From assembly GCF_003096835.1 (NCBI RefSeq), contig NZ_QENZ01000006.1, positions 1-54,775 on the forward strand: a DNA stretch of 54,775 nt. Reading direction: 5' to 3'. The stretch's first letter is position 1. Every line of letters begins with the position of its first letter. Positions 1 through 54,775 of the stretch are shown here, piece by piece. This stretch comes from Balneicella halophila. Its GTDB lineage: Bacteria > Bacteroidota > Bacteroidia > Bacteroidales > Balneicellaceae. The translations under genes were made by a program, and so were the position numbers. The notes beneath the pieces were generated by a model, which was not told the DNA's origin, searched no databases, and worked only from the letters and a program-made list of their open reading frames with translations.

Positions 1-46
1 AGCGCCGATGGTACTGCAGCAATGTGGGAGAGTAGGACGACGCCCT
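1..46 (+). rRNA. rrf: 5S ribosomal RNA, 3' end only
   Basis: The first ~46 bases match the 3' half of bacterial 5S rRNA: a GCCGATGGTACTGC segment followed by GGGAGAGTAGG and the GACGCC end of the closing helix. The 5' part lies outside the window. A strong terminator follows within 10 bases, so this is probably the end of an rRNA operon. The exact mature 3' end is uncertain by a few bases. Confidence 0.85.
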
Positions 47-52
47 ATTTTC

Positions 53-95
53 AGCGAGGCTAATTCCAATTAGGAGTTAGCCTCGCTTTGTTTTT
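53..95 (+). terminator. rRNA operon terminator
   Basis: An 11-bp perfect stem (AGCGAGGCTAA at 53-63 pairing with TTAGCCTCGCT at 77-87) is followed by a T-rich tract. It directly follows the 5S rRNA end. Confidence 0.85.
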
Positions 96-231
96 ATACA
101 AATACCGAAATATGTAGGTTTTACAACACAGTTTTATTATCATTTTTTGTACAGTAGATAAGTTTTATTTACTATCTTCGTGTCCGTTTTGAGAATGGTA
201 TATTTAGTTGTATTTTATTTATAATAATGTA

Positions 232-2451
232 ATGAAAACATTTAAAAAAGGGAAGTGGAATACTTCAATTGATGTTAGAGATTTTGTGTTCAATAACGTA
301 ACTCCTTATGATGGAGACGCTAATTTTCTTAGTGAGGCTACAGATAGAACCAAGAAGCTTTGGGATATATGTCTAAATGCTATAAAAGAAGAGCGCGCAA
401 ACGGTGGAGTACGATCTATTGATACTGAAACAGTTTCTTTAATTACTAGTTTCGATGCAGGCTACATTGATAAAGACTTGGAGCTTATTGTTGGTTTGCA
501 AACTGATGAATTATTGCGTAGAGCAATGAAGCCTTATGGAGGAATAAAGGTTGTTGAAAAAGCCTGTCAAGAACATGGATTAGAAGTTTCAGATAGAGTA
601 AAAGACATCTTCAACAATTATGCAAAGACACATAATGATGGTGTTTTTGATGTATACACTGATGAAATAAGAAAATTCCGTTCATTGGGTTTTCTAACTG
701 GATTACCAGATAACTACGCTAGAGGACGTATTATCGGTGATTATAGACGTTTAGCTCTATATGGAATTGATAAACTTGTTGAAGCAAAGAAAGAAGACTT
801 AGCAAAGCTTTTAGGGCCTATGACTGATGAGCGTATTCGTTTACGTGAAGAGGTTCAGGAACAAATTAAAGCTTTAAAAGAAATAAAAGTTTTAGGTGAT
901 AAATATGGCTTAGATCTTTCTAAGCCCGCAGAAAGTGCTCAAGAAGCGGTACAATGGGTATATATGGCTTACTTGGCAGCAGTGAAAGAGCAAGATGGTG
1001 CAGCTATGTCATTAGGTAATGTGTCTTCTTTCCTTGATATTTATATAGAATACGACCTTAATGAAGGTAAAATAAGTGAAGAGTTTGCTCAAGAGTTAAT
1101 AGATCAGTTTGTGATGAAGTTGCGCGTAGTTCGTCATCTTCGCATGAATGCTTATGATGAGATTTTTGCAGGTGATCCTACTTGGGTAACAGAGTCAATT
1201 GGTGGTCGCTTAATGGATGGTCGTCATAAAGTAACGAAAACTTCATTCCGATTTCTACAAACGCTTTATAACTTAGGTCCATCACCCGAACCTAATATGA
1301 CTGTACTTTGGTCAAGTACTTTACCTGAAGGATTTAAAGAGTTTTGCTCTAAAGTGTCTATAGACACTTCATCTATTCAATATGAAAATGATGAGTTGAT
1401 GCGTGAAAGCAGAAAATCTGATGATTATGGTATCGCTTGTTGTGTTTCTTATCAAGAGATTGGTAAGCAGATTCAATTTTTTGGTGCACGATGCAATCTG
1501 GCTAAAACTCTTCTATTGGCAATTAACGAAGGTCGTTGTGAGATGACTGGTAAGAAAATTATTGATGGAATTCCTGCTCTGAAGAGTGATGTGTTAGATT
1601 ATGACGAAGTGATGGCTAATTATAAACTGTGTATGAAAGAGATGGCACGAGTTTATAATGAATCTATGAACATCATTCATTATATGCACGATAAGTACTA
1701 TTATGAAAAAGCTCAAATGGCTTTCATAGACACTGATCATCAAATCAACTTAGCGTATGGTGTTGCAGGACTTTCAATAGTTGCCGATTCTTTATCAGCA
1801 ATAAAAAATGCTAAAGTTACAGTTGTTCGAAATGAGATGGGAGTTTCTGATACTTTTAATATTGAAGGTGAATTTCCTTGCTATGGAAATGATGATGATA
1901 GAGTTGATTACTTTGCTGTAGAAGTACCTCGTTACTTTAATGAGCAATTGTCTAAACATCCTGTTTATAAAAATGCTGAACCTACACTTTCGATATTAAC
2001 CATCACCTCTAATGTTGTTTACGGACATAAAACCGGAGCTACTCCAGATGGTCGAGCAAAAGGAATTCCATTTGCACCAGGTGCCAATCCAATGCACGGA
2101 AGGGATACTAAAGGAGCGATTGCTTCGTTGAGTTCAGTAGCTAAATTAGATTATACTGCATCTCAAGATGGTATTTCAAATACATTCTCTATAGTACCAA
2201 AATCATTAGGTCCTAACGAGGAAGAGAGAATTGAAAACTTATCTACGTTATTGGATGCATATTTTGGTAAGGGAGCACATCATCTAAATGTAAACGTATT
2301 GAACAGAGAGCTTCTAGAAGATGCTATGAAACGTCCTGAAGAATATCCTCAATTAACAATAAGGGTTTCAGGATATGCAGTTAATTTTGTAAGACTGACT
2401 AAGGAGCAACAAATGGAAGTTATCTCTAGAAGCTTCTTTGATAGTATGTAA
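232..2451 (+). CDS. pflB: Formate C-acetyltransferase (pyruvate formate-lyase)
   Basis: This glycyl-radical enzyme splits pyruvate plus CoA into acetyl-CoA and formate without oxygen. The adjacent active-site cysteines (ACCVS) are residues 403-404. The glycyl-radical loop (RVSGYA) has its Gly at residue 714, close to the C-terminus as expected. The length of 739 residues is normal for the family. The frame is open from an ATG at 208, but the ATG at 232 gives MKTFKKGKW, the usual N-terminus, so I chose it. The activating enzyme pflA and the channel focA follow, making a complete formate-producing set. A hairpin separates pflB from pflA and may lower downstream expression. Confidence 0.96.
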
Positions 2452-2484
2452 AAAATATCTTTATAAGATTATTATATTTAAAAA

Positions 2485-2526
2485 AAAACTTGCTTGCTTT
2501 CATTACTTGAATGTGAGCAAGTTTTT
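2485..2526 (+). terminator. Hairpin between pflB and pflA (terminator or attenuator)
   Basis: A stem of AAAACTTGCT (2485-2494) with AGCAAGTTTT (2516-2525) has an inner CATT/AATG helix and a short T run. It ends about 14 bases before the pflA start, so it probably acts as a partial terminator. Confidence 0.65.
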
Positions 2527-2539
2527 ATGATTTTTAATT

Positions 2540-3265
2540 ATGCTAAGAGTACATTCTATAGAATCACTAGGCACCTATGATGGTCCAGGTATCAGATTAA
2601 TTGTTTTTCTGCAAGGATGTAATTTTAAGTGTAGCTACTGTGCCAATGTTGATACTATACCTTTAGTAGGTGGTGATTTAATGCAAATAGAAGATATAGT
2701 AGCCATGGCTATCAACCAAAAACCATTTTTCGGGAAAAAGGGTGGTGTTACTATTTCCGGAGGAGAACCGCTATTGCAAGCAAAAGAACTCATTCCTCTC
2801 TTCAAACGCTTAAGAGAAGAAAATATCAATACATGTATAGATACAAATGGCAGTGTTTTCAATGACTCCGTAAAAGAACTCTTAGAATATACAGATCTTG
2901 TGCTACTGGATATTAAACATATCAATGAGAAAGATCATGTAAAGATTACAAGTAAGAAAAATCAGCCAACTCTAGAATTAGCTGAATATTTAAAATCTAA
3001 GGGTAAAAGAACTTGGCTTAGATACGTACTGGTGCCAACATTAACTGATAATGAAGAGGATTTGAATAAACTTGGTAAGCATTTTGAAAATTTTTCGAAT
3101 ATTGAAAAATTAGAAATACAGCCTTATCATAGCTTAGGTGTGCATAAATATGAACATATGGGATTGAACTACACGTTGAAGGATATCAAGAAAAATACAC
3201 CTGAGCAATTAAATAAAGCACAAAATATATTGGAACAATATTTTAAAAATATTATTGTAAACTAA
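2540..3265 (+). CDS. pflA: Pyruvate formate-lyase activating enzyme
   Basis: This radical SAM enzyme abstracts a hydrogen from the PflB glycine to create the glycyl radical. The 4Fe-4S motif CNFKCSYC uses Cys27, Cys31 and Cys34. A Gly-rich SAM-binding segment (TISGGEPLL) follows near residue 77. The N-terminus (VHSIESLGTYDGPGIR) is typical of PflA, and 241 residues is the usual size. It sits between pflB and focA, five bases before focA. The spacing suggests co-transcription with focA, with some readthrough from pflB. Confidence 0.96.
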   Translation: MLRVHSIESLGTYDGPGIRLIVFLQGCNFKCSYCANVDTIPLVGGDLMQIEDIVAMAINQKPFFGKKGGVTISGGEPLLQAKELIPLFKRLREENINTCIDTNGSVFNDSVKELLEYTDLVLLDIKHINEKDHVKITSKKNQPTLELAEYLKSKGKRTWLRYVLVPTLTDNEEDLNKLGKHFENFSNIEKLEIQPYHSLGVHKYEHMGLNYTLKDIKKNTPEQLNKAQNILEQYFKNIIVN

Positions 3266-3270
3266 AAAAT

Positions 3271-4053
3271 ATGAATTTTTATAATTCAAAAGAAATAGTA
3301 CAACAAGTCAACCAAGTTGCTACATCCAAAGCAAATACTCATTGGAGGAAGACATTTGTAGCCTCCTTGCTTGCAGGGGGATATATTGCCATGGGTAGTT
3401 TCTTGGCTCTAATGATTGGCGGAGCGATACCAGAGATTGCACAAACGAACCCAGGTTTACAAAAGCTAGTTTTCGGAGGCGTTTTCCCTCTGGGACTTAT
3501 TCTAGTAGCTGTAGCCGGTGCAGACTTATTTACTGGAAATACCGCCTATTTTGTTCCTTCTGTGTTCTCTAAAAGAATGTCTTTCAAAGTACCTCTAAAG
3601 AACTGGGGCATTGTTTACATTGGTAATTTCATAGGTTCATTAGTCGTTGCCTGGCTATTTGCTTATTATACGGGAATGCTGAAAGATTCCATTACTTTAG
3701 AATCTACAATTGCTATTGGTGAAAAAAAAGTAGCTTATCCATTTATGGTTACGCTGGTAAAAGGAATTGTTTGTAATTGGATGGTTGCTTTGGCTATGTG
3801 GATGGCTTTTGCATCAAAGGACGTTGTAAGTAAAATCGTGGCAATATGGTTTCCAATTATGGCTTTTGTTGCTATGGGCTTTGAACACTGTGTTGCCAAT
3901 ATGTTTTTTATTCCTACTGCGATTTTTTATGGAGCAGATATCACTTGGACACAGTTTTTTATTGACAATTTAATTCCTGTAACTATCGGAAATATTATAG
4001 GTGGAGCCTTTTTTGTAGGTACTGCTTACTGGTATTTGTATGATAAAGAATAA
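3271..4053 (+). CDS. focA: Formate/nitrite channel family protein (FocA-like)
   Basis: This is a member of the FNT family, pentameric inner-membrane channels for formate and related small anions. The 260-residue protein has about six hydrophobic helices. Family signatures are visible: GADLFTGN in the first half, and GFEHCVANMFF, which carries the conserved central-pore histidine, in the second. It begins five bases after pflA, which supports formate as the substrate over nitrite. A weak hairpin (TTCCTA/TAGGAA near 4070-4086) follows without a T tract. Confidence 0.92.
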   Translation: MNFYNSKEIVQQVNQVATSKANTHWRKTFVASLLAGGYIAMGSFLALMIGGAIPEIAQTNPGLQKLVFGGVFPLGLILVAVAGADLFTGNTAYFVPSVFSKRMSFKVPLKNWGIVYIGNFIGSLVVAWLFAYYTGMLKDSITLESTIAIGEKKVAYPFMVTLVKGIVCNWMVALAMWMAFASKDVVSKIVAIWFPIMAFVAMGFEHCVANMFFIPTAIFYGADITWTQFFIDNLIPVTIGNIIGGAFFVGTAYWYLYDKE

Positions 4054-4107
4054 AGCATATCATACTTTTTTCCTACTTTTAGGAAAGATATTGTAAAAGC
4101 GCTTGAT

Positions 4108-5112
4108 ATGGATTATTTTGAATCAAACTATGATTTCATACCATTAGAAGGTTATGAAGATTTTGAAGCTACTACTCAGTTAATTATTAAAGAACTGCTT
4201 AATAGAGATATTGAGTTTGAAGTCTTGAGTACTGCTCAGAATTTAATTGTAGTTTATCATGAAAATAAAGAATTTATCATTAAAGAAGGTACTATTTCTG
4301 ATGCAAACTCACTGATATCCTTTTGGATTTCAAATGATAAATGGTTAACAAAGTTATTTTTAAAAAGGGCTGGAGTAAATGTAGCTGAAGGACAGCTAAT
4401 AACTGACGAAAAATCTTTTGATAATTGTTCAATCGAATTTCCAGTTGTGGTAAAACCTAAAGATACTGACCACGGAATTGGTATTACAACTAATATTACA
4501 GACAAGGAGTCTTTTGAAAGAGCTGTTGCTAAAGCATTTCAATATGCTAATCAAGTTATTGTTGAAAGATATTTCACAGGAAGAGAATACCGCTTTTTAG
4601 TTGTTGAAAATGTGGTGAGGGCTGTTGCATATCGTATACCAGCTAATGTCGTAGGAGATGGTGAAAAGAACATTGGCGAACTTATAAAACAGAAAAATAA
4701 AAATAGAGGAAACGACTATCGCACTCCATTATTAAAATTAGAGGTTGATGATGAAGTGGAACGAGTACTGAAATCACAAAATTTGAATTTACATTCTATT
4801 CCTGATAAAAATACACTTGTTTCACTTCGAAATAATTCAAATCTAAGTACAGGAGGGGACAGTATTGACGTCACTGATGAAATGTCAGATTTCTATAAAG
4901 AGATTGCTGTTAAAGCAACTCAAGCTTCTGGTTTGAAAATAGCAGGAGTAGATATTATTATACAGAATATAGACGCAGAACCTTCTAAAACGAATCATAT
5001 TGTTGTGGAATTGAATGCACCCGCGATGCTCTCTATGCATTCCTATCCTTACAAAGGGAAAAATAGACAAGTAGAAAAATACGTGTTGGATGCAATCCTA
5101 AATTCAAAATAG
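4108..5112 (+). CDS. ATP-grasp glutathione synthetase, free-standing GshF-type domain
   Basis: This 334-residue ATP-grasp ligase resembles the C-terminal half of the bifunctional GshF (GshAB) enzyme, not classical GshB. Recognisable blocks are VVVKPKDTDHGIGI (ATP-binding lysine and loop), VERYFTGREYRF, RIPANVVGDGE, STGGDSIDVTDEM, and a metal-binding end (GVDIII and VELNAPAML). The expected reaction joins gamma-glutamylcysteine and glycine using ATP. The next gene, 44 bases downstream, is a glutamate-cysteine ligase, so the pair could make glutathione. Cyanophycin synthetase shares this fold, but the neighbour argues against that. The substrate is inferred from homology and context. Confidence 0.82.
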   Translation: MDYFESNYDFIPLEGYEDFEATTQLIIKELLNRDIEFEVLSTAQNLIVVYHENKEFIIKEGTISDANSLISFWISNDKWLTKLFLKRAGVNVAEGQLITDEKSFDNCSIEFPVVVKPKDTDHGIGITTNITDKESFERAVAKAFQYANQVIVERYFTGREYRFLVVENVVRAVAYRIPANVVGDGEKNIGELIKQKNKNRGNDYRTPLLKLEVDDEVERVLKSQNLNLHSIPDKNTLVSLRNNSNLSTGGDSIDVTDEMSDFYKEIAVKATQASGLKIAGVDIIIQNIDAEPSKTNHIVVELNAPAMLSMHSYPYKGKNRQVEKYVLDAILNSK

Positions 5113-5156
5113 TCGGTTAGGAATAATCTTTGTTATGTACGATAGAAAAGAAGTTA

Positions 5157-6488
5157 ATGAGCATATTGTCTAAAGAACAGTTGGTTTCCTACTTTGAAGA
5201 AGGGTGTACTCCAAAAGAAGCGTGGAAGGTTGGTGTAGAACACGAGAAGTTTTTATTTTATAAAGACAATCTTAAACGAGTTCAATATTATGGTGAGGAT
5301 GGCATTGAGATGTTGTTGAAGAAGTTTATTGAAAATGGATGGAAAGGTAAATATGAAATGGGTAATTTGCTGTCTGTTTCTAAAGGCAATAGTAATATTA
5401 CCCTAGAGCCTGGAGGACAGTTTGAGTTATCCGGAGCACCATTGACGACTGTTCATGATATTTCTCAGGAAACAAGGTCGCATTTTACCGAATTGAGCCA
5501 ACTAGCATCATCGCTCAATATGCAACCACTATGCTTAGGTTTTGATCCTATTTCTACAAGAGATGATATTTCATGGATTCCTAAGCAACGCTACAATATT
5601 ATGAGAAAACATATGGCTAACAAGGATATTCATGGATTGGATATGATGGGTCGTACTGCAACTATCCAAGTCAATCTGGATTATTCTAGTGAAGAGGATA
5701 TGCGTAAAAAAATGTACGTAGGTCAGTTCTTACAGCCACTTGTTATGGCACTCTTTGCCAATTCCCCATTTGTCGAAGGAAAAGATAGTAGATTTTATTC
5801 CTATCGATCGCACGTATGGAACTACACAGATATAGATCGTTGTGGATGTTTACCATTTGTGTTAGAGAAAGATTTTTCGTTTGAACGCTGGGTTGATTAT
5901 TTACTTCAAGTCCCCATGCTTTTTGTTACAAAAGATGATGTAACACAGCCAATTGACATGATGACTTTTGATGAATTTAGAAAAGGAAAATCTAAATTTG
6001 ATCCGACTATGGAAGACTGGGAAACGCATATCTCTACCGTTTTCCCTGATATTAGATTAAAGCGGTATATTGAAATGCGTGGTGCCGACGGTGGATGTTC
6101 TTGTTTTGTTACTGCCTTAGCTGCGTTTTGGGTGGGTTTATTGTATGATGAGGATGCTTTGGAAGAAATATATCAATATGTTAACGGTTTTGCCAATGAG
6201 GAATTTTTAGAATTGAGAGATTTAGTCGCTAAGAAAGCAATTCATTCAAAAATTAAAGGCAATTTACTTATTGAGGTTGCGAAACTTGTATTGGCAATTT
6301 CAAAAAGAGGATTAACCAATAGAGCAAAACAATTGAATATTGAGAGCGAGGCAGTATATTTAAAACCTTTGGAAGAAATAGTTGACACAGCGAAGACTCG
6401 TGCACAAGTACTTGTAGAGCAATTCAATAGCACTTGGAAGAATAATATTCAAAAAGTGTTTGACTCTTGCCAATGTAAGATGATATAA
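5157..6488 (+). CDS. gshA: Glutamate-cysteine ligase (GCS2 / plant-type GshA)
   Basis: This enzyme makes gamma-glutamylcysteine from glutamate, cysteine and ATP, the first step of glutathione synthesis. It belongs to the GCS2 family found in plants and many bacteria: the VGVEHEKFL block lies near the N-terminus, EPGGQFELSGAPL near residue 85, and IEMRGADGG in the second half. The open frame begins at a TTG at 5130, but the ATG at 5157, preceded by an A/G-rich stretch, gives the usual MSILSKEQLVSYF start. The result is 443 residues. The upstream ATP-grasp gene would provide the second step. A tRNA-Arg promoter follows directly. Confidence 0.9.
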   Translation: MSILSKEQLVSYFEEGCTPKEAWKVGVEHEKFLFYKDNLKRVQYYGEDGIEMLLKKFIENGWKGKYEMGNLLSVSKGNSNITLEPGGQFELSGAPLTTVHDISQETRSHFTELSQLASSLNMQPLCLGFDPISTRDDISWIPKQRYNIMRKHMANKDIHGLDMMGRTATIQVNLDYSSEEDMRKKMYVGQFLQPLVMALFANSPFVEGKDSRFYSYRSHVWNYTDIDRCGCLPFVLEKDFSFERWVDYLLQVPMLFVTKDDVTQPIDMMTFDEFRKGKSKFDPTMEDWETHISTVFPDIRLKRYIEMRGADGGCSCFVTALAAFWVGLLYDEDALEEIYQYVNGFANEEFLELRDLVAKKAIHSKIKGNLLIEVAKLVLAISKRGLTNRAKQLNIESEAVYLKPLEEIVDTAKTRAQVLVEQFNSTWKNNIQKVFDSCQCKMI

Positions 6489-6513
6489 ATAATTTTGAGA
6501 TTTTTCGCTCAGA

Positions 6514-6547
6514 TTTTCTGTAAAAAACGATAGTTTTATTATCTTTG
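6514..6547 (+). promoter_or_regulatory. Promoter of tRNA-Arg (Bacteroidota type)
   Basis: A perfect -7 element TATCTTTG (6540-6547) lies 24 bases before the tRNA. A T-rich -33-like TTTTCTG (6514-6520) sits 19 bases upstream of it. Both match the TTTG/TAnnTTTG pattern of the phylum. Confidence 0.7.
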
Positions 6548-6570
6548 CAGTCGCATTTATAAAAGAATGG

Positions 6571-6645
6571 GGTCCAGTAGCTCAGTTGGATTAGAGCAGC
6601 AGCCTTCTAAGCTGCGGGTCACAGGTTCGAGCCCTGTCTGGATCA
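6571..6645 (+). tRNA. tRNA-Arg (anticodon TCT)
   Basis: The cloverleaf can be read directly. The acceptor strands are GGTCCAG and CTGGATC, the D-loop is AGCTCAGTTGG, and the anticodon loop is CTTCTAA with anticodon TCT. The T-arm contains GGTTCGA. The CCA end is not encoded. A terminator follows at once. Confidence 0.95.
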
Positions 6646-6648
6646 CTC

Positions 6649-6686
6649 AAAAAGCCGTATCAATTTAAGGATACGGCTTTTTATTT
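6649..6686 (+). terminator. Terminator after tRNA-Arg
   Basis: A 13-bp stem (AAAAAGCCGTATC at 6649-6661 with GATACGGCTTTTT at 6670-6682) has an 8-base loop and ends in T-rich sequence. Confidence 0.88.
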
Positions 6687-6759
6687 ATCCAAAGTTTTGA
6701 AGAATGAATGTTGATAGGGTAGTTATTCAAATAATTACCTGGTATTTTATTTGATAATT

Positions 6760-6802
6760 TTTTTACACCTTTAAAGACCGTTTAACTTTAGAGGTGTAAA
6801 AA
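6760..6802. repeat. Long inverted repeat before the deletion scar
   Basis: TTTTTACACCTTTAAAG (6760-6776) pairs with CTTTAGAGGTGTAAAAA (6786-6802), 17 bp with one G-T pair, around a 9-base loop. It ends at the ATG of the cas6-like fragment. It could be a terminator-like hairpin or a leftover of the element that lay here. Confidence 0.65.
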
Positions 6803-6865
6803 ATGCGTATTAAATTGACTATCGATCATCTACCTAATCAAAAAATCCCCATTAATTATCAATAC
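6803..6865 (+). pseudogene. Possible cas6 5' remnant (about 21 codons)
   Basis: An ATG at 6803 opens a frame reading [12 protein letters not shown], then QKIPINYQY, before it runs into thiG sequence in another frame and stops at a TGA. A start of this kind (MR-K-L-T-, then PINYQY about 17 residues in) is typical of CRISPR-associated Cas6 endoribonucleases. I call it a remnant created by a deletion whose junction lies near 6861-6866. The fragment is short, so the assignment is tentative. No CRISPR array or other cas gene is seen in the window. Confidence 0.45.
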
Positions 6866-7013
6866 AGCCATTGCAGTGGCTTCTGATCCTGTAGCTATGG
6901 CTAAGGCGTTTGAGCAAGCCGTAATCGCTGGTAGAACAGCCTTTATTGCCCAATTAGCACCCGTGAGAGAGAAAGCAGAAGCAAGTAGTCCACTAACTTC
7001 ATTCTTAAAATAA
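6861..7013 (+). pseudogene. thiG: thiG 3' remnant (last 50 codons of thiazole synthase)
   Basis: The frame from 6861 reads [17 protein letters not shown], and after further sequence ends in SSPLTSFLK-stop. This matches the C-terminus of ThiG, the thiazole synthase of thiamine synthesis, whose proteins end in a similar NTAIA-VA-DP-AMA block and SSPL-GFL tail. The first ~200 residues, including the catalytic lysine, are missing, and there is no start of its own. thiH begins 6 bases after the stop, as in an intact thiGH operon. The truncation therefore came from a deletion of the upstream part of the operon. Confidence 0.85.
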
Positions 7014-7019
7014 CGAATT

Positions 7020-8135
7020 ATGGAAACATTTTCAGCAATTCATAAAGAATATGATTGGGAAGGGGAGCGAAAGCGAATCTATGCTAAAACGGAAGCAGAT
7101 GTGCTTACTGCACTTGCCAAAAAAAGAAAGAATTTAGATGATTTTCAAGCTTTAATTTCTCCCGCAGAACAGCCTTATTTGGAAGCTATGGCACAGCAAA
7201 GTGCTCTTTTGACCAAAAAACGCTTTGGGAATACGGTGCAGATTTATGCTCCGATGTATTTGAGTAATATTTGTACAAACCAATGTACTTATTGCGGTTT
7301 TAGTATTCAAAATAAAATTCCTCGTAAGATTTTATCCGAAGAAGAAGTTCGTATAGAGATGGAATACTTAAAGGCGAAAGGTTACGAACATATTTTATTG
7401 GTGACGGGAGAGGCAAATAAAATAGCGGGAGTAGATTATCTGGAGAAAACGATAGAAATAGCAAGAGCGTTATTTGCTAATGTAAGTATCGAAGTGCAAC
7501 CCTTGGAGACCAATGAATATAAAAGATTGGTCGATGCGGGTTTGTATGCCGTGATGGTGTATCAAGAGACCTATAATAAACACGAATATCCTAAGTATCA
7601 TTTGCGAGGCAAGAAAAGTGATTTTCATTATCGTTTGGAAGCTCCTGATAGAATGGGAATGGCTGGAATGCACAAAATAGGATTGGGAGCTTTGTTTGGC
7701 TTGGAAGATTGGCGAGCAGACAGTTTTTTTACCGCTTTGCATTTTAAATATTTACAGAAAAAATATTGGCAGACGAAGTTCTCGATGTCTTTTCCACGGT
7801 TGAGACCTCACGAAGGCGATGTGCAACCAAAGGTAGAAATGATGGATGCTGATTTAGTTCAGTTGATTTGTGCTTATCGTTTGCTGGACGAAGATTTGGA
7901 ACTATCTATTTCAACACGCGAGAGTGCAGATTTTAGAAATCACATCGTGCAGATGGGCGTTACGACTTTTAGTGCCGAATCTCGTACAAATCCTGGAGGC
8001 TATGCCGTAGCACCGGAGTCGCTAGAACAATTTTCTATAAATGATACACGTACAACTGCTGAGGTTAAGGAAACCTTGAAAACGCTTGGTAAAGAAGTCG
8101 TTTGGAAAGACTGGGAACATTTTCAACGTTGGTAA
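7020..8135 (+). CDS. thiH: 2-iminoacetate synthase (tyrosine lyase)
   Basis: This radical SAM enzyme cleaves tyrosine to dehydroglycine (2-iminoacetate) and p-cresol, feeding thiazole formation by ThiG. The iron-sulfur motif is Cys85-xxx-Cys89-xx-Cys92 (CTNQCTYCGF). Later blocks SFPRLRPHEGD and STRESADFRN, and the YAVAPESLEQFSI tail, are typical of ThiH. At 371 residues it is full length and looks intact. Its partner thiG just upstream is reduced to a fragment, so ThiH is useful only if another thiG exists elsewhere. A ThiF-like gene follows 3 bases downstream. Confidence 0.93.
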   Translation: METFSAIHKEYDWEGERKRIYAKTEADVLTALAKKRKNLDDFQALISPAEQPYLEAMAQQSALLTKKRFGNTVQIYAPMYLSNICTNQCTYCGFSIQNKIPRKILSEEEVRIEMEYLKAKGYEHILLVTGEANKIAGVDYLEKTIEIARALFANVSIEVQPLETNEYKRLVDAGLYAVMVYQETYNKHEYPKYHLRGKKSDFHYRLEAPDRMGMAGMHKIGLGALFGLEDWRADSFFTALHFKYLQKKYWQTKFSMSFPRLRPHEGDVQPKVEMMDADLVQLICAYRLLDEDLELSISTRESADFRNHIVQMGVTTFSAESRTNPGGYAVAPESLEQFSINDTRTTAEVKETLKTLGKEVVWKDWEHFQRW

Positions 8136-8138
8136 GTT

Positions 8139-8843
8139 ATGACAGTAGTAGAAAAAGAACGCTATTCTCGACAGATAGTGCTCTCTGAAATAGGAGAACA
8201 ATGGCAACTAAAATTGAAAAATGCTAAAGTTTTAGTTATAGGAGCAGGGGGATTAGGATGTCCTGTTTTGCAATACATAGTTGGTGCAGGAGTAGGAATT
8301 GTCGGCATTGTGGATAATGATGTAGTAAGTTTGAGCAATCTACCTCGGCAGATTCTTTACGGAAGCGATGATATCGGAAAACCAAAAGTGGAGGTTGCTA
8401 CAAAAAAACTCAAAGCCAATAATCCAAATTGTAAAATAATACCCTACATTGGTTTATTGAATGAAGAAAATGCAGATAAGCTTTTTTTTAAATACGATAT
8501 GATTGTCGATTGTACTGATAATTTTACTGCAAGATATTTAATTGATAAAACCGCATTAAAGCATAAAAAGATTTGGATTTATGGCTCTATTTTAGAATAT
8601 GCTGGACAAGTTAGTGTGTTTGCCGGAGCAAAAGGGCAATCGTACCGAGCCTTGTTTCCGGAGGAAGATGGCGTAAGACCTTCGGCAAGCAACTATGGAG
8701 TGTTAGGGGTTTTGCCAGGAATTATTGGTTGCTTACAGGCAAATGAAGTCTTGAAATGGATATTAGGATCAGAGAATAGTCTCTCAGGCAAATTGCTTAC
8801 TTATAATTTGAGAACGAATCAACAGCAAATTTTTGAGATATAA
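8139..8843 (+). CDS. thiF: ThiF/MoeB/HesA-family adenylyltransferase without zinc-site cysteines
   Basis: This is an E1-like enzyme expected to adenylate the C-terminus of a sulfur carrier such as ThiS. The Rossmann ATP site (VIGAGGLGCPVLQYI) lies near residues 32-46. It is followed by DNDVVSLSNLPRQILY and DCTDNFTARYLID. The second half departs from the family: where ThiF and MoeB have CYRCLFP this protein has SYRALFP, the Cys before GV(L/V)G is replaced (PSASNYGVLG), and there is no C-terminal CxxC. The zinc site and the ThiF active-site cysteine are therefore absent. It may only adenylate, or it may be decaying with the thi operon. Confidence 0.8.
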   Translation: MTVVEKERYSRQIVLSEIGEQWQLKLKNAKVLVIGAGGLGCPVLQYIVGAGVGIVGIVDNDVVSLSNLPRQILYGSDDIGKPKVEVATKKLKANNPNCKIIPYIGLLNEENADKLFFKYDMIVDCTDNFTARYLIDKTALKHKKIWIYGSILEYAGQVSVFAGAKGQSYRALFPEEDGVRPSASNYGVLGVLPGIIGCLQANEVLKWILGSENSLSGKLLTYNLRTNQQQIFEI

Positions 8844-8871
8844 ATACATTGATTTTACTCAATTAAAGACA

Positions 8872-8906
8872 AAAAAGCTTCTGATTCCTCAGAAGCTTTT
8901 TCTCTT
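8872..8906 (+). terminator. Terminator of the thiH-thiF transcript
   Basis: A 13-bp perfect stem (8872-8884 with 8889-8901) and a 4-base loop TTCC end in a T-rich tract. The A-rich left arm means it can also serve the minus-strand tRNA-Asp. Confidence 0.88.
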
Positions 8907-8909
8907 TGT

Positions 8910-8986
8910 TGGCGGTCTGGACGAGACTCGAACTCGCGACCCCATGCGTGACAGGCATGTATTCTAACCAACTGAACTACCAGACC
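8910..8986 (-). tRNA. tRNA-Asp (anticodon GTC)
   Basis: Read on the minus strand, the acceptor strands are GGTCTGG and CCAGACC. The D-arm is GTTCAGTTGG, the anticodon loop is CTGTCAC with anticodon GTC, and the T-arm contains GAGTTCGAGTCTC. Discriminator G and an encoded CCA end at 8910. Confidence 0.95.
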
Positions 8987-9059
8987 GTTTTGCTTAAATG
9001 CGTTGCAAATATAGGCGTTTTTTTTTTACCTGCAAATACTTTGATGAAAAAAATGCATT

Positions 9060-9593
9060 TTATTCAAAAAAACTGAAGTAAACACTGCCTCTTTTTACGA
9101 TCCTTTCAAAGTGTGGGTGCTTTGAAAAGTCTTTATCTTCAGAGTGTTCAAATATGAAAATTCCATCAGTATTTAAAAGTGAATGATGGAAAATTAAATC
9201 AGGAAGTTTTATCGTTTCTTCCATATCAAAAGGAGGATCTGCAAATATGATATCAAATTTTTGATTGATTTTAGGGAGATAGGAGAATACATTTGCTTTA
9301 ATCGTATTAATGCTATCTCCGAATCCTAAGGCTTCACTATTTTTTCGTATATATTCATAATGTTTGATATTTTGTTCAATCGAAAAAATAGGATTGGCAC
9401 CACGTGATGCAAATTCGTAACTGATACCTCCTGTGCCACTGAAAAGGTCTAAGACAGCCAAATCAGTAAATTCATATAAATTTTGAAGGACATTAAATAA
9501 TGTTTCTTTAGCAAAATCAGTGGTAGGACGTGCTTTGAATTTGCTGCCTACTTGAAAACGTCTGCCTTTATGGGTGCCACTGATGATTCTCAT
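9060..9593 (-). CDS. rsmD: 16S rRNA (guanine966-N2)-methyltransferase RsmD
   Basis: RsmD methylates G966 of 16S rRNA using SAM. The 177-residue protein starts with MRIISGTHKGRRF and RPTTDFAKETLFN, typical of the family. It has the SAM-binding motif LDLFSGTGGISYE near residue 50 and the catalytic DPPF motif (FADPPFDM) near residue 120. It is the last gene of a minus-strand group and starts 3 bases after the DUF3822 gene, an arrangement common in Bacteroidota. Confidence 0.93.
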   Translation of the reverse strand: MRIISGTHKGRRFQVGSKFKARPTTDFAKETLFNVLQNLYEFTDLAVLDLFSGTGGISYEFASRGANPIFSIEQNIKHYEYIRKNSEALGFGDSINTIKANVFSYLPKINQKFDIIFADPPFDMEETIKLPDLIFHHSLLNTDGIFIFEHSEDKDFSKHPHFERIVKRGSVYFSFFE

Positions 9594-9596
9594 AAG

Positions 9597-10361
9597 TTAA
9601 CTGTTTGATAGCAATAAATTGCCCATTGGAATTTTTGAAGTTAACCCACAGGCTGGTTCCATTATACGGATATCATTATGATATCTGGTTAATTCATTTT
9701 TCAGTAAAGGGAGATAGTCACGATTTCCAAAAAGTTGAATACTGCTGTTTGTCACAGGAATATCTAAATTGTCAAAAGTATAAAGCATATAAAAAAGTAA
9801 ATCATCTTTTGTTAGGAATTGGAAACTGTTACACAATTGCACTTTATCATCTTTTATGACAATGATATGTAGCTTTTGATAAAGGATAACCACTCCGATA
9901 TTCCATATTGTGCTTGTGTCGAGCATTTCTAATAAGAGAGTAGGGGTAGTTTTGACCTTTAACTTTGGAAAGTAATCTTTCACTAAATTATAATAGTCGC
10001 TAGTGATAGCAGACAGCATAGTGTAATTACCAACCATTTCAGATTCTATCATTTCTGTTTCCTCGAGCGGGAAAGTTAAAGAGAACAGTTCTTTTAGCTT
10101 TTTCTCTTCAATGAATACTGTTGGAACAAGGGTAAATTTCTCAGGAGTGTACAGTAAGTTAATGCTTTCATACTTTCTCCTCAATATCTCTTCCTTAGCT
10201 AGTTTTACTTTTAGCCAGTCATAGAACTTTTCTTGCTCTGTATATCTCACCTCCTTTTCTAGCTCAATAGAGTTCTTGTTCCTATTGTATAATAGAAAAG
10301 AAAATCCATCCAGAGCTAACTGAATGGATAGACTATATGTTGTATTATTGTTGGCTGTCAT
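9597..10361 (-). CDS. DUF3822 family protein
   Basis: This 254-residue protein has no known function. It resembles the DUF3822 family, which in Bacteroidota is regularly encoded just before rsmD, as here. Beta-rich segments (SLSIQLALDGFSFLLYN, NIGVVILYQKLHIIVIKD) suggest an actin-like, type IV pilus-ATPase-accessory style fold, but this is a guess from pattern only. No signal peptide or membrane helix is apparent. The family call rests mainly on the N-terminal segment and the rsmD neighbour. Confidence 0.7.
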   Translation of the reverse strand: MTANNNTTYSLSIQLALDGFSFLLYNRNKNSIELEKEVRYTEQEKFYDWLKVKLAKEEILRRKYESINLLYTPEKFTLVPTVFIEEKKLKELFSLTFPLEETEMIESEMVGNYTMLSAITSDYYNLVKDYFPKLKVKTTPTLLLEMLDTSTIWNIGVVILYQKLHIIVIKDDKVQLCNSFQFLTKDDLLFYMLYTFDNLDIPVTNSSIQLFGNRDYLPLLKNELTRYHNDIRIMEPACGLTSKIPMGNLLLSNS

Positions 10362-10370
10362 ATACAGCTA

Positions 10371-11021
10371 TTACTCCCAGTTTCCAGCACCGTCGTTTGC
10401 TTCCTCTAGGCTACCAATTTTCAGACCTATATATTTATTCAAACGGACTAGCTCCATAGTATCAGCACGATATTCTTCATTATACTCGCCTTCTCTTAAG
10501 TCTTGGAAAAGCTTGTCATAATGAACCTTTACCTCATATACCGGTACTAACAATCCAGACTCAGTAGGAAGTTCTTTAGCTGCCATATCGAAAGTTTCTT
10601 TCTTATCAGGGATAGGAAGATACTTCATATTCTCTACCTTAAAGTTTGGTCTTTTACCAAAAAGGCTATCCATCACTGGAACTTTTATTGTATCAATTTG
10701 AATTAAACCTTTTTTGATGGCTTTTTCTTCATTGATACCATCTGCAAGCATTTCATCAGTTAGTACACCTGTACGCTTAATCAAAGGAATATTTCCTGTT
10801 CTTATGAAATTCTCTAAAGAATCAAAACTACCTGTATATTTTCCATGAGACAATACATAGGCTCTTTGTGCTTCACGAATATCTTTTAATTTCGCAATGA
10901 CTTCTCTATCTCGCTTATTTTTTATTTTCTCAAACTGCATAGGTACATTTATGCTTTGAAAAACCATATAGCCCAAGAAGACTATTGCTACTGCCAGTAC
11001 AATCTGTAAAACAATTCTCAT
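10371..11021 (-). CDS. Conserved membrane-anchored protein, unknown function
   Basis: I do not recognise a named family. The 216-residue protein has one N-terminal hydrophobic helix (residues 3-22) and no lipobox, so it is probably anchored with its bulk in the periplasm. After the helix comes a segment (KLKDIREAQRAYVLSHGKYTGSFDSL) that resembles the helix of pilin-like proteins: a hydrophobic N-terminal helix, then AxxAYxxxHGKY. The rest is charged and soluble. It starts the minus-strand group with the DUF3822 gene and rsmD, 9 bases before the DUF3822 start. A pseudopilin-like role is only an inference. Confidence 0.75.
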   Translation of the reverse strand: MRIVLQIVLAVAIVFLGYMVFQSINVPMQFEKIKNKRDREVIAKLKDIREAQRAYVLSHGKYTGSFDSLENFIRTGNIPLIKRTGVLTDEMLADGINEEKAIKKGLIQIDTIKVPVMDSLFGKRPNFKVENMKYLPIPDKKETFDMAAKELPTESGLLVPVYEVKVHYDKLFQDLREGEYNEEYRADTMELVRLNKYIGLKIGSLEEANDGAGNWE

Positions 11022-11104
11022 AGTTATAATATTTTTTTAATTTTATGTTTTCGGTTTATAAGATTAAATTAGCACCCGCTAACAGGTCGCTAATATAAAA
11101 AAAA

Positions 11105-12526
11105 ATGTTGAATAAATATATTTCAGAATCAATAAAAAAGTTTTTCCCGCATACTCCAACTGACCTGCAATTAGATTTTTTTGATCGTATAAGTAACTAT
11201 TTGCTAGACCGAAACTCCAATAAAGTATTCATTCTCAAAGGATATGCGGGGACAGGAAAAACTTCAGCAGTAGCAGCTCTGGTAAAAGCAATGAAGAAAC
11301 AGAAAATGAAAATTATTTTGTTAGCTCCAACAGGTAGAGCAGCAAAGGTATTTTCTGGCTTTGCTAATACACCGACATGGACTATACACAAGCATATTTA
11401 TAGACAAAAATCTGATGAAGATGGAATGGGAGACTTTGTCTTGAACTTTAATAAAGCGAGAAATACACTTTTTATTATAGATGAGGCGTCTATGCTTTCC
11501 GATGAAGATACCTATTCACCGTTTGGAAGCGGACGTCTTTTGACGGATGTTTTTCGATTTATATTTGAAACAGGAAACAATAACAAATTATTATTAGTAG
11601 GTGATACAGCTCAGTTGCCACCAGTCGGACTAGAATTAGGACATGCTTTAGATGCTTCTTATATTTATGAAACTTTTCATTATAGTGTGGAGGAAATAAC
11701 GCTAAAAGAAGTCATTCGACAAGAATTTGATTCTGGGATTTTGGAGAATGCTACATCTTTACGTAAAAAACTCACTGCTAATGAGACCGATACGTTAAAA
11801 CTGTCAGAATCTTTTGACGTAATGCACATAACCGGAGGAGAGTTGATAGAGAGGTTGTCAGATTCTTACAGTAAAGAAGGCGTTGAGGAAACGATTGTAA
11901 TAACCCGTTCAAATAAAAGGGCTAACGGATATAATGAAGGCATTCGCAAAACAATTTTATATAGAGAGGACGAAGTCGCTGTTGGGGACTACCTGATGGT
12001 GGTAAAGAATAATTATTATTGGAAAGATGATGAGGCTAAGCTGGAGTTTATAGCCAATGGTGAGATTGCTGAAATAACAGCATTCAAAAGAATTGAAGAA
12101 TTGTATGGATTTCGTTTTGCAGAAGTAAGTTTGCGCTTTGTCAATTATGATATTGAAATTGAGACTAAGATTTTGTTAGATACATTGACATCACAATCAC
12201 CAGCATTGTCTCGAGAAGAAAACAAACAATTGTATTTGAATGTCCTTGAAGATTATGCCGATTTAACAAATAAGAAGAAACGCCAAAAGGCTATGCGTGA
12301 AAATCCGTATTTTAATGCATTACAGGTAAAATTTGCCTATGCTATTACCTGCCATAAATCGCAGGGCGGACAATGGGATGTGGTATTTGTAGATCAAGGA
12401 TACTTGACAGATGATATGTTAGGTGATGATTATTATCGATGGCTTTATACAGCGGTGACTCGTGCTAAAAAGAAGTTGTTTTTTGTAAATTTTCAAGAAA
12501 AATACAGGACAACCACTGCCTCTTAA
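11105..12526 (+). CDS. RecD-like ATP-dependent DNA helicase
   Basis: This is a superfamily 1 helicase of the RecD/Pif1 type (AAA_30 plus UvrD_C_2 domains). The Walker A motif GYAGTGKT is near residue 45 and Walker B (LFIIDEASML) near residue 122. A QLPPVG motif III follows. The C-terminal motifs are TCHKSQGGQWDVV and WLYTAVTRAKKKLFFV. It has 473 residues with no N-terminal RecD extension, so it is more likely a free-standing helicase than a RecBCD subunit. There are no recB or recC neighbours. It is encoded divergently from the rsmD group. Confidence 0.88.
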   Translation: MLNKYISESIKKFFPHTPTDLQLDFFDRISNYLLDRNSNKVFILKGYAGTGKTSAVAALVKAMKKQKMKIILLAPTGRAAKVFSGFANTPTWTIHKHIYRQKSDEDGMGDFVLNFNKARNTLFIIDEASMLSDEDTYSPFGSGRLLTDVFRFIFETGNNNKLLLVGDTAQLPPVGLELGHALDASYIYETFHYSVEEITLKEVIRQEFDSGILENATSLRKKLTANETDTLKLSESFDVMHITGGELIERLSDSYSKEGVEETIVITRSNKRANGYNEGIRKTILYREDEVAVGDYLMVVKNNYYWKDDEAKLEFIANGEIAEITAFKRIEELYGFRFAEVSLRFVNYDIEIETKILLDTLTSQSPALSREENKQLYLNVLEDYADLTNKKKRQKAMRENPYFNALQVKFAYAITCHKSQGGQWDVVFVDQGYLTDDMLGDDYYRWLYTAVTRAKKKLFFVNFQEKYRTTTAS

Positions 12527-12569
12527 CAGCATTTAATGAATAGGAAGTCTGTTTTCGGCTAAAAAACTG

Positions 12570-12577
12570 TAATTTTG
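12570..12577 (+). promoter_or_regulatory. Putative -7 element of the lipoprotein/argS transcript
   Basis: TAATTTTG fits the Bacteroidota TAnnTTTG consensus and lies 15 bases before the lipoprotein ATG. No clear TTTG -33 box stands at ideal spacing. Confidence 0.45.
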
Positions 12578-12592
12578 TAAAAAATACGATTT

Positions 12593-13060
12593 ATGATTCG
12601 CAATATTTTAGGAGCTCTTCTCTGCATGTTTTTTATAATATCTTGCAATAATGATTGTGAGGATAATCCTCCTGAACCCTTATCTTTTAAAATACAGTGG
12701 GTAGATTCTTTAGGCAATGATATGTTCGAAAAAAAAGGAGGTTTTGATGCTGACAGTATAGTTTCATTTTATAATAAAAACAGAGGTACAGTGCCGGTAG
12801 ATGTTGAAGTTATAAGAGAGAAGGTAGATAGTAATTTATATTATAATTATATCGATGCAATGCCATTAGTTCGCAAGGCTTTCGAATTGCAACTAGACAG
12901 TGTGTTTTTAGGACCTGACAGTTTAGATATTGATACAATTACTCTAAAAGTTATAAGAGAAAAGAACGATTGTTTTTCTACCGTTTATCAATTTGTAAAA
13001 TTGAAGTACAACGGAAAAACATTAACTGGTGTAGATTCGCTATACGTAATAGAAAAATAG
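12593..13060 (+). CDS. Putative lipoprotein, unknown function
   Basis: The 155-residue protein has a hydrophobic signal peptide and a lipobox ending FIISC, giving lipidated Cys18 followed by NNDCEDNPPEP. It would be anchored in a membrane facing the periplasm or the cell surface. The rest is acidic with short beta-like stretches, and contains a repeated KVIREK/EVIREK phrase. No family is recognised. argS begins 10 bases downstream and may be co-transcribed. Confidence 0.75.
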   Translation: MIRNILGALLCMFFIISCNNDCEDNPPEPLSFKIQWVDSLGNDMFEKKGGFDADSIVSFYNKNRGTVPVDVEVIREKVDSNLYYNYIDAMPLVRKAFELQLDSVFLGPDSLDIDTITLKVIREKNDCFSTVYQFVKLKYNGKTLTGVDSLYVIEK

Positions 13061-13070
13061 AAAAGAACAG

Positions 13071-14864
13071 ATGATGACGATAGAACAAAAAATAGAAGAG
13101 GCTGTAGTAGCCATTGTGAAAGAAAAGTACGGAGTAGAATTACCCGTAAGCCAAGTTCAATTACAAAAAACAAAAAAAGAGTTTGATGGAGATATTACGT
13201 TGGTAGTTTTTCCCCTATTACGTCATTCTAAGAAAAATCCGGAAACTACTGCTGAGGAAATTGGCGAAATACTGAAAGCACAACTTTCGGAAATCTCAGG
13301 ATATAATGTTGTAAAAGGCTTTCTGAATCTTTCTGTTGCTTCGTCATATTGGTTGGGTGAGTTGTTGAAAGTTTCGGAAAATGAACACTATGGCATTGAA
13401 AAGGCAACTGATGATAGTGAACTTGTAATGATAGAATATTCTTCACCTAATACCAACAAACCTTTGCACTTAGGGCATATTCGCAATAACTTATTAGGAT
13501 ATTCTTTAAGTAAGATTTTTGAGGCGAATGGTTATAAAGTTGTTAAAACGAATATTGTAAATGACAGAGGGATTCACATCTGCAAATCGATGTATGCTTG
13601 GCAACGCTGGGGTAATGGAGAAACTCCTGAAAGTACAGGACAAAAAGGAGACAAATTGGTTGGAGATTATTATGTAAAGTTTGATCAAGAATACAAAAAA
13701 GAGCTTGCGGAGCTGCAAGAAAAAGGATTGAGCAAAGCAGAAGCTGAAGCACAGTCGCAAATAATGAAAGATGTGCGTGAAATGTTGCTGAAGTGGGAAG
13801 CGAAGGATAAAGAGGTTCGTGAGTTGTGGGAGAAGATGAACAACTGGGTTTATGATGGATTTGATGTCACCTATAAGCAGTTAGGAGTTGATTTTGACAA
13901 AATTTATTACGAATCGGATACTTACCTTGTAGGACGCGATGAAGTCTTAAGAGGACTAAATGAAGGCTTCTTCTTCAAAAAGGAAGACGGATCTGTTTGG
14001 GCTGATTTGACTGAAGAAGGTTTAGACGAAAAAATATTGTTGCGTGCTGATGGAACATCAGTCTATATGACACAAGACATAGGAACAGCACAATTGCGTT
14101 TCAAAGATTACGATATTGATAAAATGATCTATGTGGTTGGTAATGAGCAAAATTATCATTTTAAAGTGCTTTCTATTATCTTGGATAAATTAGGATTTGA
14201 TTGGGGAAAAGAATTACAGCATTTTTCATACGGAATGGTGGAATTGCCAGAAGGAAAGATGAAATCAAGAGAAGGAACTGTAGTTGATGCCGATGACCTA
14301 ATGGCTGACATGATAGATACCGCACGTAAAATGTCCGAAGAACTGGGTAAATTGGAAGACTATAGCCAACAAGAGGCAGAGAAAGTATATGAAACTATTG
14401 CACTGGGAGCATTAAAATACTTTATGCTCAAAGTTGATCCTCGGAAAAATATGACTTTCAACCCTAAAGAGTCCATTGATTTTAATGGAAATACAGGACC
14501 ATTTATACAATATACCTATGCTCGTATTCAGTCTTTGTTGAGAAAAGCAAAGGAAGAAGGTATTGATTTGTCAATTGATTCAGACTCAATATCTCCTGAC
14601 GAAAGAGAATTGCATCTAGTGCAAGAAGTGTTAGATTTTAAGACTATTGTAAAGAGTGCCTGCACTGAAAGCAGTCCTGCATTGATTGCAAATTATGTAT
14701 ATTCTTTAGCCAAGGAATTTAACCAGTTCTATCATGAATTTCCTATTTTAAAAGATGTAGAAGAACACCCTATGAAGTTTAGGTTATTACTTTCAGAGCA
14801 AGTTGGAAAAGTGATAAAGGAAGGAATGGGATTATTAGGCGCAGGTGTTCCTGATAGAATGTAA
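13071..14864 (+). CDS. argS: Arginine-tRNA ligase
   Basis: This class I aminoacyl-tRNA synthetase charges tRNA-Arg. The HIGH signature appears as HLGH within NTNKPLHLGHIRNN (near residue 130). The KMSKS-equivalent loop is GKMKSREGTVV. The C-terminus is the DALR anticodon-binding domain, ending in GAGVPDRM, typical of bacterial ArgS. The 597-residue length is normal. Two ATGs stand in tandem at 13071 and 13074, and either could be the start. A candidate small RNA and a terminator follow. Confidence 0.97.
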   Translation: MMTIEQKIEEAVVAIVKEKYGVELPVSQVQLQKTKKEFDGDITLVVFPLLRHSKKNPETTAEEIGEILKAQLSEISGYNVVKGFLNLSVASSYWLGELLKVSENEHYGIEKATDDSELVMIEYSSPNTNKPLHLGHIRNNLLGYSLSKIFEANGYKVVKTNIVNDRGIHICKSMYAWQRWGNGETPESTGQKGDKLVGDYYVKFDQEYKKELAELQEKGLSKAEAEAQSQIMKDVREMLLKWEAKDKEVRELWEKMNNWVYDGFDVTYKQLGVDFDKIYYESDTYLVGRDEVLRGLNEGFFFKKEDGSVWADLTEEGLDEKILLRADGTSVYMTQDIGTAQLRFKDYDIDKMIYVVGNEQNYHFKVLSIILDKLGFDWGKELQHFSYGMVELPEGKMKSREGTVVDADDLMADMIDTARKMSEELGKLEDYSQQEAEKVYETIALGALKYFMLKVDPRKNMTFNPKESIDFNGNTGPFIQYTYARIQSLLRKAKEEGIDLSIDSDSISPDERELHLVQEVLDFKTIVKSACTESSPALIANYVYSLAKEFNQFYHEFPILKDVEEHPMKFRLLLSEQVGKVIKEGMGLLGAGVPDRM

Positions 14865-14873
14865 GTATATCAT

Positions 14874-15020
14874 CGTTTCCCGATTTTTGTAGAAATTAAA
14901 GCAGTAGTTTTTGCTTTGATGTTTGGTCTAGGAGGAAGAGAGGCAACGGGAAACATGTAGCACATATTTTAGAAAAATTTGGAAGAGAAAAATAAGAGCA
15001 TGTAGCTTATAAATTGTTAT
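14874..15020 (+). ncRNA. Candidate structured RNA between argS and lysA
   Basis: The 150 bases after argS hold no credible ORF but show structure. GTTTCCCG (14875-14882) pairs with CGGGAAAC (14947-14954), enclosing a hairpin AAAGCA/TGCTTT (14898-14903 with 14912-14917). An 8-base direct repeat CATGTAGC occurs at 14954 and 14999. A good terminator follows at 15021. It may be an independent small RNA, the argS 3' UTR or a leader. No known riboswitch class is recognised. Confidence 0.3.
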
Positions 15021-15054
15021 AAAGGTGAGGCTATTTCTTGTCTCACCTTTTTTG
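15021..15054 (+). terminator. Terminator upstream of lysA
   Basis: AAAGGTGAG (15021-15029) pairs with CTCACCTTT (15042-15050), followed by a run of T. It ends the argS transcript or the candidate RNA and lies before the chosen lysA start. Confidence 0.8.
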
Positions 15055-15072
15055 TACAAGAAAAAATTAGAT

Positions 15073-16281
15073 ATGGAAAATGATTTATTATTATCCTTGG
15101 TAGATAAATATGATAGTCCGCTCTATGTATATGATGCTGATAAAATTGAAGAGAAGTACAATATACTGATTGATGGATTCTCAAATGTTGAGAAATTGAA
15201 ATTGAATTATGCGATGAAAGCATTATCTAATATTTCAATATTAAAAATCTTCAAAAAGTTGGGTGCAGGACTCGACACGGTTTCTATACAAGAAGTAAAA
15301 TTAGGAATGAAAGCAGGATTTGCTCCTGAGGAAATTATTTTTACGCCCAATGGAGTAGGATTTGAAGAATTAGAACAGGCGGTAGAGCTAGGCGTACAAA
15401 TCAATATTGATAATATTTCAATATTGGAACTTTTTGGTCAGAAATACCCAGAAGTCCCCGTTTGTATACGCATCAATCCGCACGTGATGGGTGGTGGCAA
15501 TCGTAAAATTTCTGTAGGTCATATTGATTCAAAATTTGGGATATCTATCCATCAATTACCTCTGATGTTGAGGGTAGTAGAAAATACAAAGATGAGAATT
15601 AATGGAATCCATATGCATACAGGCTCGGATATATTGGATATTGATACTTTCATTATAGCTTCGAACATTTTATTTAATGCAGCTACTTCATTTAAAAACC
15701 TGGAGTTTATAGACCTAGGCAGTGGTTTTAAGGTTGCCTATAAAGACGGAGATATCAAAACGGACATAAAGCAGTTGGGCGAACAACTTTCAACTAGGTT
15801 TAATAAATTTTGCGAAGATTACGGTCGCTCGCTTACGCTGATGTTTGAACCAGGTAAATTTCTCGTAAGTGAGTCTGGGAAATTCTTGGCGAAAGTAAAT
15901 GTGATTAAGCAAACAACATCAAGTGTTTTTGCGGGTGTAAACACGGGCTTTAATCACCTAATTCGTCCGATGTTTTACGATGCATACCATCACATTACCA
16001 ATATTTCACATCCTAATGGGCGTAAACGATTCTACTCCGTAGTAGGATATATCTGTGAGACTGATACTTTTGCATCCAATAGACAAATTTCAGAAATTTC
16101 AGAAGGAGATATATTATGTTTTCATAATGCAGGAGCCTATTGTTTTTCTATGTCTTCTAATTTTAATTCCAGATACAAGCCTGCAGAGGTTTTACTTTAC
16201 AAAGGGAAAGACTATTTAATTAGAGAAAGAGAAACATTTGAAGATTTATTAGCGAAACAAATTGAGATAGACTTAGATTAA
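15073..16281 (+). CDS. lysA: Diaminopimelate decarboxylase
   Basis: This PLP enzyme decarboxylates meso-diaminopimelate to lysine. The fold-type III barrel carries YAMKALSN with the PLP lysine near residue 45, GIHMHTGSD, GSGFKV, and FEPGKFLVSESG. The active-site end is YICETDTF followed by HNAGAYCFSMSSNFNSR. An open frame extends upstream to a GTG at 15025, but that codon lies inside the terminator stem, so I use the ATG at 15073 (MENDLLLSLVDKY), giving 402 residues. No lysine riboswitch is seen. Confidence 0.93.
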   Translation: MENDLLLSLVDKYDSPLYVYDADKIEEKYNILIDGFSNVEKLKLNYAMKALSNISILKIFKKLGAGLDTVSIQEVKLGMKAGFAPEEIIFTPNGVGFEELEQAVELGVQINIDNISILELFGQKYPEVPVCIRINPHVMGGGNRKISVGHIDSKFGISIHQLPLMLRVVENTKMRINGIHMHTGSDILDIDTFIIASNILFNAATSFKNLEFIDLGSGFKVAYKDGDIKTDIKQLGEQLSTRFNKFCEDYGRSLTLMFEPGKFLVSESGKFLAKVNVIKQTTSSVFAGVNTGFNHLIRPMFYDAYHHITNISHPNGRKRFYSVVGYICETDTFASNRQISEISEGDILCFHNAGAYCFSMSSNFNSRYKPAEVLLYKGKDYLIRERETFEDLLAKQIEIDLD

Positions 16282-16299
16282 TTAATGAAGTATTTTAAT

Positions 16300-16307
16300 T
16301 ATCTTTG
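16300..16307 (+). promoter_or_regulatory. Putative -7 element of the DUF5522 gene
   Basis: TATCTTTG is a perfect match to the Bacteroidota -7 consensus, 15 bases before the ATG at 16323. A clear -33 box is not seen. Confidence 0.55.
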
Positions 16308-16322
16308 CAATAATCAGTTAAT

Positions 16323-16514
16323 ATGATGTCTAGTCTGTTTATGATAGAGGGAGAAGATTTTTATTGGAGTGAAGAAGGATATAAAATATTTACAGAAAAA
16401 TATCTATTAAAAAGGGGATATTGTTGTCTCAATGGTTGCAAGCATTGCCCTTATGGATATGATGTAAAAACAGGAGAAGTTAAAACTACAAAAGAAAACT
16501 CTCACAAAGAATAA
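16323..16514 (+). CDS. Small cysteine-rich DUF5522 family protein
   Basis: This 63-residue protein belongs to the DUF5522 type of small Bacteroidota proteins. It has an aromatic N-terminal half (EGEDFYWSEEGYKIFTEKYLLKRGYCC) and a cysteine cluster CCLNGCKHCPYGY that could bind metal. Function unknown. There are several in-frame start codons: ATG at 16323 and 16326, and a later Met giving MIEGEDFYW. I keep the first because the promoter lies directly upstream. The acyltransferase follows 17 bases after the stop and may be co-transcribed. Confidence 0.8.
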   Translation: MMSSLFMIEGEDFYWSEEGYKIFTEKYLLKRGYCCLNGCKHCPYGYDVKTGEVKTTKENSHKE

Positions 16515-16531
16515 CTAAATAGCAATAGAAA

Positions 16532-17686
16532 ATGGAGCCTACATTTGATGATATAAGACCTTTTCGCACTGAGGAAGAAGTACAGCAAGCGATACAAAGA
16601 TTGAAAGATGATCAATTTTTCTTTCAAATTGCTAACCAAGTTTTTAAAGGAAAAACTTTAGAAAAGAAGGTCTCAGAACTTTCTAAAGTAAAAACTACTG
16701 ATGATTTTCAGGCAAATATTGCAAAACCACTCTTAAAGAAGCTGATTAAAAAAACCTCAGATGGCTTTACCATCACAGGCTTAGACAACTTGGAAAAAGA
16801 TAAGGCTTATCTTTTTATGTCTAATCATCGTGATATAATCATGGATCCTGCATTACTAAGTTATGGATTGATGAAAAATGGATTCCTTACTACAGAAATT
16901 GCTATCGGGAGTAATCTTTTATTGCAACAGTGGATTATTGATTTGGTAAAGTTAAATAAGAGCTTTGTTGTGAAAAGAGGTGACCTCGGCATTAAAGAAC
17001 AGCTTGTAAGTTCAAAAGCCCTTTCATCTTATATCTATGATTCGATAACTCGGAGAAATGCATCCATTTGGATTGCACAACGTGAAGGGCGTACAAAAAA
17101 TGGCTATGATGAAACCCAACTTAGTTTACTGAAAATGCTCAATTTAGCAGGAAATGGTAACACTAGAAAGATATTCAAGGAGTTGAATATCGTACCAGTA
17201 TCAATTTCATACGAATACGAGCCTTCTGATGGTCTAAAAACACGAGAGCTTTATATGAGAGATACACCTGAAGGATTTGTAAAAACTCCTCAAGATGATT
17301 TAGACAGTATGTTCTTAAGTTTGAAACAACCAAAAGGAAGAATTCATTTTGCCATAGGGGAGCCAATCGGAGAGGATGTAATTGATAGATTTGGTGAAGA
17401 ACTTACAGATGCAGAAATTATTGAAAGATTAGCTCATCATATTGATAAACATATTGTTACAAACTATCGTTTGTTTCCTGATAATTATATAGCCTTAGAT
17501 ATGCTTAAAGGTTCACAGAAGTATAAAAACTACTATACCACAGCAGAGAAAGAGCAATTTATTAAGCACATGGAATTAAAGCTAGAGTCTATCAATGGCA
17601 CAACGGGAATCCACCGAGAGTTGTTTCTAAAGATTTATGCAAATCCAATTTTACATAAAGAAGAGTACAAAAAAATTCAAGAATAG
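16532..17686 (+). CDS. PlsC-like glycerophospholipid acyltransferase
   Basis: This 384-residue protein resembles the PlsC/1-acylglycerol-3-phosphate acyltransferase superfamily. The acyltransferase signature appears as FMSNHRDIIMDPALL near residue 95, with a later block IWIAQREGRTKNGYD in place of the EGTR motif. The protein is longer than PlsC (~240 residues), with ~80 extra N-terminal residues and a C-terminal extension, as in a group of Bacteroidota acyltransferases. It likely works at the cytoplasmic face of the membrane, but substrates are unknown. Confidence 0.8.
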   Translation: MEPTFDDIRPFRTEEEVQQAIQRLKDDQFFFQIANQVFKGKTLEKKVSELSKVKTTDDFQANIAKPLLKKLIKKTSDGFTITGLDNLEKDKAYLFMSNHRDIIMDPALLSYGLMKNGFLTTEIAIGSNLLLQQWIIDLVKLNKSFVVKRGDLGIKEQLVSSKALSSYIYDSITRRNASIWIAQREGRTKNGYDETQLSLLKMLNLAGNGNTRKIFKELNIVPVSISYEYEPSDGLKTRELYMRDTPEGFVKTPQDDLDSMFLSLKQPKGRIHFAIGEPIGEDVIDRFGEELTDAEIIERLAHHIDKHIVTNYRLFPDNYIALDMLKGSQKYKNYYTTAEKEQFIKHMELKLESINGTTGIHRELFLKIYANPILHKEEYKKIQE

Positions 17687-17745
17687 ACTTTCAAAATTCT
17701 AAGCTTTTTAGGATTTTGATGATTAATAACAGAAGACAAAAAGAA

Positions 17746-18054
17746 ATGAAAACAACAAAGAGCATAATTATTTTAGCAGCCTTTCTAATAATGGCAGCCG
17801 TAGTGGTCGATTTATATTTTTTATTAGATGTTGATACTCCAAATAAATACGTAGGAGCATATATCGGTATTGCAGCTATTGCTACTTTATTTATTCCACT
17901 GGTTTTAATACCTAGAACAGAGCAAAAAATCCGTAGACTAAAACAAAAAATTGAGGAAAAAGATCAAGAAATAGGACGACTCCAAAAGTCTTTAGAACAG
18001 AGTAATGAGGTTATCAATATTGTACCTAATAAAGGTAATGATGTAGAAATGTAA
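17746..18054 (+). CDS. Small membrane protein with C-terminal coiled coil
   Basis: The 102-residue protein has two membrane helices (about residues 6-28 and 38-60). A charged coiled coil follows, of the type KIRRLKQKIEEKDQEIGRLQKSLEQ. Function unknown. The open frame starts with TTG at 17716 and ATG at 17719, but the ATG at 17746, preceded by an A-rich stretch, gives a clean MKTTKSIIILAAF membrane start. It follows the acyltransferase by 60 bases. Confidence 0.65.
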   Translation: MKTTKSIIILAAFLIMAAVVVDLYFLLDVDTPNKYVGAYIGIAAIATLFIPLVLIPRTEQKIRRLKQKIEEKDQEIGRLQKSLEQSNEVINIVPNKGNDVEM

Positions 18055-18061
18055 CAAAGAA

Positions 18062-18093
18062 TTTTGTGAATTAGAGAATTATTATTTTCTTTG
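18062..18093 (+). promoter_or_regulatory. Possible promoter of the trp leader
   Basis: TTTTG (18062-18066) resembles a -33 box, and TTTCTTTG (ending 18093) lies at about the right spacing for a -7 element with one mismatch. A transcript from here would start at or just upstream of the leader peptide. Confidence 0.35.
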
Positions 18094-18098
18094 GACTA

Positions 18099-18134
18099 AT
18101 GAAAAATATGACAAACATAAATCGTTGGTGGTAA
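18099..18134 (+). CDS. trpL: trp leader peptide (attenuator control peptide)
   Basis: A short frame from the ATG at 18099 reads MKNMTNINRWW-stop, ending in two adjacent Trp codons (TGG TGG at 18126-18131) and a TAA at 18132. An in-frame ATG at 18108 would also work. Ribosomes would stall here when charged tRNA-Trp is scarce. The frame lies about 120 bases before trpG and is followed by alternative hairpins ending in an intrinsic terminator, the classical trp attenuator layout. It is seen directly in sequence; expression is inferred. Confidence 0.8.
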   Translation: MKNMTNINRWW

Positions 18135-18231
18135 TTGCACAATAATTAGATTGGCGCAGCGATGTTTGTTTGAAAGAAATATAAAGACAAAAATGGATAA
18201 GACCTACTGCGTAGCAGTAGGTCTTTTTTTC
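18121..18231 (+). promoter_or_regulatory. trp attenuator (alternative RNA hairpins and terminator)
   Basis: Four segments can be assigned. Segment 1, ATCGTTG (18121-18127), overlaps the Trp codons and pairs with CAGCGAT (18157-18163). The overlapping GCGCAG (18154-18159) can instead pair with CTGCGT (18207-18212), forming an antiterminator. That disrupts the terminator stem GACCTACTGC (18201-18210) with GCAGTAGGTC (18214-18223), which is followed by seven T. Stalling at the Trp codons would mask segment 1, free segment 2 and let trpG-trpB be transcribed. Confidence 0.75.
18199..18231 (+). terminator. Terminator hairpin of the trp attenuator
   Basis: The stem AAGACCTACTGC/GCAGTAGGTCTT (12 bp, 3-base loop) runs into a T tract ending about 25 bases before the trpG start. 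It would stop transcription when tryptophan is plentiful. Confidence 0.88.
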
Positions 18232-18255
18232 TTTAAAAGAAATCGTAAAAAAAAC

Positions 18256-18828
18256 ATGAATTTAGCAGTAATAGATAATTATGATTCGTTTACCTATAAC
18301 TTAGTAGAATACCTGCATAAGATTGGGCAGAGTACTATTTCCGTTTTTCGTAATGATGAAGTTGAAACAAACGAATTAGCAAACTTTGATGCTATTATTT
18401 TGTCACCCGGACCTGGGCTTCCCAGCGAGGCAGGTATTTTAATGGAGGTAATTGAAACCTATAAAAAAGATAAAAAAATACTCGGTATTTGTTTAGGACA
18501 TCAAGCAATTGTAGAGGTCTATGGAGGTAGCCTGAAAAATGCAGAGAATGTACAGCATGGTATTACTACATTAGCTACAAGAACAGCCACAAATAGAGGG
18601 TGTTTACACAATCTTCCTCGGCATTTTGAAATTGGACATTACCATTCCTGGCATGTTTGTAAGCAAGACTTACCATCTTGTCTAGAGGTAAGCTGTTATG
18701 ATGAAAATGGAGTTATCATGGGAGTTTTACATAAAGAAGATAGGGTAGAAGGGTTACAGTTTCATCCAGAATCTGTTCTAACACCCTTAGGATTACAAAT
18801 GTTAGAAAACTGGATACACAACAAATAA
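18256..18828 (+). CDS. trpG: Anthranilate synthase glutamine amidotransferase subunit
   Basis: This class I glutamine amidotransferase supplies ammonia to TrpE. The catalytic triad is visible: nucleophile Cys79 in GICLGHQ, and His170 with the following Glu in FHPES. The N-terminus LAVIDNYDSFTYNLVEYL is typical of TrpG/PabA, and 190 residues is normal. The open frame runs back to 18151, but that part overlaps the attenuator terminator, so I start at the ATG at 18256. TrpG and PabA are hard to tell apart; the trp attenuator and trpB neighbour favour TrpG. The partner trpE is not in the window. Confidence 0.9.
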   Translation: MNLAVIDNYDSFTYNLVEYLHKIGQSTISVFRNDEVETNELANFDAIILSPGPGLPSEAGILMEVIETYKKDKKILGICLGHQAIVEVYGGSLKNAENVQHGITTLATRTATNRGCLHNLPRHFEIGHYHSWHVCKQDLPSCLEVSCYDENGVIMGVLHKEDRVEGLQFHPESVLTPLGLQMLENWIHNK

Positions 18829-18854
18829 AAACAATCAATAAAAAAAAACACACT

Positions 18855-20021
18855 ATGAAAAATTATCAAATTGACAGCAAAGGGTATTATGGAGAATTTG
18901 GAGGAGCCCTTATTCCATATGTTTTAAGTGGACCTATTAATAAGCTTGCTGAGGATTACAAGGAGATTCTGGAAAGTGATTCTTTCAAAAAAGAATATGA
19001 AGCTTTGCTGAAAGAGTATGTAGGTCGACCTTCACCACTATATCATGCTGCCAATCTTTCAGAAAAGTATGGTGCAAATATTTATCTGAAGCGTGAAGAC
19101 TTGAACCATACAGGAGCACACAAAATCAACAATACATTAGGTCAAATATTATTAGCCAAACAGCTAGGTAAATCCAATGTAATAGCAGAGACAGGTGCAG
19201 GACAGCATGGTGTAGCTACAGCTACGGTATGTGCAAAGTTTGGAATGAAATGCACCATATTTATGGGAGCTCTTGATGTGAAAAGGCAAGCACCAAACGT
19301 AGGCAGGATTAAGTTTCTTGGAGCTGATGTAGTTACTGTCGAATCTGGCGGTGGAGCTTTGACCAGTGCAGTGGATGCTGCATTGGGTTACTGGATTGAA
19401 AATCCGGACTCTTATTTCCTTATTGGGTCTGCAGTTGGACCGCATCCCTATCCTGATATGGTTGCAAGATTGCAATCAATTATATCGAAAGAATTAAAAG
19501 TGCAAGTACCAAGACAGCCGGATTATATCATAGCATCAGTTGGTGGAGGGAGTAACGCCACAGGAGCATTTTATCATTTTTTTGACGATGAACAAGTAAA
19601 GCTTGTAGCTGCTGAGGCAGAAGGTAAAGGTATAGAAACCGGAAAGCATGCTGCAACTCTTACTGCGGGTAAAGAAGGCGTTTTGCATGGTAGTCGCACA
19701 CTGGTTATTCAAGATGAAAAAGGAGAAGTTGTAGAACCTTATTCCATATCATCAGGTTTAGATTATCCGGGAGTAGGACCTTTGTATGCACATCTGCTGT
19801 CTATTGGTAGAATAGAAGCTCTTGCCATAAAAGATGATGAAGCATTAAATGCTGCGAAATTATTGTCTCAAAAAGAAGGTATTATTCCAGCTTTGGAATC
19901 TGCACACGCTTTGGCAGCTTTAGAAAAGATAAATTTTAAGAAAGATGATATAGTCGTAGTTAATCTCTCTGGAAGAGGAGACAAGGATATGAATACTTAT
20001 TTGAATTATTTTAACTATTAA
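18855..20021 (+). CDS. trpB: Tryptophan synthase beta chain
   Basis: This PLP enzyme joins indole and serine to make tryptophan, normally in an alpha2-beta2 complex with TrpA. The PLP lysine is Lys90 in GAHKINNTLG. Further motifs are ETGAGQHGVATA, the phosphate-binding GGGSNATG, and LSGRGDKDM near the end. The 388-residue length is normal. It lies 26 bases after trpG under the same attenuator. The rest of the pathway (trpE, D, C, F, A) is absent here and must be elsewhere. TrpB2-type features are not evident. Confidence 0.96.
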   Translation: MKNYQIDSKGYYGEFGGALIPYVLSGPINKLAEDYKEILESDSFKKEYEALLKEYVGRPSPLYHAANLSEKYGANIYLKREDLNHTGAHKINNTLGQILLAKQLGKSNVIAETGAGQHGVATATVCAKFGMKCTIFMGALDVKRQAPNVGRIKFLGADVVTVESGGGALTSAVDAALGYWIENPDSYFLIGSAVGPHPYPDMVARLQSIISKELKVQVPRQPDYIIASVGGGSNATGAFYHFFDDEQVKLVAAEAEGKGIETGKHAATLTAGKEGVLHGSRTLVIQDEKGEVVEPYSISSGLDYPGVGPLYAHLLSIGRIEALAIKDDEALNAAKLLSQKEGIIPALESAHALAALEKINFKKDDIVVVNLSGRGDKDMNTYLNYFNY

Positions 20022-20099
20022 AAAGAACTCAGAAAATAGTTTATATGTATTAATATTCGTATTTTTGAAAATAGATTTATAATTAAAATAATTAACACT

Positions 20100-20504
20100 A
20101 TGTTGAGAGACTTCAAAAAATTCCTATTAAAAGGTGATATCGTAGCTTTAGCAACTGCGGTAATCATTGGTGGTGCATTTAGCAAAATTATTGGCTCATT
20201 AGTCGCTGATGTTTTCATGCCAATCATTGGTTTATTAATGGGTGGTAAAAATGTAAATGACCTATTTATAACTTTAGATGGTAGCCACTATGAAACATTG
20301 GCAGCTGCACAAGAAGCTGGTGCTGCGGTTATGTCTTATGGTAACTTCATACAAGCTATTATTGACTTTATCCTTATAGGTTTAGTTGTATATTTAATAT
20401 TGAAAGCATACGACAAAACTAAGAAAAAGGAAGAGGCTGTTCCTGTAGCACCGCCCAAAGAGGAAATTCTTCTTACCGAAATTAGAGATTTACTAAAGAA
20501 ATAA
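20100..20504 (+). CDS. mscL: Large-conductance mechanosensitive channel
   Basis: MscL is a homopentameric inner-membrane safety valve opened by membrane tension in hypo-osmotic shock. The 134-residue protein shows the canonical N-terminal helix (DFKKFLLKGDIVALA), the glycine-rich first membrane helix (AVIIGGAFSKIIGSLVADVFMPIIGLL), a periplasmic loop, a second helix (IQAIIDFILIGLVVYLILKAY) and a charged cytoplasmic tail. A strong terminator follows, facing the CLC genes. Confidence 0.96.
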   Translation: MLRDFKKFLLKGDIVALATAVIIGGAFSKIIGSLVADVFMPIIGLLMGGKNVNDLFITLDGSHYETLAAAQEAGAAVMSYGNFIQAIIDFILIGLVVYLILKAYDKTKKKEEAVPVAPPKEEILLTEIRDLLKK

Positions 20505-20531
20505 ATCTTGTATAAGAATTCAAATAATTTT

Positions 20532-20567
20532 AGTGCTTCATTCAAATAAGAATGAGGCACTTTTTTT
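20532..20567 (+). terminator. Terminator after mscL
   Basis: AGTGCTTCATT (20532-20542) pairs with AATGAGGCACT (20551-20561; one G-T pair), followed by seven T. It separates mscL from the convergent CLC channel. Confidence 0.88.
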
Positions 20568-22353
20568 ATCCATTTGAAATATCCATAAGAAGTTCCCGAT
20601 AAACAGAAAACATCTTTGATTTTGATACAAAACCATTATATTTCCCCCGGTCAACAACCGGTAAATTCCATGCATTTGAACGTTGAAACTTATCCATAAC
20701 CGTTTGCATAGTGTCTTCTATGAAGATTAGTTCATCGGGCATGGTTGTAATAGACTGTATAGTCGTGGAGTCATAGAGACTACTATCAAACATAATCTCT
20801 CTGATATCATCTATATAAACTACCCCTTTAAATTGTTCTTCTTCATCCACCACAGGAAATAGGTTGCGTGAGGAGTGCTCAATCGCATTGATGACATCGC
20901 GCAGTGTGCCATCATAATTGACTGTGATAAAATTTGTTTCTAGAACCTTATCCATTTGCATAAACATCAGAACGACTTTGTCCTTATTGTGTGTTATTAG
21001 CTTGCCTTGTAATCCTAATTCTACTGTATATACTGAGTATTTTAAGAAATACTTTGTAAAGCTAAATGAAATGGCAGCTGTTATCATTAGAGGTATGAAT
21101 AAATTATAACCACCAGTGAGCTCAGCAATCAAGAAAATAGCGGTAAGTGGTGCATGGAGAACTCCTGCTAGTAAACCACTCATCCCAACTAGAGTAAAAC
21201 AGCTCTCCGATACATGCATTTTCAAAAAAGGAAAGTTATTAATAATCTTGGCTAAAATATTTCCCATGATACTTCCCATAAACAGTGTAGGAGCAAAAAT
21301 TCCACCAACGCCACCTGCACCAAAAGTAATAGATGTAGCTATTACTTTAAAGAATACAAGTCCTGACAGGATAGCAATAACCAGCCAAATATTTTCAATA
21401 TCAGCATCAAAAAATGGAGACATTAATGCGGTAGCAGTTTCTCCTTTTATTAAATCATTGATGGTTTGAAACCCCTCACCATAGAGTGGGGGCATTATAT
21501 ACACTAGCGCTCCCAAGGCTAAGCCTCCAATGATAAGTCTCTCGATTTGAGTATTTATACGACGAAACATTTTATGTAACGTGTCATATGCTTTTGCAAA
21601 ATAAATAGAGCAAAGTCCTGCAATAATACCCAGAGCAATATAAAATGGAATCTCAGACACGAGAAATTCTTGACCAATGTAATAAGGCATAATACGCTCT
21701 GAACCAAAAAAGAAGTAAGAAGTTATGATTGCAGACACAGAAGCTAAAATTAAGGGTATCATAGAGACAAATGTAAGGTCAAGACTGAACACCTCAATAG
21801 CAAACAGGATACCCGCAATAGGTGCCTTGAAAATAGAAGACATTGTACCTGCTGCTGCACAACCTATCAATAATATTCGCGTGGATTGTTTTGTGTGAAA
21901 TAGGCGCGCTAAGTTGGATCCTACAGCAGCCCCAGTTGCACAAGTGGGTCCCTCTAAACCCACTGAACCGCCAAAACCCACAGTTATAGGAGCGGTAAGC
22001 ATACTCCCATACATTTGAAACTTATCCATAATTCCTTTTTTCTGAGATATAGCATACAGAGTAGAGGGAATACCATGACTTACTTTTTTCTTTATGATAT
22101 ATTTTAGAATTAAATAGACAATAAAACACCCAATCAACGGGAAGATGAAGTAAAAACCAATATAATAATTCTGAATAATACCCTCTCGTAATCGGGTTTG
22201 AATAAAAAAAGTAAGGTTCTTTAGAATAACAGCTACCATTCCAGAAGTAAACCCAACAACGATACTAAGAATAAGAACATACTGATGTTCTGTGAGGTGT
22301 TTTTGTCTTAGGTGAATAATCTGATCTATTATTCTTCTAAAAAAGCGTAGCAT
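20566..22353 (-). CDS. CLC-family chloride channel/transporter with CBS domains (copy 1)
   Basis: This 595-residue CLC protein has about ten or more membrane segments over residues 25-440 and two C-terminal CBS domains (about 460-590). CLC signatures are SHGIP, GSVGLEGPT (carrying the gating glutamate) and GGVGGIFAPTLFMG. A glutamate also stands at the internal proton-site region (FAIEVFSLDL), compatible with chloride/proton antiport, though this is not decisive. The CBS pair suggests control by a nucleotide ligand. A close paralogue lies immediately upstream on the same strand. The stop overlaps the mscL terminator region. Confidence 0.92.
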   Translation of the reverse strand: MLRFFRRIIDQIIHLRQKHLTEHQYVLILSIVVGFTSGMVAVILKNLTFFIQTRLREGIIQNYYIGFYFIFPLIGCFIVYLILKYIIKKKVSHGIPSTLYAISQKKGIMDKFQMYGSMLTAPITVGFGGSVGLEGPTCATGAAVGSNLARLFHTKQSTRILLIGCAAAGTMSSIFKAPIAGILFAIEVFSLDLTFVSMIPLILASVSAIITSYFFFGSERIMPYYIGQEFLVSEIPFYIALGIIAGLCSIYFAKAYDTLHKMFRRINTQIERLIIGGLALGALVYIMPPLYGEGFQTINDLIKGETATALMSPFFDADIENIWLVIAILSGLVFFKVIATSITFGAGGVGGIFAPTLFMGSIMGNILAKIINNFPFLKMHVSESCFTLVGMSGLLAGVLHAPLTAIFLIAELTGGYNLFIPLMITAAISFSFTKYFLKYSVYTVELGLQGKLITHNKDKVVLMFMQMDKVLETNFITVNYDGTLRDVINAIEHSSRNLFPVVDEEEQFKGVVYIDDIREIMFDSSLYDSTTIQSITTMPDELIFIEDTMQTVMDKFQRSNAWNLPVVDRGKYNGFVSKSKMFSVYRELLMDISNG

Positions 22354-22486
22354 ATTTGAGTCTAAATTATGTTGCCTTAAAGAATGTACTTAAAATCAAA
22401 GATACTATTTTTTAGCAACTTTCAATAATGGTAACAATCGACTGATTGTGCCACTTACCAGCCGACATTTGTTTGACCAGCTTTAA

Positions 22487-24274
22487 TTAGTCGTTAGTAA
22501 TATCTACGAGAAGTTTTCGGTAAACAGATAACATTTTAGATTTTGAAACAAAACCCACATATTTACCCATATCCACAACAGGAAGATTCCATGCATCAGA
22601 ACGTTGAAACTTATCCATAACCGTGGGCATGCTATCATCATAATAAATAATCTCTCCTGGCATAGTTGTCAGTGATGCAACAGTTGTTTTGTCATAGAGC
22701 TTACTATCAAACATCATTTCACGAACGTCATCTAAGAAAATAACTCCTTTAAATTTATTATCATCATCAACTACGGGATAAATATTACGTGATGAGTGTG
22801 CGATTACTTCCACTAAATCTCCTAACATAGCATCATAATTGATAGTGACAAAGTTCTTTTCTATTACCTTGTCCAGTTGCATAAACATTAATACTACTTT
22901 ATCCTTATTGTGAGTTACTAACTTCCCTTGTAGCCCAAGCTCAGCAGTATATACAGAATAATTGAGATAATATTTAGTGAGGCTGTAAGAGATTGCAGCA
23001 GTGAGCATTAGTGGTATAAATAAATTGTAGCCTCCTGTGAGTTCTGCAATAAGGAAGATTGCTGTAAGAGGTGCATGAAGGACACCTGCCATAAGACCAC
23101 CCATACCTACAAGTGTAAAACTGCTTTCGTGCACACTAAGGTTTAGATACGGAATATTGTTTATAATTTTTGCTATAGTATTTCCCATAATACTGCCCAT
23201 AAAGAGCACAGGAGCAAAAATACCACCCACACCACCGGCACCAAAGGTGATAGATGTTGCAATAATTTTCACAAAAACCAATCCTGAAAGCAACGCAATA
23301 ACCACCCATACATTTTCTAGGTTGAAATTAAATATTGGGGCAACTAGTGCTACTTCTGGATTTCCTTTTATGAGACTATTTATCATATTGAAGCCCTCAC
23401 CATATAACGGTGGCATGAAATAAACAATCACGCCTAATGCAAGCCCACCAATAATAAATCTTTCGACTGGCGTATTTATTCGGTTAAATATTCTATGTGT
23501 ATAATCATAGACTTTCGCAAAATATATAGAAACAAAGCCTGCTATTATTCCCAAAACTACGTAGTAGGGAAGATCTGCAACCATAAAATTCTCCTCTATA
23601 TGAAAGGGAATGATTCGTTCTGATCCAAAAAACATGAAAGAGGTAATAATGGCAGAAAGTGAGGCTAATAACAAAGGTACTAAAGACATCAGAGTTAGGT
23701 CTAAACTAAAAACCTCAATAGCAAATACGATAGCAGCTACCGGTGCCTTAAAAATAGATGAGAGCGCGCCGGCTGCGGCACATCCAATCAATAATGTGCG
23801 TGTATTTTGTTTGATTCTAAAAGCACTTGCCAAATTTGAACCAATGGCAGCTCCGGTAGCTACAGTAGGTCCCTCTAGCCCCACGGAACCGCCAAAACCA
23901 ATAGTTACTGGTGCCGTAAGAATACTACCATACATCTGGAATTTTTTCATTATACCTTTACGTTGCGAAATAGCATATAGTGTGGAAGGAATTCCGTGAC
24001 TTACTTTATGTTTGATGATGTATTTCATTATGAGATAAACCAGAAACAGACCTATAAGAGGAAATACAAAGTAAAAACCGATGTAATAATCTTGAATAAT
24101 CCCTTCACGTAGACGGTATTGAATAAAGTGAGTAAAATTTTTGAGAACAACAGCACCAAGTCCAGAAGTTAATCCCACCACAATACTGAGAATATAGATA
24201 AATTGACGTTCAGTCAAATTCTTCTGTCTCCATTCAATAAAAAATTCTAATAGCTTACTTAGTTTCTGTAGCAT
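22487..24274 (-). CDS. CLC-family chloride channel/transporter with CBS domains (copy 2)
   Basis: This is a second 595-residue CLC-CBS protein, exactly the same length as its downstream neighbour and clearly a tandem duplicate. Long blocks are shared, including SHGIPSTLYAISQ, the gating GSVGLEGPT, GGVGGIFAP, and a matching CBS tail. Differences are scattered and mostly conservative, so both copies look functional and the duplication is not recent. The genes are 133 bases apart. The upstream copy may be transcribed first with the TamB-like gene behind it on the same strand. Confidence 0.92.
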   Translation of the reverse strand: MLQKLSKLLEFFIEWRQKNLTERQFIYILSIVVGLTSGLGAVVLKNFTHFIQYRLREGIIQDYYIGFYFVFPLIGLFLVYLIMKYIIKHKVSHGIPSTLYAISQRKGIMKKFQMYGSILTAPVTIGFGGSVGLEGPTVATGAAIGSNLASAFRIKQNTRTLLIGCAAAGALSSIFKAPVAAIVFAIEVFSLDLTLMSLVPLLLASLSAIITSFMFFGSERIIPFHIEENFMVADLPYYVVLGIIAGFVSIYFAKVYDYTHRIFNRINTPVERFIIGGLALGVIVYFMPPLYGEGFNMINSLIKGNPEVALVAPIFNFNLENVWVVIALLSGLVFVKIIATSITFGAGGVGGIFAPVLFMGSIMGNTIAKIINNIPYLNLSVHESSFTLVGMGGLMAGVLHAPLTAIFLIAELTGGYNLFIPLMLTAAISYSLTKYYLNYSVYTAELGLQGKLVTHNKDKVVLMFMQLDKVIEKNFVTINYDAMLGDLVEVIAHSSRNIYPVVDDDNKFKGVIFLDDVREMMFDSKLYDKTTVASLTTMPGEIIYYDDSMPTVMDKFQRSDAWNLPVVDMGKYVGFVSKSKMLSVYRKLLVDITND

Positions 24275-24330
24275 ATTATAAAATAAATTTTATCTCTAAA
24301 TGAAAAGATTTTTTGTGACTACAAAGAAAG

Positions 24331-27300
24331 TCATTTTTTACGTGATTTTTTATTCCATCCGAGTTTTTCTTTATATCGTTGTATGAGTTCTTTAAATGTA
24401 TTAAACTCTTCATTATAAACAATACCTACACCTTGTATATTTCTTTTGTTCTCATAATAATATAGATTGTCTTTTGCATGTGAAAATGCACGTAATTTAA
24501 GATTACCCTTTTTATTGAGTTTTATATCAAAGTCAATATCTCCAATAAAGTCATTAAATCTATTGGCTTCATCTTGAGACGAAAAACCGAAATTTCCAGA
24601 AATAATAACCCTGTCTTGCAATAATTCTGTAGAAATTGCTAATCCAAGTTCTTCTTGAGTCATGTCATCACCAGGCTTGTAGATGAATCCAATATTAACG
24701 TCATCACTAAATTGAGACAATATATTACTTATCTGCTGTGATAGAAGCTCGCTAGTTGTTGATGCTAATGCATTTGTATTGTTGTTTCCAGAGGCATTTG
24801 GATTATATTCAGGTACAGTGAATCTATTAAATATCAATAATGACAGCACCTGTTTTGTTATATCAGTAGTCTGGAGTGTAGCTTGTATATTCCCTTTTGT
24901 TGTATTGTCAAGATTTGGAAAATCAATCTCGAAGGTAAGTTTCGGATCTTCGAGCTGTCCTGTTATATGAGTTTTACAAACGACCAGTGTTTGTCGTTGT
25001 TTTACAGAATTATTATCTTGATTGAGTAGGGGTTGTAGGGATGTTTTTAGTTGATAAACTGCATCTAAATTCACGAAGGCTTTTTCTGGAGCACCATTCC
25101 ACTGTATAGTACCACCTTCGTTCAGAATAAATTTTTTATTTACGATTCCCTCTAACGAGTAGTAAAAACTACCTTGAGAAACCGTGTATTGTCCCATTAC
25201 ATATTGTTTGCCCTCTCTGTCCCTTCTTACGAATAAGTCTGCACTACCTTGTGATTTTAAAGTACTACCATTATTGGCTTCTAAAACTACTTGAATTTCG
25301 GAAGTTGGGTCTATACTGAAATCAACATTGAAAGAAATAGGACTTTTGGCTCCAGTTGGAATGAAAAGGATGTCGTTGCTTTCTAGGTATTTGATGCTGT
25401 CTGCCGGATTTATAAATGTAATAAATTCATTGTCAGATACTTCACTAGCACTTCCATAAGGGACTATAATTTTCGATCTGCTGTCGGTTGATACGTCTCC
25501 TCTTACAGAGATATGTGAAAAATCACCAGTAATATTCAAATCTGAAGTTATTTTAGCATCACCGTAGGCTAGAGGCTGATAGGAATCTCTTAGTACTCTA
25601 AAGTTTTCAGTAGTTAATTTTAGATCTATTTCAGAGTTATTATTCATACCTAGTAAGACTTTACCATTTAGGGTAGCTGTTTTCTCACGTTCGTCAAATA
25701 TTTTAAAATTTTCGAATAGCATTTGACTATTGTTTACCGTTATCGTTTCGTTCAGGTGATATGGTACACCTGTTTCAGTTATGGTAATGTTTGGAATATC
25801 AAAATTTAGTTTGCCATCAATAATAGGATTTTCTACGTTGCCTTTAGATGTAAGTTTCCCGTTTATTGTTCCCTCTATATTCGAAAGAAAATCATTAGTA
25901 AAAACTGAAAATAGTTTCAAGTCGAAATCATCTAAATTGAGAGCGTAATTTAGAGAATTATCATTCATTCCATATAGCCCATTTATAGTAAGTAGCTCCT
26001 TTTCTGCCAAGGTTAATGATCCTACAGTTTGTAGCGCTTGCTTTTCTCGAATCCAATCGGAATTGACATTTAGCATTCCAAAATTCTGATTCTCTACAAT
26101 GAGCTTTGGAATACGTAAATCGGAATCTAATGTATAGGCATCATCGTTTTGTTGGTATTTTACGTAGCCAGACATTTTTGCCGAGAGCTTTATATCATCA
26201 CTGACAAACATATTCCAAAGATATCCTGTTTCAAAAGCTTTGAGGTTAACATTCAGATAATCAGTCTTATTTTTAGACCAAAGTCCATCTACTTCAATTG
26301 ATTCTTTCTTATTTTTAATTTTAAATTCTTTGATTGCTATATTTGTACTATCTATTACTAGCTTAGATTCAGTGATAGACCATTTTTTATTATTTAAAGT
26401 AAATTTTGTTGGTGCTATCTTATTTTCAACCGAAATTTGTTTGTTATCTATTTCTTTTAATATAGATGATAAAGATATGCTCCCATCGTAGGGTAATCTT
26501 TTATCTCCCCAATGTATGTTTGTTGTCATTTGATTGTTTGCAACATTATTATCAAGAGTGAAAAATAGAATATTATAATCATCCGTGAGGTTTATTCTGC
26601 TTATTGTAAGTTTATTATTGAGTGTATGATCACCAGTAGCACTGAAATTTATTTTGTGAAAGGCTTTATCGCCGAATTTCAAATAATCAGCGTTAAAATT
26701 CAACTGCATTTTAGTAGAGTTTCCAAGTGTATAATATGCTGATAATATCGCATTTTCACTTAGTGCATAATCGTCATAAAACAAATTCAGGACTGGATTT
26801 ATATTTTTAAAATTAATTTTCACTTCACTGCTTTCGTCAATGTGTAGACTGTCAGCTAAATTTAAATACCCTACGTCAATGTAATTTGAAAGCAATCGCA
26901 TGGGCAATGTTGGAATTTCTGTTGTTTTAAAGTCGCCACTAAGATGAGCTTCAATGTACTCAGAATTGAGATATAATGTGCGATTATTTTCATTTAAGGA
27001 TGAAACAATACTGATAGTATCAGCTTGGAGTTTCCCTTTACTGTTTGCATAGGCAAAGTCATAAATGCGTATATCCCCTGTGGCATTATCAATATTTCCG
27101 CCATCTATATGAGATGTCACATTGAAGCTAACTGTAGCTAAACTGTCATGTGAAAGTCTGTTTAAGTTGAGTTTTGAAAGTCTTGCATGATCCAGAGCCA
27201 AGGAAAAGTTCATTTTGGGAATATCTTCATGGAGGTCTATATTCCCTTTGAAATCAAAAGTGATATGTTCATCATTCATTTTTACATTTCCATCGAATAT

Positions 27301-28770
27301 TTTATCAGCTAAAAGTCCATCAATCTTTATATTCTCATAACTATAATTATTGACCTCCAATTTATTGACGGTTCCTTCAATTTCCGCATAGCTATTATAA
27401 TTTTCATTAGCCATTGCATTGACGATATCTACGTTTAGTGAAATATCACCTAACATCTTATTTTCTAATAAATCGCCTATCTTGTAGTCTTCAGTGATTA
27501 TTTTTCCACTCAGTTCCAACTGCTTAGTTTTTGCAGTGGGCTTGATAGAAATATCCGTTTTAACGTTGCCATACGAACTGAAAAGCTGACCATAGAAAAC
27601 GAAATCAGAAAGAAAGCCTGTATATCGACCCTTAGCGGTAATAAGCCCCAATTTCTTAAATTTATCAGAAAAGGAAAGATGTCCATTTTCATAGTTGGGA
27701 ATACTGATTTTTTCTAAATCATTTAAAGTGGTCTGTAAGTGATTGATTTTGGCGTCAACAAAAGTTTCATCTACATTTGGCAAGCCGTTCATCGACAATT
27801 CTCCAACGAATTCGGTATTCTCATAAGTTTTTAGATGTAAGTCTTCACAGAGCATATTTTCCACAGTCCCTGTTATATGACCTGAACCAATGAGGGTTTC
27901 ATGATAGCCTTTCAAATTTTCGTTAAATATTGATATTTCATGTAGGTTAACTTTACTGTGATTAATCTTATAATCAATCATTACCGCACGAATAAAATTC
28001 TTCCAAGCCTTTGTCCCTGGAGTGTATGAGAAATTTAAGTACTCAGCGTCTAAACTGCTTTTTTGAGTGGCAATCTGCACATTATCCAGCCTAAGCAGAT
28101 CATTAGCTACCGTAAGTTCTGTAGTTGTTTCATAAACTCGAAACCCACTTTTCTCTTCACCAACTAAAGAGTCTATATTCATTTTGATGACACCGCCTAT
28201 TGTTCTTAGCCCATTAATAGCAGCATTGATATTAAAAAAATCGAGATCGTCGTAGTTCATTCCATAGGGGACATCCTGCTTTGCAATATCATAATACACA
28301 AACCGACCACTGTTGATAGTTGCGGTTCCAGAAGAAAAGAAGTAAGAAGTTGATACTTCCGTAGAATCGTGCTCATCATTTTCCAAAGCATCTAAAAAAG
28401 TGAATAAGTTCATCTCGTCACCGTAGTTGATGAGTTTGAGGTATGGATTCTCAATGTCAAGATCTCTTATACGGAAATTATTGCTCGATAGATTTATTCC
28501 AGCAATTTTAGCAGTAAGTTTATCCACATAGAGTAGCGTATCTTTATGGGTGTCTCGTATAAGAACATCTTTTACTTCTAAGTTATTAAAGAAAGAATAG
28601 TTGATTTTTCCGATTTTAATCTCTGAACCAGTCTTTTTTTCGATAGATTGAGCAAGGTTGCGGATAATAATAGTTTGTACTTTTTCATTGAATAATGAAA
28701 TAGATATACCAATAAATAGAAGTGAAACTACTCCTATGCTAATTAAGATTATTTTAGTCCCTTTTTTTAT
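24331..28770 (-). CDS. TamB/DUF490-domain envelope protein, start codon unclear
   Basis: This very large protein resembles TamB-like AsmA-related proteins that bridge the periplasm for lipid or protein export to the outer membrane. The end carries the TamB domain: a GSAD repeat region, ITGQLEDPKLTFEIDFPN, and LSLLIFNRF followed by a beta-rich tail. No ATG exists at the expected N-terminus. The first usual start in frame, a GTG at 28527, would give 1,398 residues and drop the membrane anchor. The same frame continues upstream without a stop to about 28857, encoding an anchor helix (KIILISIGVVSLLFIGISI). I extend it to an ATA at 28770, where an ATG would be expected. Confidence 0.78.
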   Translation of the reverse strand: MKKGTKIILISIGVVSLLFIGISISLFNEKVQTIIIRNLAQSIEKKTGSEIKIGKINYSFFNNLEVKDVLIRDTHKDTLLYVDKLTAKIAGINLSSNNFRIRDLDIENPYLKLINYGDEMNLFTFLDALENDEHDSTEVSTSYFFSSGTATINSGRFVYYDIAKQDVPYGMNYDDLDFFNINAAINGLRTIGGVIKMNIDSLVGEEKSGFRVYETTTELTVANDLLRLDNVQIATQKSSLDAEYLNFSYTPGTKAWKNFIRAVMIDYKINHSKVNLHEISIFNENLKGYHETLIGSGHITGTVENMLCEDLHLKTYENTEFVGELSMNGLPNVDETFVDAKINHLQTTLNDLEKISIPNYENGHLSFSDKFKKLGLITAKGRYTGFLSDFVFYGQLFSSYGNVKTDISIKPTAKTKQLELSGKIITEDYKIGDLLENKMLGDISLNVDIVNAMANENYNSYAEIEGTVNKLEVNNYSYENIKIDGLLADKIFDGNVKMNDEHITFDFKGNIDLHEDIPKMNFSLALDHARLSKLNLNRLSHDSLATVSFNVTSHIDGGNIDNATGDIRIYDFAYANSKGKLQADTISIVSSLNENNRTLYLNSEYIEAHLSGDFKTTEIPTLPMRLLSNYIDVGYLNLADSLHIDESSEVKINFKNINPVLNLFYDDYALSENAILSAYYTLGNSTKMQLNFNADYLKFGDKAFHKINFSATGDHTLNNKLTISRINLTDDYNILFFTLDNNVANNQMTTNIHWGDKRLPYDGSISLSSILKEIDNKQISVENKIAPTKFTLNNKKWSITESKLVIDSTNIAIKEFKIKNKKESIEVDGLWSKNKTDYLNVNLKAFETGYLWNMFVSDDIKLSAKMSGYVKYQQNDDAYTLDSDLRIPKLIVENQNFGMLNVNSDWIREKQALQTVGSLTLAEKELLTINGLYGMNDNSLNYALNLDDFDLKLFSVFTNDFLSNIEGTINGKLTSKGNVENPIIDGKLNFDIPNITITETGVPYHLNETITVNNSQMLFENFKIFDEREKTATLNGKVLLGMNNNSEIDLKLTTENFRVLRDSYQPLAYGDAKITSDLNITGDFSHISVRGDVSTDSRSKIIVPYGSASEVSDNEFITFINPADSIKYLESNDILFIPTGAKSPISFNVDFSIDPTSEIQVVLEANNGSTLKSQGSADLFVRRDREGKQYVMGQYTVSQGSFYYSLEGIVNKKFILNEGGTIQWNGAPEKAFVNLDAVYQLKTSLQPLLNQDNNSVKQRQTLVVCKTHITGQLEDPKLTFEIDFPNLDNTTKGNIQATLQTTDITKQVLSLLIFNRFTVPEYNPNASGNNNTNALASTTSELLSQQISNILSQFSDDVNIGFIYKPGDDMTQEELGLAISTELLQDRVIISGNFGFSSQDEANRFNDFIGDIDFDIKLNKKGNLKLRAFSHAKDNLYYYENKRNIQGVGIVYNEEFNTFKELIQRYKEKLGWNKKSRKK

Positions 28771-28829
28771 AGTCTTAGTTGTTAATAGCTTTAACTTACA
28801 AAAATAGTAAAATTTAGGAGTATCTTTAC

Positions 28830-28837
28830 TAACTTTG
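28830..28837 (+). promoter_or_regulatory. Putative -7 element of tsaD-mutY
   Basis: TAACTTTG fits the Bacteroidota -7 consensus and lies 44 bases before the tsaD ATG. No convincing -33 box is present at the expected distance. Confidence 0.4.
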
Positions 28838-28881
28838 TCCGAATCTAAAGGGATTTAGAAATAATATTATACTTAAAATAA

Positions 28882-29907
28882 ATGGCAAAATCGATATACA
28901 TTCTAGGAATAGAGTCTTCATGTGATGATACTGCGGCTGCAGTGATTAAAGACACTGAGATTTTAACCAATATTATTGCCTCACAAAAAGTGCATGAAGA
29001 GTACGGGGGAGTAGTGCCTGAGTTGGCTTCTCGAGCACATCAGCAGCATATAGTTCCTGTCGTTGATAAAGCAATAAAAGATGCGGGAATTACGAAAGAA
29101 GAATTGAGTGCAGTGGCAGTAACCTCAGGTCCTGGTCTATTGGGTTCACTTATGGTGGGAAGTTCTTTTGCCAAAGCTTTTGCTCTTGGGTTGGACATTC
29201 CATTAATAACTGTGAATCACTTGCAAGCACATATATATGCTCATTTTATTAAGGAAGCAAATATTCAAGAACAAGTGCCAAGTTTTCCATTTCTTACGTT
29301 ATTGGTTTCAGGTGGTAATTCTCAATTAGTATTAATGAAAGACCATTTTGAGATGGAAATTATAGGGAAAACTATCGATGATGCTGCCGGCGAAGCTTTT
29401 GATAAATGTGCGAAGGTAATGGGGATGCCATATCCCGGAGGACCATTGATTGATAAATTAGCCAAAGACGGTAATCCTGAAGCTTTTCAATTCAGTAAGC
29501 CACGAATAGCTGATTTGGACTATAGTTTTAGTGGTTTGAAGACATCATTCTTGTACTTTCTAAGAGACCAAATAAAAGAGAATCCTAATTTTATTGAAGA
29601 GAATAAAAAAGACTTGTGTGCATCTTTGCAAAGGACGATTGTGGAGATTTTGATGGATAAGTTGATAAAAGCAGTAAACCGAACAGGCGTAAAACACGTT
29701 GCCATTGCAGGAGGTGTTTCAGCAAACTCAGCTCTTCAAAGAGCGCTACAAGATGCCCACAAAAAATATGGTTGGCAGATTTATATTCCTAAATTGGGTT
29801 ACTCCCTAGATAATGCAGCGATGGTTGCCGTTACAGGTTATTACAAATATTTAAAACAAGATTTTGCTACGCAAGATTTTGTTCCTTATGCAAAAGTAAC
29901 AGTATAG
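28882..29907 (+). CDS. tsaD: tRNA N6-adenosine threonylcarbamoyltransferase
   Basis: TsaD transfers the threonylcarbamoyl group to A37 of tRNAs decoding ANN codons, working with TsaB, TsaC and TsaE. The ASKHA fold is evident: ILGIESSCDDTAAAVI at the N-terminus, the metal-binding HLQAHIYAH near residue 112, LVSGGNSQLVL, and IAGGVSANSALQ with the final YSLDNAAMVAV. At 341 residues it is normal. mutY starts directly after its stop codon, so the two are probably co-transcribed. The divergent TamB-like gene shares this intergenic region. Confidence 0.97.
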   Translation: MAKSIYILGIESSCDDTAAAVIKDTEILTNIIASQKVHEEYGGVVPELASRAHQQHIVPVVDKAIKDAGITKEELSAVAVTSGPGLLGSLMVGSSFAKAFALGLDIPLITVNHLQAHIYAHFIKEANIQEQVPSFPFLTLLVSGGNSQLVLMKDHFEMEIIGKTIDDAAGEAFDKCAKVMGMPYPGGPLIDKLAKDGNPEAFQFSKPRIADLDYSFSGLKTSFLYFLRDQIKENPNFIEENKKDLCASLQRTIVEILMDKLIKAVNRTGVKHVAIAGGVSANSALQRALQDAHKKYGWQIYIPKLGYSLDNAAMVAVTGYYKYLKQDFATQDFVPYAKVTV

Positions 29908-30939
29908 ATGCAAGAGTTTTCAGTTGCATTGCTGGGGTGGTATCATAAAAATAAGCGTGACTTACCTTGGCGTAAAACTAAAAATCCGTATAAAATCTGG
30001 CTTTCGGAAATTATCCTACAGCAAACTAGAGTTGATCAAGGTTTAAAATATTACTTAAGTTTCTTGGAGCATTTCCCAACGTTATTTGATTTAGCTAAGG
30101 CCTCGGAACAAGAGGTGCTTAAGTTGTGGCAGGGTTTAGGATATTATTCACGAGCCAGAAATCTTCATTTTACGGCAAAATTTATTGTTAATGAATTAGA
30201 TGGAAAATTTCCTGACAATTATAATGAATTATTACAATTAAAAGGGGTGGGAAAATACACAGCAGCGGCAATTGCTTCATTTGCCTATGACGAAGCAGTT
30301 CCTGCTATTGATGGTAATGTCTATCGCCTGTTTTCAAGGCTATTTGGTATTTATACGCCTATTCATACAACCAAAGCTCAAAAAGAATTTTTTAAAATAG
30401 TTAGTGAATTAATTCATGAGAAGGAAGCAGGGTACTTGAATCAAGCAACTATGGAGTTGGGAGCAATAGTTTGTAGACCCAGGAATCCAGATTGCGAAGA
30501 CTGTCCACTGGCTTTTAAATGTTGGGCTTTTGAAAAGAACAAACAGCATGAATTACCTGTAAAGAAAGCAAAAATTCAAATCAAACATCGCTATTTTAAT
30601 TATTTCATCATTGAACAAGAAGAAGGTAAAATATTGCACCTAAGAGAACAAAAAGACATTTGGAGGCACTTATACCAGTTTCCTCTTTTAGAGAGGAAAA
30701 ATCCTTTGTTAGAAGAAATTGAAAACTTTATTGTAGAGAGATTTGGTACCTCGCATCTTACACTATCTAAAATAAATGAAACACCTATAATACATAAGCT
30801 GTCTCATCAGCACTTGCACTTAACTTTCTGGAAAGTTACCACGGATAAAATTCAAGAACTGCCGAAATGGCATTGTTTTGTAAATGAGGATAATGTTTCT
30901 AAACTTCCTGTGCCTAAGTCTATTGAGTCATATATTTAA
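29908..30939 (+). CDS. mutY: A/G-specific adenine glycosylase
   Basis: MutY removes adenine mispaired with 8-oxoguanine. It shows the catalytic region (ILQQTRVDQG), the helix-hairpin-helix with LKGVGKYTAAAI, and the catalytic Asp in PAIDGNVYR. The 4Fe-4S cluster cysteines are visible in CRPRNPDCEDCPLAFKC, spaced C-x6-C-x2-C-x5-C. The C-terminal NUDIX-like domain recognises 8-oxoG. The 343-residue length is normal. The ATG follows the tsaD stop with no gap, indicating translational coupling. Confidence 0.96.
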   Translation: MQEFSVALLGWYHKNKRDLPWRKTKNPYKIWLSEIILQQTRVDQGLKYYLSFLEHFPTLFDLAKASEQEVLKLWQGLGYYSRARNLHFTAKFIVNELDGKFPDNYNELLQLKGVGKYTAAAIASFAYDEAVPAIDGNVYRLFSRLFGIYTPIHTTKAQKEFFKIVSELIHEKEAGYLNQATMELGAIVCRPRNPDCEDCPLAFKCWAFEKNKQHELPVKKAKIQIKHRYFNYFIIEQEEGKILHLREQKDIWRHLYQFPLLERKNPLLEEIENFIVERFGTSHLTLSKINETPIIHKLSHQHLHLTFWKVTTDKIQELPKWHCFVNEDNVSKLPVPKSIESYI

Positions 30940-31097
30940 TTGGATGTTTGTGCTGTTTAATGACAATGTGTCTTGGCGGTGAAGTTTTTACTGACGATAT
31001 GTGTTTTTTTAATTATTGGCAATGATTTTGATGTAAATAGGTTGAATGAACAAAATAGAGAAGTTCAAAACATATTAATCATTAAAAATTAAGAATT

Positions 31098-31544
31098 ATG
31101 TCAATAGTAAGATGGAATAAAAACGATTTTTTCCCCGAGTTTAATTCAATTTGGGATGATTTTTTCAACAAAGATTTCTTCAACAAAGGTATGGAGTTAG
31201 GAACTACAATACCTGCAGTGAATGTTTCTGAAACAGAGAAAAACTTCGAGTTAGAAGTAGCTGTGCCAGGACATAAAAAAGAAGACTTTAAAATTGATAT
31301 GGAAAATGATGTCTTAACAATTTCTTCTGAAACTAAAAAAGAACACGAAGAAACTGAAGGGGATGAGAAAAAAGTAACTCGTAGAGAATATAGTTACTCA
31401 TCATTTAGAAGAAGCTTTCAATTGCCTCAGGATGTTGATCAAGAGAATATTAAAGCATCTTATAATGATGGAATTCTCAAAATTGAACTACCTAAACAGG
31501 AACTCAATAAATTAGAAAACAAACGACAAATTGAAATTGAATAG
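31098..31544 (+). CDS. Hsp20 small heat-shock protein
   Basis: This 148-residue protein is an alpha-crystallin-type chaperone that holds unfolded proteins for refolding. The alpha-crystallin domain runs from about residue 36 to 138: VNVSETEKNFELEVAVPGHKKEDF, and later YSYSSFRRSFQLP and the A-x-x-x-(D/N)-G-(V/I)-L motif (ASYNDGILKIELPK). The N-terminal FNSIWDDFFNKDFF is typical of Bacteroidota Hsp20. clpB follows after a terminator, so this is a small heat-shock pair with separate transcription. No CIRCE element is seen upstream. Confidence 0.94.
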   Translation: MSIVRWNKNDFFPEFNSIWDDFFNKDFFNKGMELGTTIPAVNVSETEKNFELEVAVPGHKKEDFKIDMENDVLTISSETKKEHEETEGDEKKVTRREYSYSSFRRSFQLPQDVDQENIKASYNDGILKIELPKQELNKLENKRQIEIE

Positions 31545-31584
31545 ATTTTCTAATAGCTGTTATAGCGTAGTGCATTAACTACAG

Positions 31585-31624
31585 AGCCTGTTGTACTATT
31601 AGACACTGTTGCAACAGGCTTTTT
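31585..31624 (+). terminator. Terminator after hsp20
   Basis: AGCCTGTTG (31585-31593) pairs with CAACAGGCT (31612-31620) and is followed by a run of T, lying 40 bases before clpB. Confidence 0.85.
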
Positions 31625-31665
31625 ACCATTTTACCATGACAAAACACTAAAAAGAATATCGAATT

Positions 31666-34254
31666 ATGAATATGAATAATTTAACTATAAAATCACAAGA
31701 AGCTTTGCAGGAAGCCTTGCAATTAGCTTCTTCGAATGGACAACAAGCTGTAGAAACAGCACATTTACTTAAAGCAATTCAACAAGTTGGTGAAGATGTG
31801 GTAGGCTTTCTTTACGGTAAATTGGGAATTAATACAGAGCTTGTAAATCAAGCATTGGATAAGATGATTGCTTCGTATGCGAAAGTGAGTGGCGGACAGC
31901 CATATCTTTCTGGAGATACGAATAAGGTAGTTTTGAAAGCAACAGACCATGCCCGAAAAATGGGGGATGAGTTTGTTTCTTTAGAACATTTTCTGCTAGG
32001 ATTCCTTGATTTGAATGATTCTGTTGCCAAGCTGTTGAAAGATGCAGGCGTTAGCCGAGAACCATTAGAAGCCACAATAAAAGAATTGCGAGGAGGAAAA
32101 AAGGTTGACTCACAATCTTCAGAAGATACATATAATGCACTGAATAAATATGCAATAAACCTTAACGAACAGGCTGAAAAAGGGAAATTAGACCCTGTAA
32201 TTGGTCGTGATGATGAGATTCGCAGAATATTACAGATTTTATCAAGAAGAACGAAGAATAACCCGATATTGATAGGTGATCCTGGAGTGGGAAAAACGGC
32301 AATCGCTGAGGGCTTAGCACACAGAATCATTCGTGGTGATGTGCCTGAGAATTTAAAGTCTAAACAGATTTTCTCTTTGGATATGGGAGCTTTAATTGCA
32401 GGAGCAAAATACAAAGGAGAGTTCGAAGAGCGATTGAAATCCGTGGTAAAAGAAGTAGTATCGGCAGAGGGAGAAATTATCCTATTTATTGATGAAATAC
32501 ACACCCTTGTAGGTGCAGGTAAATCCGATGGAGCCATGGATGCTGCTAATATCTTGAAACCGGCATTAGCTCGCGGAGAATTGCGTGCAATAGGTGCGAC
32601 TACATTAGACGAATATCAAAAATATTTTGAAAAAGATAAAGCCTTGGAGCGTCGTTTCCAAAAAGTAGTTGTAGATGAGCCTGATAAAATGAGTGCTATC
32701 TCAATTCTAAGAGGTTTGAAAGAGCGATATGAGCAACATCACAAAGTGAAAATCAAAGATGATGCGATTATTTCGGCTGTAGAACTTTCACAACGATATA
32801 TTTCGGACAGATTTTTACCCGATAAAGCCATTGACTTGATTGATGAAGCTGCATCAAAACTTCGCTTAGAGATAAATTCTGTACCAGAAGCTTTAGATGA
32901 ATTGGAACGTCAGTTAAAGCAACTGGAGATAGAACGTGCAGCTATTGACAGAGAAGGAGATACTGCTAAGGTTAAAGAATTGGATGAAGAAATTGCAAAT
33001 CTTGCAGAAAAGCGTGATGCTCAAAAAGCAAAGTGGGAGGAAGAAAAGAGACTAATAGAAGCAGTACAGCAAGACAAGGCAGAATTAGAAGAACTTCGAT
33101 TGCAAGCAGAGCGTGCTGAACGTGAAGCTGATTACCAAAAAGTTGCAGAAATTCGCTATGGTAAGATAAAAGCTATTGAAGAGCAGATGAAAGAACGCGA
33201 AGAGCAACTTGTGAAAAAAGAAGGAACATCAATGGTTCGAGAGGAAGTGGAATCTGAGGATATTGCAGAGATTGTTTCTCGCTGGACAGGAATTCCTGTG
33301 AACAAAATGCTACAATCAGAACGTAAAAAGCTATTGCAATTAGAAGAAGAATTGCACAAACGTGTTGTGGGACAAGATGAGGCAATAGCTGCAGTTTCCA
33401 ATGCTGTTCGTCGTAGCCGTGCGGGCTTGCAGGATTCAAAACGTCCGATAGGTTCGTTTATTTTCCTCGGAACTACTGGTGTTGGTAAAACGGAATTAGC
33501 TAAGGCGTTAGCGTCATTCTTATTTAACGATGAACACCAAATGACCAGAATTGATATGTCAGAATATCAAGAACGTCATTCTGTATCGCGATTAGTGGGT
33601 GCACCTCCGGGATATGTCGGTTACGATGAAGGCGGACAACTTACCGAAGCAGTGCGTAGAAAACCGTATTCTGTTGTGCTTTTAGATGAGATAGAGAAGG
33701 CTCATCCTGATGTTTTCAATATTTTGTTGCAAGTCTTAGATGATGGTCGTTTGACGGATAACAAAGGTCGGGTAGTAGATTTCAAGAATACGATAATCAT
33801 CATGACTTCCAATATGGGTTCTCATCTTATACAAGAAGAACTAGATGGTTTAACGGACGAAAACCGAGGGGAGAAGTTGTGGAAAGCACAAGAGGAGGTG
33901 ATGGAACTGCTCCGTAAGACTATCCGCCCGGAATTCTTGAATAGAATTGATGAAGTGATAATGTTTACTCCACTTTCAAAAGAAGAAATCAAGGAAGTTG
34001 CAGGATTACAATTTAAAAATGTGGCAAAGGCTTTAGAGGAGCAAGGCATTCATCTAGAAATCTCAGACGATGCCATTACTTGGGTTGCCAATGCTGGTTT
34101 CGACCCACAGTTTGGTGCTAGACCGATTAAGCGTGTTATACAGCGTAGAGTGCTCAATGAGCTTTCCAAAGCGATACTTGCTGGAAATGTACAACGAGAT
34201 AGTAAGGTTTTCATAGACGTAAAAGACGGTGAGTTAACCTTTGAAAATAAATAA
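31666..34254 (+). CDS. clpB: ATP-dependent disaggregase ClpB
   Basis: ClpB is a hexameric AAA+ disaggregase that works with DnaK to rescue aggregated proteins. The 862-residue protein contains the Clp N-terminal domain (residues 1-145), NBD1 with Walker A GDPGVGKT, the ClpB-specific coiled-coil middle domain (rich in E, K and R, about 405-520), and NBD2 with GTTGVGKTE. The pore loops KYKGEFEERLK and GYVGYDEGGQ and the end QFGARPIKRVIQR match ClpB. Starts at 31666 (MNMNN) or 31672 are both plausible. Confidence 0.97.
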   Translation: MNMNNLTIKSQEALQEALQLASSNGQQAVETAHLLKAIQQVGEDVVGFLYGKLGINTELVNQALDKMIASYAKVSGGQPYLSGDTNKVVLKATDHARKMGDEFVSLEHFLLGFLDLNDSVAKLLKDAGVSREPLEATIKELRGGKKVDSQSSEDTYNALNKYAINLNEQAEKGKLDPVIGRDDEIRRILQILSRRTKNNPILIGDPGVGKTAIAEGLAHRIIRGDVPENLKSKQIFSLDMGALIAGAKYKGEFEERLKSVVKEVVSAEGEIILFIDEIHTLVGAGKSDGAMDAANILKPALARGELRAIGATTLDEYQKYFEKDKALERRFQKVVVDEPDKMSAISILRGLKERYEQHHKVKIKDDAIISAVELSQRYISDRFLPDKAIDLIDEAASKLRLEINSVPEALDELERQLKQLEIERAAIDREGDTAKVKELDEEIANLAEKRDAQKAKWEEEKRLIEAVQQDKAELEELRLQAERAEREADYQKVAEIRYGKIKAIEEQMKEREEQLVKKEGTSMVREEVESEDIAEIVSRWTGIPVNKMLQSERKKLLQLEEELHKRVVGQDEAIAAVSNAVRRSRAGLQDSKRPIGSFIFLGTTGVGKTELAKALASFLFNDEHQMTRIDMSEYQERHSVSRLVGAPPGYVGYDEGGQLTEAVRRKPYSVVLLDEIEKAHPDVFNILLQVLDDGRLTDNKGRVVDFKNTIIIMTSNMGSHLIQEELDGLTDENRGEKLWKAQEEVMELLRKTIRPEFLNRIDEVIMFTPLSKEEIKEVAGLQFKNVAKALEEQGIHLEISDDAITWVANAGFDPQFGARPIKRVIQRRVLNELSKAILAGNVQRDSKVFIDVKDGELTFENK

Positions 34255-34276
34255 TTTGGGTTGATGCTGAGAACGT

Positions 34277-34304
34277 AAAAAGCCACCTTTTTAGGTGGCT
34301 TTTT
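34277..34304. terminator. Bidirectional terminator after clpB
   Basis: AAAAAGCCACCT (34277-34288) pairs with AGGTGGCTTTTT (34293-34304) around a TTTT loop. A/T-rich flanks on both sides let it serve clpB (+) and the minus-strand remnant. Confidence 0.9.
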
Positions 34305-34328
34305 GTGTCATTAGAGTTTTTCTTTCGT

Positions 34329-34769
34329 TTATTTTATAATAAGTTCATATAACTCTTTTAGAGCTAAAATTATTACTATAGCGAAACTAATTCTTGCAAA
34401 CCATTTTGTTCGTGGATATTCTTTGAGCATCTCTTGAGCTAAATTTAAATCTGTTTTCGTTTTTATTAATTCCATTTCATCTCTTTTTGCTTCTCGTTCA
34501 AACGTGTTTTGTAAATTAACTAAACCTCCTTTGTCTAAGAAACTAGTAAGTTTATAAGTTTTGTTTATGCAGATAAATAGATGATTTTCAGGTTTTCCAA
34601 TTCAATCTATTAATCCTAAATTACTTAATTCCACACACAATGTATTAGCTCTATCTTGATTCCCGATGATTTCGTAAACTTCTTTTTTATCTAAGTTTTC
34701 TTTTTTAGCTAATTCTCGTAGTAATATATCTCCTTTTTCTGCTAAGTCTTTTGTTAATATATCTTTCAT
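34329..34769 (-). pseudogene. Small membrane-anchored gene interrupted by one in-frame TGA
   Basis: Reading the minus strand from the ATG at 34769 gives 147 codons with a single stop, a TGA at codon 56 (34602-34604). Reading resumes in the same frame. The N-terminal 55 residues (MKDILTKDLAEKGDILLREL onward) look like a small winged-helix domain. The second part has a charged helical segment (NTFEREAKRDEMELIKTK) and a membrane helix (FARISFAIVIILALKELYEL) at the end. The TGA is probably a Trp codon (TGG) mutated by one base, or a sequencing error. No family is recognised. Confidence 0.6.
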
Positions 34770-34890
34770 TTCTTATGTTTGTAAATATTATAATAATAAA
34801 ATACTTTTACGAGATTCTCAATATTCCAAAATACCTACAGGTTGGAAACTTAAAACTTTACGGATGCCCATAAGTCTTAAAACAATAAAT

Positions 34891-35514
34891 TTAATGAGTG
34901 ACCATAATTTTTTGAGCCCTTTGTGAAATTCTATAAATTTCACCTTCTAAAGAAAGTTCTAAAACTATATCAACCTTCTTTTTTGTATCTAATTTTGGAC
35001 CATTGTAATTTAATATAAGTTTTTCAGAATTACTTTTATTGAAAACTTTCTCAACGGCAACTTCGTTAATAGTTGTATCTTGGATTAAATAAATCTTATC
35101 AACAGATAAATCTTCAGGGATTGAATTGTCTGTTCGGTCAACAAGTGAAATGTTTATAAATAAAGAAGGCTTATGGTCTGGCTCAGGAGAAGGCATTAAA
35201 TCTAAATGAAGCCTAGAATTTAAAGTTAAATAGCTTTTACCAAGCATTATGTTGCTAGGAGAGCTTTCTAGCGAATTGTATAGACTCGTTTCTTCATTCT
35301 CAACACCATTAGCATCGTGAACAATATTTTCCAGTTTATTAGAATTTTCATTTGATTTAGTTTGCTCAACAGTGTCAGTTTTATCAATTGATTGTTGGCT
35401 TACGTTCTCTTTTTGTGTTGCTTCATTTTTCTCTTTATTATTTTGATTATTGCATCCACTCCACGAAACAAGTGTGAGAAGTATTATAGATAGTGTCATT
35501 AATTTTATATTCAT
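34891..35514 (-). CDS. Putative lipoprotein, unknown function
   Basis: The 207-residue protein has a signal peptide and lipobox (LVSWSGC, lipidated Cys21). A low-complexity linker follows, rich in N, K, E, Q, S and T (about residues 22-75). After it comes a beta-rich domain (LTLNSRLHLDLMPSPEPDHKPSLFINISLVD onward) that looks Ig-like, with KLILNYNGP and DIVLELSLEGEIYRIS strands. The linker suggests surface or periplasmic display away from the membrane. It stands alone beside the interrupted gene and shows no clear functional partner. Confidence 0.75.
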   Translation of the reverse strand: MNIKLMTLSIILLTLVSWSGCNNQNNKEKNEATQKENVSQQSIDKTDTVEQTKSNENSNKLENIVHDANGVENEETSLYNSLESSPSNIMLGKSYLTLNSRLHLDLMPSPEPDHKPSLFINISLVDRTDNSIPEDLSVDKIYLIQDTTINEVAVEKVFNKSNSEKLILNYNGPKLDTKKKVDIVLELSLEGEIYRISQRAQKIMVTH

Positions 35515-35563
35515 GATTAATATATTTTTTTAAGTGTTTAAGTTTAACTACAAATATGATACT

Positions 35564-35592
35564 AAAAAAGCTACCTTGTAAAAAGTAGCTTT
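35564..35592 (-). terminator. Terminator of the polyamine operon
   Basis: On the minus strand AAAGCTAC (35592-35585) pairs with GTAGCTTT (35574-35567), then a T run (35569-35564). It lies just past the 100-residue gene and closes the operon. Confidence 0.8.
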
Positions 35593-35615
35593 AGTTTCGG
35601 TTGCAGACTTAGGAT

Positions 35616-35918
35616 TTAAAAATCCTCATCTACTTCATCAAATTCATCGGAAACAGAGATATCATCCTCAAGGCTATCCTCATAGTCTTGCATACTGGAT
35701 GCTAACCGCTTACTGACTTTTACTAAGTATTTGGTATCATCAGTACAAACTTCTACTGCCTCAATGGTCTCTCCAAGTGAGTTCTTAAAGGCAATAATAT
35801 CCTTGTCTTCGTAGCCCTCAGGATATTTTTCAACCAATAGCGATAAAATTTCATCAGTGAGCTTTTTATAATCAACGATTTTTCGCTGTAAAGGAGTTGC
35901 TTTAGTTTCTTTTTTCAT
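35616..35918 (-). CDS. Small acidic protein of the polyamine operon, unknown function
   Basis: This 100-residue protein has a basic N-terminal segment (MKKETKATPLQRKIVDYKKLTDEI), a central part (IIAFKNSLGETIEAVEVCTDDTKYLVKVSKRL), and a strongly acidic tail (SLEDDISVSDEFDEVDEDF). No domain is recognised. It starts 8 bases after the deoxyhypusine-synthase-like gene and lies before the operon terminator, so it is co-transcribed with the polyamine genes. A role in binding cationic substrates or regulating the enzymes is only a guess. Confidence 0.7.
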   Translation of the reverse strand: MKKETKATPLQRKIVDYKKLTDEILSLLVEKYPEGYEDKDIIAFKNSLGETIEAVEVCTDDTKYLVKVSKRLASSMQDYEDSLEDDISVSDEFDEVDEDF

Positions 35919-35926
35919 AACTATAA

Positions 35927-36895
35927 TTACATTCCCAATAAATAAGCAAAAATAAGAGGTGCTACTATCGTGGCATCACTTTCTATGATAAACTTTGGAG
36001 TGTCAATGTCTAATTTTCCCCAAGTAATCTTCTCATTAGGCACAGCACCTGAATAGGAACCGTAACTGGTTGTAGAATCAGATATTTGACAGAAATAATT
36101 CCAAAATGGAGTATCTGTTCGCTCTAAATCTTGGTAGAGCATAGGAACTACGCAAATAGGAAAATCACCGGCAATACCTCCGCCAATTTGGAAGAAACCG
36201 ATACCCTCTTTTGAGTTTTCAGTGTACCAATCAGCTAAGAATGCCATATATTCAATTCCTGATTTCATCGTACTTGCCTTCAGTTCTCCTTTGATGACGT
36301 AAGAAGCAAAAATATTTCCCATTGTGCTGTCTTCCCAACCTGGAACTACGATAGGTAAATTCTTTTCAGCCGCCGCAAGCATCCAGCTATTTTTAGAATC
36401 TATTTCATAGTATTGCTCTAATACTCCTGAATTTAACATCCGATACATAAATTCATGAGGAAATAGTCTTTCTCCGTTGTCTTCAGCATCTTTCCAAATC
36501 TTAAAGATATGCTTTTGTAAGCGACGAAAAGCTTCCTCTTCTGGAATACATGTGTCAGTAACACGATTGAGGCCTCCTTCGAGTAATTCCCATTCCTCTT
36601 TAGGCGTTAAATCCCTATAATGAGGGACTCTACGATAATGTGAGTGTGCAACAAGGTTCATAATATCTTCTTCAAGATTAGCACCTGTGCAAGACACAAT
36701 CTGCACTTTATCTTGGCGTATCATTTCAGCAAAGATTTTTCCAAGCTCAGCAGTACTCATAGCTCCAGCTAATGATACTAACATTTTGCTTCCTTTGTTG
36801 AGTTGCTCTTCGTATGCTTTTGCAGCATCTACTACTGTGGCGGCATTAAAGTGCAAATAATATTTTTCAATAAATTCTGAGATGGGTTTGTTCAT
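35927..36895 (-). CDS. Deoxyhypusine-synthase-like protein (possible homospermidine synthase-type enzyme)
   Basis: This protein belongs to the deoxyhypusine synthase family, NAD-dependent enzymes that move an aminobutyl group from spermidine. Family motifs are MLVSLAGAMSTAELG, VSCTGANLEEDI and the catalytic-lysine motif ITWGKLD (WGK, as in eukaryotic enzymes). The size (322 residues) is normal. Bacteria lack eIF5A, so the target must be another amine, as in homospermidine synthases of this fold. The gene follows speB by 23 bases after arginine decarboxylase, which would supply putrescine. Confidence 0.88.
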   Translation of the reverse strand: MNKPISEFIEKYYLHFNAATVVDAAKAYEEQLNKGSKMLVSLAGAMSTAELGKIFAEMIRQDKVQIVSCTGANLEEDIMNLVAHSHYRRVPHYRDLTPKEEWELLEGGLNRVTDTCIPEEEAFRRLQKHIFKIWKDAEDNGERLFPHEFMYRMLNSGVLEQYYEIDSKNSWMLAAAEKNLPIVVPGWEDSTMGNIFASYVIKGELKASTMKSGIEYMAFLADWYTENSKEGIGFFQIGGGIAGDFPICVVPMLYQDLERTDTPFWNYFCQISDSTTSYGSYSGAVPNEKITWGKLDIDTPKFIIESDATIVAPLIFAYLLGM

Positions 36896-36918
36896 AGTAT
36901 TATTATGGCTAAAACTAA

Positions 36919-37869
36919 TTAATTAAAATCTTCTTCCAAATTTTTTAACTTAGCGAATGGGTTATCAATAATTTCTTCGCTTTCTTCAAGATGATGATAT
37001 TCCTCATCAACATTAAGTTCTGCAAACTTATAGCTAAGCATTTTGTAATACAGCTTTGCCGCTAAAAAGTCTGAAGATTTCTCATGCTCATTAGGACATA
37101 ATTCAACGATATCAAAACCGACAACATTTTTATGTTCAAAAACCTTTCGTAGGAAATCAAGAGTTTCGTACCATAATAATCCACCAGGTTCTGGTGTGCC
37201 TGTAGATGGCATTATGGAAGGGTCAAAGGCGTCCAAATCAAATGTAATAAAGACATCATCAGTCAGCTTTTCAATGGCGTCATCCATCCAATAATCATCT
37301 ACTGCCATATCGTGTGCGAAATAGACCTTATCAGTATCCATAAATTGCTTCTCGCTCTTGTCCATGCTACGTATTCCTACTTGCACCAAGTTGGTTTCTT
37401 TGCTCGCTTCATGCACAGCACAGGCATGATTGTAAGGAGTACCTTCATAGGTTGGGCGCAGATCGGCGTGTGCATCTATATGCAGTACTGATAGATTATC
37501 AAAGCACTCATTAAATGCTCTAATATTTCCAATGGATATAGAATGCTCGCCACCCAAAATAGTAACAAATTTATTGCGGGTGATGTAGCTTTTCACTTCT
37601 GCATGTACGGTATTTACCATATCTTCAGGGGAGGAAAAGTTCGCTAAAGTTTCTCTGAGATAAATTCCTTGTTTGTAAACTTCTGTATCGGTTTCGATAT
37701 CATAGATTTCCATGTTTTCAGAAGCTTCTAAAAATGCATCAGGTCCCTTATCAGCTCCTTTTTGCCATGTGCTGGTTCCGTCATACATTACAGGAATTAA
37801 AACAATTTTTGCTGCATCCGGTTTAGCATACTCATCAGGAATGCCCGCATAATTTTTTTTACTTTTCAT
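36919..37869 (-). CDS. speB: Agmatinase
   Basis: This manganese ureohydrolase converts agmatine to putrescine and urea. The metal-binding motifs are GGEHSISIG, HIDAHADLRPTYEG and FDLDAFDPSIMP. The downstream segment GTPEPGGL is typical, and the 316-residue length is normal. It lies between arginine decarboxylase (64 bases upstream) and the deoxyhypusine-synthase-like gene (23 bases downstream), which supports agmatine over arginine as substrate. Sequence alone cannot fully exclude arginase or guanidinobutyrase activity. Confidence 0.92.
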   Translation of the reverse strand: MKSKKNYAGIPDEYAKPDAAKIVLIPVMYDGTSTWQKGADKGPDAFLEASENMEIYDIETDTEVYKQGIYLRETLANFSSPEDMVNTVHAEVKSYITRNKFVTILGGEHSISIGNIRAFNECFDNLSVLHIDAHADLRPTYEGTPYNHACAVHEASKETNLVQVGIRSMDKSEKQFMDTDKVYFAHDMAVDDYWMDDAIEKLTDDVFITFDLDAFDPSIMPSTGTPEPGGLLWYETLDFLRKVFEHKNVVGFDIVELCPNEHEKSSDFLAAKLYYKMLSYKFAELNVDEEYHHLEESEEIIDNPFAKLKNLEEDFN

Positions 37870-37932
37870 TGGTAATTTTAATTTGCTTTGATTTTTTTAA
37901 ATTAACTGTTATGTCTATGAAAATTATTTTAT

Positions 37933-39336
37933 TTATTCTTCAGAATTGTAACCTAAAGTAATGAGCATATCTTGTGCATCTTGCTGAGGTGAAAACAATT
38001 CTGTAACTAAGTTGCCTTCATGGTCTTTCTGAATCAAAATATGCTTAGGTTGTGGAATTAGACAATGATGAATGCCTCCAAATCCTCCAATACTTTCTTG
38101 ATAGGCTCCTGTATTGAAAAAGCCAATATAAAGTGGTTTGTCTTTACGATATTTTGGGAGATAGATAGCGTGCATATGTTGCTCACTGTTATAATAATCG
38201 TCACTATCGCAGGTAAGTCCGCCGAGTAGTACTCTTTCGTACTCATCATTCCAACGATTAACAGGTAACATTACAAAGCGTTTGTTGATAGCCCAAGTAT
38301 CAGGCAGTGTAGTGATGAATGATGAATCTATCATATTCCACTTTTCTCTATCATTCTGTTGCTTTTGGTAAAGAATCTGGTATATAGCACCGGCACTTTC
38401 ACCAACGGTAAAGCTACCAAACTCTGTAAAAATATGTGGCACAGGTACATCAGCCTCTTTACAGGTCATTTGTATTTGGTTGACGATTTCGTCAATCATA
38501 TAAGCATGGTCATACTCAAAGGCTAATGAATTCTTCACAGGAAAACCACCTCCGATGTTAAGACTATCTAAAGAAGGACATATTTTCTTAAGACTCGTAT
38601 AGACTTTCATACATTTTTGGAGCTCATTCCAATAATATGCTGTATCTCTAATTCCTGTATTGATAAAAAAATGAAGCATTTTCAAGGTAACTTGTGGGTT
38701 GTCCTTAACTTCACGATTGTAAAAAGGAACGATGTTTTTGTAACCAATACCTAAACGGCTGGTATAAAAAGCAAATTTAGGCTCTTCCTCAGAAGCAATA
38801 CGAATACCTATGTTAAATGCGGTATTGATACCTTCTTGCAATAAATTTAATTCTTCGTAATTATCGATAATGGGGAAGCAATTCTTGTGACCTTCGTTGA
38901 TTAATCGAGTAATGTTTTTAATGTATTTGTCGCGTTTAAAACCATTACAAAGTACATACGATTTATCTGTGAGTTTACCTTCCTTTTTTAAAGCCTCTAC
39001 GATATTTATATCAAATGCTGATGAAGTTTCAATATGAATGTCATTCTTCAGCGCTTCTTCCAGCACATAACTAAAATGGGAGCTTTTTGTACAGTAGCAG
39101 TAATGATATTCTGCATTATAGTTATGCTTTTGCATAGCTTCTGCAAACCATTTTTTTGCTTTTTGAATGTTGTTGGAAATTTGTGGTAAATATGAAAATT
39201 TTAAAGGAGTTCCATATTGTTTTACCAGTTTCATTAAATCAATGCCGTGAAACAACAGCTGATTTTTATCAAGAGTAAATTCTTCTTGAGGGAAATAATA
39301 CGTTTGATCGATTAAATCTATGTACTTCGTTTTCAT
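37933..39336 (-). CDS. speA: Arginine decarboxylase (fold III PLP type)
   Basis: This PLP-dependent enzyme of the alanine-racemase fold makes agmatine from arginine. The 467-residue form lacks the large insertions of the ~630-residue E. coli SpeA, and this shorter type is common in Bacteroidota. Visible motifs are YCYCTKSSHFSYV (the region of the PLP-bound lysine), LNIGGGFPV, FTEFGSFTVGE and LLGGLTCDSDDYY (active-site cysteine near the dimer interface). It is first in an operon with speB and a deoxyhypusine-synthase-like gene. Diaminopimelate and ornithine decarboxylases share the fold. Confidence 0.85.
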   Translation of the reverse strand: MKTKYIDLIDQTYYFPQEEFTLDKNQLLFHGIDLMKLVKQYGTPLKFSYLPQISNNIQKAKKWFAEAMQKHNYNAEYHYCYCTKSSHFSYVLEEALKNDIHIETSSAFDINIVEALKKEGKLTDKSYVLCNGFKRDKYIKNITRLINEGHKNCFPIIDNYEELNLLQEGINTAFNIGIRIASEEEPKFAFYTSRLGIGYKNIVPFYNREVKDNPQVTLKMLHFFINTGIRDTAYYWNELQKCMKVYTSLKKICPSLDSLNIGGGFPVKNSLAFEYDHAYMIDEIVNQIQMTCKEADVPVPHIFTEFGSFTVGESAGAIYQILYQKQQNDREKWNMIDSSFITTLPDTWAINKRFVMLPVNRWNDEYERVLLGGLTCDSDDYYNSEQHMHAIYLPKYRKDKPLYIGFFNTGAYQESIGGFGGIHHCLIPQPKHILIQKDHEGNLVTELFSPQQDAQDMLITLGYNSEE

Positions 39337-39361
39337 TTAACTAACACGATAAACAATGAAA

Positions 39362-39369
39362 CAAAAATA
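39362..39369 (-). promoter_or_regulatory. Putative -7 element of the polyamine operon
   Basis: On the minus strand this reads TATTTTTG, matching the TAnnTTTG consensus, 26 bases before the arginine decarboxylase ATG. No -33 box is clear. Confidence 0.4.
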
Positions 39370-39523
39370 AATTGCTTTGAAAATATTTATAAATTCTGTT
39401 GTTAATTCACTATCAATTAGTAACTGGCATCAAAGGAAAACAATTTTTTGGAAATAAAAAGCATTTGGAAAAATATTTGAGTAAAATTTCACAAACTGCC
39501 GATAGCAGATGGGAGTAAAACAC

Positions 39524-39553
39524 TTTATTCTTTTACAAAAAATCGTATCTTTG
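39524..39553 (+). promoter_or_regulatory. Putative promoter of apbE
   Basis: A perfect -7 TATCTTTG (39546-39553) has a TTTA box 18 bases upstream (39524-39527), and lies 23 bases before the apbE ATG. Confidence 0.6.
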
Positions 39554-39576
39554 GGTAGAATTTATATAGATTCAAA

Positions 39577-40608
39577 ATGCAAGAAAAATCATCTAAAAAA
39601 ATTCTGTTTACGATAGTTGCTACCTGTGTGTTGATACTAATAGCCTATGGTATTCGCCAGTTTGTTCTGAATGATACGAAAAAATATTATTACCAATCAG
39701 GTAAGGTATTTGGGACTTTTTATCATTTGTCTTATGAGAGTGAAGTCGATCATCAAGATGCTATTGATTCGCTTTTTGTTTTTTTCGATTTCTCATTATC
39801 TACCTATAACAAGAACTCGATTATTTCTAAAGTAAATGCAAACAAAGACGTAAAATTAGATGATTACTTTATCCATGTGTTTAATGAGTCAATGAGATGT
39901 TCCAAGGAAACAGGCGGAGCTTTTGATATTACAGTAACACCATTGGTAGATGCTTGGGGATTTGGTTCTGGGGAAAAGTATGAACATTTGGAGCAAGAAA
40001 TAATAGACAGTTTAATGCAATATGTTGGCTTGGACAAAGTGAAGCTAAAAGACGGCAAAATAATAAAAGCAAATCCTAAAATACAGTTTAATGTAAATGC
40101 AATTGCGAAAGGTTATGGTGTTGATGTTATAGCTGATTACCTTGAAGAGCAAGGGGTGAAAAATTATTTAGTAGAAATAGGAGGAGAGATTAGAGCATTA
40201 GGTGAAAATAGGAAACATCATACATGGAGAACTGCTATAAACCAACCAATTGATGACAGTACCCAAATGAATAATGACTTGCAAGATGAGATTGTTTTAA
40301 TGTCGTCAGGAGGTATGGCGACATCAGGAAATTATCGTAATTTTTATATCAAAGATGGACAGAAATTCTCTCACACCATCAATCCTAAAACAGGCTATCC
40401 TGTATCGCATAATTTATTATCAGCTACGGTTTGTATGCCTACATGTTTAGAAGCTGATGCATTAGCGACAGCTTTCATGGTTTTAGGGCTTGAGGACGGT
40501 AAAGCGTTGGCAGAAAAGCTACAGGTACCAGTCTATTTTATATACGAACAAGATGGAAAGAATCTTGTTTATATGTCGGAGGATTTTAAAGAAAGAATAC
40601 AAAAATAG
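39577..40608 (+). CDS. apbE: FAD:protein FMN transferase, membrane-anchored
   Basis: ApbE-type enzymes attach FMN to threonine residues of proteins such as Na+-NQR subunits in the cell envelope. The family blocks are present: DITVTPLVDAWGFG, the magnesium/FAD-binding NVNAIAKGYGVDVIADYL, VEIGGEIRALG, and HTINPKTGYPVSHNLLS with a downstream EADALATAFMVLG. The N-terminus has one membrane anchor (residues 10-27) without a lipobox, so this is an anchored enzyme facing the periplasm. No NQR or Rnf genes are in the window. The pfs gene follows 5 bases after the stop. Confidence 0.93.
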   Translation: MQEKSSKKILFTIVATCVLILIAYGIRQFVLNDTKKYYYQSGKVFGTFYHLSYESEVDHQDAIDSLFVFFDFSLSTYNKNSIISKVNANKDVKLDDYFIHVFNESMRCSKETGGAFDITVTPLVDAWGFGSGEKYEHLEQEIIDSLMQYVGLDKVKLKDGKIIKANPKIQFNVNAIAKGYGVDVIADYLEEQGVKNYLVEIGGEIRALGENRKHHTWRTAINQPIDDSTQMNNDLQDEIVLMSSGGMATSGNYRNFYIKDGQKFSHTINPKTGYPVSHNLLSATVCMPTCLEADALATAFMVLGLEDGKALAEKLQVPVYFIYEQDGKNLVYMSEDFKERIQK

Positions 40609-40612
40609 CAAA

Positions 40613-41311
40613 ATGAAAATAGGAATCATAGGAGCTATGCAAGTTGAGGTAGAAACCTTGCAGCAGCGACTCATAGATAGGAAGGATACAAAAGTTGGTA
40701 CTTTTGTATTTTCAGAAGGGAAGATTGATAACGTTACGGTTATTGTATGTTTATCTGGAATTGGAAAGGTCAGTGCAGCTGTAGGCACTACATTTATGAT
40801 AGAACGCTATACTCCTGATTATATTATTAATACTGGAACAGCAGGAGGCTTAGGTGTTGCTGATGTTCATGATATTATCTTAGCAACTGAAGTTCGTCAC
40901 CATGATGTTGATGTTACCGCATTTGGTTATGAAATCGGACAACAAGCACAGCAACCGCCAGCATTTTTACCCAATGAAAGTTTACTCGAAGTAGCCAAGA
41001 GTGTCTGTGCAAAACATACCGATAAAGTCATTCACGGTTTGATTGTTAGCGGTGATGCTTTTATCAGTGATCCAGAGCGTGTTTCTTTTATTGTAGATAA
41101 TTTCCCTACAGCATTAGCTGTGGAGATGGAAGCTGCTGCAATTGCTCAAGTCTGCTACCAACTTGATGTGCCTTTCTTAGTACTGCGTGCTATTTCCGAT
41201 AAGGCAGGAGAGGGCGATGCAGAAATGTATGTCAAGTTTGTCGAGGAAGCTGGAAAACGCTCTGCAAAGATGAATATTGATCTCATTAGCACATTAGCCA
41301 GTAAATATTAG
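40613..41311 (+). CDS. mtnN: 5'-methylthioadenosine/S-adenosylhomocysteine nucleosidase
   Basis: This enzyme cleaves the glycosidic bond of SAH and MTA, recycling SAM by-products; its SAH product, S-ribosylhomocysteine, is the substrate of LuxS, encoded about 1 kb downstream. The 232-residue protein shows MKIGIIGAMQVEVE at the N-terminus, INTGTAGGL, MEAAAIAQVCY and the catalytic SDKAGE block near the end. The open frame extends upstream into apbE, but the ATG at 40613 gives the correct family N-terminus. It starts 4 bases after apbE, so the genes are probably co-transcribed. Confidence 0.94.
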   Translation: MKIGIIGAMQVEVETLQQRLIDRKDTKVGTFVFSEGKIDNVTVIVCLSGIGKVSAAVGTTFMIERYTPDYIINTGTAGGLGVADVHDIILATEVRHHDVDVTAFGYEIGQQAQQPPAFLPNESLLEVAKSVCAKHTDKVIHGLIVSGDAFISDPERVSFIVDNFPTALAVEMEAAAIAQVCYQLDVPFLVLRAISDKAGEGDAEMYVKFVEEAGKRSAKMNIDLISTLASKY

Positions 41312-41316
41312 TTTTC

Positions 41317-42120
41317 TTACGGTGTTTGTTTAAACATTTTAGATAGATAGTCGTAGAGCTTTGGATGTTCTTTTTTGAATTTCTCAGGAGCATCAAAAAA
41401 ATACTCGCTTACCACAGCAAGAAATTCTGCATTATTTTTTAGCGCATAAGCAGGAATGTCAGATTTTCCTTTTTCGATTTCTTTCATTTTTTCTTTAATA
41501 AGTTCTAACCAAGGAGCCACGAAACTATTTCTTATGAGAATTTCAGGAACACCATCAACGGCACCGTCCATTTTATCAACGAGATGTACAAATTCATGTA
41601 TTCCCACGTTATCTTTTTGATTTTTAAGGTCATAAGAACGTAATAAATCTGGCTTAGAAAGAATCATTGTGCCATTCATAAAACGATTTCCCACCATGCC
41701 CGCTATATTTCGTTTATTGTCTTTGCTTTTTTCGGTATTAAATTCATGATTGAATCCATTCGGATAAATAAGAACTTCCTGTAGGTTTGGATAATCATAG
41801 TCTGGGAATGCAAACATGGGGATTATTGCACTCGAAGCAACCATTAGCCGAATTTCGTCATCTATTTCAGTATCCACGCCATTTATTTTCTTAGTAGCTA
41901 TAAAGTGATGTACCCGTTGCTCAAATAGTCGTTTTTGTTGTACGTCTAAATCATCATAAAATTCTATAGTTTCTGTAAGTAATTCTCGCCATTGGTTAGG
42001 AAATGGTTTTCCTGTTTGAATTTTAACCTCTCTGTGTTTTTTGATATACAAATAATAAATGATGGCTAAGAATAGAATTAAAAAAATTGCAATAAGGAGC
42101 ATTGAGAATACGGAGACCAT
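41317..42120 (-). CDS. MtfA-like zinc-dependent peptidase (M90 family)
   Basis: This 267-residue protein has an N-terminal membrane helix (residues 3-25) and an MtfA/M90-type catalytic region with the zinc motif HEFVH in GIHEFVHLVDKMDG, followed by ALKNNAEFLAVVSEYFF, whose glutamate is a likely third ligand. E. coli MtfA is a peptidase that binds the glucose regulator Mlc, but no such regulator is apparent here. It is encoded opposite to its neighbours, between pfs and luxS, and ends 5 bases from the pfs stop. The substrate is unknown. Confidence 0.87.
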   Translation of the reverse strand: MVSVFSMLLIAIFLILFLAIIYYLYIKKHREVKIQTGKPFPNQWRELLTETIEFYDDLDVQQKRLFEQRVHHFIATKKINGVDTEIDDEIRLMVASSAIIPMFAFPDYDYPNLQEVLIYPNGFNHEFNTEKSKDNKRNIAGMVGNRFMNGTMILSKPDLLRSYDLKNQKDNVGIHEFVHLVDKMDGAVDGVPEILIRNSFVAPWLELIKEKMKEIEKGKSDIPAYALKNNAEFLAVVSEYFFDAPEKFKKEHPKLYDYLSKMFKQTP

Positions 42121-42195
42121 AAGTTGTCGTTTTTATTTAATCATTAGCAAAAATACTTAAAAAATAAAAAAGGAAAAAAGGAGTATGATTTCAAA

Positions 42196-42227
42196 TTTTG
42201 CAATGGGCTGTTTTTTAGCTATTTTCG
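42196..42227 (+). promoter_or_regulatory. Promoter of luxS (Bacteroidota type)
   Basis: A -33 box TTTTG (42196-42200) and a -7 box TATTTTCG (42220-42227, one mismatch) are separated by 19 bases. The -7 lies 27 bases before the luxS ATG. Confidence 0.6.
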
Positions 42228-42254
42228 TGACAAAATATTGAAGAGCAATTTATT

Positions 42255-42728
42255 ATGGAAAAAATAGCAAGTTTTACGATAGATCATTTAAAACTCAAGC
42301 GCGGAATATATGTATCCAGAAAGGATAAAGTGGGAGAGAATGTTCTCACTTCTTTTGATATTCGAATGAAAGAACCGTATAGAGAGCCGGTTTTAGGTAG
42401 TGCAGAGACACATACTATAGAACACTTAGCAGCCACATACTTGCGTAATAGTGATTGGAAAGATAAAGTTATCTATTGGGGACCCATGGGATGCATGACG
42501 GGTAATTATTTGATTCTTTCAGGAGATTATACTTCTAAAGATATAGTGCCGTTGATGACAGATTTGTTTGAATTTATAGCTGATTTTGAAGGAGATATTC
42601 CCGGAGCCTCTGCAATGGAGTGCGGAAATTACTTTAATAATAATCTGCTTTTAGCAAAGTACGAAGCCAGAGAATATTTAAAAGTTTTGCATAACATCAC
42701 TGAGGAAAATTTGGTTTATCCTGAGTAA
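42255..42728 (+). CDS. luxS: S-ribosylhomocysteine lyase (AI-2 synthase)
   Basis: LuxS converts S-ribosylhomocysteine to homocysteine and DPD, the precursor of the AI-2 signal. The 157-residue protein carries the metal ligands His53 and His57 in HTIEH and Cys123 in MECGN, plus the catalytic Cys80 in GPMGCMTG. The pfs gene ~1 kb upstream on the same strand completes the two-step path from SAH. No dedicated AI-2 receptor is in the window, so methyl-cycle detoxification may be the main role. A rhomboid protease gene follows 13 bases downstream. Confidence 0.96.
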
Positions 42729-42741
42729 ATAAAGCTTTTAC

Positions 42742-43473
42742 ATGATTTTTCCTATAGGCGATGACAACATTAAAGGTAAAGTAAAACCTATCTTTACCTA
42801 TGTTTTCATTGCAGTAAATATCTTTATCTATTTTATGTTCCAATCGGGGCTTTCAATGGAGCAAGAGGGCGTTTTCTTTGATGGTTATGCTGCCAACCCT
42901 TGTGAGATTACCCAATGGAATTCTCTGCATACGTTGATTACAAGTATGTTTTTGCATGGTAGCGTTACGCATTTGTTAGGCAATATGCTTTATTTGTGGA
43001 TTTTTGGTGACAATATTGAAACAACCATCGGTAATTTTCGTTATATCTTATTTTATCTAGCAGGTGGAGTTGTTGCCGCGCTTTCTCATGTATTGATTGA
43101 CGGCAATGCCGAGTGTATTCCTATGGTCGGTGCCAGTGGTGCTATTTCTGCATTAATAGGCGCGTATCTGGTTATGTTTCCTCGTTCTCGGATAAAGATG
43201 CTATTTATTCTTAGCCCAAGACCTTTTTTTATTCCCGCCTTTTTATTTATAGGATTTTGGATATACCAACAATTCTCTGGAATACTAGGCGCTCCTGATA
43301 GTGTGGCTTATTGGGCACATCTTGGCGGATTAGGATTTGGCGTGATTATGGGCTTTTACTTTAAAACAAGGTACCCAAAGATTGAGCCTGTTGTGCAAGG
43401 TCATCAAAAAATTCTTTATAAAACCGTAAAGAAAAATCCACAAAGGTTTAATAACCGTTTTTTTAATACATAA
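42742..43473 (+). CDS. Rhomboid family intramembrane serine protease
   Basis: This is a polytopic inner-membrane protease with six membrane helices. The catalytic dyad is Ser132 in GASGAISAL and His193 in YWAHLGGLGFG. The HLLGNMLYLWIFGDN segment, with its conserved asparagine, is also typical. The 243-residue length and lack of extra domains make it a simple rhomboid. It begins 13 bases after luxS and may be co-transcribed. The end faces the convergent flavoprotein gene. The substrate is unknown. Confidence 0.93.
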   Translation: MIFPIGDDNIKGKVKPIFTYVFIAVNIFIYFMFQSGLSMEQEGVFFDGYAANPCEITQWNSLHTLITSMFLHGSVTHLLGNMLYLWIFGDNIETTIGNFRYILFYLAGGVVAALSHVLIDGNAECIPMVGASGAISALIGAYLVMFPRSRIKMLFILSPRPFFIPAFLFIGFWIYQQFSGILGAPDSVAYWAHLGGLGFGVIMGFYFKTRYPKIEPVVQGHQKILYKTVKKNPQRFNNRFFNT

Positions 43474-43478
43474 ACAAA

Positions 43479-44903
43479 TTAAAACCTTGAAATTACGTCT
43501 GCAACTGCACTTCGTACTCCATTACCAATAACACCAATGTCGTTGTTGGCTAGGTTAATTCCTGCTACAGTCTGACCGTGTAATTTCAAATTCTGCAATA
43601 TTCCATAGCGCTGGGAAACGACGCTGAAATCTGGAAAGGTGACTTCAAAACAACTGTCGTTGTATTGCTGTAGTATGCGTTCATTCAGCATTGATTCAAC
43701 TAATGGAAGTATTGGGGCATCGTGTCCTGCGTCTTTTGGTTGAAAAACAGGACCTGTACCATTGAGTATTGTTTCTATTTTTAGTGTGTCGGTTGTTGTT
43801 TCTACATGAAAATATTTACGCTTTTTCTCAATTCTGTTGATAAATGCTACAATATGAGTGCTACTAGTTTCTATTCCTTTAATGATTTTACGAGCACTCC
43901 TTAGTGGCATCGGACTTTTTATAAGTTGAAATATATCCAGATAGTCCTCAGCAAATGTATTTTGTTCTTCCAATGTAAATTGATTCCATACTGTTGGATA
44001 ATCATCATGATATTTGAGCACCATATGTTGTAAAATTCCTAATTTTTCTAGGTGCTTTTCTTGGAACAGAAGTTCTGATAGTGGATGCCCATTGATTTTT
44101 GGAATGTAATGCTCCAAATCAATCTCAAAATGCTGAGCATCTGCTTTGAATGCAGTAAGAATGTCAGCAAGTCTGATGTGTTTCCTTCTCATGACTTTGT
44201 CTAAATGTGGTAGTGCGAGAGCATCAATGTCCTTAGCCCTTATTAGTGGAAAACGCTGTCCATGGCAGAGGAAAAATATGTGTCCTTTGTAGTTTTTTGT
44301 CTGTAGAAAAATAAAAAAATCTACTGCTGATAGGCCACAACCTACAATCCCAATATTCTTGCTTTTCAGAAGTTTGTTTTTTATTCTCGAGAGAGGATAG
44401 GGATTTCCATAATAACCTTTTTCATTTTTCAAATCATAAGGATCGCTGTAAGGCATCTGTCCAAAACAAAGATGGACTACATCAAAAGTGTGAGTCTTAT
44501 TGTTCTCATCAACTAACGTGAAATACTCATCAGTTATCTTGAGATTATTTATCATGAGCGTATGATGATGCACGCGCTTATCTTCCAAATAAATGTCAAA
44601 CAACTGTCGACTATATTCACCAAACCTCCAACGAGTAGTAAAGCGGTTTTTGGCTTCTTTAGGATGATGTTTTTCAATCCATTCTTTATAATGATTAGGC
44701 TCTTCAGTGAGACTCATTTGGTCTTGTGGTTGATTGAGAAGCAAAGACTTATCATCAGGAATGAATGGCAGACCATAACCTGAATGTTTTTTTGAGTCAA
44801 AAATATGAATCTCACAACTAAGATTGTCATTTTTCAAATAAGCGCCTAAAGCTTGTATTCCCGCCATACCGGCACCCACTATTCCTATGCGTTTTACGGT
44901 CAT
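43479..44903 (-). CDS. FAD/NAD(P)-binding protein (flavoprotein oxidoreductase)
   Basis: The protein opens with a Rossmann FAD-binding motif (RIGIVGAGMAGIQALGAYL) and contains a second dinucleotide motif (IGIVGCGLSAVDFFIFL) near residue 180, so it binds FAD and NAD(P)H. It resembles the FAD-NAD(P)-binding family (NAD_binding_9) related to flavin monooxygenases. An earlier in-frame Met (44942) overlaps the upstream TPR gene, so I use the Met at 44903, giving 474 residues. Substrate and pathway are unknown. Confidence 0.78.
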   Translation of the reverse strand: MTVKRIGIVGAGMAGIQALGAYLKNDNLSCEIHIFDSKKHSGYGLPFIPDDKSLLLNQPQDQMSLTEEPNHYKEWIEKHHPKEAKNRFTTRWRFGEYSRQLFDIYLEDKRVHHHTLMINNLKITDEYFTLVDENNKTHTFDVVHLCFGQMPYSDPYDLKNEKGYYGNPYPLSRIKNKLLKSKNIGIVGCGLSAVDFFIFLQTKNYKGHIFFLCHGQRFPLIRAKDIDALALPHLDKVMRRKHIRLADILTAFKADAQHFEIDLEHYIPKINGHPLSELLFQEKHLEKLGILQHMVLKYHDDYPTVWNQFTLEEQNTFAEDYLDIFQLIKSPMPLRSARKIIKGIETSSTHIVAFINRIEKKRKYFHVETTTDTLKIETILNGTGPVFQPKDAGHDAPILPLVESMLNERILQQYNDSCFEVTFPDFSVVSQRYGILQNLKLHGQTVAGINLANNDIGVIGNGVRSAVADVISRF

Positions 44904-44904
44904 T

Positions 44905-45807
44905 CTATTTTTTGTTAAAACTTTGGATTTTGTCTTTAGCAAATTGTCTTAAGTTGACATCTATATCAGGATTTTCAGCAATCTTCTGATAATAAACTTT
45001 AGAAGTTAGTAAATCTTCTTTAAGCTCATAGACTTTAGCCATATTCGCAAGGACAATACCATCATTAGGATTTAGTCTTTCTGCCTTGTGCAAATATTCT
45101 AGAGCCTCGTCATAGTTTTTCCTAAAAATATGAGTGATAGCTAAGTTCGATAAACTAGCTACATGGTTTGGATAATGAGCTAGAACTTCTTGAGCTATTT
45201 GTTGCATATTATTCAGTAACTCATCATTGCCTGTTTCATAAAGTTGTTGTTGATACCTTTGTATTGAAGCGAGCATTACTTCCTTTGCCTCAGGAAGCGG
45301 TTCGTTATTTAGCCACAGCCAGCTGTTTTTATTTTGGCTGGAATGTTGAATGGTTTTAGTGATTTCATCAGTAAATAAATTCCAACTTTTTATTTTGCCT
45401 AAGGTGAAAATTTTGCCTAGTCGCATGTCTAGTCGGTTGGGATGTAGAGAAATACCTTTGTCTATTTTATCCATTCCTTTTTGTAGAATAGCTTTATCAT
45501 AACTAACTTTTGCTCCTAGATAGCCGACTGTATTTTCTGTAGAATCTTTTGTTAAAGGTATTTCTTCTTCGGAATTTCCTGAAGTTATTTCAATGACCTC
45601 TTTTTTAGCTTTGGTAAAATAATAATTCAAATAGCTAATGTATATATCAGCATCATCGGGTTGATTCTTTTCCCATTCTCTAAGAATAGAGAGTTGTATT
45701 GTCGTATCCTGCTTAAGTAAAGCCTCTCTAAAATCCTTTTTATAATCCTGAGTAAAACAGATATTGGCTAAGAATAAAAAAATAATGCACAAAATGATTT
45801 TCTTCAT
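44905..45807 (-). CDS. Secreted TPR-repeat protein
   Basis: The 300-residue protein has a cleavable signal peptide (MKKIILCIIFLFLANICFTQ), so it acts in the periplasm or beyond. The C-terminal half contains tetratricopeptide repeats: ASLSNLAITHIFRKNYDEALEYLHKA, then NDGIVLANMAKVYELKEDLLTSKVYYQKI. TPRs mediate protein contacts. The middle segment contains NSWLWLNNEPLPEAKEVML with no known domain. It starts the minus-strand pair with the flavoprotein gene, which begins at its stop codon, suggesting translational coupling. Confidence 0.85.
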   Translation of the reverse strand: MKKIILCIIFLFLANICFTQDYKKDFREALLKQDTTIQLSILREWEKNQPDDADIYISYLNYYFTKAKKEVIEITSGNSEEEIPLTKDSTENTVGYLGAKVSYDKAILQKGMDKIDKGISLHPNRLDMRLGKIFTLGKIKSWNLFTDEITKTIQHSSQNKNSWLWLNNEPLPEAKEVMLASIQRYQQQLYETGNDELLNNMQQIAQEVLAHYPNHVASLSNLAITHIFRKNYDEALEYLHKAERLNPNDGIVLANMAKVYELKEDLLTSKVYYQKIAENPDIDVNLRQFAKDKIQSFNKK

Positions 45808-45872
45808 GTACTTTGTTTAAATAATAAAGGTTTTACCCTGTTATAAGATTTGAAAAGAAACAGCTTCATTCT

Positions 45873-47567
45873 TTAATTTTGACGAGGTTTATTCTCATCT
45901 TTAAAAAGAATCGTGTAAATTAAGTAAAAACCGAGCAATGTTGCAATAGCAAATAAAATAATAGCTAAGCCCGGGTAGCCAAATATTTTAAAACTAGTTG
46001 GTACTTGAATGAGTAAAGCTGCTCCTACAATCATGGAGGCAATGATTAACCCAATAGTTATTCGGTTCGCCACTTTCTGAAATGTGGTAGCAAATAGATT
46101 TTCGTCAATAGCATCAACTTTTACTTTCAGGTTGTTGTTGGCTATATTGTCAGTTATTTTATTTAGTCTTTCCGGAAGATGTTCGGCAAACTTTTTCGTT
46201 TCAAGGATAAGCGTAAATAAATTTTCAGGTTTTAATTCTGCCAACATCCTTTTACGCATGAGTTCCTCTACATAATTATTAATGATTCTTTGGATGTTGA
46301 GTCCTGGAGCAAGAATGGCTACAATTTGATCCATATTTAGCAAAATTTTCCCAAGAAGATTTATTTCAACAGGGAGCTCAATACCACTTTGTGCAGCCAA
46401 TTGGTTCATTTGTATGATTAGCCGACCTGTATGCATTTCGTCAGCAGTTTTGTTCTTGCTTTCCCATACCATGCGACTTATTTTCTTTTTAAAATCTTGT
46501 ATGGCTATATGGTTTGGATCGTAAGTACTCATTGAAAGTAAAATTTCAGAGATTTTCTCTCCATCATAATTGCTAAGATTAATCATGAGTTTGAGAATAT
46601 TCTCCTGCAGAGTATTACTAAACCGAGCAACCATTCCTAAATCCATTAAAACAAGCACATTCTCCTGCGTGATGAATACATTGCCAGGATGCGGATCAGC
46701 GTGTGCAAATCCATCCACAATAACTTGTTGTAAATAACTTTCTATAAGATCTTTTGCCAGTGGAGTGAGGTCTGCATCCATTTTCCTGTATGGGCTTACT
46801 TTAGTAACCTTTAGTCCCTCTACAAACTCCATAGTAAGTACTTTAGCGCTTGAATAATCTGTGATAGGCTGAGGTATTGAGATGTATTCGAAACGAGAAA
46901 GATTTTCTTTCAACACGATTAAATTTCGAGCTTCTTTATGATAATCTAACTCATTTAATAACGTATGCTTTAATTCTTCTATAATGTCTGTTAATGCGTA
47001 CTTCTGCGCCTCTTTGGAAACGCTTATTGCAAACTCGGCTAACTTCTCTAAAGTTTTAAAATCGTCTAAAAACGTTTTTCGAATGCCGGGACGCTGTATT
47101 TTTACAGCCACTTTTTTTCCAGAAAGGAGCTTTGCTTCATGGACTTGACCAATGGAAGCACTTGCTATAGGCGTTTTGTTAAATTCTTCAAAGGCTTTAG
47201 AAATTCTTATGCTCAGTTCAGCTTCTATGATTTGTTCAACTTCATCATAAGGAATTTCTTCCACATTATCCTGAAGTTCTGCCAATGCAACTAAATAAGG
47301 TTTAGGAAGTAAATCAGGACGAGTAGAAAGCATTTGCCCCAGCTTGATGAAGGTAGGACCCATATCTCTGAAATCATCAGCAAGCTCTTGTGGTGAGTAC
47401 TTAAAAGATTCAACACTGTTTTCGCATTCTTTATCCATAACTTTGGATGAGGCATACGAGATGATGTCGCTATTCCAATATTTTAAAATAAATACAAAGA
47501 ACAGGCGCAGTTTTTCGATGTTTTCAGGAAGTATAGACATATGAAGATTATCTACATAATTGCTCAT
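45873..47567 (-). CDS. ABC1/AarF/UbiB atypical kinase family protein
   Basis: This 564-residue protein has the ABC1 atypical kinase domain: the KxGQ motif (FIKLGQMLSTRPD) near residue 80, the A-loop (IASASIGQVHEAKLLSG) with the ATP lysine in VAVKIQRPG, HADPHPGNVFI and LMDLGMVARF. Two membrane helices near the C-terminus (about 505-560) anchor it to the membrane, as in UbiB/COQ8. UbiB works in ubiquinone synthesis, while Bacteroidota use menaquinone, so the role here is likely quinone-lipid biology by analogy only. Confidence 0.9.
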   Translation of the reverse strand: MSNYVDNLHMSILPENIEKLRLFFVFILKYWNSDIISYASSKVMDKECENSVESFKYSPQELADDFRDMGPTFIKLGQMLSTRPDLLPKPYLVALAELQDNVEEIPYDEVEQIIEAELSIRISKAFEEFNKTPIASASIGQVHEAKLLSGKKVAVKIQRPGIRKTFLDDFKTLEKLAEFAISVSKEAQKYALTDIIEELKHTLLNELDYHKEARNLIVLKENLSRFEYISIPQPITDYSSAKVLTMEFVEGLKVTKVSPYRKMDADLTPLAKDLIESYLQQVIVDGFAHADPHPGNVFITQENVLVLMDLGMVARFSNTLQENILKLMINLSNYDGEKISEILLSMSTYDPNHIAIQDFKKKISRMVWESKNKTADEMHTGRLIIQMNQLAAQSGIELPVEINLLGKILLNMDQIVAILAPGLNIQRIINNYVEELMRKRMLAELKPENLFTLILETKKFAEHLPERLNKITDNIANNNLKVKVDAIDENLFATTFQKVANRITIGLIIASMIVGAALLIQVPTSFKIFGYPGLAIILFAIATLLGFYLIYTILFKDENKPRQN

Positions 47568-47628
47568 TGAGGTCGTGAAGCAATTATAGTATTAGCGTAA
47601 AAAAGATTCAATGTTTGTTTTCGGTGAT

Positions 47629-47850
47629 TTATTTTTTCTTTCTTACCATAAATACACCAGCGATAAAAGCAACTAATGCTAATCCAAGATAGATGTAGCC
47701 TTGTTCTTTGCCAGATTCGTTAGAGAAGTCTAATTCTGCTCCGAATAATTCTATAGCATGATTGTTTTCAGATATTGTCGTAACTCCATAATAGGCTAAA
47801 ATAATTCCAACAACAATTAAAATGATACCGATAACTTTTGAGATGTTCAT
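47629..47850 (-). CDS. DUF3185-like small membrane protein
   Basis: The 73-residue protein has two membrane helices: an N-terminal one with KVIGIILIVVGIILAYYGV, and a C-terminal one with YLGLALVAFIAGVFMV ending in basic residues. A polar loop (ENNHAIELFGAELDFSNESGKE) lies between them. The composition and size resemble the DUF3185 family of small membrane proteins. The function is unknown. It is transcribed alone, divergent from the citrate lyase cluster. Confidence 0.75.
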   Translation of the reverse strand: MNISKVIGIILIVVGIILAYYGVTTISENNHAIELFGAELDFSNESGKEQGYIYLGLALVAFIAGVFMVRKKK

Positions 47851-48048
47851 AATCTTAGTTTTTTAAGGTTTATAATTGATTCTTTATAATTTGATAAAGT
47901 TAGCAAAAAATATGCAAATACCGATTTTAATGTTTTAAATATTTATCTAAATGTCTCAAAATTAACTGTAAGTATGCGTGAAAAGCTAAATTCGAAGTGT
48001 TTCATAAATCAGTCAAAAATTAAATAATATTTATGCTGCTAAACATTG

Positions 48049-48056
48049 TATATTTG
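48049..48056 (+). promoter_or_regulatory. Putative -7 element of the citDEF transcript
   Basis: TATATTTG matches the Bacteroidota -7 consensus, 68 bases before citD. A -33 box is not clear. The leader between it and citD contains no obvious riboswitch. Confidence 0.4.
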
Positions 48057-48123
48057 TCTGAAAATCGCGTCTAAATCTCTTACTTTGTAGTGTATTTTTA
48101 AGATTCCAAAAAATAAAGATATT

Positions 48124-48417
48124 ATGAAATTAAAATCACAAGCACAGGCAGGAACATTAGAATCCAGCGATTTGATGGTGCTTATAAAACCTTTAGAAGA
48201 AGGGAAAGGGCGCGTTGTTGCCATAGACTCCAGTGTGAAGATGCAATATCAAGAGTCTATCGAAAAAGCCATTGAGGAAGTTCTTGATGAGTTAGATGTC
48301 AAAGATGTACAATTGCATGTGAACGATAAGGGAGCATTGACACCCGTAATCAAAGCAAGAGTAGAGACAGCAATAAAACGCTCTGCTGGAACTGCTGAAG
48401 GAACTTTAGTTGAATAA
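48124..48417 (+). CDS. citD: Citrate lyase acyl carrier protein (gamma subunit)
   Basis: CitD is the 97-residue acyl carrier of citrate lyase and carries the 2'-(5''-phosphoribosyl)-3'-dephospho-CoA group. The attachment serine is Ser14 within AGTLESSDL, as in other CitD proteins. Citrate lyase splits citrate to acetate and oxaloacetate under anaerobic conditions. CitD is first in a cluster with citE, citF, citXG and citC, with 20 bases to citE. Confidence 0.95.
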   Translation: MKLKSQAQAGTLESSDLMVLIKPLEEGKGRVVAIDSSVKMQYQESIEKAIEEVLDELDVKDVQLHVNDKGALTPVIKARVETAIKRSAGTAEGTLVE

Positions 48418-48437
48418 CTTCGAAAAAAGGAATAGAA

Positions 48438-49331
48438 ATGGCTCAGAATAGAACTAGAAAAAGAAGAACAATGCTTTACATTCCAGGAAACAATCCGGGG
48501 ATGTTGCAACAAGGTAGTGTTTATGGTGCTGACAGTGTTTTGTTAGACTTGGAAGATGCTGTAGCATTGAATCAAAAAGATGCAGCTCGTACACTGGTAC
48601 GTAACATCGTAAAGTCAATTAACTTTTATAATTGTGAAGTTACTGTACGTCTAAACCATACCGACACGCCTTTTGGCGATGCAGATTTAGAGGAAATTGT
48701 TCCTTTACAGCCAGATGCTGTACGTTTTCCAAAAACAGAATCTGTTGAGGATTTAAAGAAACTCATCGATCGAATAGAAGAGATTGAAAACAAGCACAAT
48801 CTTCCACATGATAAGATGAGCATTCATGCGATGATTGAAACAGCAAAAGGAGTTCGTAATGTTTTTGAAATTGCAGAATATTCTAAACGAGTTGATGCGA
48901 TTACAATTGGCGGTCAAGACTTAACTGCTGACATGAATATTGTGAAAACAAAAGATAATGCAGGTATTGACTATGCGCGAAAGCAAATTGTAATGGCGGC
49001 AAAAGCAAATAGAATAGACTGTATCGATACTGTATATGCTGATGTAGATGACGATGAAGGTTTAAAAGAAGAAACACTATATATCAAGAAAATTGGTTTC
49101 ACTGGTAAGGCTGTAATTAATCCACGCCAGATAGATATAGTGAACAATGTTTTTATGCCAACAGAAGCTGAAATTCGTAAAGCAGCGAAAGTCTATAGAG
49201 GCTGGATTGATGCTAAAAGACGCAACTTGGGCGTATTTGCTATTGATGGAAAAATGGTAGATGCTCCTGTAATGGCACGAGCAAAATACGTATTAGATAT
49301 GGCAGAAATTGATTTATCTTCTTTTGAATAA
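48438..49331 (+). CDS. citE: Citrate lyase beta subunit (citryl-ACP lyase)
   Basis: CitE cleaves citryl-ACP to acetyl-ACP and oxaloacetate. The HpcH/HpaI aldolase-type fold is recognised from MLYIPGNNPGM, LLDLEDAVALNQKDAA, IHAMIETAKGV and the metal-binding TIGGQDLTADM, plus GFTGKAVINPRQ. The 297-residue length is normal. It lies between citD and citF in the same transcript (15 bases to citF). Confidence 0.95.
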   Translation: MAQNRTRKRRTMLYIPGNNPGMLQQGSVYGADSVLLDLEDAVALNQKDAARTLVRNIVKSINFYNCEVTVRLNHTDTPFGDADLEEIVPLQPDAVRFPKTESVEDLKKLIDRIEEIENKHNLPHDKMSIHAMIETAKGVRNVFEIAEYSKRVDAITIGGQDLTADMNIVKTKDNAGIDYARKQIVMAAKANRIDCIDTVYADVDDDEGLKEETLYIKKIGFTGKAVINPRQIDIVNNVFMPTEAEIRKAAKVYRGWIDAKRRNLGVFAIDGKMVDAPVMARAKYVLDMAEIDLSSFE

Positions 49332-49346
49332 AAAAACGACAAAACA

Positions 49347-50906
49347 ATGATTAATAAATTAGGTAAAAATATTCCCGAGCAAGTTGATGGACTTGGGAAA
49401 CTTCAAGCATTCCAAGGAGCATTCGAAAAAATCAAGAAAGGAGTAATGGAAGAACCCACAGTTCCTGCTCCGAACAGGGCAAAGATGCCACACCAATCAA
49501 AACTAGTCGATACGTTAAAAGAAGCTATCGAAAAATGCAATCCCAAGGATGGTCTTACGATCTCGTTTCACCACCATCTGCGTGGAGGTGATGAAGTCTT
49601 AGTACCAGTGATGAATTTGTTAGCTAACATGGGTATCAAGGATATCACATTGGCTTCATCGTCTCTTACGGGAGCACACGACCCAGTAGTACCTTTGATT
49701 GAAAACGGCACTATTACACGTATCTTCTCATCAGGTATTCGTAATGAATTGGGGAAAGCGATTTCACATGGTAAATTAAAGCACCCAGTAGTCATACATT
49801 CGCACGGTGGACGTGTACGCGATGTTCATACAGGAAGAATCAGTGTGGATATTGCAGTGATCGCCACTTCTGCTGCTGACTGCGAAGGAAATGCAACAGG
49901 TTCACACGGACCTTCTGCGTTTGGTTCTTTGGGATATGCCGCTATTGATGCGCGCTATGCAAAGAATGTGATTGTAGTAACTGATAATTTGGTTGATTTC
50001 CCATGTTTGCCTCCATCAATTACACAAAACTTTGTAGATCATGTAGTCAAAGTTGATAGTATCGGTGATGCTAAGAAGATTGCTACAGGAACTACGCGTA
50101 TTACTAAATCTCCAATGGATTTGCATATTGCGAAAGTTGCTTCTGATGCTATCGTAAATTCAGGATATTTTAAAAACGGCATTTCTTTCCAAGTAGGGGC
50201 AGGTGGTGCATCTTTGGCTGTTGCTCGTTTCATTCGTGAAGAAATGAAGAAAAAAGAAATTAAAGGGAGCTATCTTTTAGGAGGAGTAACTTCTTACTTA
50301 GTAGATATGCTTGAAGAAGGTTTTTTCGATGCATTGTTCGATGTACAGTCGTTCGATGCTGCGGTAAGTCGTTCATTATATGAAAATAATAACCACGTTG
50401 AAATTTCTGGTGGTATGTACGCGAATCCATACAACTGCGGTTGTTTGACAAACAAACTGGATGTGGTGGTCTTAGGTGCTTTAGAGATAGACACAGACTT
50501 TAACGTAAATGTAATCACTGGTTCAGATGGTGAGATTCGTGGTGCTTCCGGCGGACACTCCGATACCGCAGCCGGTGCAAATCTTACCGTAGTAGTTTGT
50601 CCTTCTTTCCGTGGTCGTATTCCTATTGTTAAAAAACAAGTGAACACGATTGTTACACCTGGAGAAACAGTAGATATCTTAGTAACTGAGCGAGGTCTTT
50701 GTGTGAATCCTGCAAAACCAGAGTTAGAAAAGAACTTAAAAGAAGCAGGACTTTGGGTGCGTGATATCAAGGAATTGGAAGAAGAGGTTCGCGGTATTTG
50801 TGGCGAACCAAAGAAAATAGAATATACTGACAAAATCGTAGGCTTAGTGGAGTATAGAGATGGTAGCATTATTGATGTTATTTATGAAGTGAAGAACAAA
50901 GAGTAA
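49347..50906 (+). CDS. citF: Citrate lyase alpha subunit (citrate:acetyl-ACP transferase)
   Basis: CitF exchanges the acetyl on CitD for citryl. The 519-residue protein is a CoA-transferase-like enzyme; NTIVTPGETVDILVTERG lies near residue 430, and GLTISFHHHLRGGDEVLVPV and SGGMYANPYNCGCLTNKLD are typical blocks. It follows citE closely. A terminator at 50932-50972 lies just after the gene, so citDEF is a discrete unit ahead of citXG. Confidence 0.95.
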   Translation: MINKLGKNIPEQVDGLGKLQAFQGAFEKIKKGVMEEPTVPAPNRAKMPHQSKLVDTLKEAIEKCNPKDGLTISFHHHLRGGDEVLVPVMNLLANMGIKDITLASSSLTGAHDPVVPLIENGTITRIFSSGIRNELGKAISHGKLKHPVVIHSHGGRVRDVHTGRISVDIAVIATSAADCEGNATGSHGPSAFGSLGYAAIDARYAKNVIVVTDNLVDFPCLPPSITQNFVDHVVKVDSIGDAKKIATGTTRITKSPMDLHIAKVASDAIVNSGYFKNGISFQVGAGGASLAVARFIREEMKKKEIKGSYLLGGVTSYLVDMLEEGFFDALFDVQSFDAAVSRSLYENNNHVEISGGMYANPYNCGCLTNKLDVVVLGALEIDTDFNVNVITGSDGEIRGASGGHSDTAAGANLTVVVCPSFRGRIPIVKKQVNTIVTPGETVDILVTERGLCVNPAKPELEKNLKEAGLWVRDIKELEEEVRGICGEPKKIEYTDKIVGLVEYRDGSIIDVIYEVKNKE

Positions 50907-50931
50907 ATGCTAAAATGCCTATTATGAAGAT

Positions 50932-50972
50932 ACGGGATAAACTTTTATTTTAAGGTTTATCCCGTTTTTTTA
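50932..50972 (+). terminator. Terminator between citF and citXG
   Basis: ACGGGATAAAC (50932-50942) pairs perfectly with GTTTATCCCGT (50955-50965), followed by a run of T. It lies between the structural citDEF genes and the maturation genes. Confidence 0.92.
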
Positions 50973-50982
50973 TTAGATTTTG

Positions 50983-50990
50983 TATTTTTG
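50983..50990 (+). promoter_or_regulatory. Putative -7 element of citXG-citC
   Basis: TATTTTTG matches the Bacteroidota -7 consensus, 35 bases before the citXG ATG and just after the citF terminator, so the maturation genes may have their own promoter. The -33 region overlaps the terminator T run. Confidence 0.5.
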
Positions 50991-51025
50991 ACAAGGAATG
51001 TAACTGAACAACGGAAGGCTACTTT

Positions 51026-52471
51026 ATGACTACATCTAATAACGAAGAAATTTTAACAAATATTCTTAAAGACCGTGAAGAGCGTTTTGCATTAAGAAAT
51101 TCCTTGGCAGAGCGTGGCTTAGCATCTATTAGCCTTAATTTTAATATTCCAGGATATCCTAAATCCTCTGAAATTTTAAAAAATGCATTTAATTGTGTGC
51201 AAAATGATTTATTGCGCTTCTTGGTCGCACATCGCATTCATAAAATTCCGAACACACAGCATTATCATCATTCCGATAATGGAAATTTCTTCTTGCAAGG
51301 TGTTGCTTATGTTTTTGAAGATGAGCAGGTTAAGAAATTTCTTGAGGACTTTGAACAAACTCATCCATTAGAGCGCCTTCTGGATGTTGATTTAATGAAC
51401 TCCGAAGGAGAAATGATTTCTTCAGGCAAAGACAAAAAATGTTTTTTATGTGATCATCCCGCCAAAAAATGTATGAAAGAAAAACGTCATAGTTTTGAGG
51501 AATATAATAATTACGTAAATGAGCACACTCAAAATTATTTGGCAACAATAAAAAAGAACCTCGTCATTTCAATAATTACAGAGAAAGCAATTGTTGCCAG
51601 TCTGTATGAAGTTTCAGTAGAAGATAAACCCGGTTTAGTTTGTCCATCATCTAACGGTGCACATACAGATATGGACTTTTTTACTTTCTTGAGCTCCTCT
51701 GGTTCACTTTCTAATTATTGGCGACAGACTGCAAAATATGGGTATAAGACAGGGAGAAAGGCTAAAGAATCTGTAGATTTCAAAGAGATCAGGAAGAATT
51801 TACGTCTTATGGGCTTAGAAGCTGAAGAGGCAATGTACACTGCAACCAACGGAGTAAATACTCAAAAAGGGATGATTTTCTTAATAGGTCTAGCAAGTTT
51901 TGCTTCAGCAGCCGTTTTTGCAAATAGTGAGAAATTTTCTCAGGAAGCCTTTCAGGCATGGGTGCAGAAGATCATGAAAGGTATTGTAGATGAGGATTTT
52001 GACAAAGGACATGCTCAACATGGAACTCATGGGGAAGAAGCTTTCAAAAAGTATGGAAAGCATTTAGCAGGAGGTGCAAGACATGAAGCAGAACAGGGAT
52101 TTCCGACGGTCTTTAATTATGCTATAGGTTATTTGAATGCTCAAATAGGTGATGATTATCGCGTATTAACCAAAGAAGATTGGCAAGAGGTATTGACAAA
52201 TCTATTAATGCTTATCATTTCTAAAAGCAACGATATAAACATTCTTTACAGAAAAAATCAAGAAGCTCTAAGACAGGTGCAATGCCATGCTGCTCGAGTG
52301 CTCACTACCCCCATCGGATATCATAGAAATCAATCTTTAAAAAACTTCGGAGAGTATTGTATGTTTAATAACATATCACCTGGAGGGGCTGCAGACTTGC
52401 TCGCTTTAAGTTTGTTCGTTTACTTTATCGAAAATTTGGATTTTACGCACTACAGCCTAGGCGAACGATAA
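51026..52471 (+). CDS. citXG: Bifunctional CitX-CitG fusion (holo-ACP synthase / triphosphoribosyl-dephospho-CoA synthase)
   Basis: Two maturation functions are joined in one 481-residue protein. The N-terminal CitX domain (about 1-175) transfers the prosthetic group to CitD; its LERLLDVDLMNSEGEM block is typical, followed by a CFLCDHPAKKC segment. The C-terminal CitG domain (about 185-481) makes triphosphoribosyl-dephospho-CoA from dephospho-CoA and ATP, with KPGLVCPSSNGAHTDMDF and THGEEAFKKYG. Fusions of this kind are known from some citrate-fermenting bacteria. It is followed 14 bases on by citC. Confidence 0.9.
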   Translation: MTTSNNEEILTNILKDREERFALRNSLAERGLASISLNFNIPGYPKSSEILKNAFNCVQNDLLRFLVAHRIHKIPNTQHYHHSDNGNFFLQGVAYVFEDEQVKKFLEDFEQTHPLERLLDVDLMNSEGEMISSGKDKKCFLCDHPAKKCMKEKRHSFEEYNNYVNEHTQNYLATIKKNLVISIITEKAIVASLYEVSVEDKPGLVCPSSNGAHTDMDFFTFLSSSGSLSNYWRQTAKYGYKTGRKAKESVDFKEIRKNLRLMGLEAEEAMYTATNGVNTQKGMIFLIGLASFASAAVFANSEKFSQEAFQAWVQKIMKGIVDEDFDKGHAQHGTHGEEAFKKYGKHLAGGARHEAEQGFPTVFNYAIGYLNAQIGDDYRVLTKEDWQEVLTNLLMLIISKSNDINILYRKNQEALRQVQCHAARVLTTPIGYHRNQSLKNFGEYCMFNNISPGGAADLLALSLFVYFIENLDFTHYSLGER

Positions 52472-52485
52472 AGGAATGGAGTTAT

Positions 52486-53562
52486 ATGCATATTGAAAAC
52501 ACAGATTACAGAGAGGAAGTCATGGACTTAAAAAGTCCTTATGATGTTAAGTTGTTGAGAGATTTTCTTGAACCCATGGGGTTTGACTTTGATGAGAATG
52601 AAGTCGATTATTCTGTAATGATATTCAATCTTAATAATGAAGTCTTAGGCGTAGCTTCTTCTCAGGCTAATGTCTTAAAATATATTGCTGTAGCACCTAA
52701 ATATAGGGAAACGGCTGTTTTTGCAATGCTTATTACTCATCAATTGGGTCGATTAATCGAGAAATACGATAAGATATTTGCATTTACCAGACCTCGGAAC
52801 ATTATGATTTTTGAGGGAATGGGATTCAAGAAGATTGCGGTTGCTGAGCCACTGTTCTGTGTCTTGGAATATGGGCTTATAGGCATTAATGATTATGTCA
52901 CCAATTTGAAAACTTATAAGATAGAAAAAGAAGGAGCGGATGATATTGCATCCTTAGTCGTTAATTGTAATCCGATCACCAACGGACATCTTTATCTTAT
53001 TGAAAAAGCTTCAGTTGAGAGCGATTGGGTGTATCTTTTTGTAGTGCAAGAGAATCGTTCAGCTTTCCCGTTTGAAGTTCGGTTGCAATTGGTGAAAGAA
53101 GCAACCAAACACATTCAGAACCTAACCATTATCCCCGGGGGTGATTATATTGTTTCAGGAAAAACCTTTCCACATTACTTTTTGAAAGGAGTGAATACTA
53201 CAGACATCACTACAAAGCAGGCAGAACTCGATGTCACCATCTTTCGCGACTATATTGTTCCTGCTTTAGGTATCAAGAAAAGATACGTGGGCGAAGAGAT
53301 GTACTGCCAAACTACTGCCGCTTATAACCGAGCTATGAAAAGACTTTTGGTACCTGTAGGTGTAGAGGTGATTGAGGTAGAGCGCAAAAAAAATGCTGAT
53401 ACCAAAGAATATATTAGTGCGAGCAATATCCGTGATGCCATTCGCAGAGATGAACTTGAGGTGGTAAAAAATAGTTTGCCAGAGGCTACCTATAATTACT
53501 TAAAATCAGATGAGTCTGCCTTTATTCGTGAGAAAATAAAAGCTACGAATACAAGACATTAG
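52486..53562 (+). CDS. citC: [Citrate (pro-3S)-lyase] ligase
   Basis: CitC activates citrate lyase by acetylating the thiol of the CitD prosthetic group using ATP and acetate. The 358-residue protein has an N-terminal GNAT-like domain (about 1-140, with YIAVAPKYRETAVFAMLITHQ) and a nucleotidyltransferase domain with VVNCNPITNGHLYLIEKA and later SASNIRDAIRRDE. It is the last gene of the cluster. Its stop overlaps a weak hairpin. A citrate transporter is not seen next to it. Confidence 0.94.
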   Translation: MHIENTDYREEVMDLKSPYDVKLLRDFLEPMGFDFDENEVDYSVMIFNLNNEVLGVASSQANVLKYIAVAPKYRETAVFAMLITHQLGRLIEKYDKIFAFTRPRNIMIFEGMGFKKIAVAEPLFCVLEYGLIGINDYVTNLKTYKIEKEGADDIASLVVNCNPITNGHLYLIEKASVESDWVYLFVVQENRSAFPFEVRLQLVKEATKHIQNLTIIPGGDYIVSGKTFPHYFLKGVNTTDITTKQAELDVTIFRDYIVPALGIKKRYVGEEMYCQTTAAYNRAMKRLLVPVGVEVIEVERKKNADTKEYISASNIRDAIRRDELEVVKNSLPEATYNYLKSDESAFIREKIKATNTRH

Positions 53563-53580
53563 TAGGATATGTCTTTTGTT
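53553..53580 (+). terminator. Weak terminator after citC
   Basis: AAGACAT (53553-53559) pairs with ATGTCTT (53569-53575), followed by a T-rich tract. The left arm overlaps the citC stop codon. Confidence 0.4.
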
Positions 53581-53780
53581 TTGTAGCGGTAGGTTTTCGG
53601 CATTTTGTAAACAAATTCCCGCTTTCCGTTACTATCTTTTTTTCGCCCTCACACTGATTTCCCAACCAAAAAAAAGGATAACCACTGCAATCGGGGCTAA
53701 TTATTGAGACTTTGTTACTTGTATTTATGCACACAGCGAACAATCTCTTAGTCATACTGTGCGATAGCGAAGTATCTCAC
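53581..53780. repeat. Intergenic repeat-like sequence after citC
   Basis: This ~200-base stretch holds no credible gene. A minus-strand frame (53543-53755) contains NQCEGEKKIVTESGNLF, which I associate with spurious ORFs of dispersed intergenic repeats in Flavobacteriia. A hairpin GATA/TATC around GCGAAG lies at 53763-53776. The association is from memory and should be checked by search. Confidence 0.4.
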
Positions 53781-53890
53781 GTTATTATTTTCTTAAGTGA
53801 AAAGTTAAAAACGAAAAAGTAAAATTAAACGAAATTCTCACTCATCCGAAGTTGACGATAATGTCATTTACGCTTTCGCAAATGTCCTGA

Positions 53891-54008
53891 TGTGGCGAAG
53901 TCCTTCGGACGAGCCACAGTGCGGAAATCCCCCTACCGATGTGCAAAAGCCGAAGGATTTTGAACATCGGTCTGGCTATGCGCAGTGTCCCGCAGGGCAT
54001 TGCGTATA
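53891..54008. repeat. Cluster of three adjacent hairpin-forming palindromes
   Basis: Three hairpins follow each other. One is TGTGGC/GCCACA (53891-53918) enclosing GTCC-TTC-GGAC. The second is CCGATGT/ACATCGG (53936-53970) with an inner CAAAA/TTTTG. The third is TATGCGCA/TGCGTATA (53977-54008) enclosing a GC-rich TGTCCC/GGGCA. Base composition is GC-richer than the surroundings. The layout resembles REP-like intergenic elements. No gene is seen here. Confidence 0.6.
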
Positions 54009-54026
54009 GGTTTTGTTGTGCTTTCG

Positions 54027-54455
54027 TTATTTTTTATAATTTGTTTTTTTCAATCCATAGTTTTTTATTACATAAAGAAATCCAAATCCTAAGAACACTC
54101 CTAGTATCCCAAATACGGCATCAGTTTTGTCAGGCGTATTTAAAAATGGTATTAGAAGTTCTATAATTAGAGTTAAGAATAAAATAAATGCCCCAATTAA
54201 AATTAAGTGTTTAAATGTCATACCGAACATTACACCAACGTACCCAATAGTTATGTAAATAATAAAACAAAGTGAAAAATTCGAGATGTGATTGTAAAAA
54301 TCAGGCATTATCTTTAGTAGTGAGCCTATTCTAATATTCTCAAAGTTCCTTCCGAAGAATAACGTTAAGTTAATTAATAGAAGTAGTAGAAAACTTAATG
54401 CAGTCCAAATTTTTGGAAAGAATTTTAGAGATTTAATTATTTTATCTAATTCCAT
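54027..54455 (-). CDS. Small multi-span membrane protein (possibly VanZ-like)
   Basis: The 142-residue protein has four hydrophobic segments (about residues 15-34, 57-80, 82-100 and 112-130) with a basic C-terminus (KNYGLKKTNYKK). The segment IELLIPFLNTPDKTDAVFGILGVFLGFG has the spacing of VanZ-like proteins (E, Q/P-F, D, N/G), but the match is weak. It is bounded by repeats and by a 9-base inverted repeat GTTGTGCTT (54015-54023) / AAGCACAAC (54488-54496), suggesting an inserted cassette. Function unknown. Confidence 0.65.
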   Translation of the reverse strand: MELDKIIKSLKFFPKIWTALSFLLLLLINLTLFFGRNFENIRIGSLLKIMPDFYNHISNFSLCFIIYITIGYVGVMFGMTFKHLILIGAFILFLTLIIELLIPFLNTPDKTDAVFGILGVFLGFGFLYVIKNYGLKKTNYKK

Positions 54456-54694
54456 CTATTTATCCGTTATGTCTTGAGTTTTTAATGAAGCACAACGCAG
54501 TGCTATGTGTAGTTGTCTGTTTTTTTGTGAAGATAATTAAAATCGTTAGATTTTATGTTTTTGGGAACAAAAAAATAGCAACCAATTGCATATAGCAAAT
54601 GATGTGTAGCGTAAATCTCGCCTTGGCGGCGTTGTTTGATGATAGTGTTTTTTTTAGCTAATAGAGGTATATGTAATTGTCATAGCACTGCGAT

Positions 54695-54775
54695 GATATA
54701 GCATTTACAAAAGGACGGGAATTTGAGTGAAGCGAAAATGTAGGAATTTTGTTCGCCGCAGGCGAATGCTATATC
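54695..54775. repeat. Inverted repeat at the window end
   Basis: GATATAGCAT (54695-54704) pairs with ATGCTATATC (54766-54775). Inside lies a GC-rich hairpin TTCGCC-GCA-GGCGAA (54752-54766). The element probably continues past the window edge. The stretch 54456-54694 has no gene that I can support. Confidence 0.6.

Follow-up and report, generated by a model that had tools for sequence, protein, structure and literature searches.

The DNA analyzed here (the window) comprises 54,775 nucleotides of Balneicella halophila and makes up the whole of contig C6 in a draft genome of 2,089,523 bases (2.09 Mb) in 11 contigs; at 98.2% completeness a little may be missing from the assembly, and the absences reported below apply to the draft. 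The 59 genomes supplied as relatives are of the same order but all belong to other families (none is from the same genus or family), so that the undeleted arrangement was not seen. Between a tRNA-Arg gene (TCT; 6571..6646, plus strand; identified by ARAGORN), which is the last intact gene ahead of the scar described below, and the ATG of thiH at 7020, the sequence runs through an AT-rich stretch and an inverted repeat to an ATG at 6803, and then to the end of thiG. A separate, perfect inverted repeat of 13 bp (6649-6661 / 6670-6682) lies just after the tRNA. The chimera that a preliminary description had proposed for this interval is present where it was placed, with both of its halves beyond chance: the first 21 codons of cas6 (6803..6865, plus strand) run into the 3' end of thiG, 50 codons plus the stop (6861..7013, plus strand), and the two are out of frame with each other. 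At the scar the tRNA alone reaches its Rfam gathering score, a plasmid DNA search returned no match, and no CRISPR array was seen in the window.

Two other gene pairs of the window may be recorded here. At 4108-6488, an ATP-grasp gene with glutathione-synthetase-type matches below cut-off adjoins a glutamate-cysteine ligase gene that matches TIGR01436 (glu_cys_lig_pln) above cut-off. At 20566-24274, two neighbouring genes encode ClC chloride channels of 595 aa with CBS domains; the pair, matching at 72% over 300 nt, looks like a tandem duplication and adjoins a TamB gene (24331-28527).

The frame that begins MRIKLTID and reads on to PINYQY starts at 6803 and stops at 6884-6886, 27 codons in all. 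Assignment of its first 21 codons to cas6 (Cas6b-like) is based on the PADLOC Cas6b model and on alignment with 30 Cas6 N-termini. The model matches the 21-residue peptide with E 0.0019, residues 1-21 falling on model positions 1-21, and matches none of eight scrambled peptides. For the alignment, Cas6 was found by TIGR01877 in 74 of 295 genomes of the order, from which 30 loci were supplied and all 30 used. The N-termini of many of these relatives resemble MRFKL...LPINYQYELSSWIYK, and many share the motif MRxKL...(I/L)P(I/L)NYQY; the peptide has this conserved stretch (as MRxKL...LPINYQY) in register from residue 1, and its alignment ends at the point where ThiG begins. Averaged over the 30 same-order Cas6 proteins, its local BLOSUM62 score is 44.4, compared with 21.6 for shuffled peptides (n=1000; sd 1.3, maximum 28.7) and 22.0 for reversed targets; it also ranks first among the 764 stop-free ATG-started 21-mers on both strands of the window (runner-up 26.1). 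Among the 30 Cas6 loci, the score is 23 for L125, 28 for L124, and 31 for both L100 and L101. The cas6 start named in the preliminary description is thereby supported, and a gene stub of 21 residues proves identifiable if it is anchored to the start codon and tested against relatives. For the Cas6 body past residue 21 (200 positions of TIGR01877) the genome contains no match to TIGR01877 or PF10040, and no other Cas6 was found in it by either model; because of this, and because the frame ends after 27 codons, the cas6 piece is a gene fragment and not a Cas6.

The other half of the chimera matches positions 201-247 of the Pfam ThiG profile, PF05690, with E 9.7e-13 in a genome scan and E 8.2e-11 in a second Pfam search. 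The C-terminal end of ThiG (NTAIA ... SSPLTSFL) is present, its stop at 7011-7013 lying six bases ahead of the thiH ATG, and the first 200 of the 247 Pfam positions, which we take to include the active site, are missing. No full ThiG occurs in the genome, in which the tail itself is the sole match above cut-off (others, E 0.044 and 0.16). The tail departs at none of 23 near-invariant columns of 99 relatives and is thus undecayed. A full thiG elsewhere, combined with no Cas6 hit for the N-terminal segment, had been named as the outcome that would speak against a fusion; what was found is the reverse on both counts.

The boundary between the two halves can be placed closely. The residues preceding NTAIA are (V/I)L(V/I) in 80 of 80 loci of genome-contig relatives and DA(V/C)L(V/I) in all 19 order-mate loci with thiG, whereas the window reads SPLII, which is cas6 sequence read in the thiG frame; ThiG homology therefore starts at 6861 (AAT). 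Cas6 homology runs to TAC, ending at 6865, leaving an overlap of five bases, AATAC (6861..6865), that fits both parents (Gln-Tyr of Cas6 and Asn-Thr of ThiG) and agrees with the junction near 6861-6866 proposed earlier. To judge from the sequence, such an overlap is as at an illegitimate junction of microhomology size; the true microhomology may be shorter than five bases owing to third-codon freedom, or may reach seven bases, supposing that the missing thiG codon read GTC, as it does in some relatives.

Downstream of the junction, thiH (2-iminoacetate synthase; 7020..8135, plus strand) is intact, as had been described, and matches TIGR02351 with E 3.9e-159 and 529.6 bits (cut-off 380). It is followed, as in the thi operons of relatives, by an intact frame for a thiF/moeB-like adenylyltransferase (8139..8843, plus strand) recognized by ThiF and MoeB models of NCBIfam, of which those listed fall below their cut-offs (TIGR02356, 209.5 bits, cut-off 275.25). 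Among 20 order-mate thiH loci, several of which end at contig ends, thiG lies upstream of thiH in 19 (with thiC between them in two), and 16 also show thiC, thiE or thiD. By gene order, then, the thiG tail, thiH and thiF of the window look like the end of a thi operon.

Sequence comparison shows no clear decay of ThiH, whose named relatives are Bacteroidota. With 20 order-mates added to 80 relatives, and near-invariant columns taken as those conserved at 97% or more, ThiH of the window, measured against all 100 sequences, differs at 4 of 133 such columns, and the order-mates, each left out in turn and measured against the other 99, depart at 0-7 of 122-125 columns (n=20). The 80 genome-contig relatives alone had given departures at 20 of 168 invariant columns, and at 65 of 244 Flavobacterium-invariant columns compared with 30-48 in six non-Flavobacterium sequences, an apparent sign of decay that was dropped after the order-mates were added. 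The order-mate result was followed because distance from Flavobacterium can explain the other. An undecayed ThiH agrees with either a fairly recent loss or a ThiH still in use, and gives no date; the recent loss suggested in the preliminary description is compatible with it. The absence of a ThiF cysteine was also dropped as a sign of decay, as it looks like a lineage trait. This cysteine is present in 79 of 79 genome-contig ThiF relatives (79 of 80 loci were matched) and absent in the window; among the 14 order-mate matches listed it occupies the aligned place in two (L182 and L192), the other 12 being without it. How sulfur reaches ThiS in these bacteria is a question raised by a ThiF-like protein (8139-8843) that has no such cysteine.

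When thiC, thiE and thiG were sought genome-wide, no ThiC was found in the genome (seven of the eight other genomes of that search have one), nor any TMP-TENI match to ThiE above cut-off (best E 0.068). These upstream thiamine genes are thus gone from the draft, as had been claimed, and with thiC, thiE and a full thiG all absent the genome does not have the de novo thiamine pathway as defined by these three genes. A TPP riboswitch, at 63.4 bits above its gathering score of 54.3, is present on the minus strand of another contig (C3:682870-682969, corresponding to L142:7870-7969). About 40 bases past it is encoded a TonB-receptor-like protein of 803 aa (TIGR01786, E 5.8e-14, below cut-off), likely the product of a thiamine uptake gene, and thiamine pyrophosphokinase is found above cut-off (E 8.2e-27). 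Because a TPP riboswitch precedes a TonB-type receptor and the kinase is present, the genome probably imports thiamine.

The preliminary description had any CRISPR locus disappearing together with cas6. The absence of the rest of cas6 from the whole genome bears out part of that claim, but CRISPR was not lost altogether, as a type II locus remains on contig C5 (L141:5285-12561, about 237285-244561). It encodes a Cas9 of 1400 aa (TIGR01865, 493 bits), the single Cas1 of the genome (295 aa), and an ORF of 112 aa at the place of Cas2, putative by position; its array has 22 identical repeats of 49 nt plus one degenerate copy, and 22 spacers of 29-30 nt. This Cas1 belongs to type II, scoring 297 bits with cas1_NMENI (above cut-off) and 45.9 with the type I model cas1_HMARI, far below the cut-off of 304.1, so that no type I cas1 was found. 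To our knowledge type II systems do not use Cas6; the cas6 stub therefore belonged to another system. The type I-B genes cas8b, cas7, cas5 and cas3 do not lie beside it, the 21 codons being followed by the thiG tail, thiH and thiF; over the rest of the genome the check for type I-B covered Cas6 and Cas1. Six of eight chosen relatives' cas6 loci were scanned, and in all six Cas8b is the best match of a large ORF after cas6, directly in L202, L203 and L205 and after one or two intervening ORFs in L198, L199 and L201; in L202, cas7, cas5 and cas3 come after Cas8b. Because Cas8b follows cas6 in all six, the lost system was probably type I-B, the likeliest subtype.

Just upstream of the stub lies the inverted repeat already mentioned (6759-6776 / 6786-6803), which had been described as 17 bp long and ending at the cas6 ATG. 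Its arms are in fact 18 nt each, 9 nt apart and 94% complementary, and the 3' arm does end on the A of that ATG. Folded as RNA it reaches -19.6 kcal/mol (z -6.12), a value equalled by none of 200 shuffles. It may possibly represent an operator or a translational hairpin of the lost cas operon, and AGAGGTG within the 3' arm could act in translation initiation. A regulator site common to cas6 genes was considered and rejected: in 30 relatives, the best inverted repeats within 100 bases upstream of the inferred start of cas6 (mononucleotide shuffles as control) do not match that of the window, L123 and L124 carrying strong but different ones. The exact half-site occurs nowhere else in the genome; allowing one mismatch gives two further genome copies, compared with four for a reversed control pattern, and allowing up to three gives 12 half-sites in the window, compared with 11.0 by chance. 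Since the deletion, thiH and thiF lie behind the region of this repeat.

Taken together, these observations make it very probable that the locus is a deletion scar joining the start of cas6 to the end of thiG, and that cas genes and upstream thiamine genes were deleted, with dependence on thiamine uptake as the outcome; in its core the preliminary interpretation is right. The ancestor would have carried a Cas6-using CRISPR-Cas operon, probably of type I-B and opening with, or close to, cas6. This operon would have lain between tRNA-Arg and a thi operon whose last genes were thiG, thiH and thiF; that the two operons were neighbours on the same strand we infer from the junction. On the simplest account, they would then have recombined illegitimately at a short shared sequence (AATAC, 6861-6865), in a step that was the only or the last one, so that codon 21 of cas6 now meets the final 50 codons of thiG and everything between them is gone. 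Such a deletion may have been selected, or tolerated, in a small genome. The cell would have become unable to make thiamine from scratch and dependent on uptake, with thiH and thiF as presumed leftovers, now behind the region upstream of cas6.

Deletion in one event, as the preliminary description had it, cannot be shown because a junction records the last event only, and neither can prior adjacency of cas6 and thi. One Cas6 query against the 20 order-mate thi loci gave no match at E below 1e-8; among the matches listed, cas6 and thiH share a contig in at least three genomes (G164, G258 and G291), at distances, read by eye, of at least about 278 kb. The cas and thi genes could have been lost independently in successive steps, an inversion or insertion sequence perhaps intervening, with the junction as no more than the last cut. 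This possibility, which we hold tentatively and which overlaps the reading just given, differing from it in the number of steps (so that belief in one does not subtract from the other), gains from the B. fragilis arrangement discussed below, in which the thi operon appears to face the cas locus, a neighbourhood that need not yield a fusion by one simple deletion (PMC5704556, as its loci are listed). It is weakened by the clean overlap, by the undecayed ThiG tail and ThiH, and by the fact that between tRNA-Arg and thiH no other cas or thi remnant was noticed among the families searched. Self-targeting is quite improbable as the cause: a Cascade-Cas3 guided by a self-targeting spacer would have cut the neighbourhood, and healing by microhomology would have removed the cas and thiamine genes, much as microhomology deletions are reported in mutant Haloferax strains under type I-B self-targeting (PMC7521656). 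If true, autoimmunity would have made the cell a vitamin auxotroph while its type II system stayed. A match of the type II spacers to thi or cas genes was considered and rejected: all 22 were compared with the window and with the fetched loci (L141 being left out, and hits in L139, which overlaps the array, set aside), giving seven 15-nt matches at E 0.033, none in the window.

That the junction is an assembly chimera of two unrelated places in the genome is very unlikely, even for a draft of 11 contigs, as neither a full cas6 nor a full thiG was found elsewhere in the assembly and a real loss is consistent with thiC and thiE being missing there too; moreover, an overlap of 5 bases is shorter than those on which assemblers normally join. 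We give hardly any credence to the notion that thiG alone was truncated, the 21 codons having arisen by chance or encoding a leader peptide without relation to Cas6. The peptide is short, and on its own found no match in four other searches (Pfam, NCBIfam, PDB and plasmid tblastn), but its score stands far outside those of shuffles and of the window's other ATG-started 21-mers (763), and its alignment starts at residue 1, in register with the Cas6 motif, and stops where ThiG begins.

The deletion scar is ordinary gene loss, well preserved, and as a natural deletion is of modest general interest. Loss of a CRISPR type or of thiamine synthesis would singly be unremarkable; here the junction links the loss of one CRISPR type with the loss of thiamine synthesis, which turns collateral loss of a vitamin pathway alongside a defence locus into a concrete, testable idea. 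Among the titles listed from the open-licence literature, none concerns a cas6-thiG junction.

The nearest known parallel is in Bacteroides fragilis, in which the thi operon is listed eight genes away from a type I-B cas locus, beyond the array (PMC5704556, Figure 3A legend). From the listed order, this thi operon seems to point towards the cas genes (PMC5704556; with the operon order taken from B. thetaiotaomicron, PMC5613172). Type I-B loci that are truncated, according to the authors probably by a single deletion event, are reported for B. fragilis (PMC5704556, in the account of these loci), and the two cases share partial loss of a type I-B operon with another CRISPR type kept (there II-C or III-B); cas6 is listed first in B. 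fragilis (PMC5704556, as above). The truncated loci are a parallel and not the same locus. In B. fragilis the deletion is internal to the cas operon and spares cas6, cas2 and portions of cas1 and cas5; as listed, the thi genes are present and the flanking genes differ from those here (PMC5704556). In B. halophila no more than 21 codons are left of cas6, and thiG is truncated. As to the thiamine side, B. thetaiotaomicron becomes auxotrophic once its thiamine biosynthetic operon is deleted (PMC5613172, as summarized there). That deletion was engineered and took the whole operon (PMC5613172), whereas the present one is natural and left thiH and thiF. B. thetaiotaomicron, too, has a TonB-dependent transporter under control of a TPP riboswitch (PMC5613172), and this outer-membrane route of thiamine uptake in Bacteroidetes is one that B. 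halophila probably shares.
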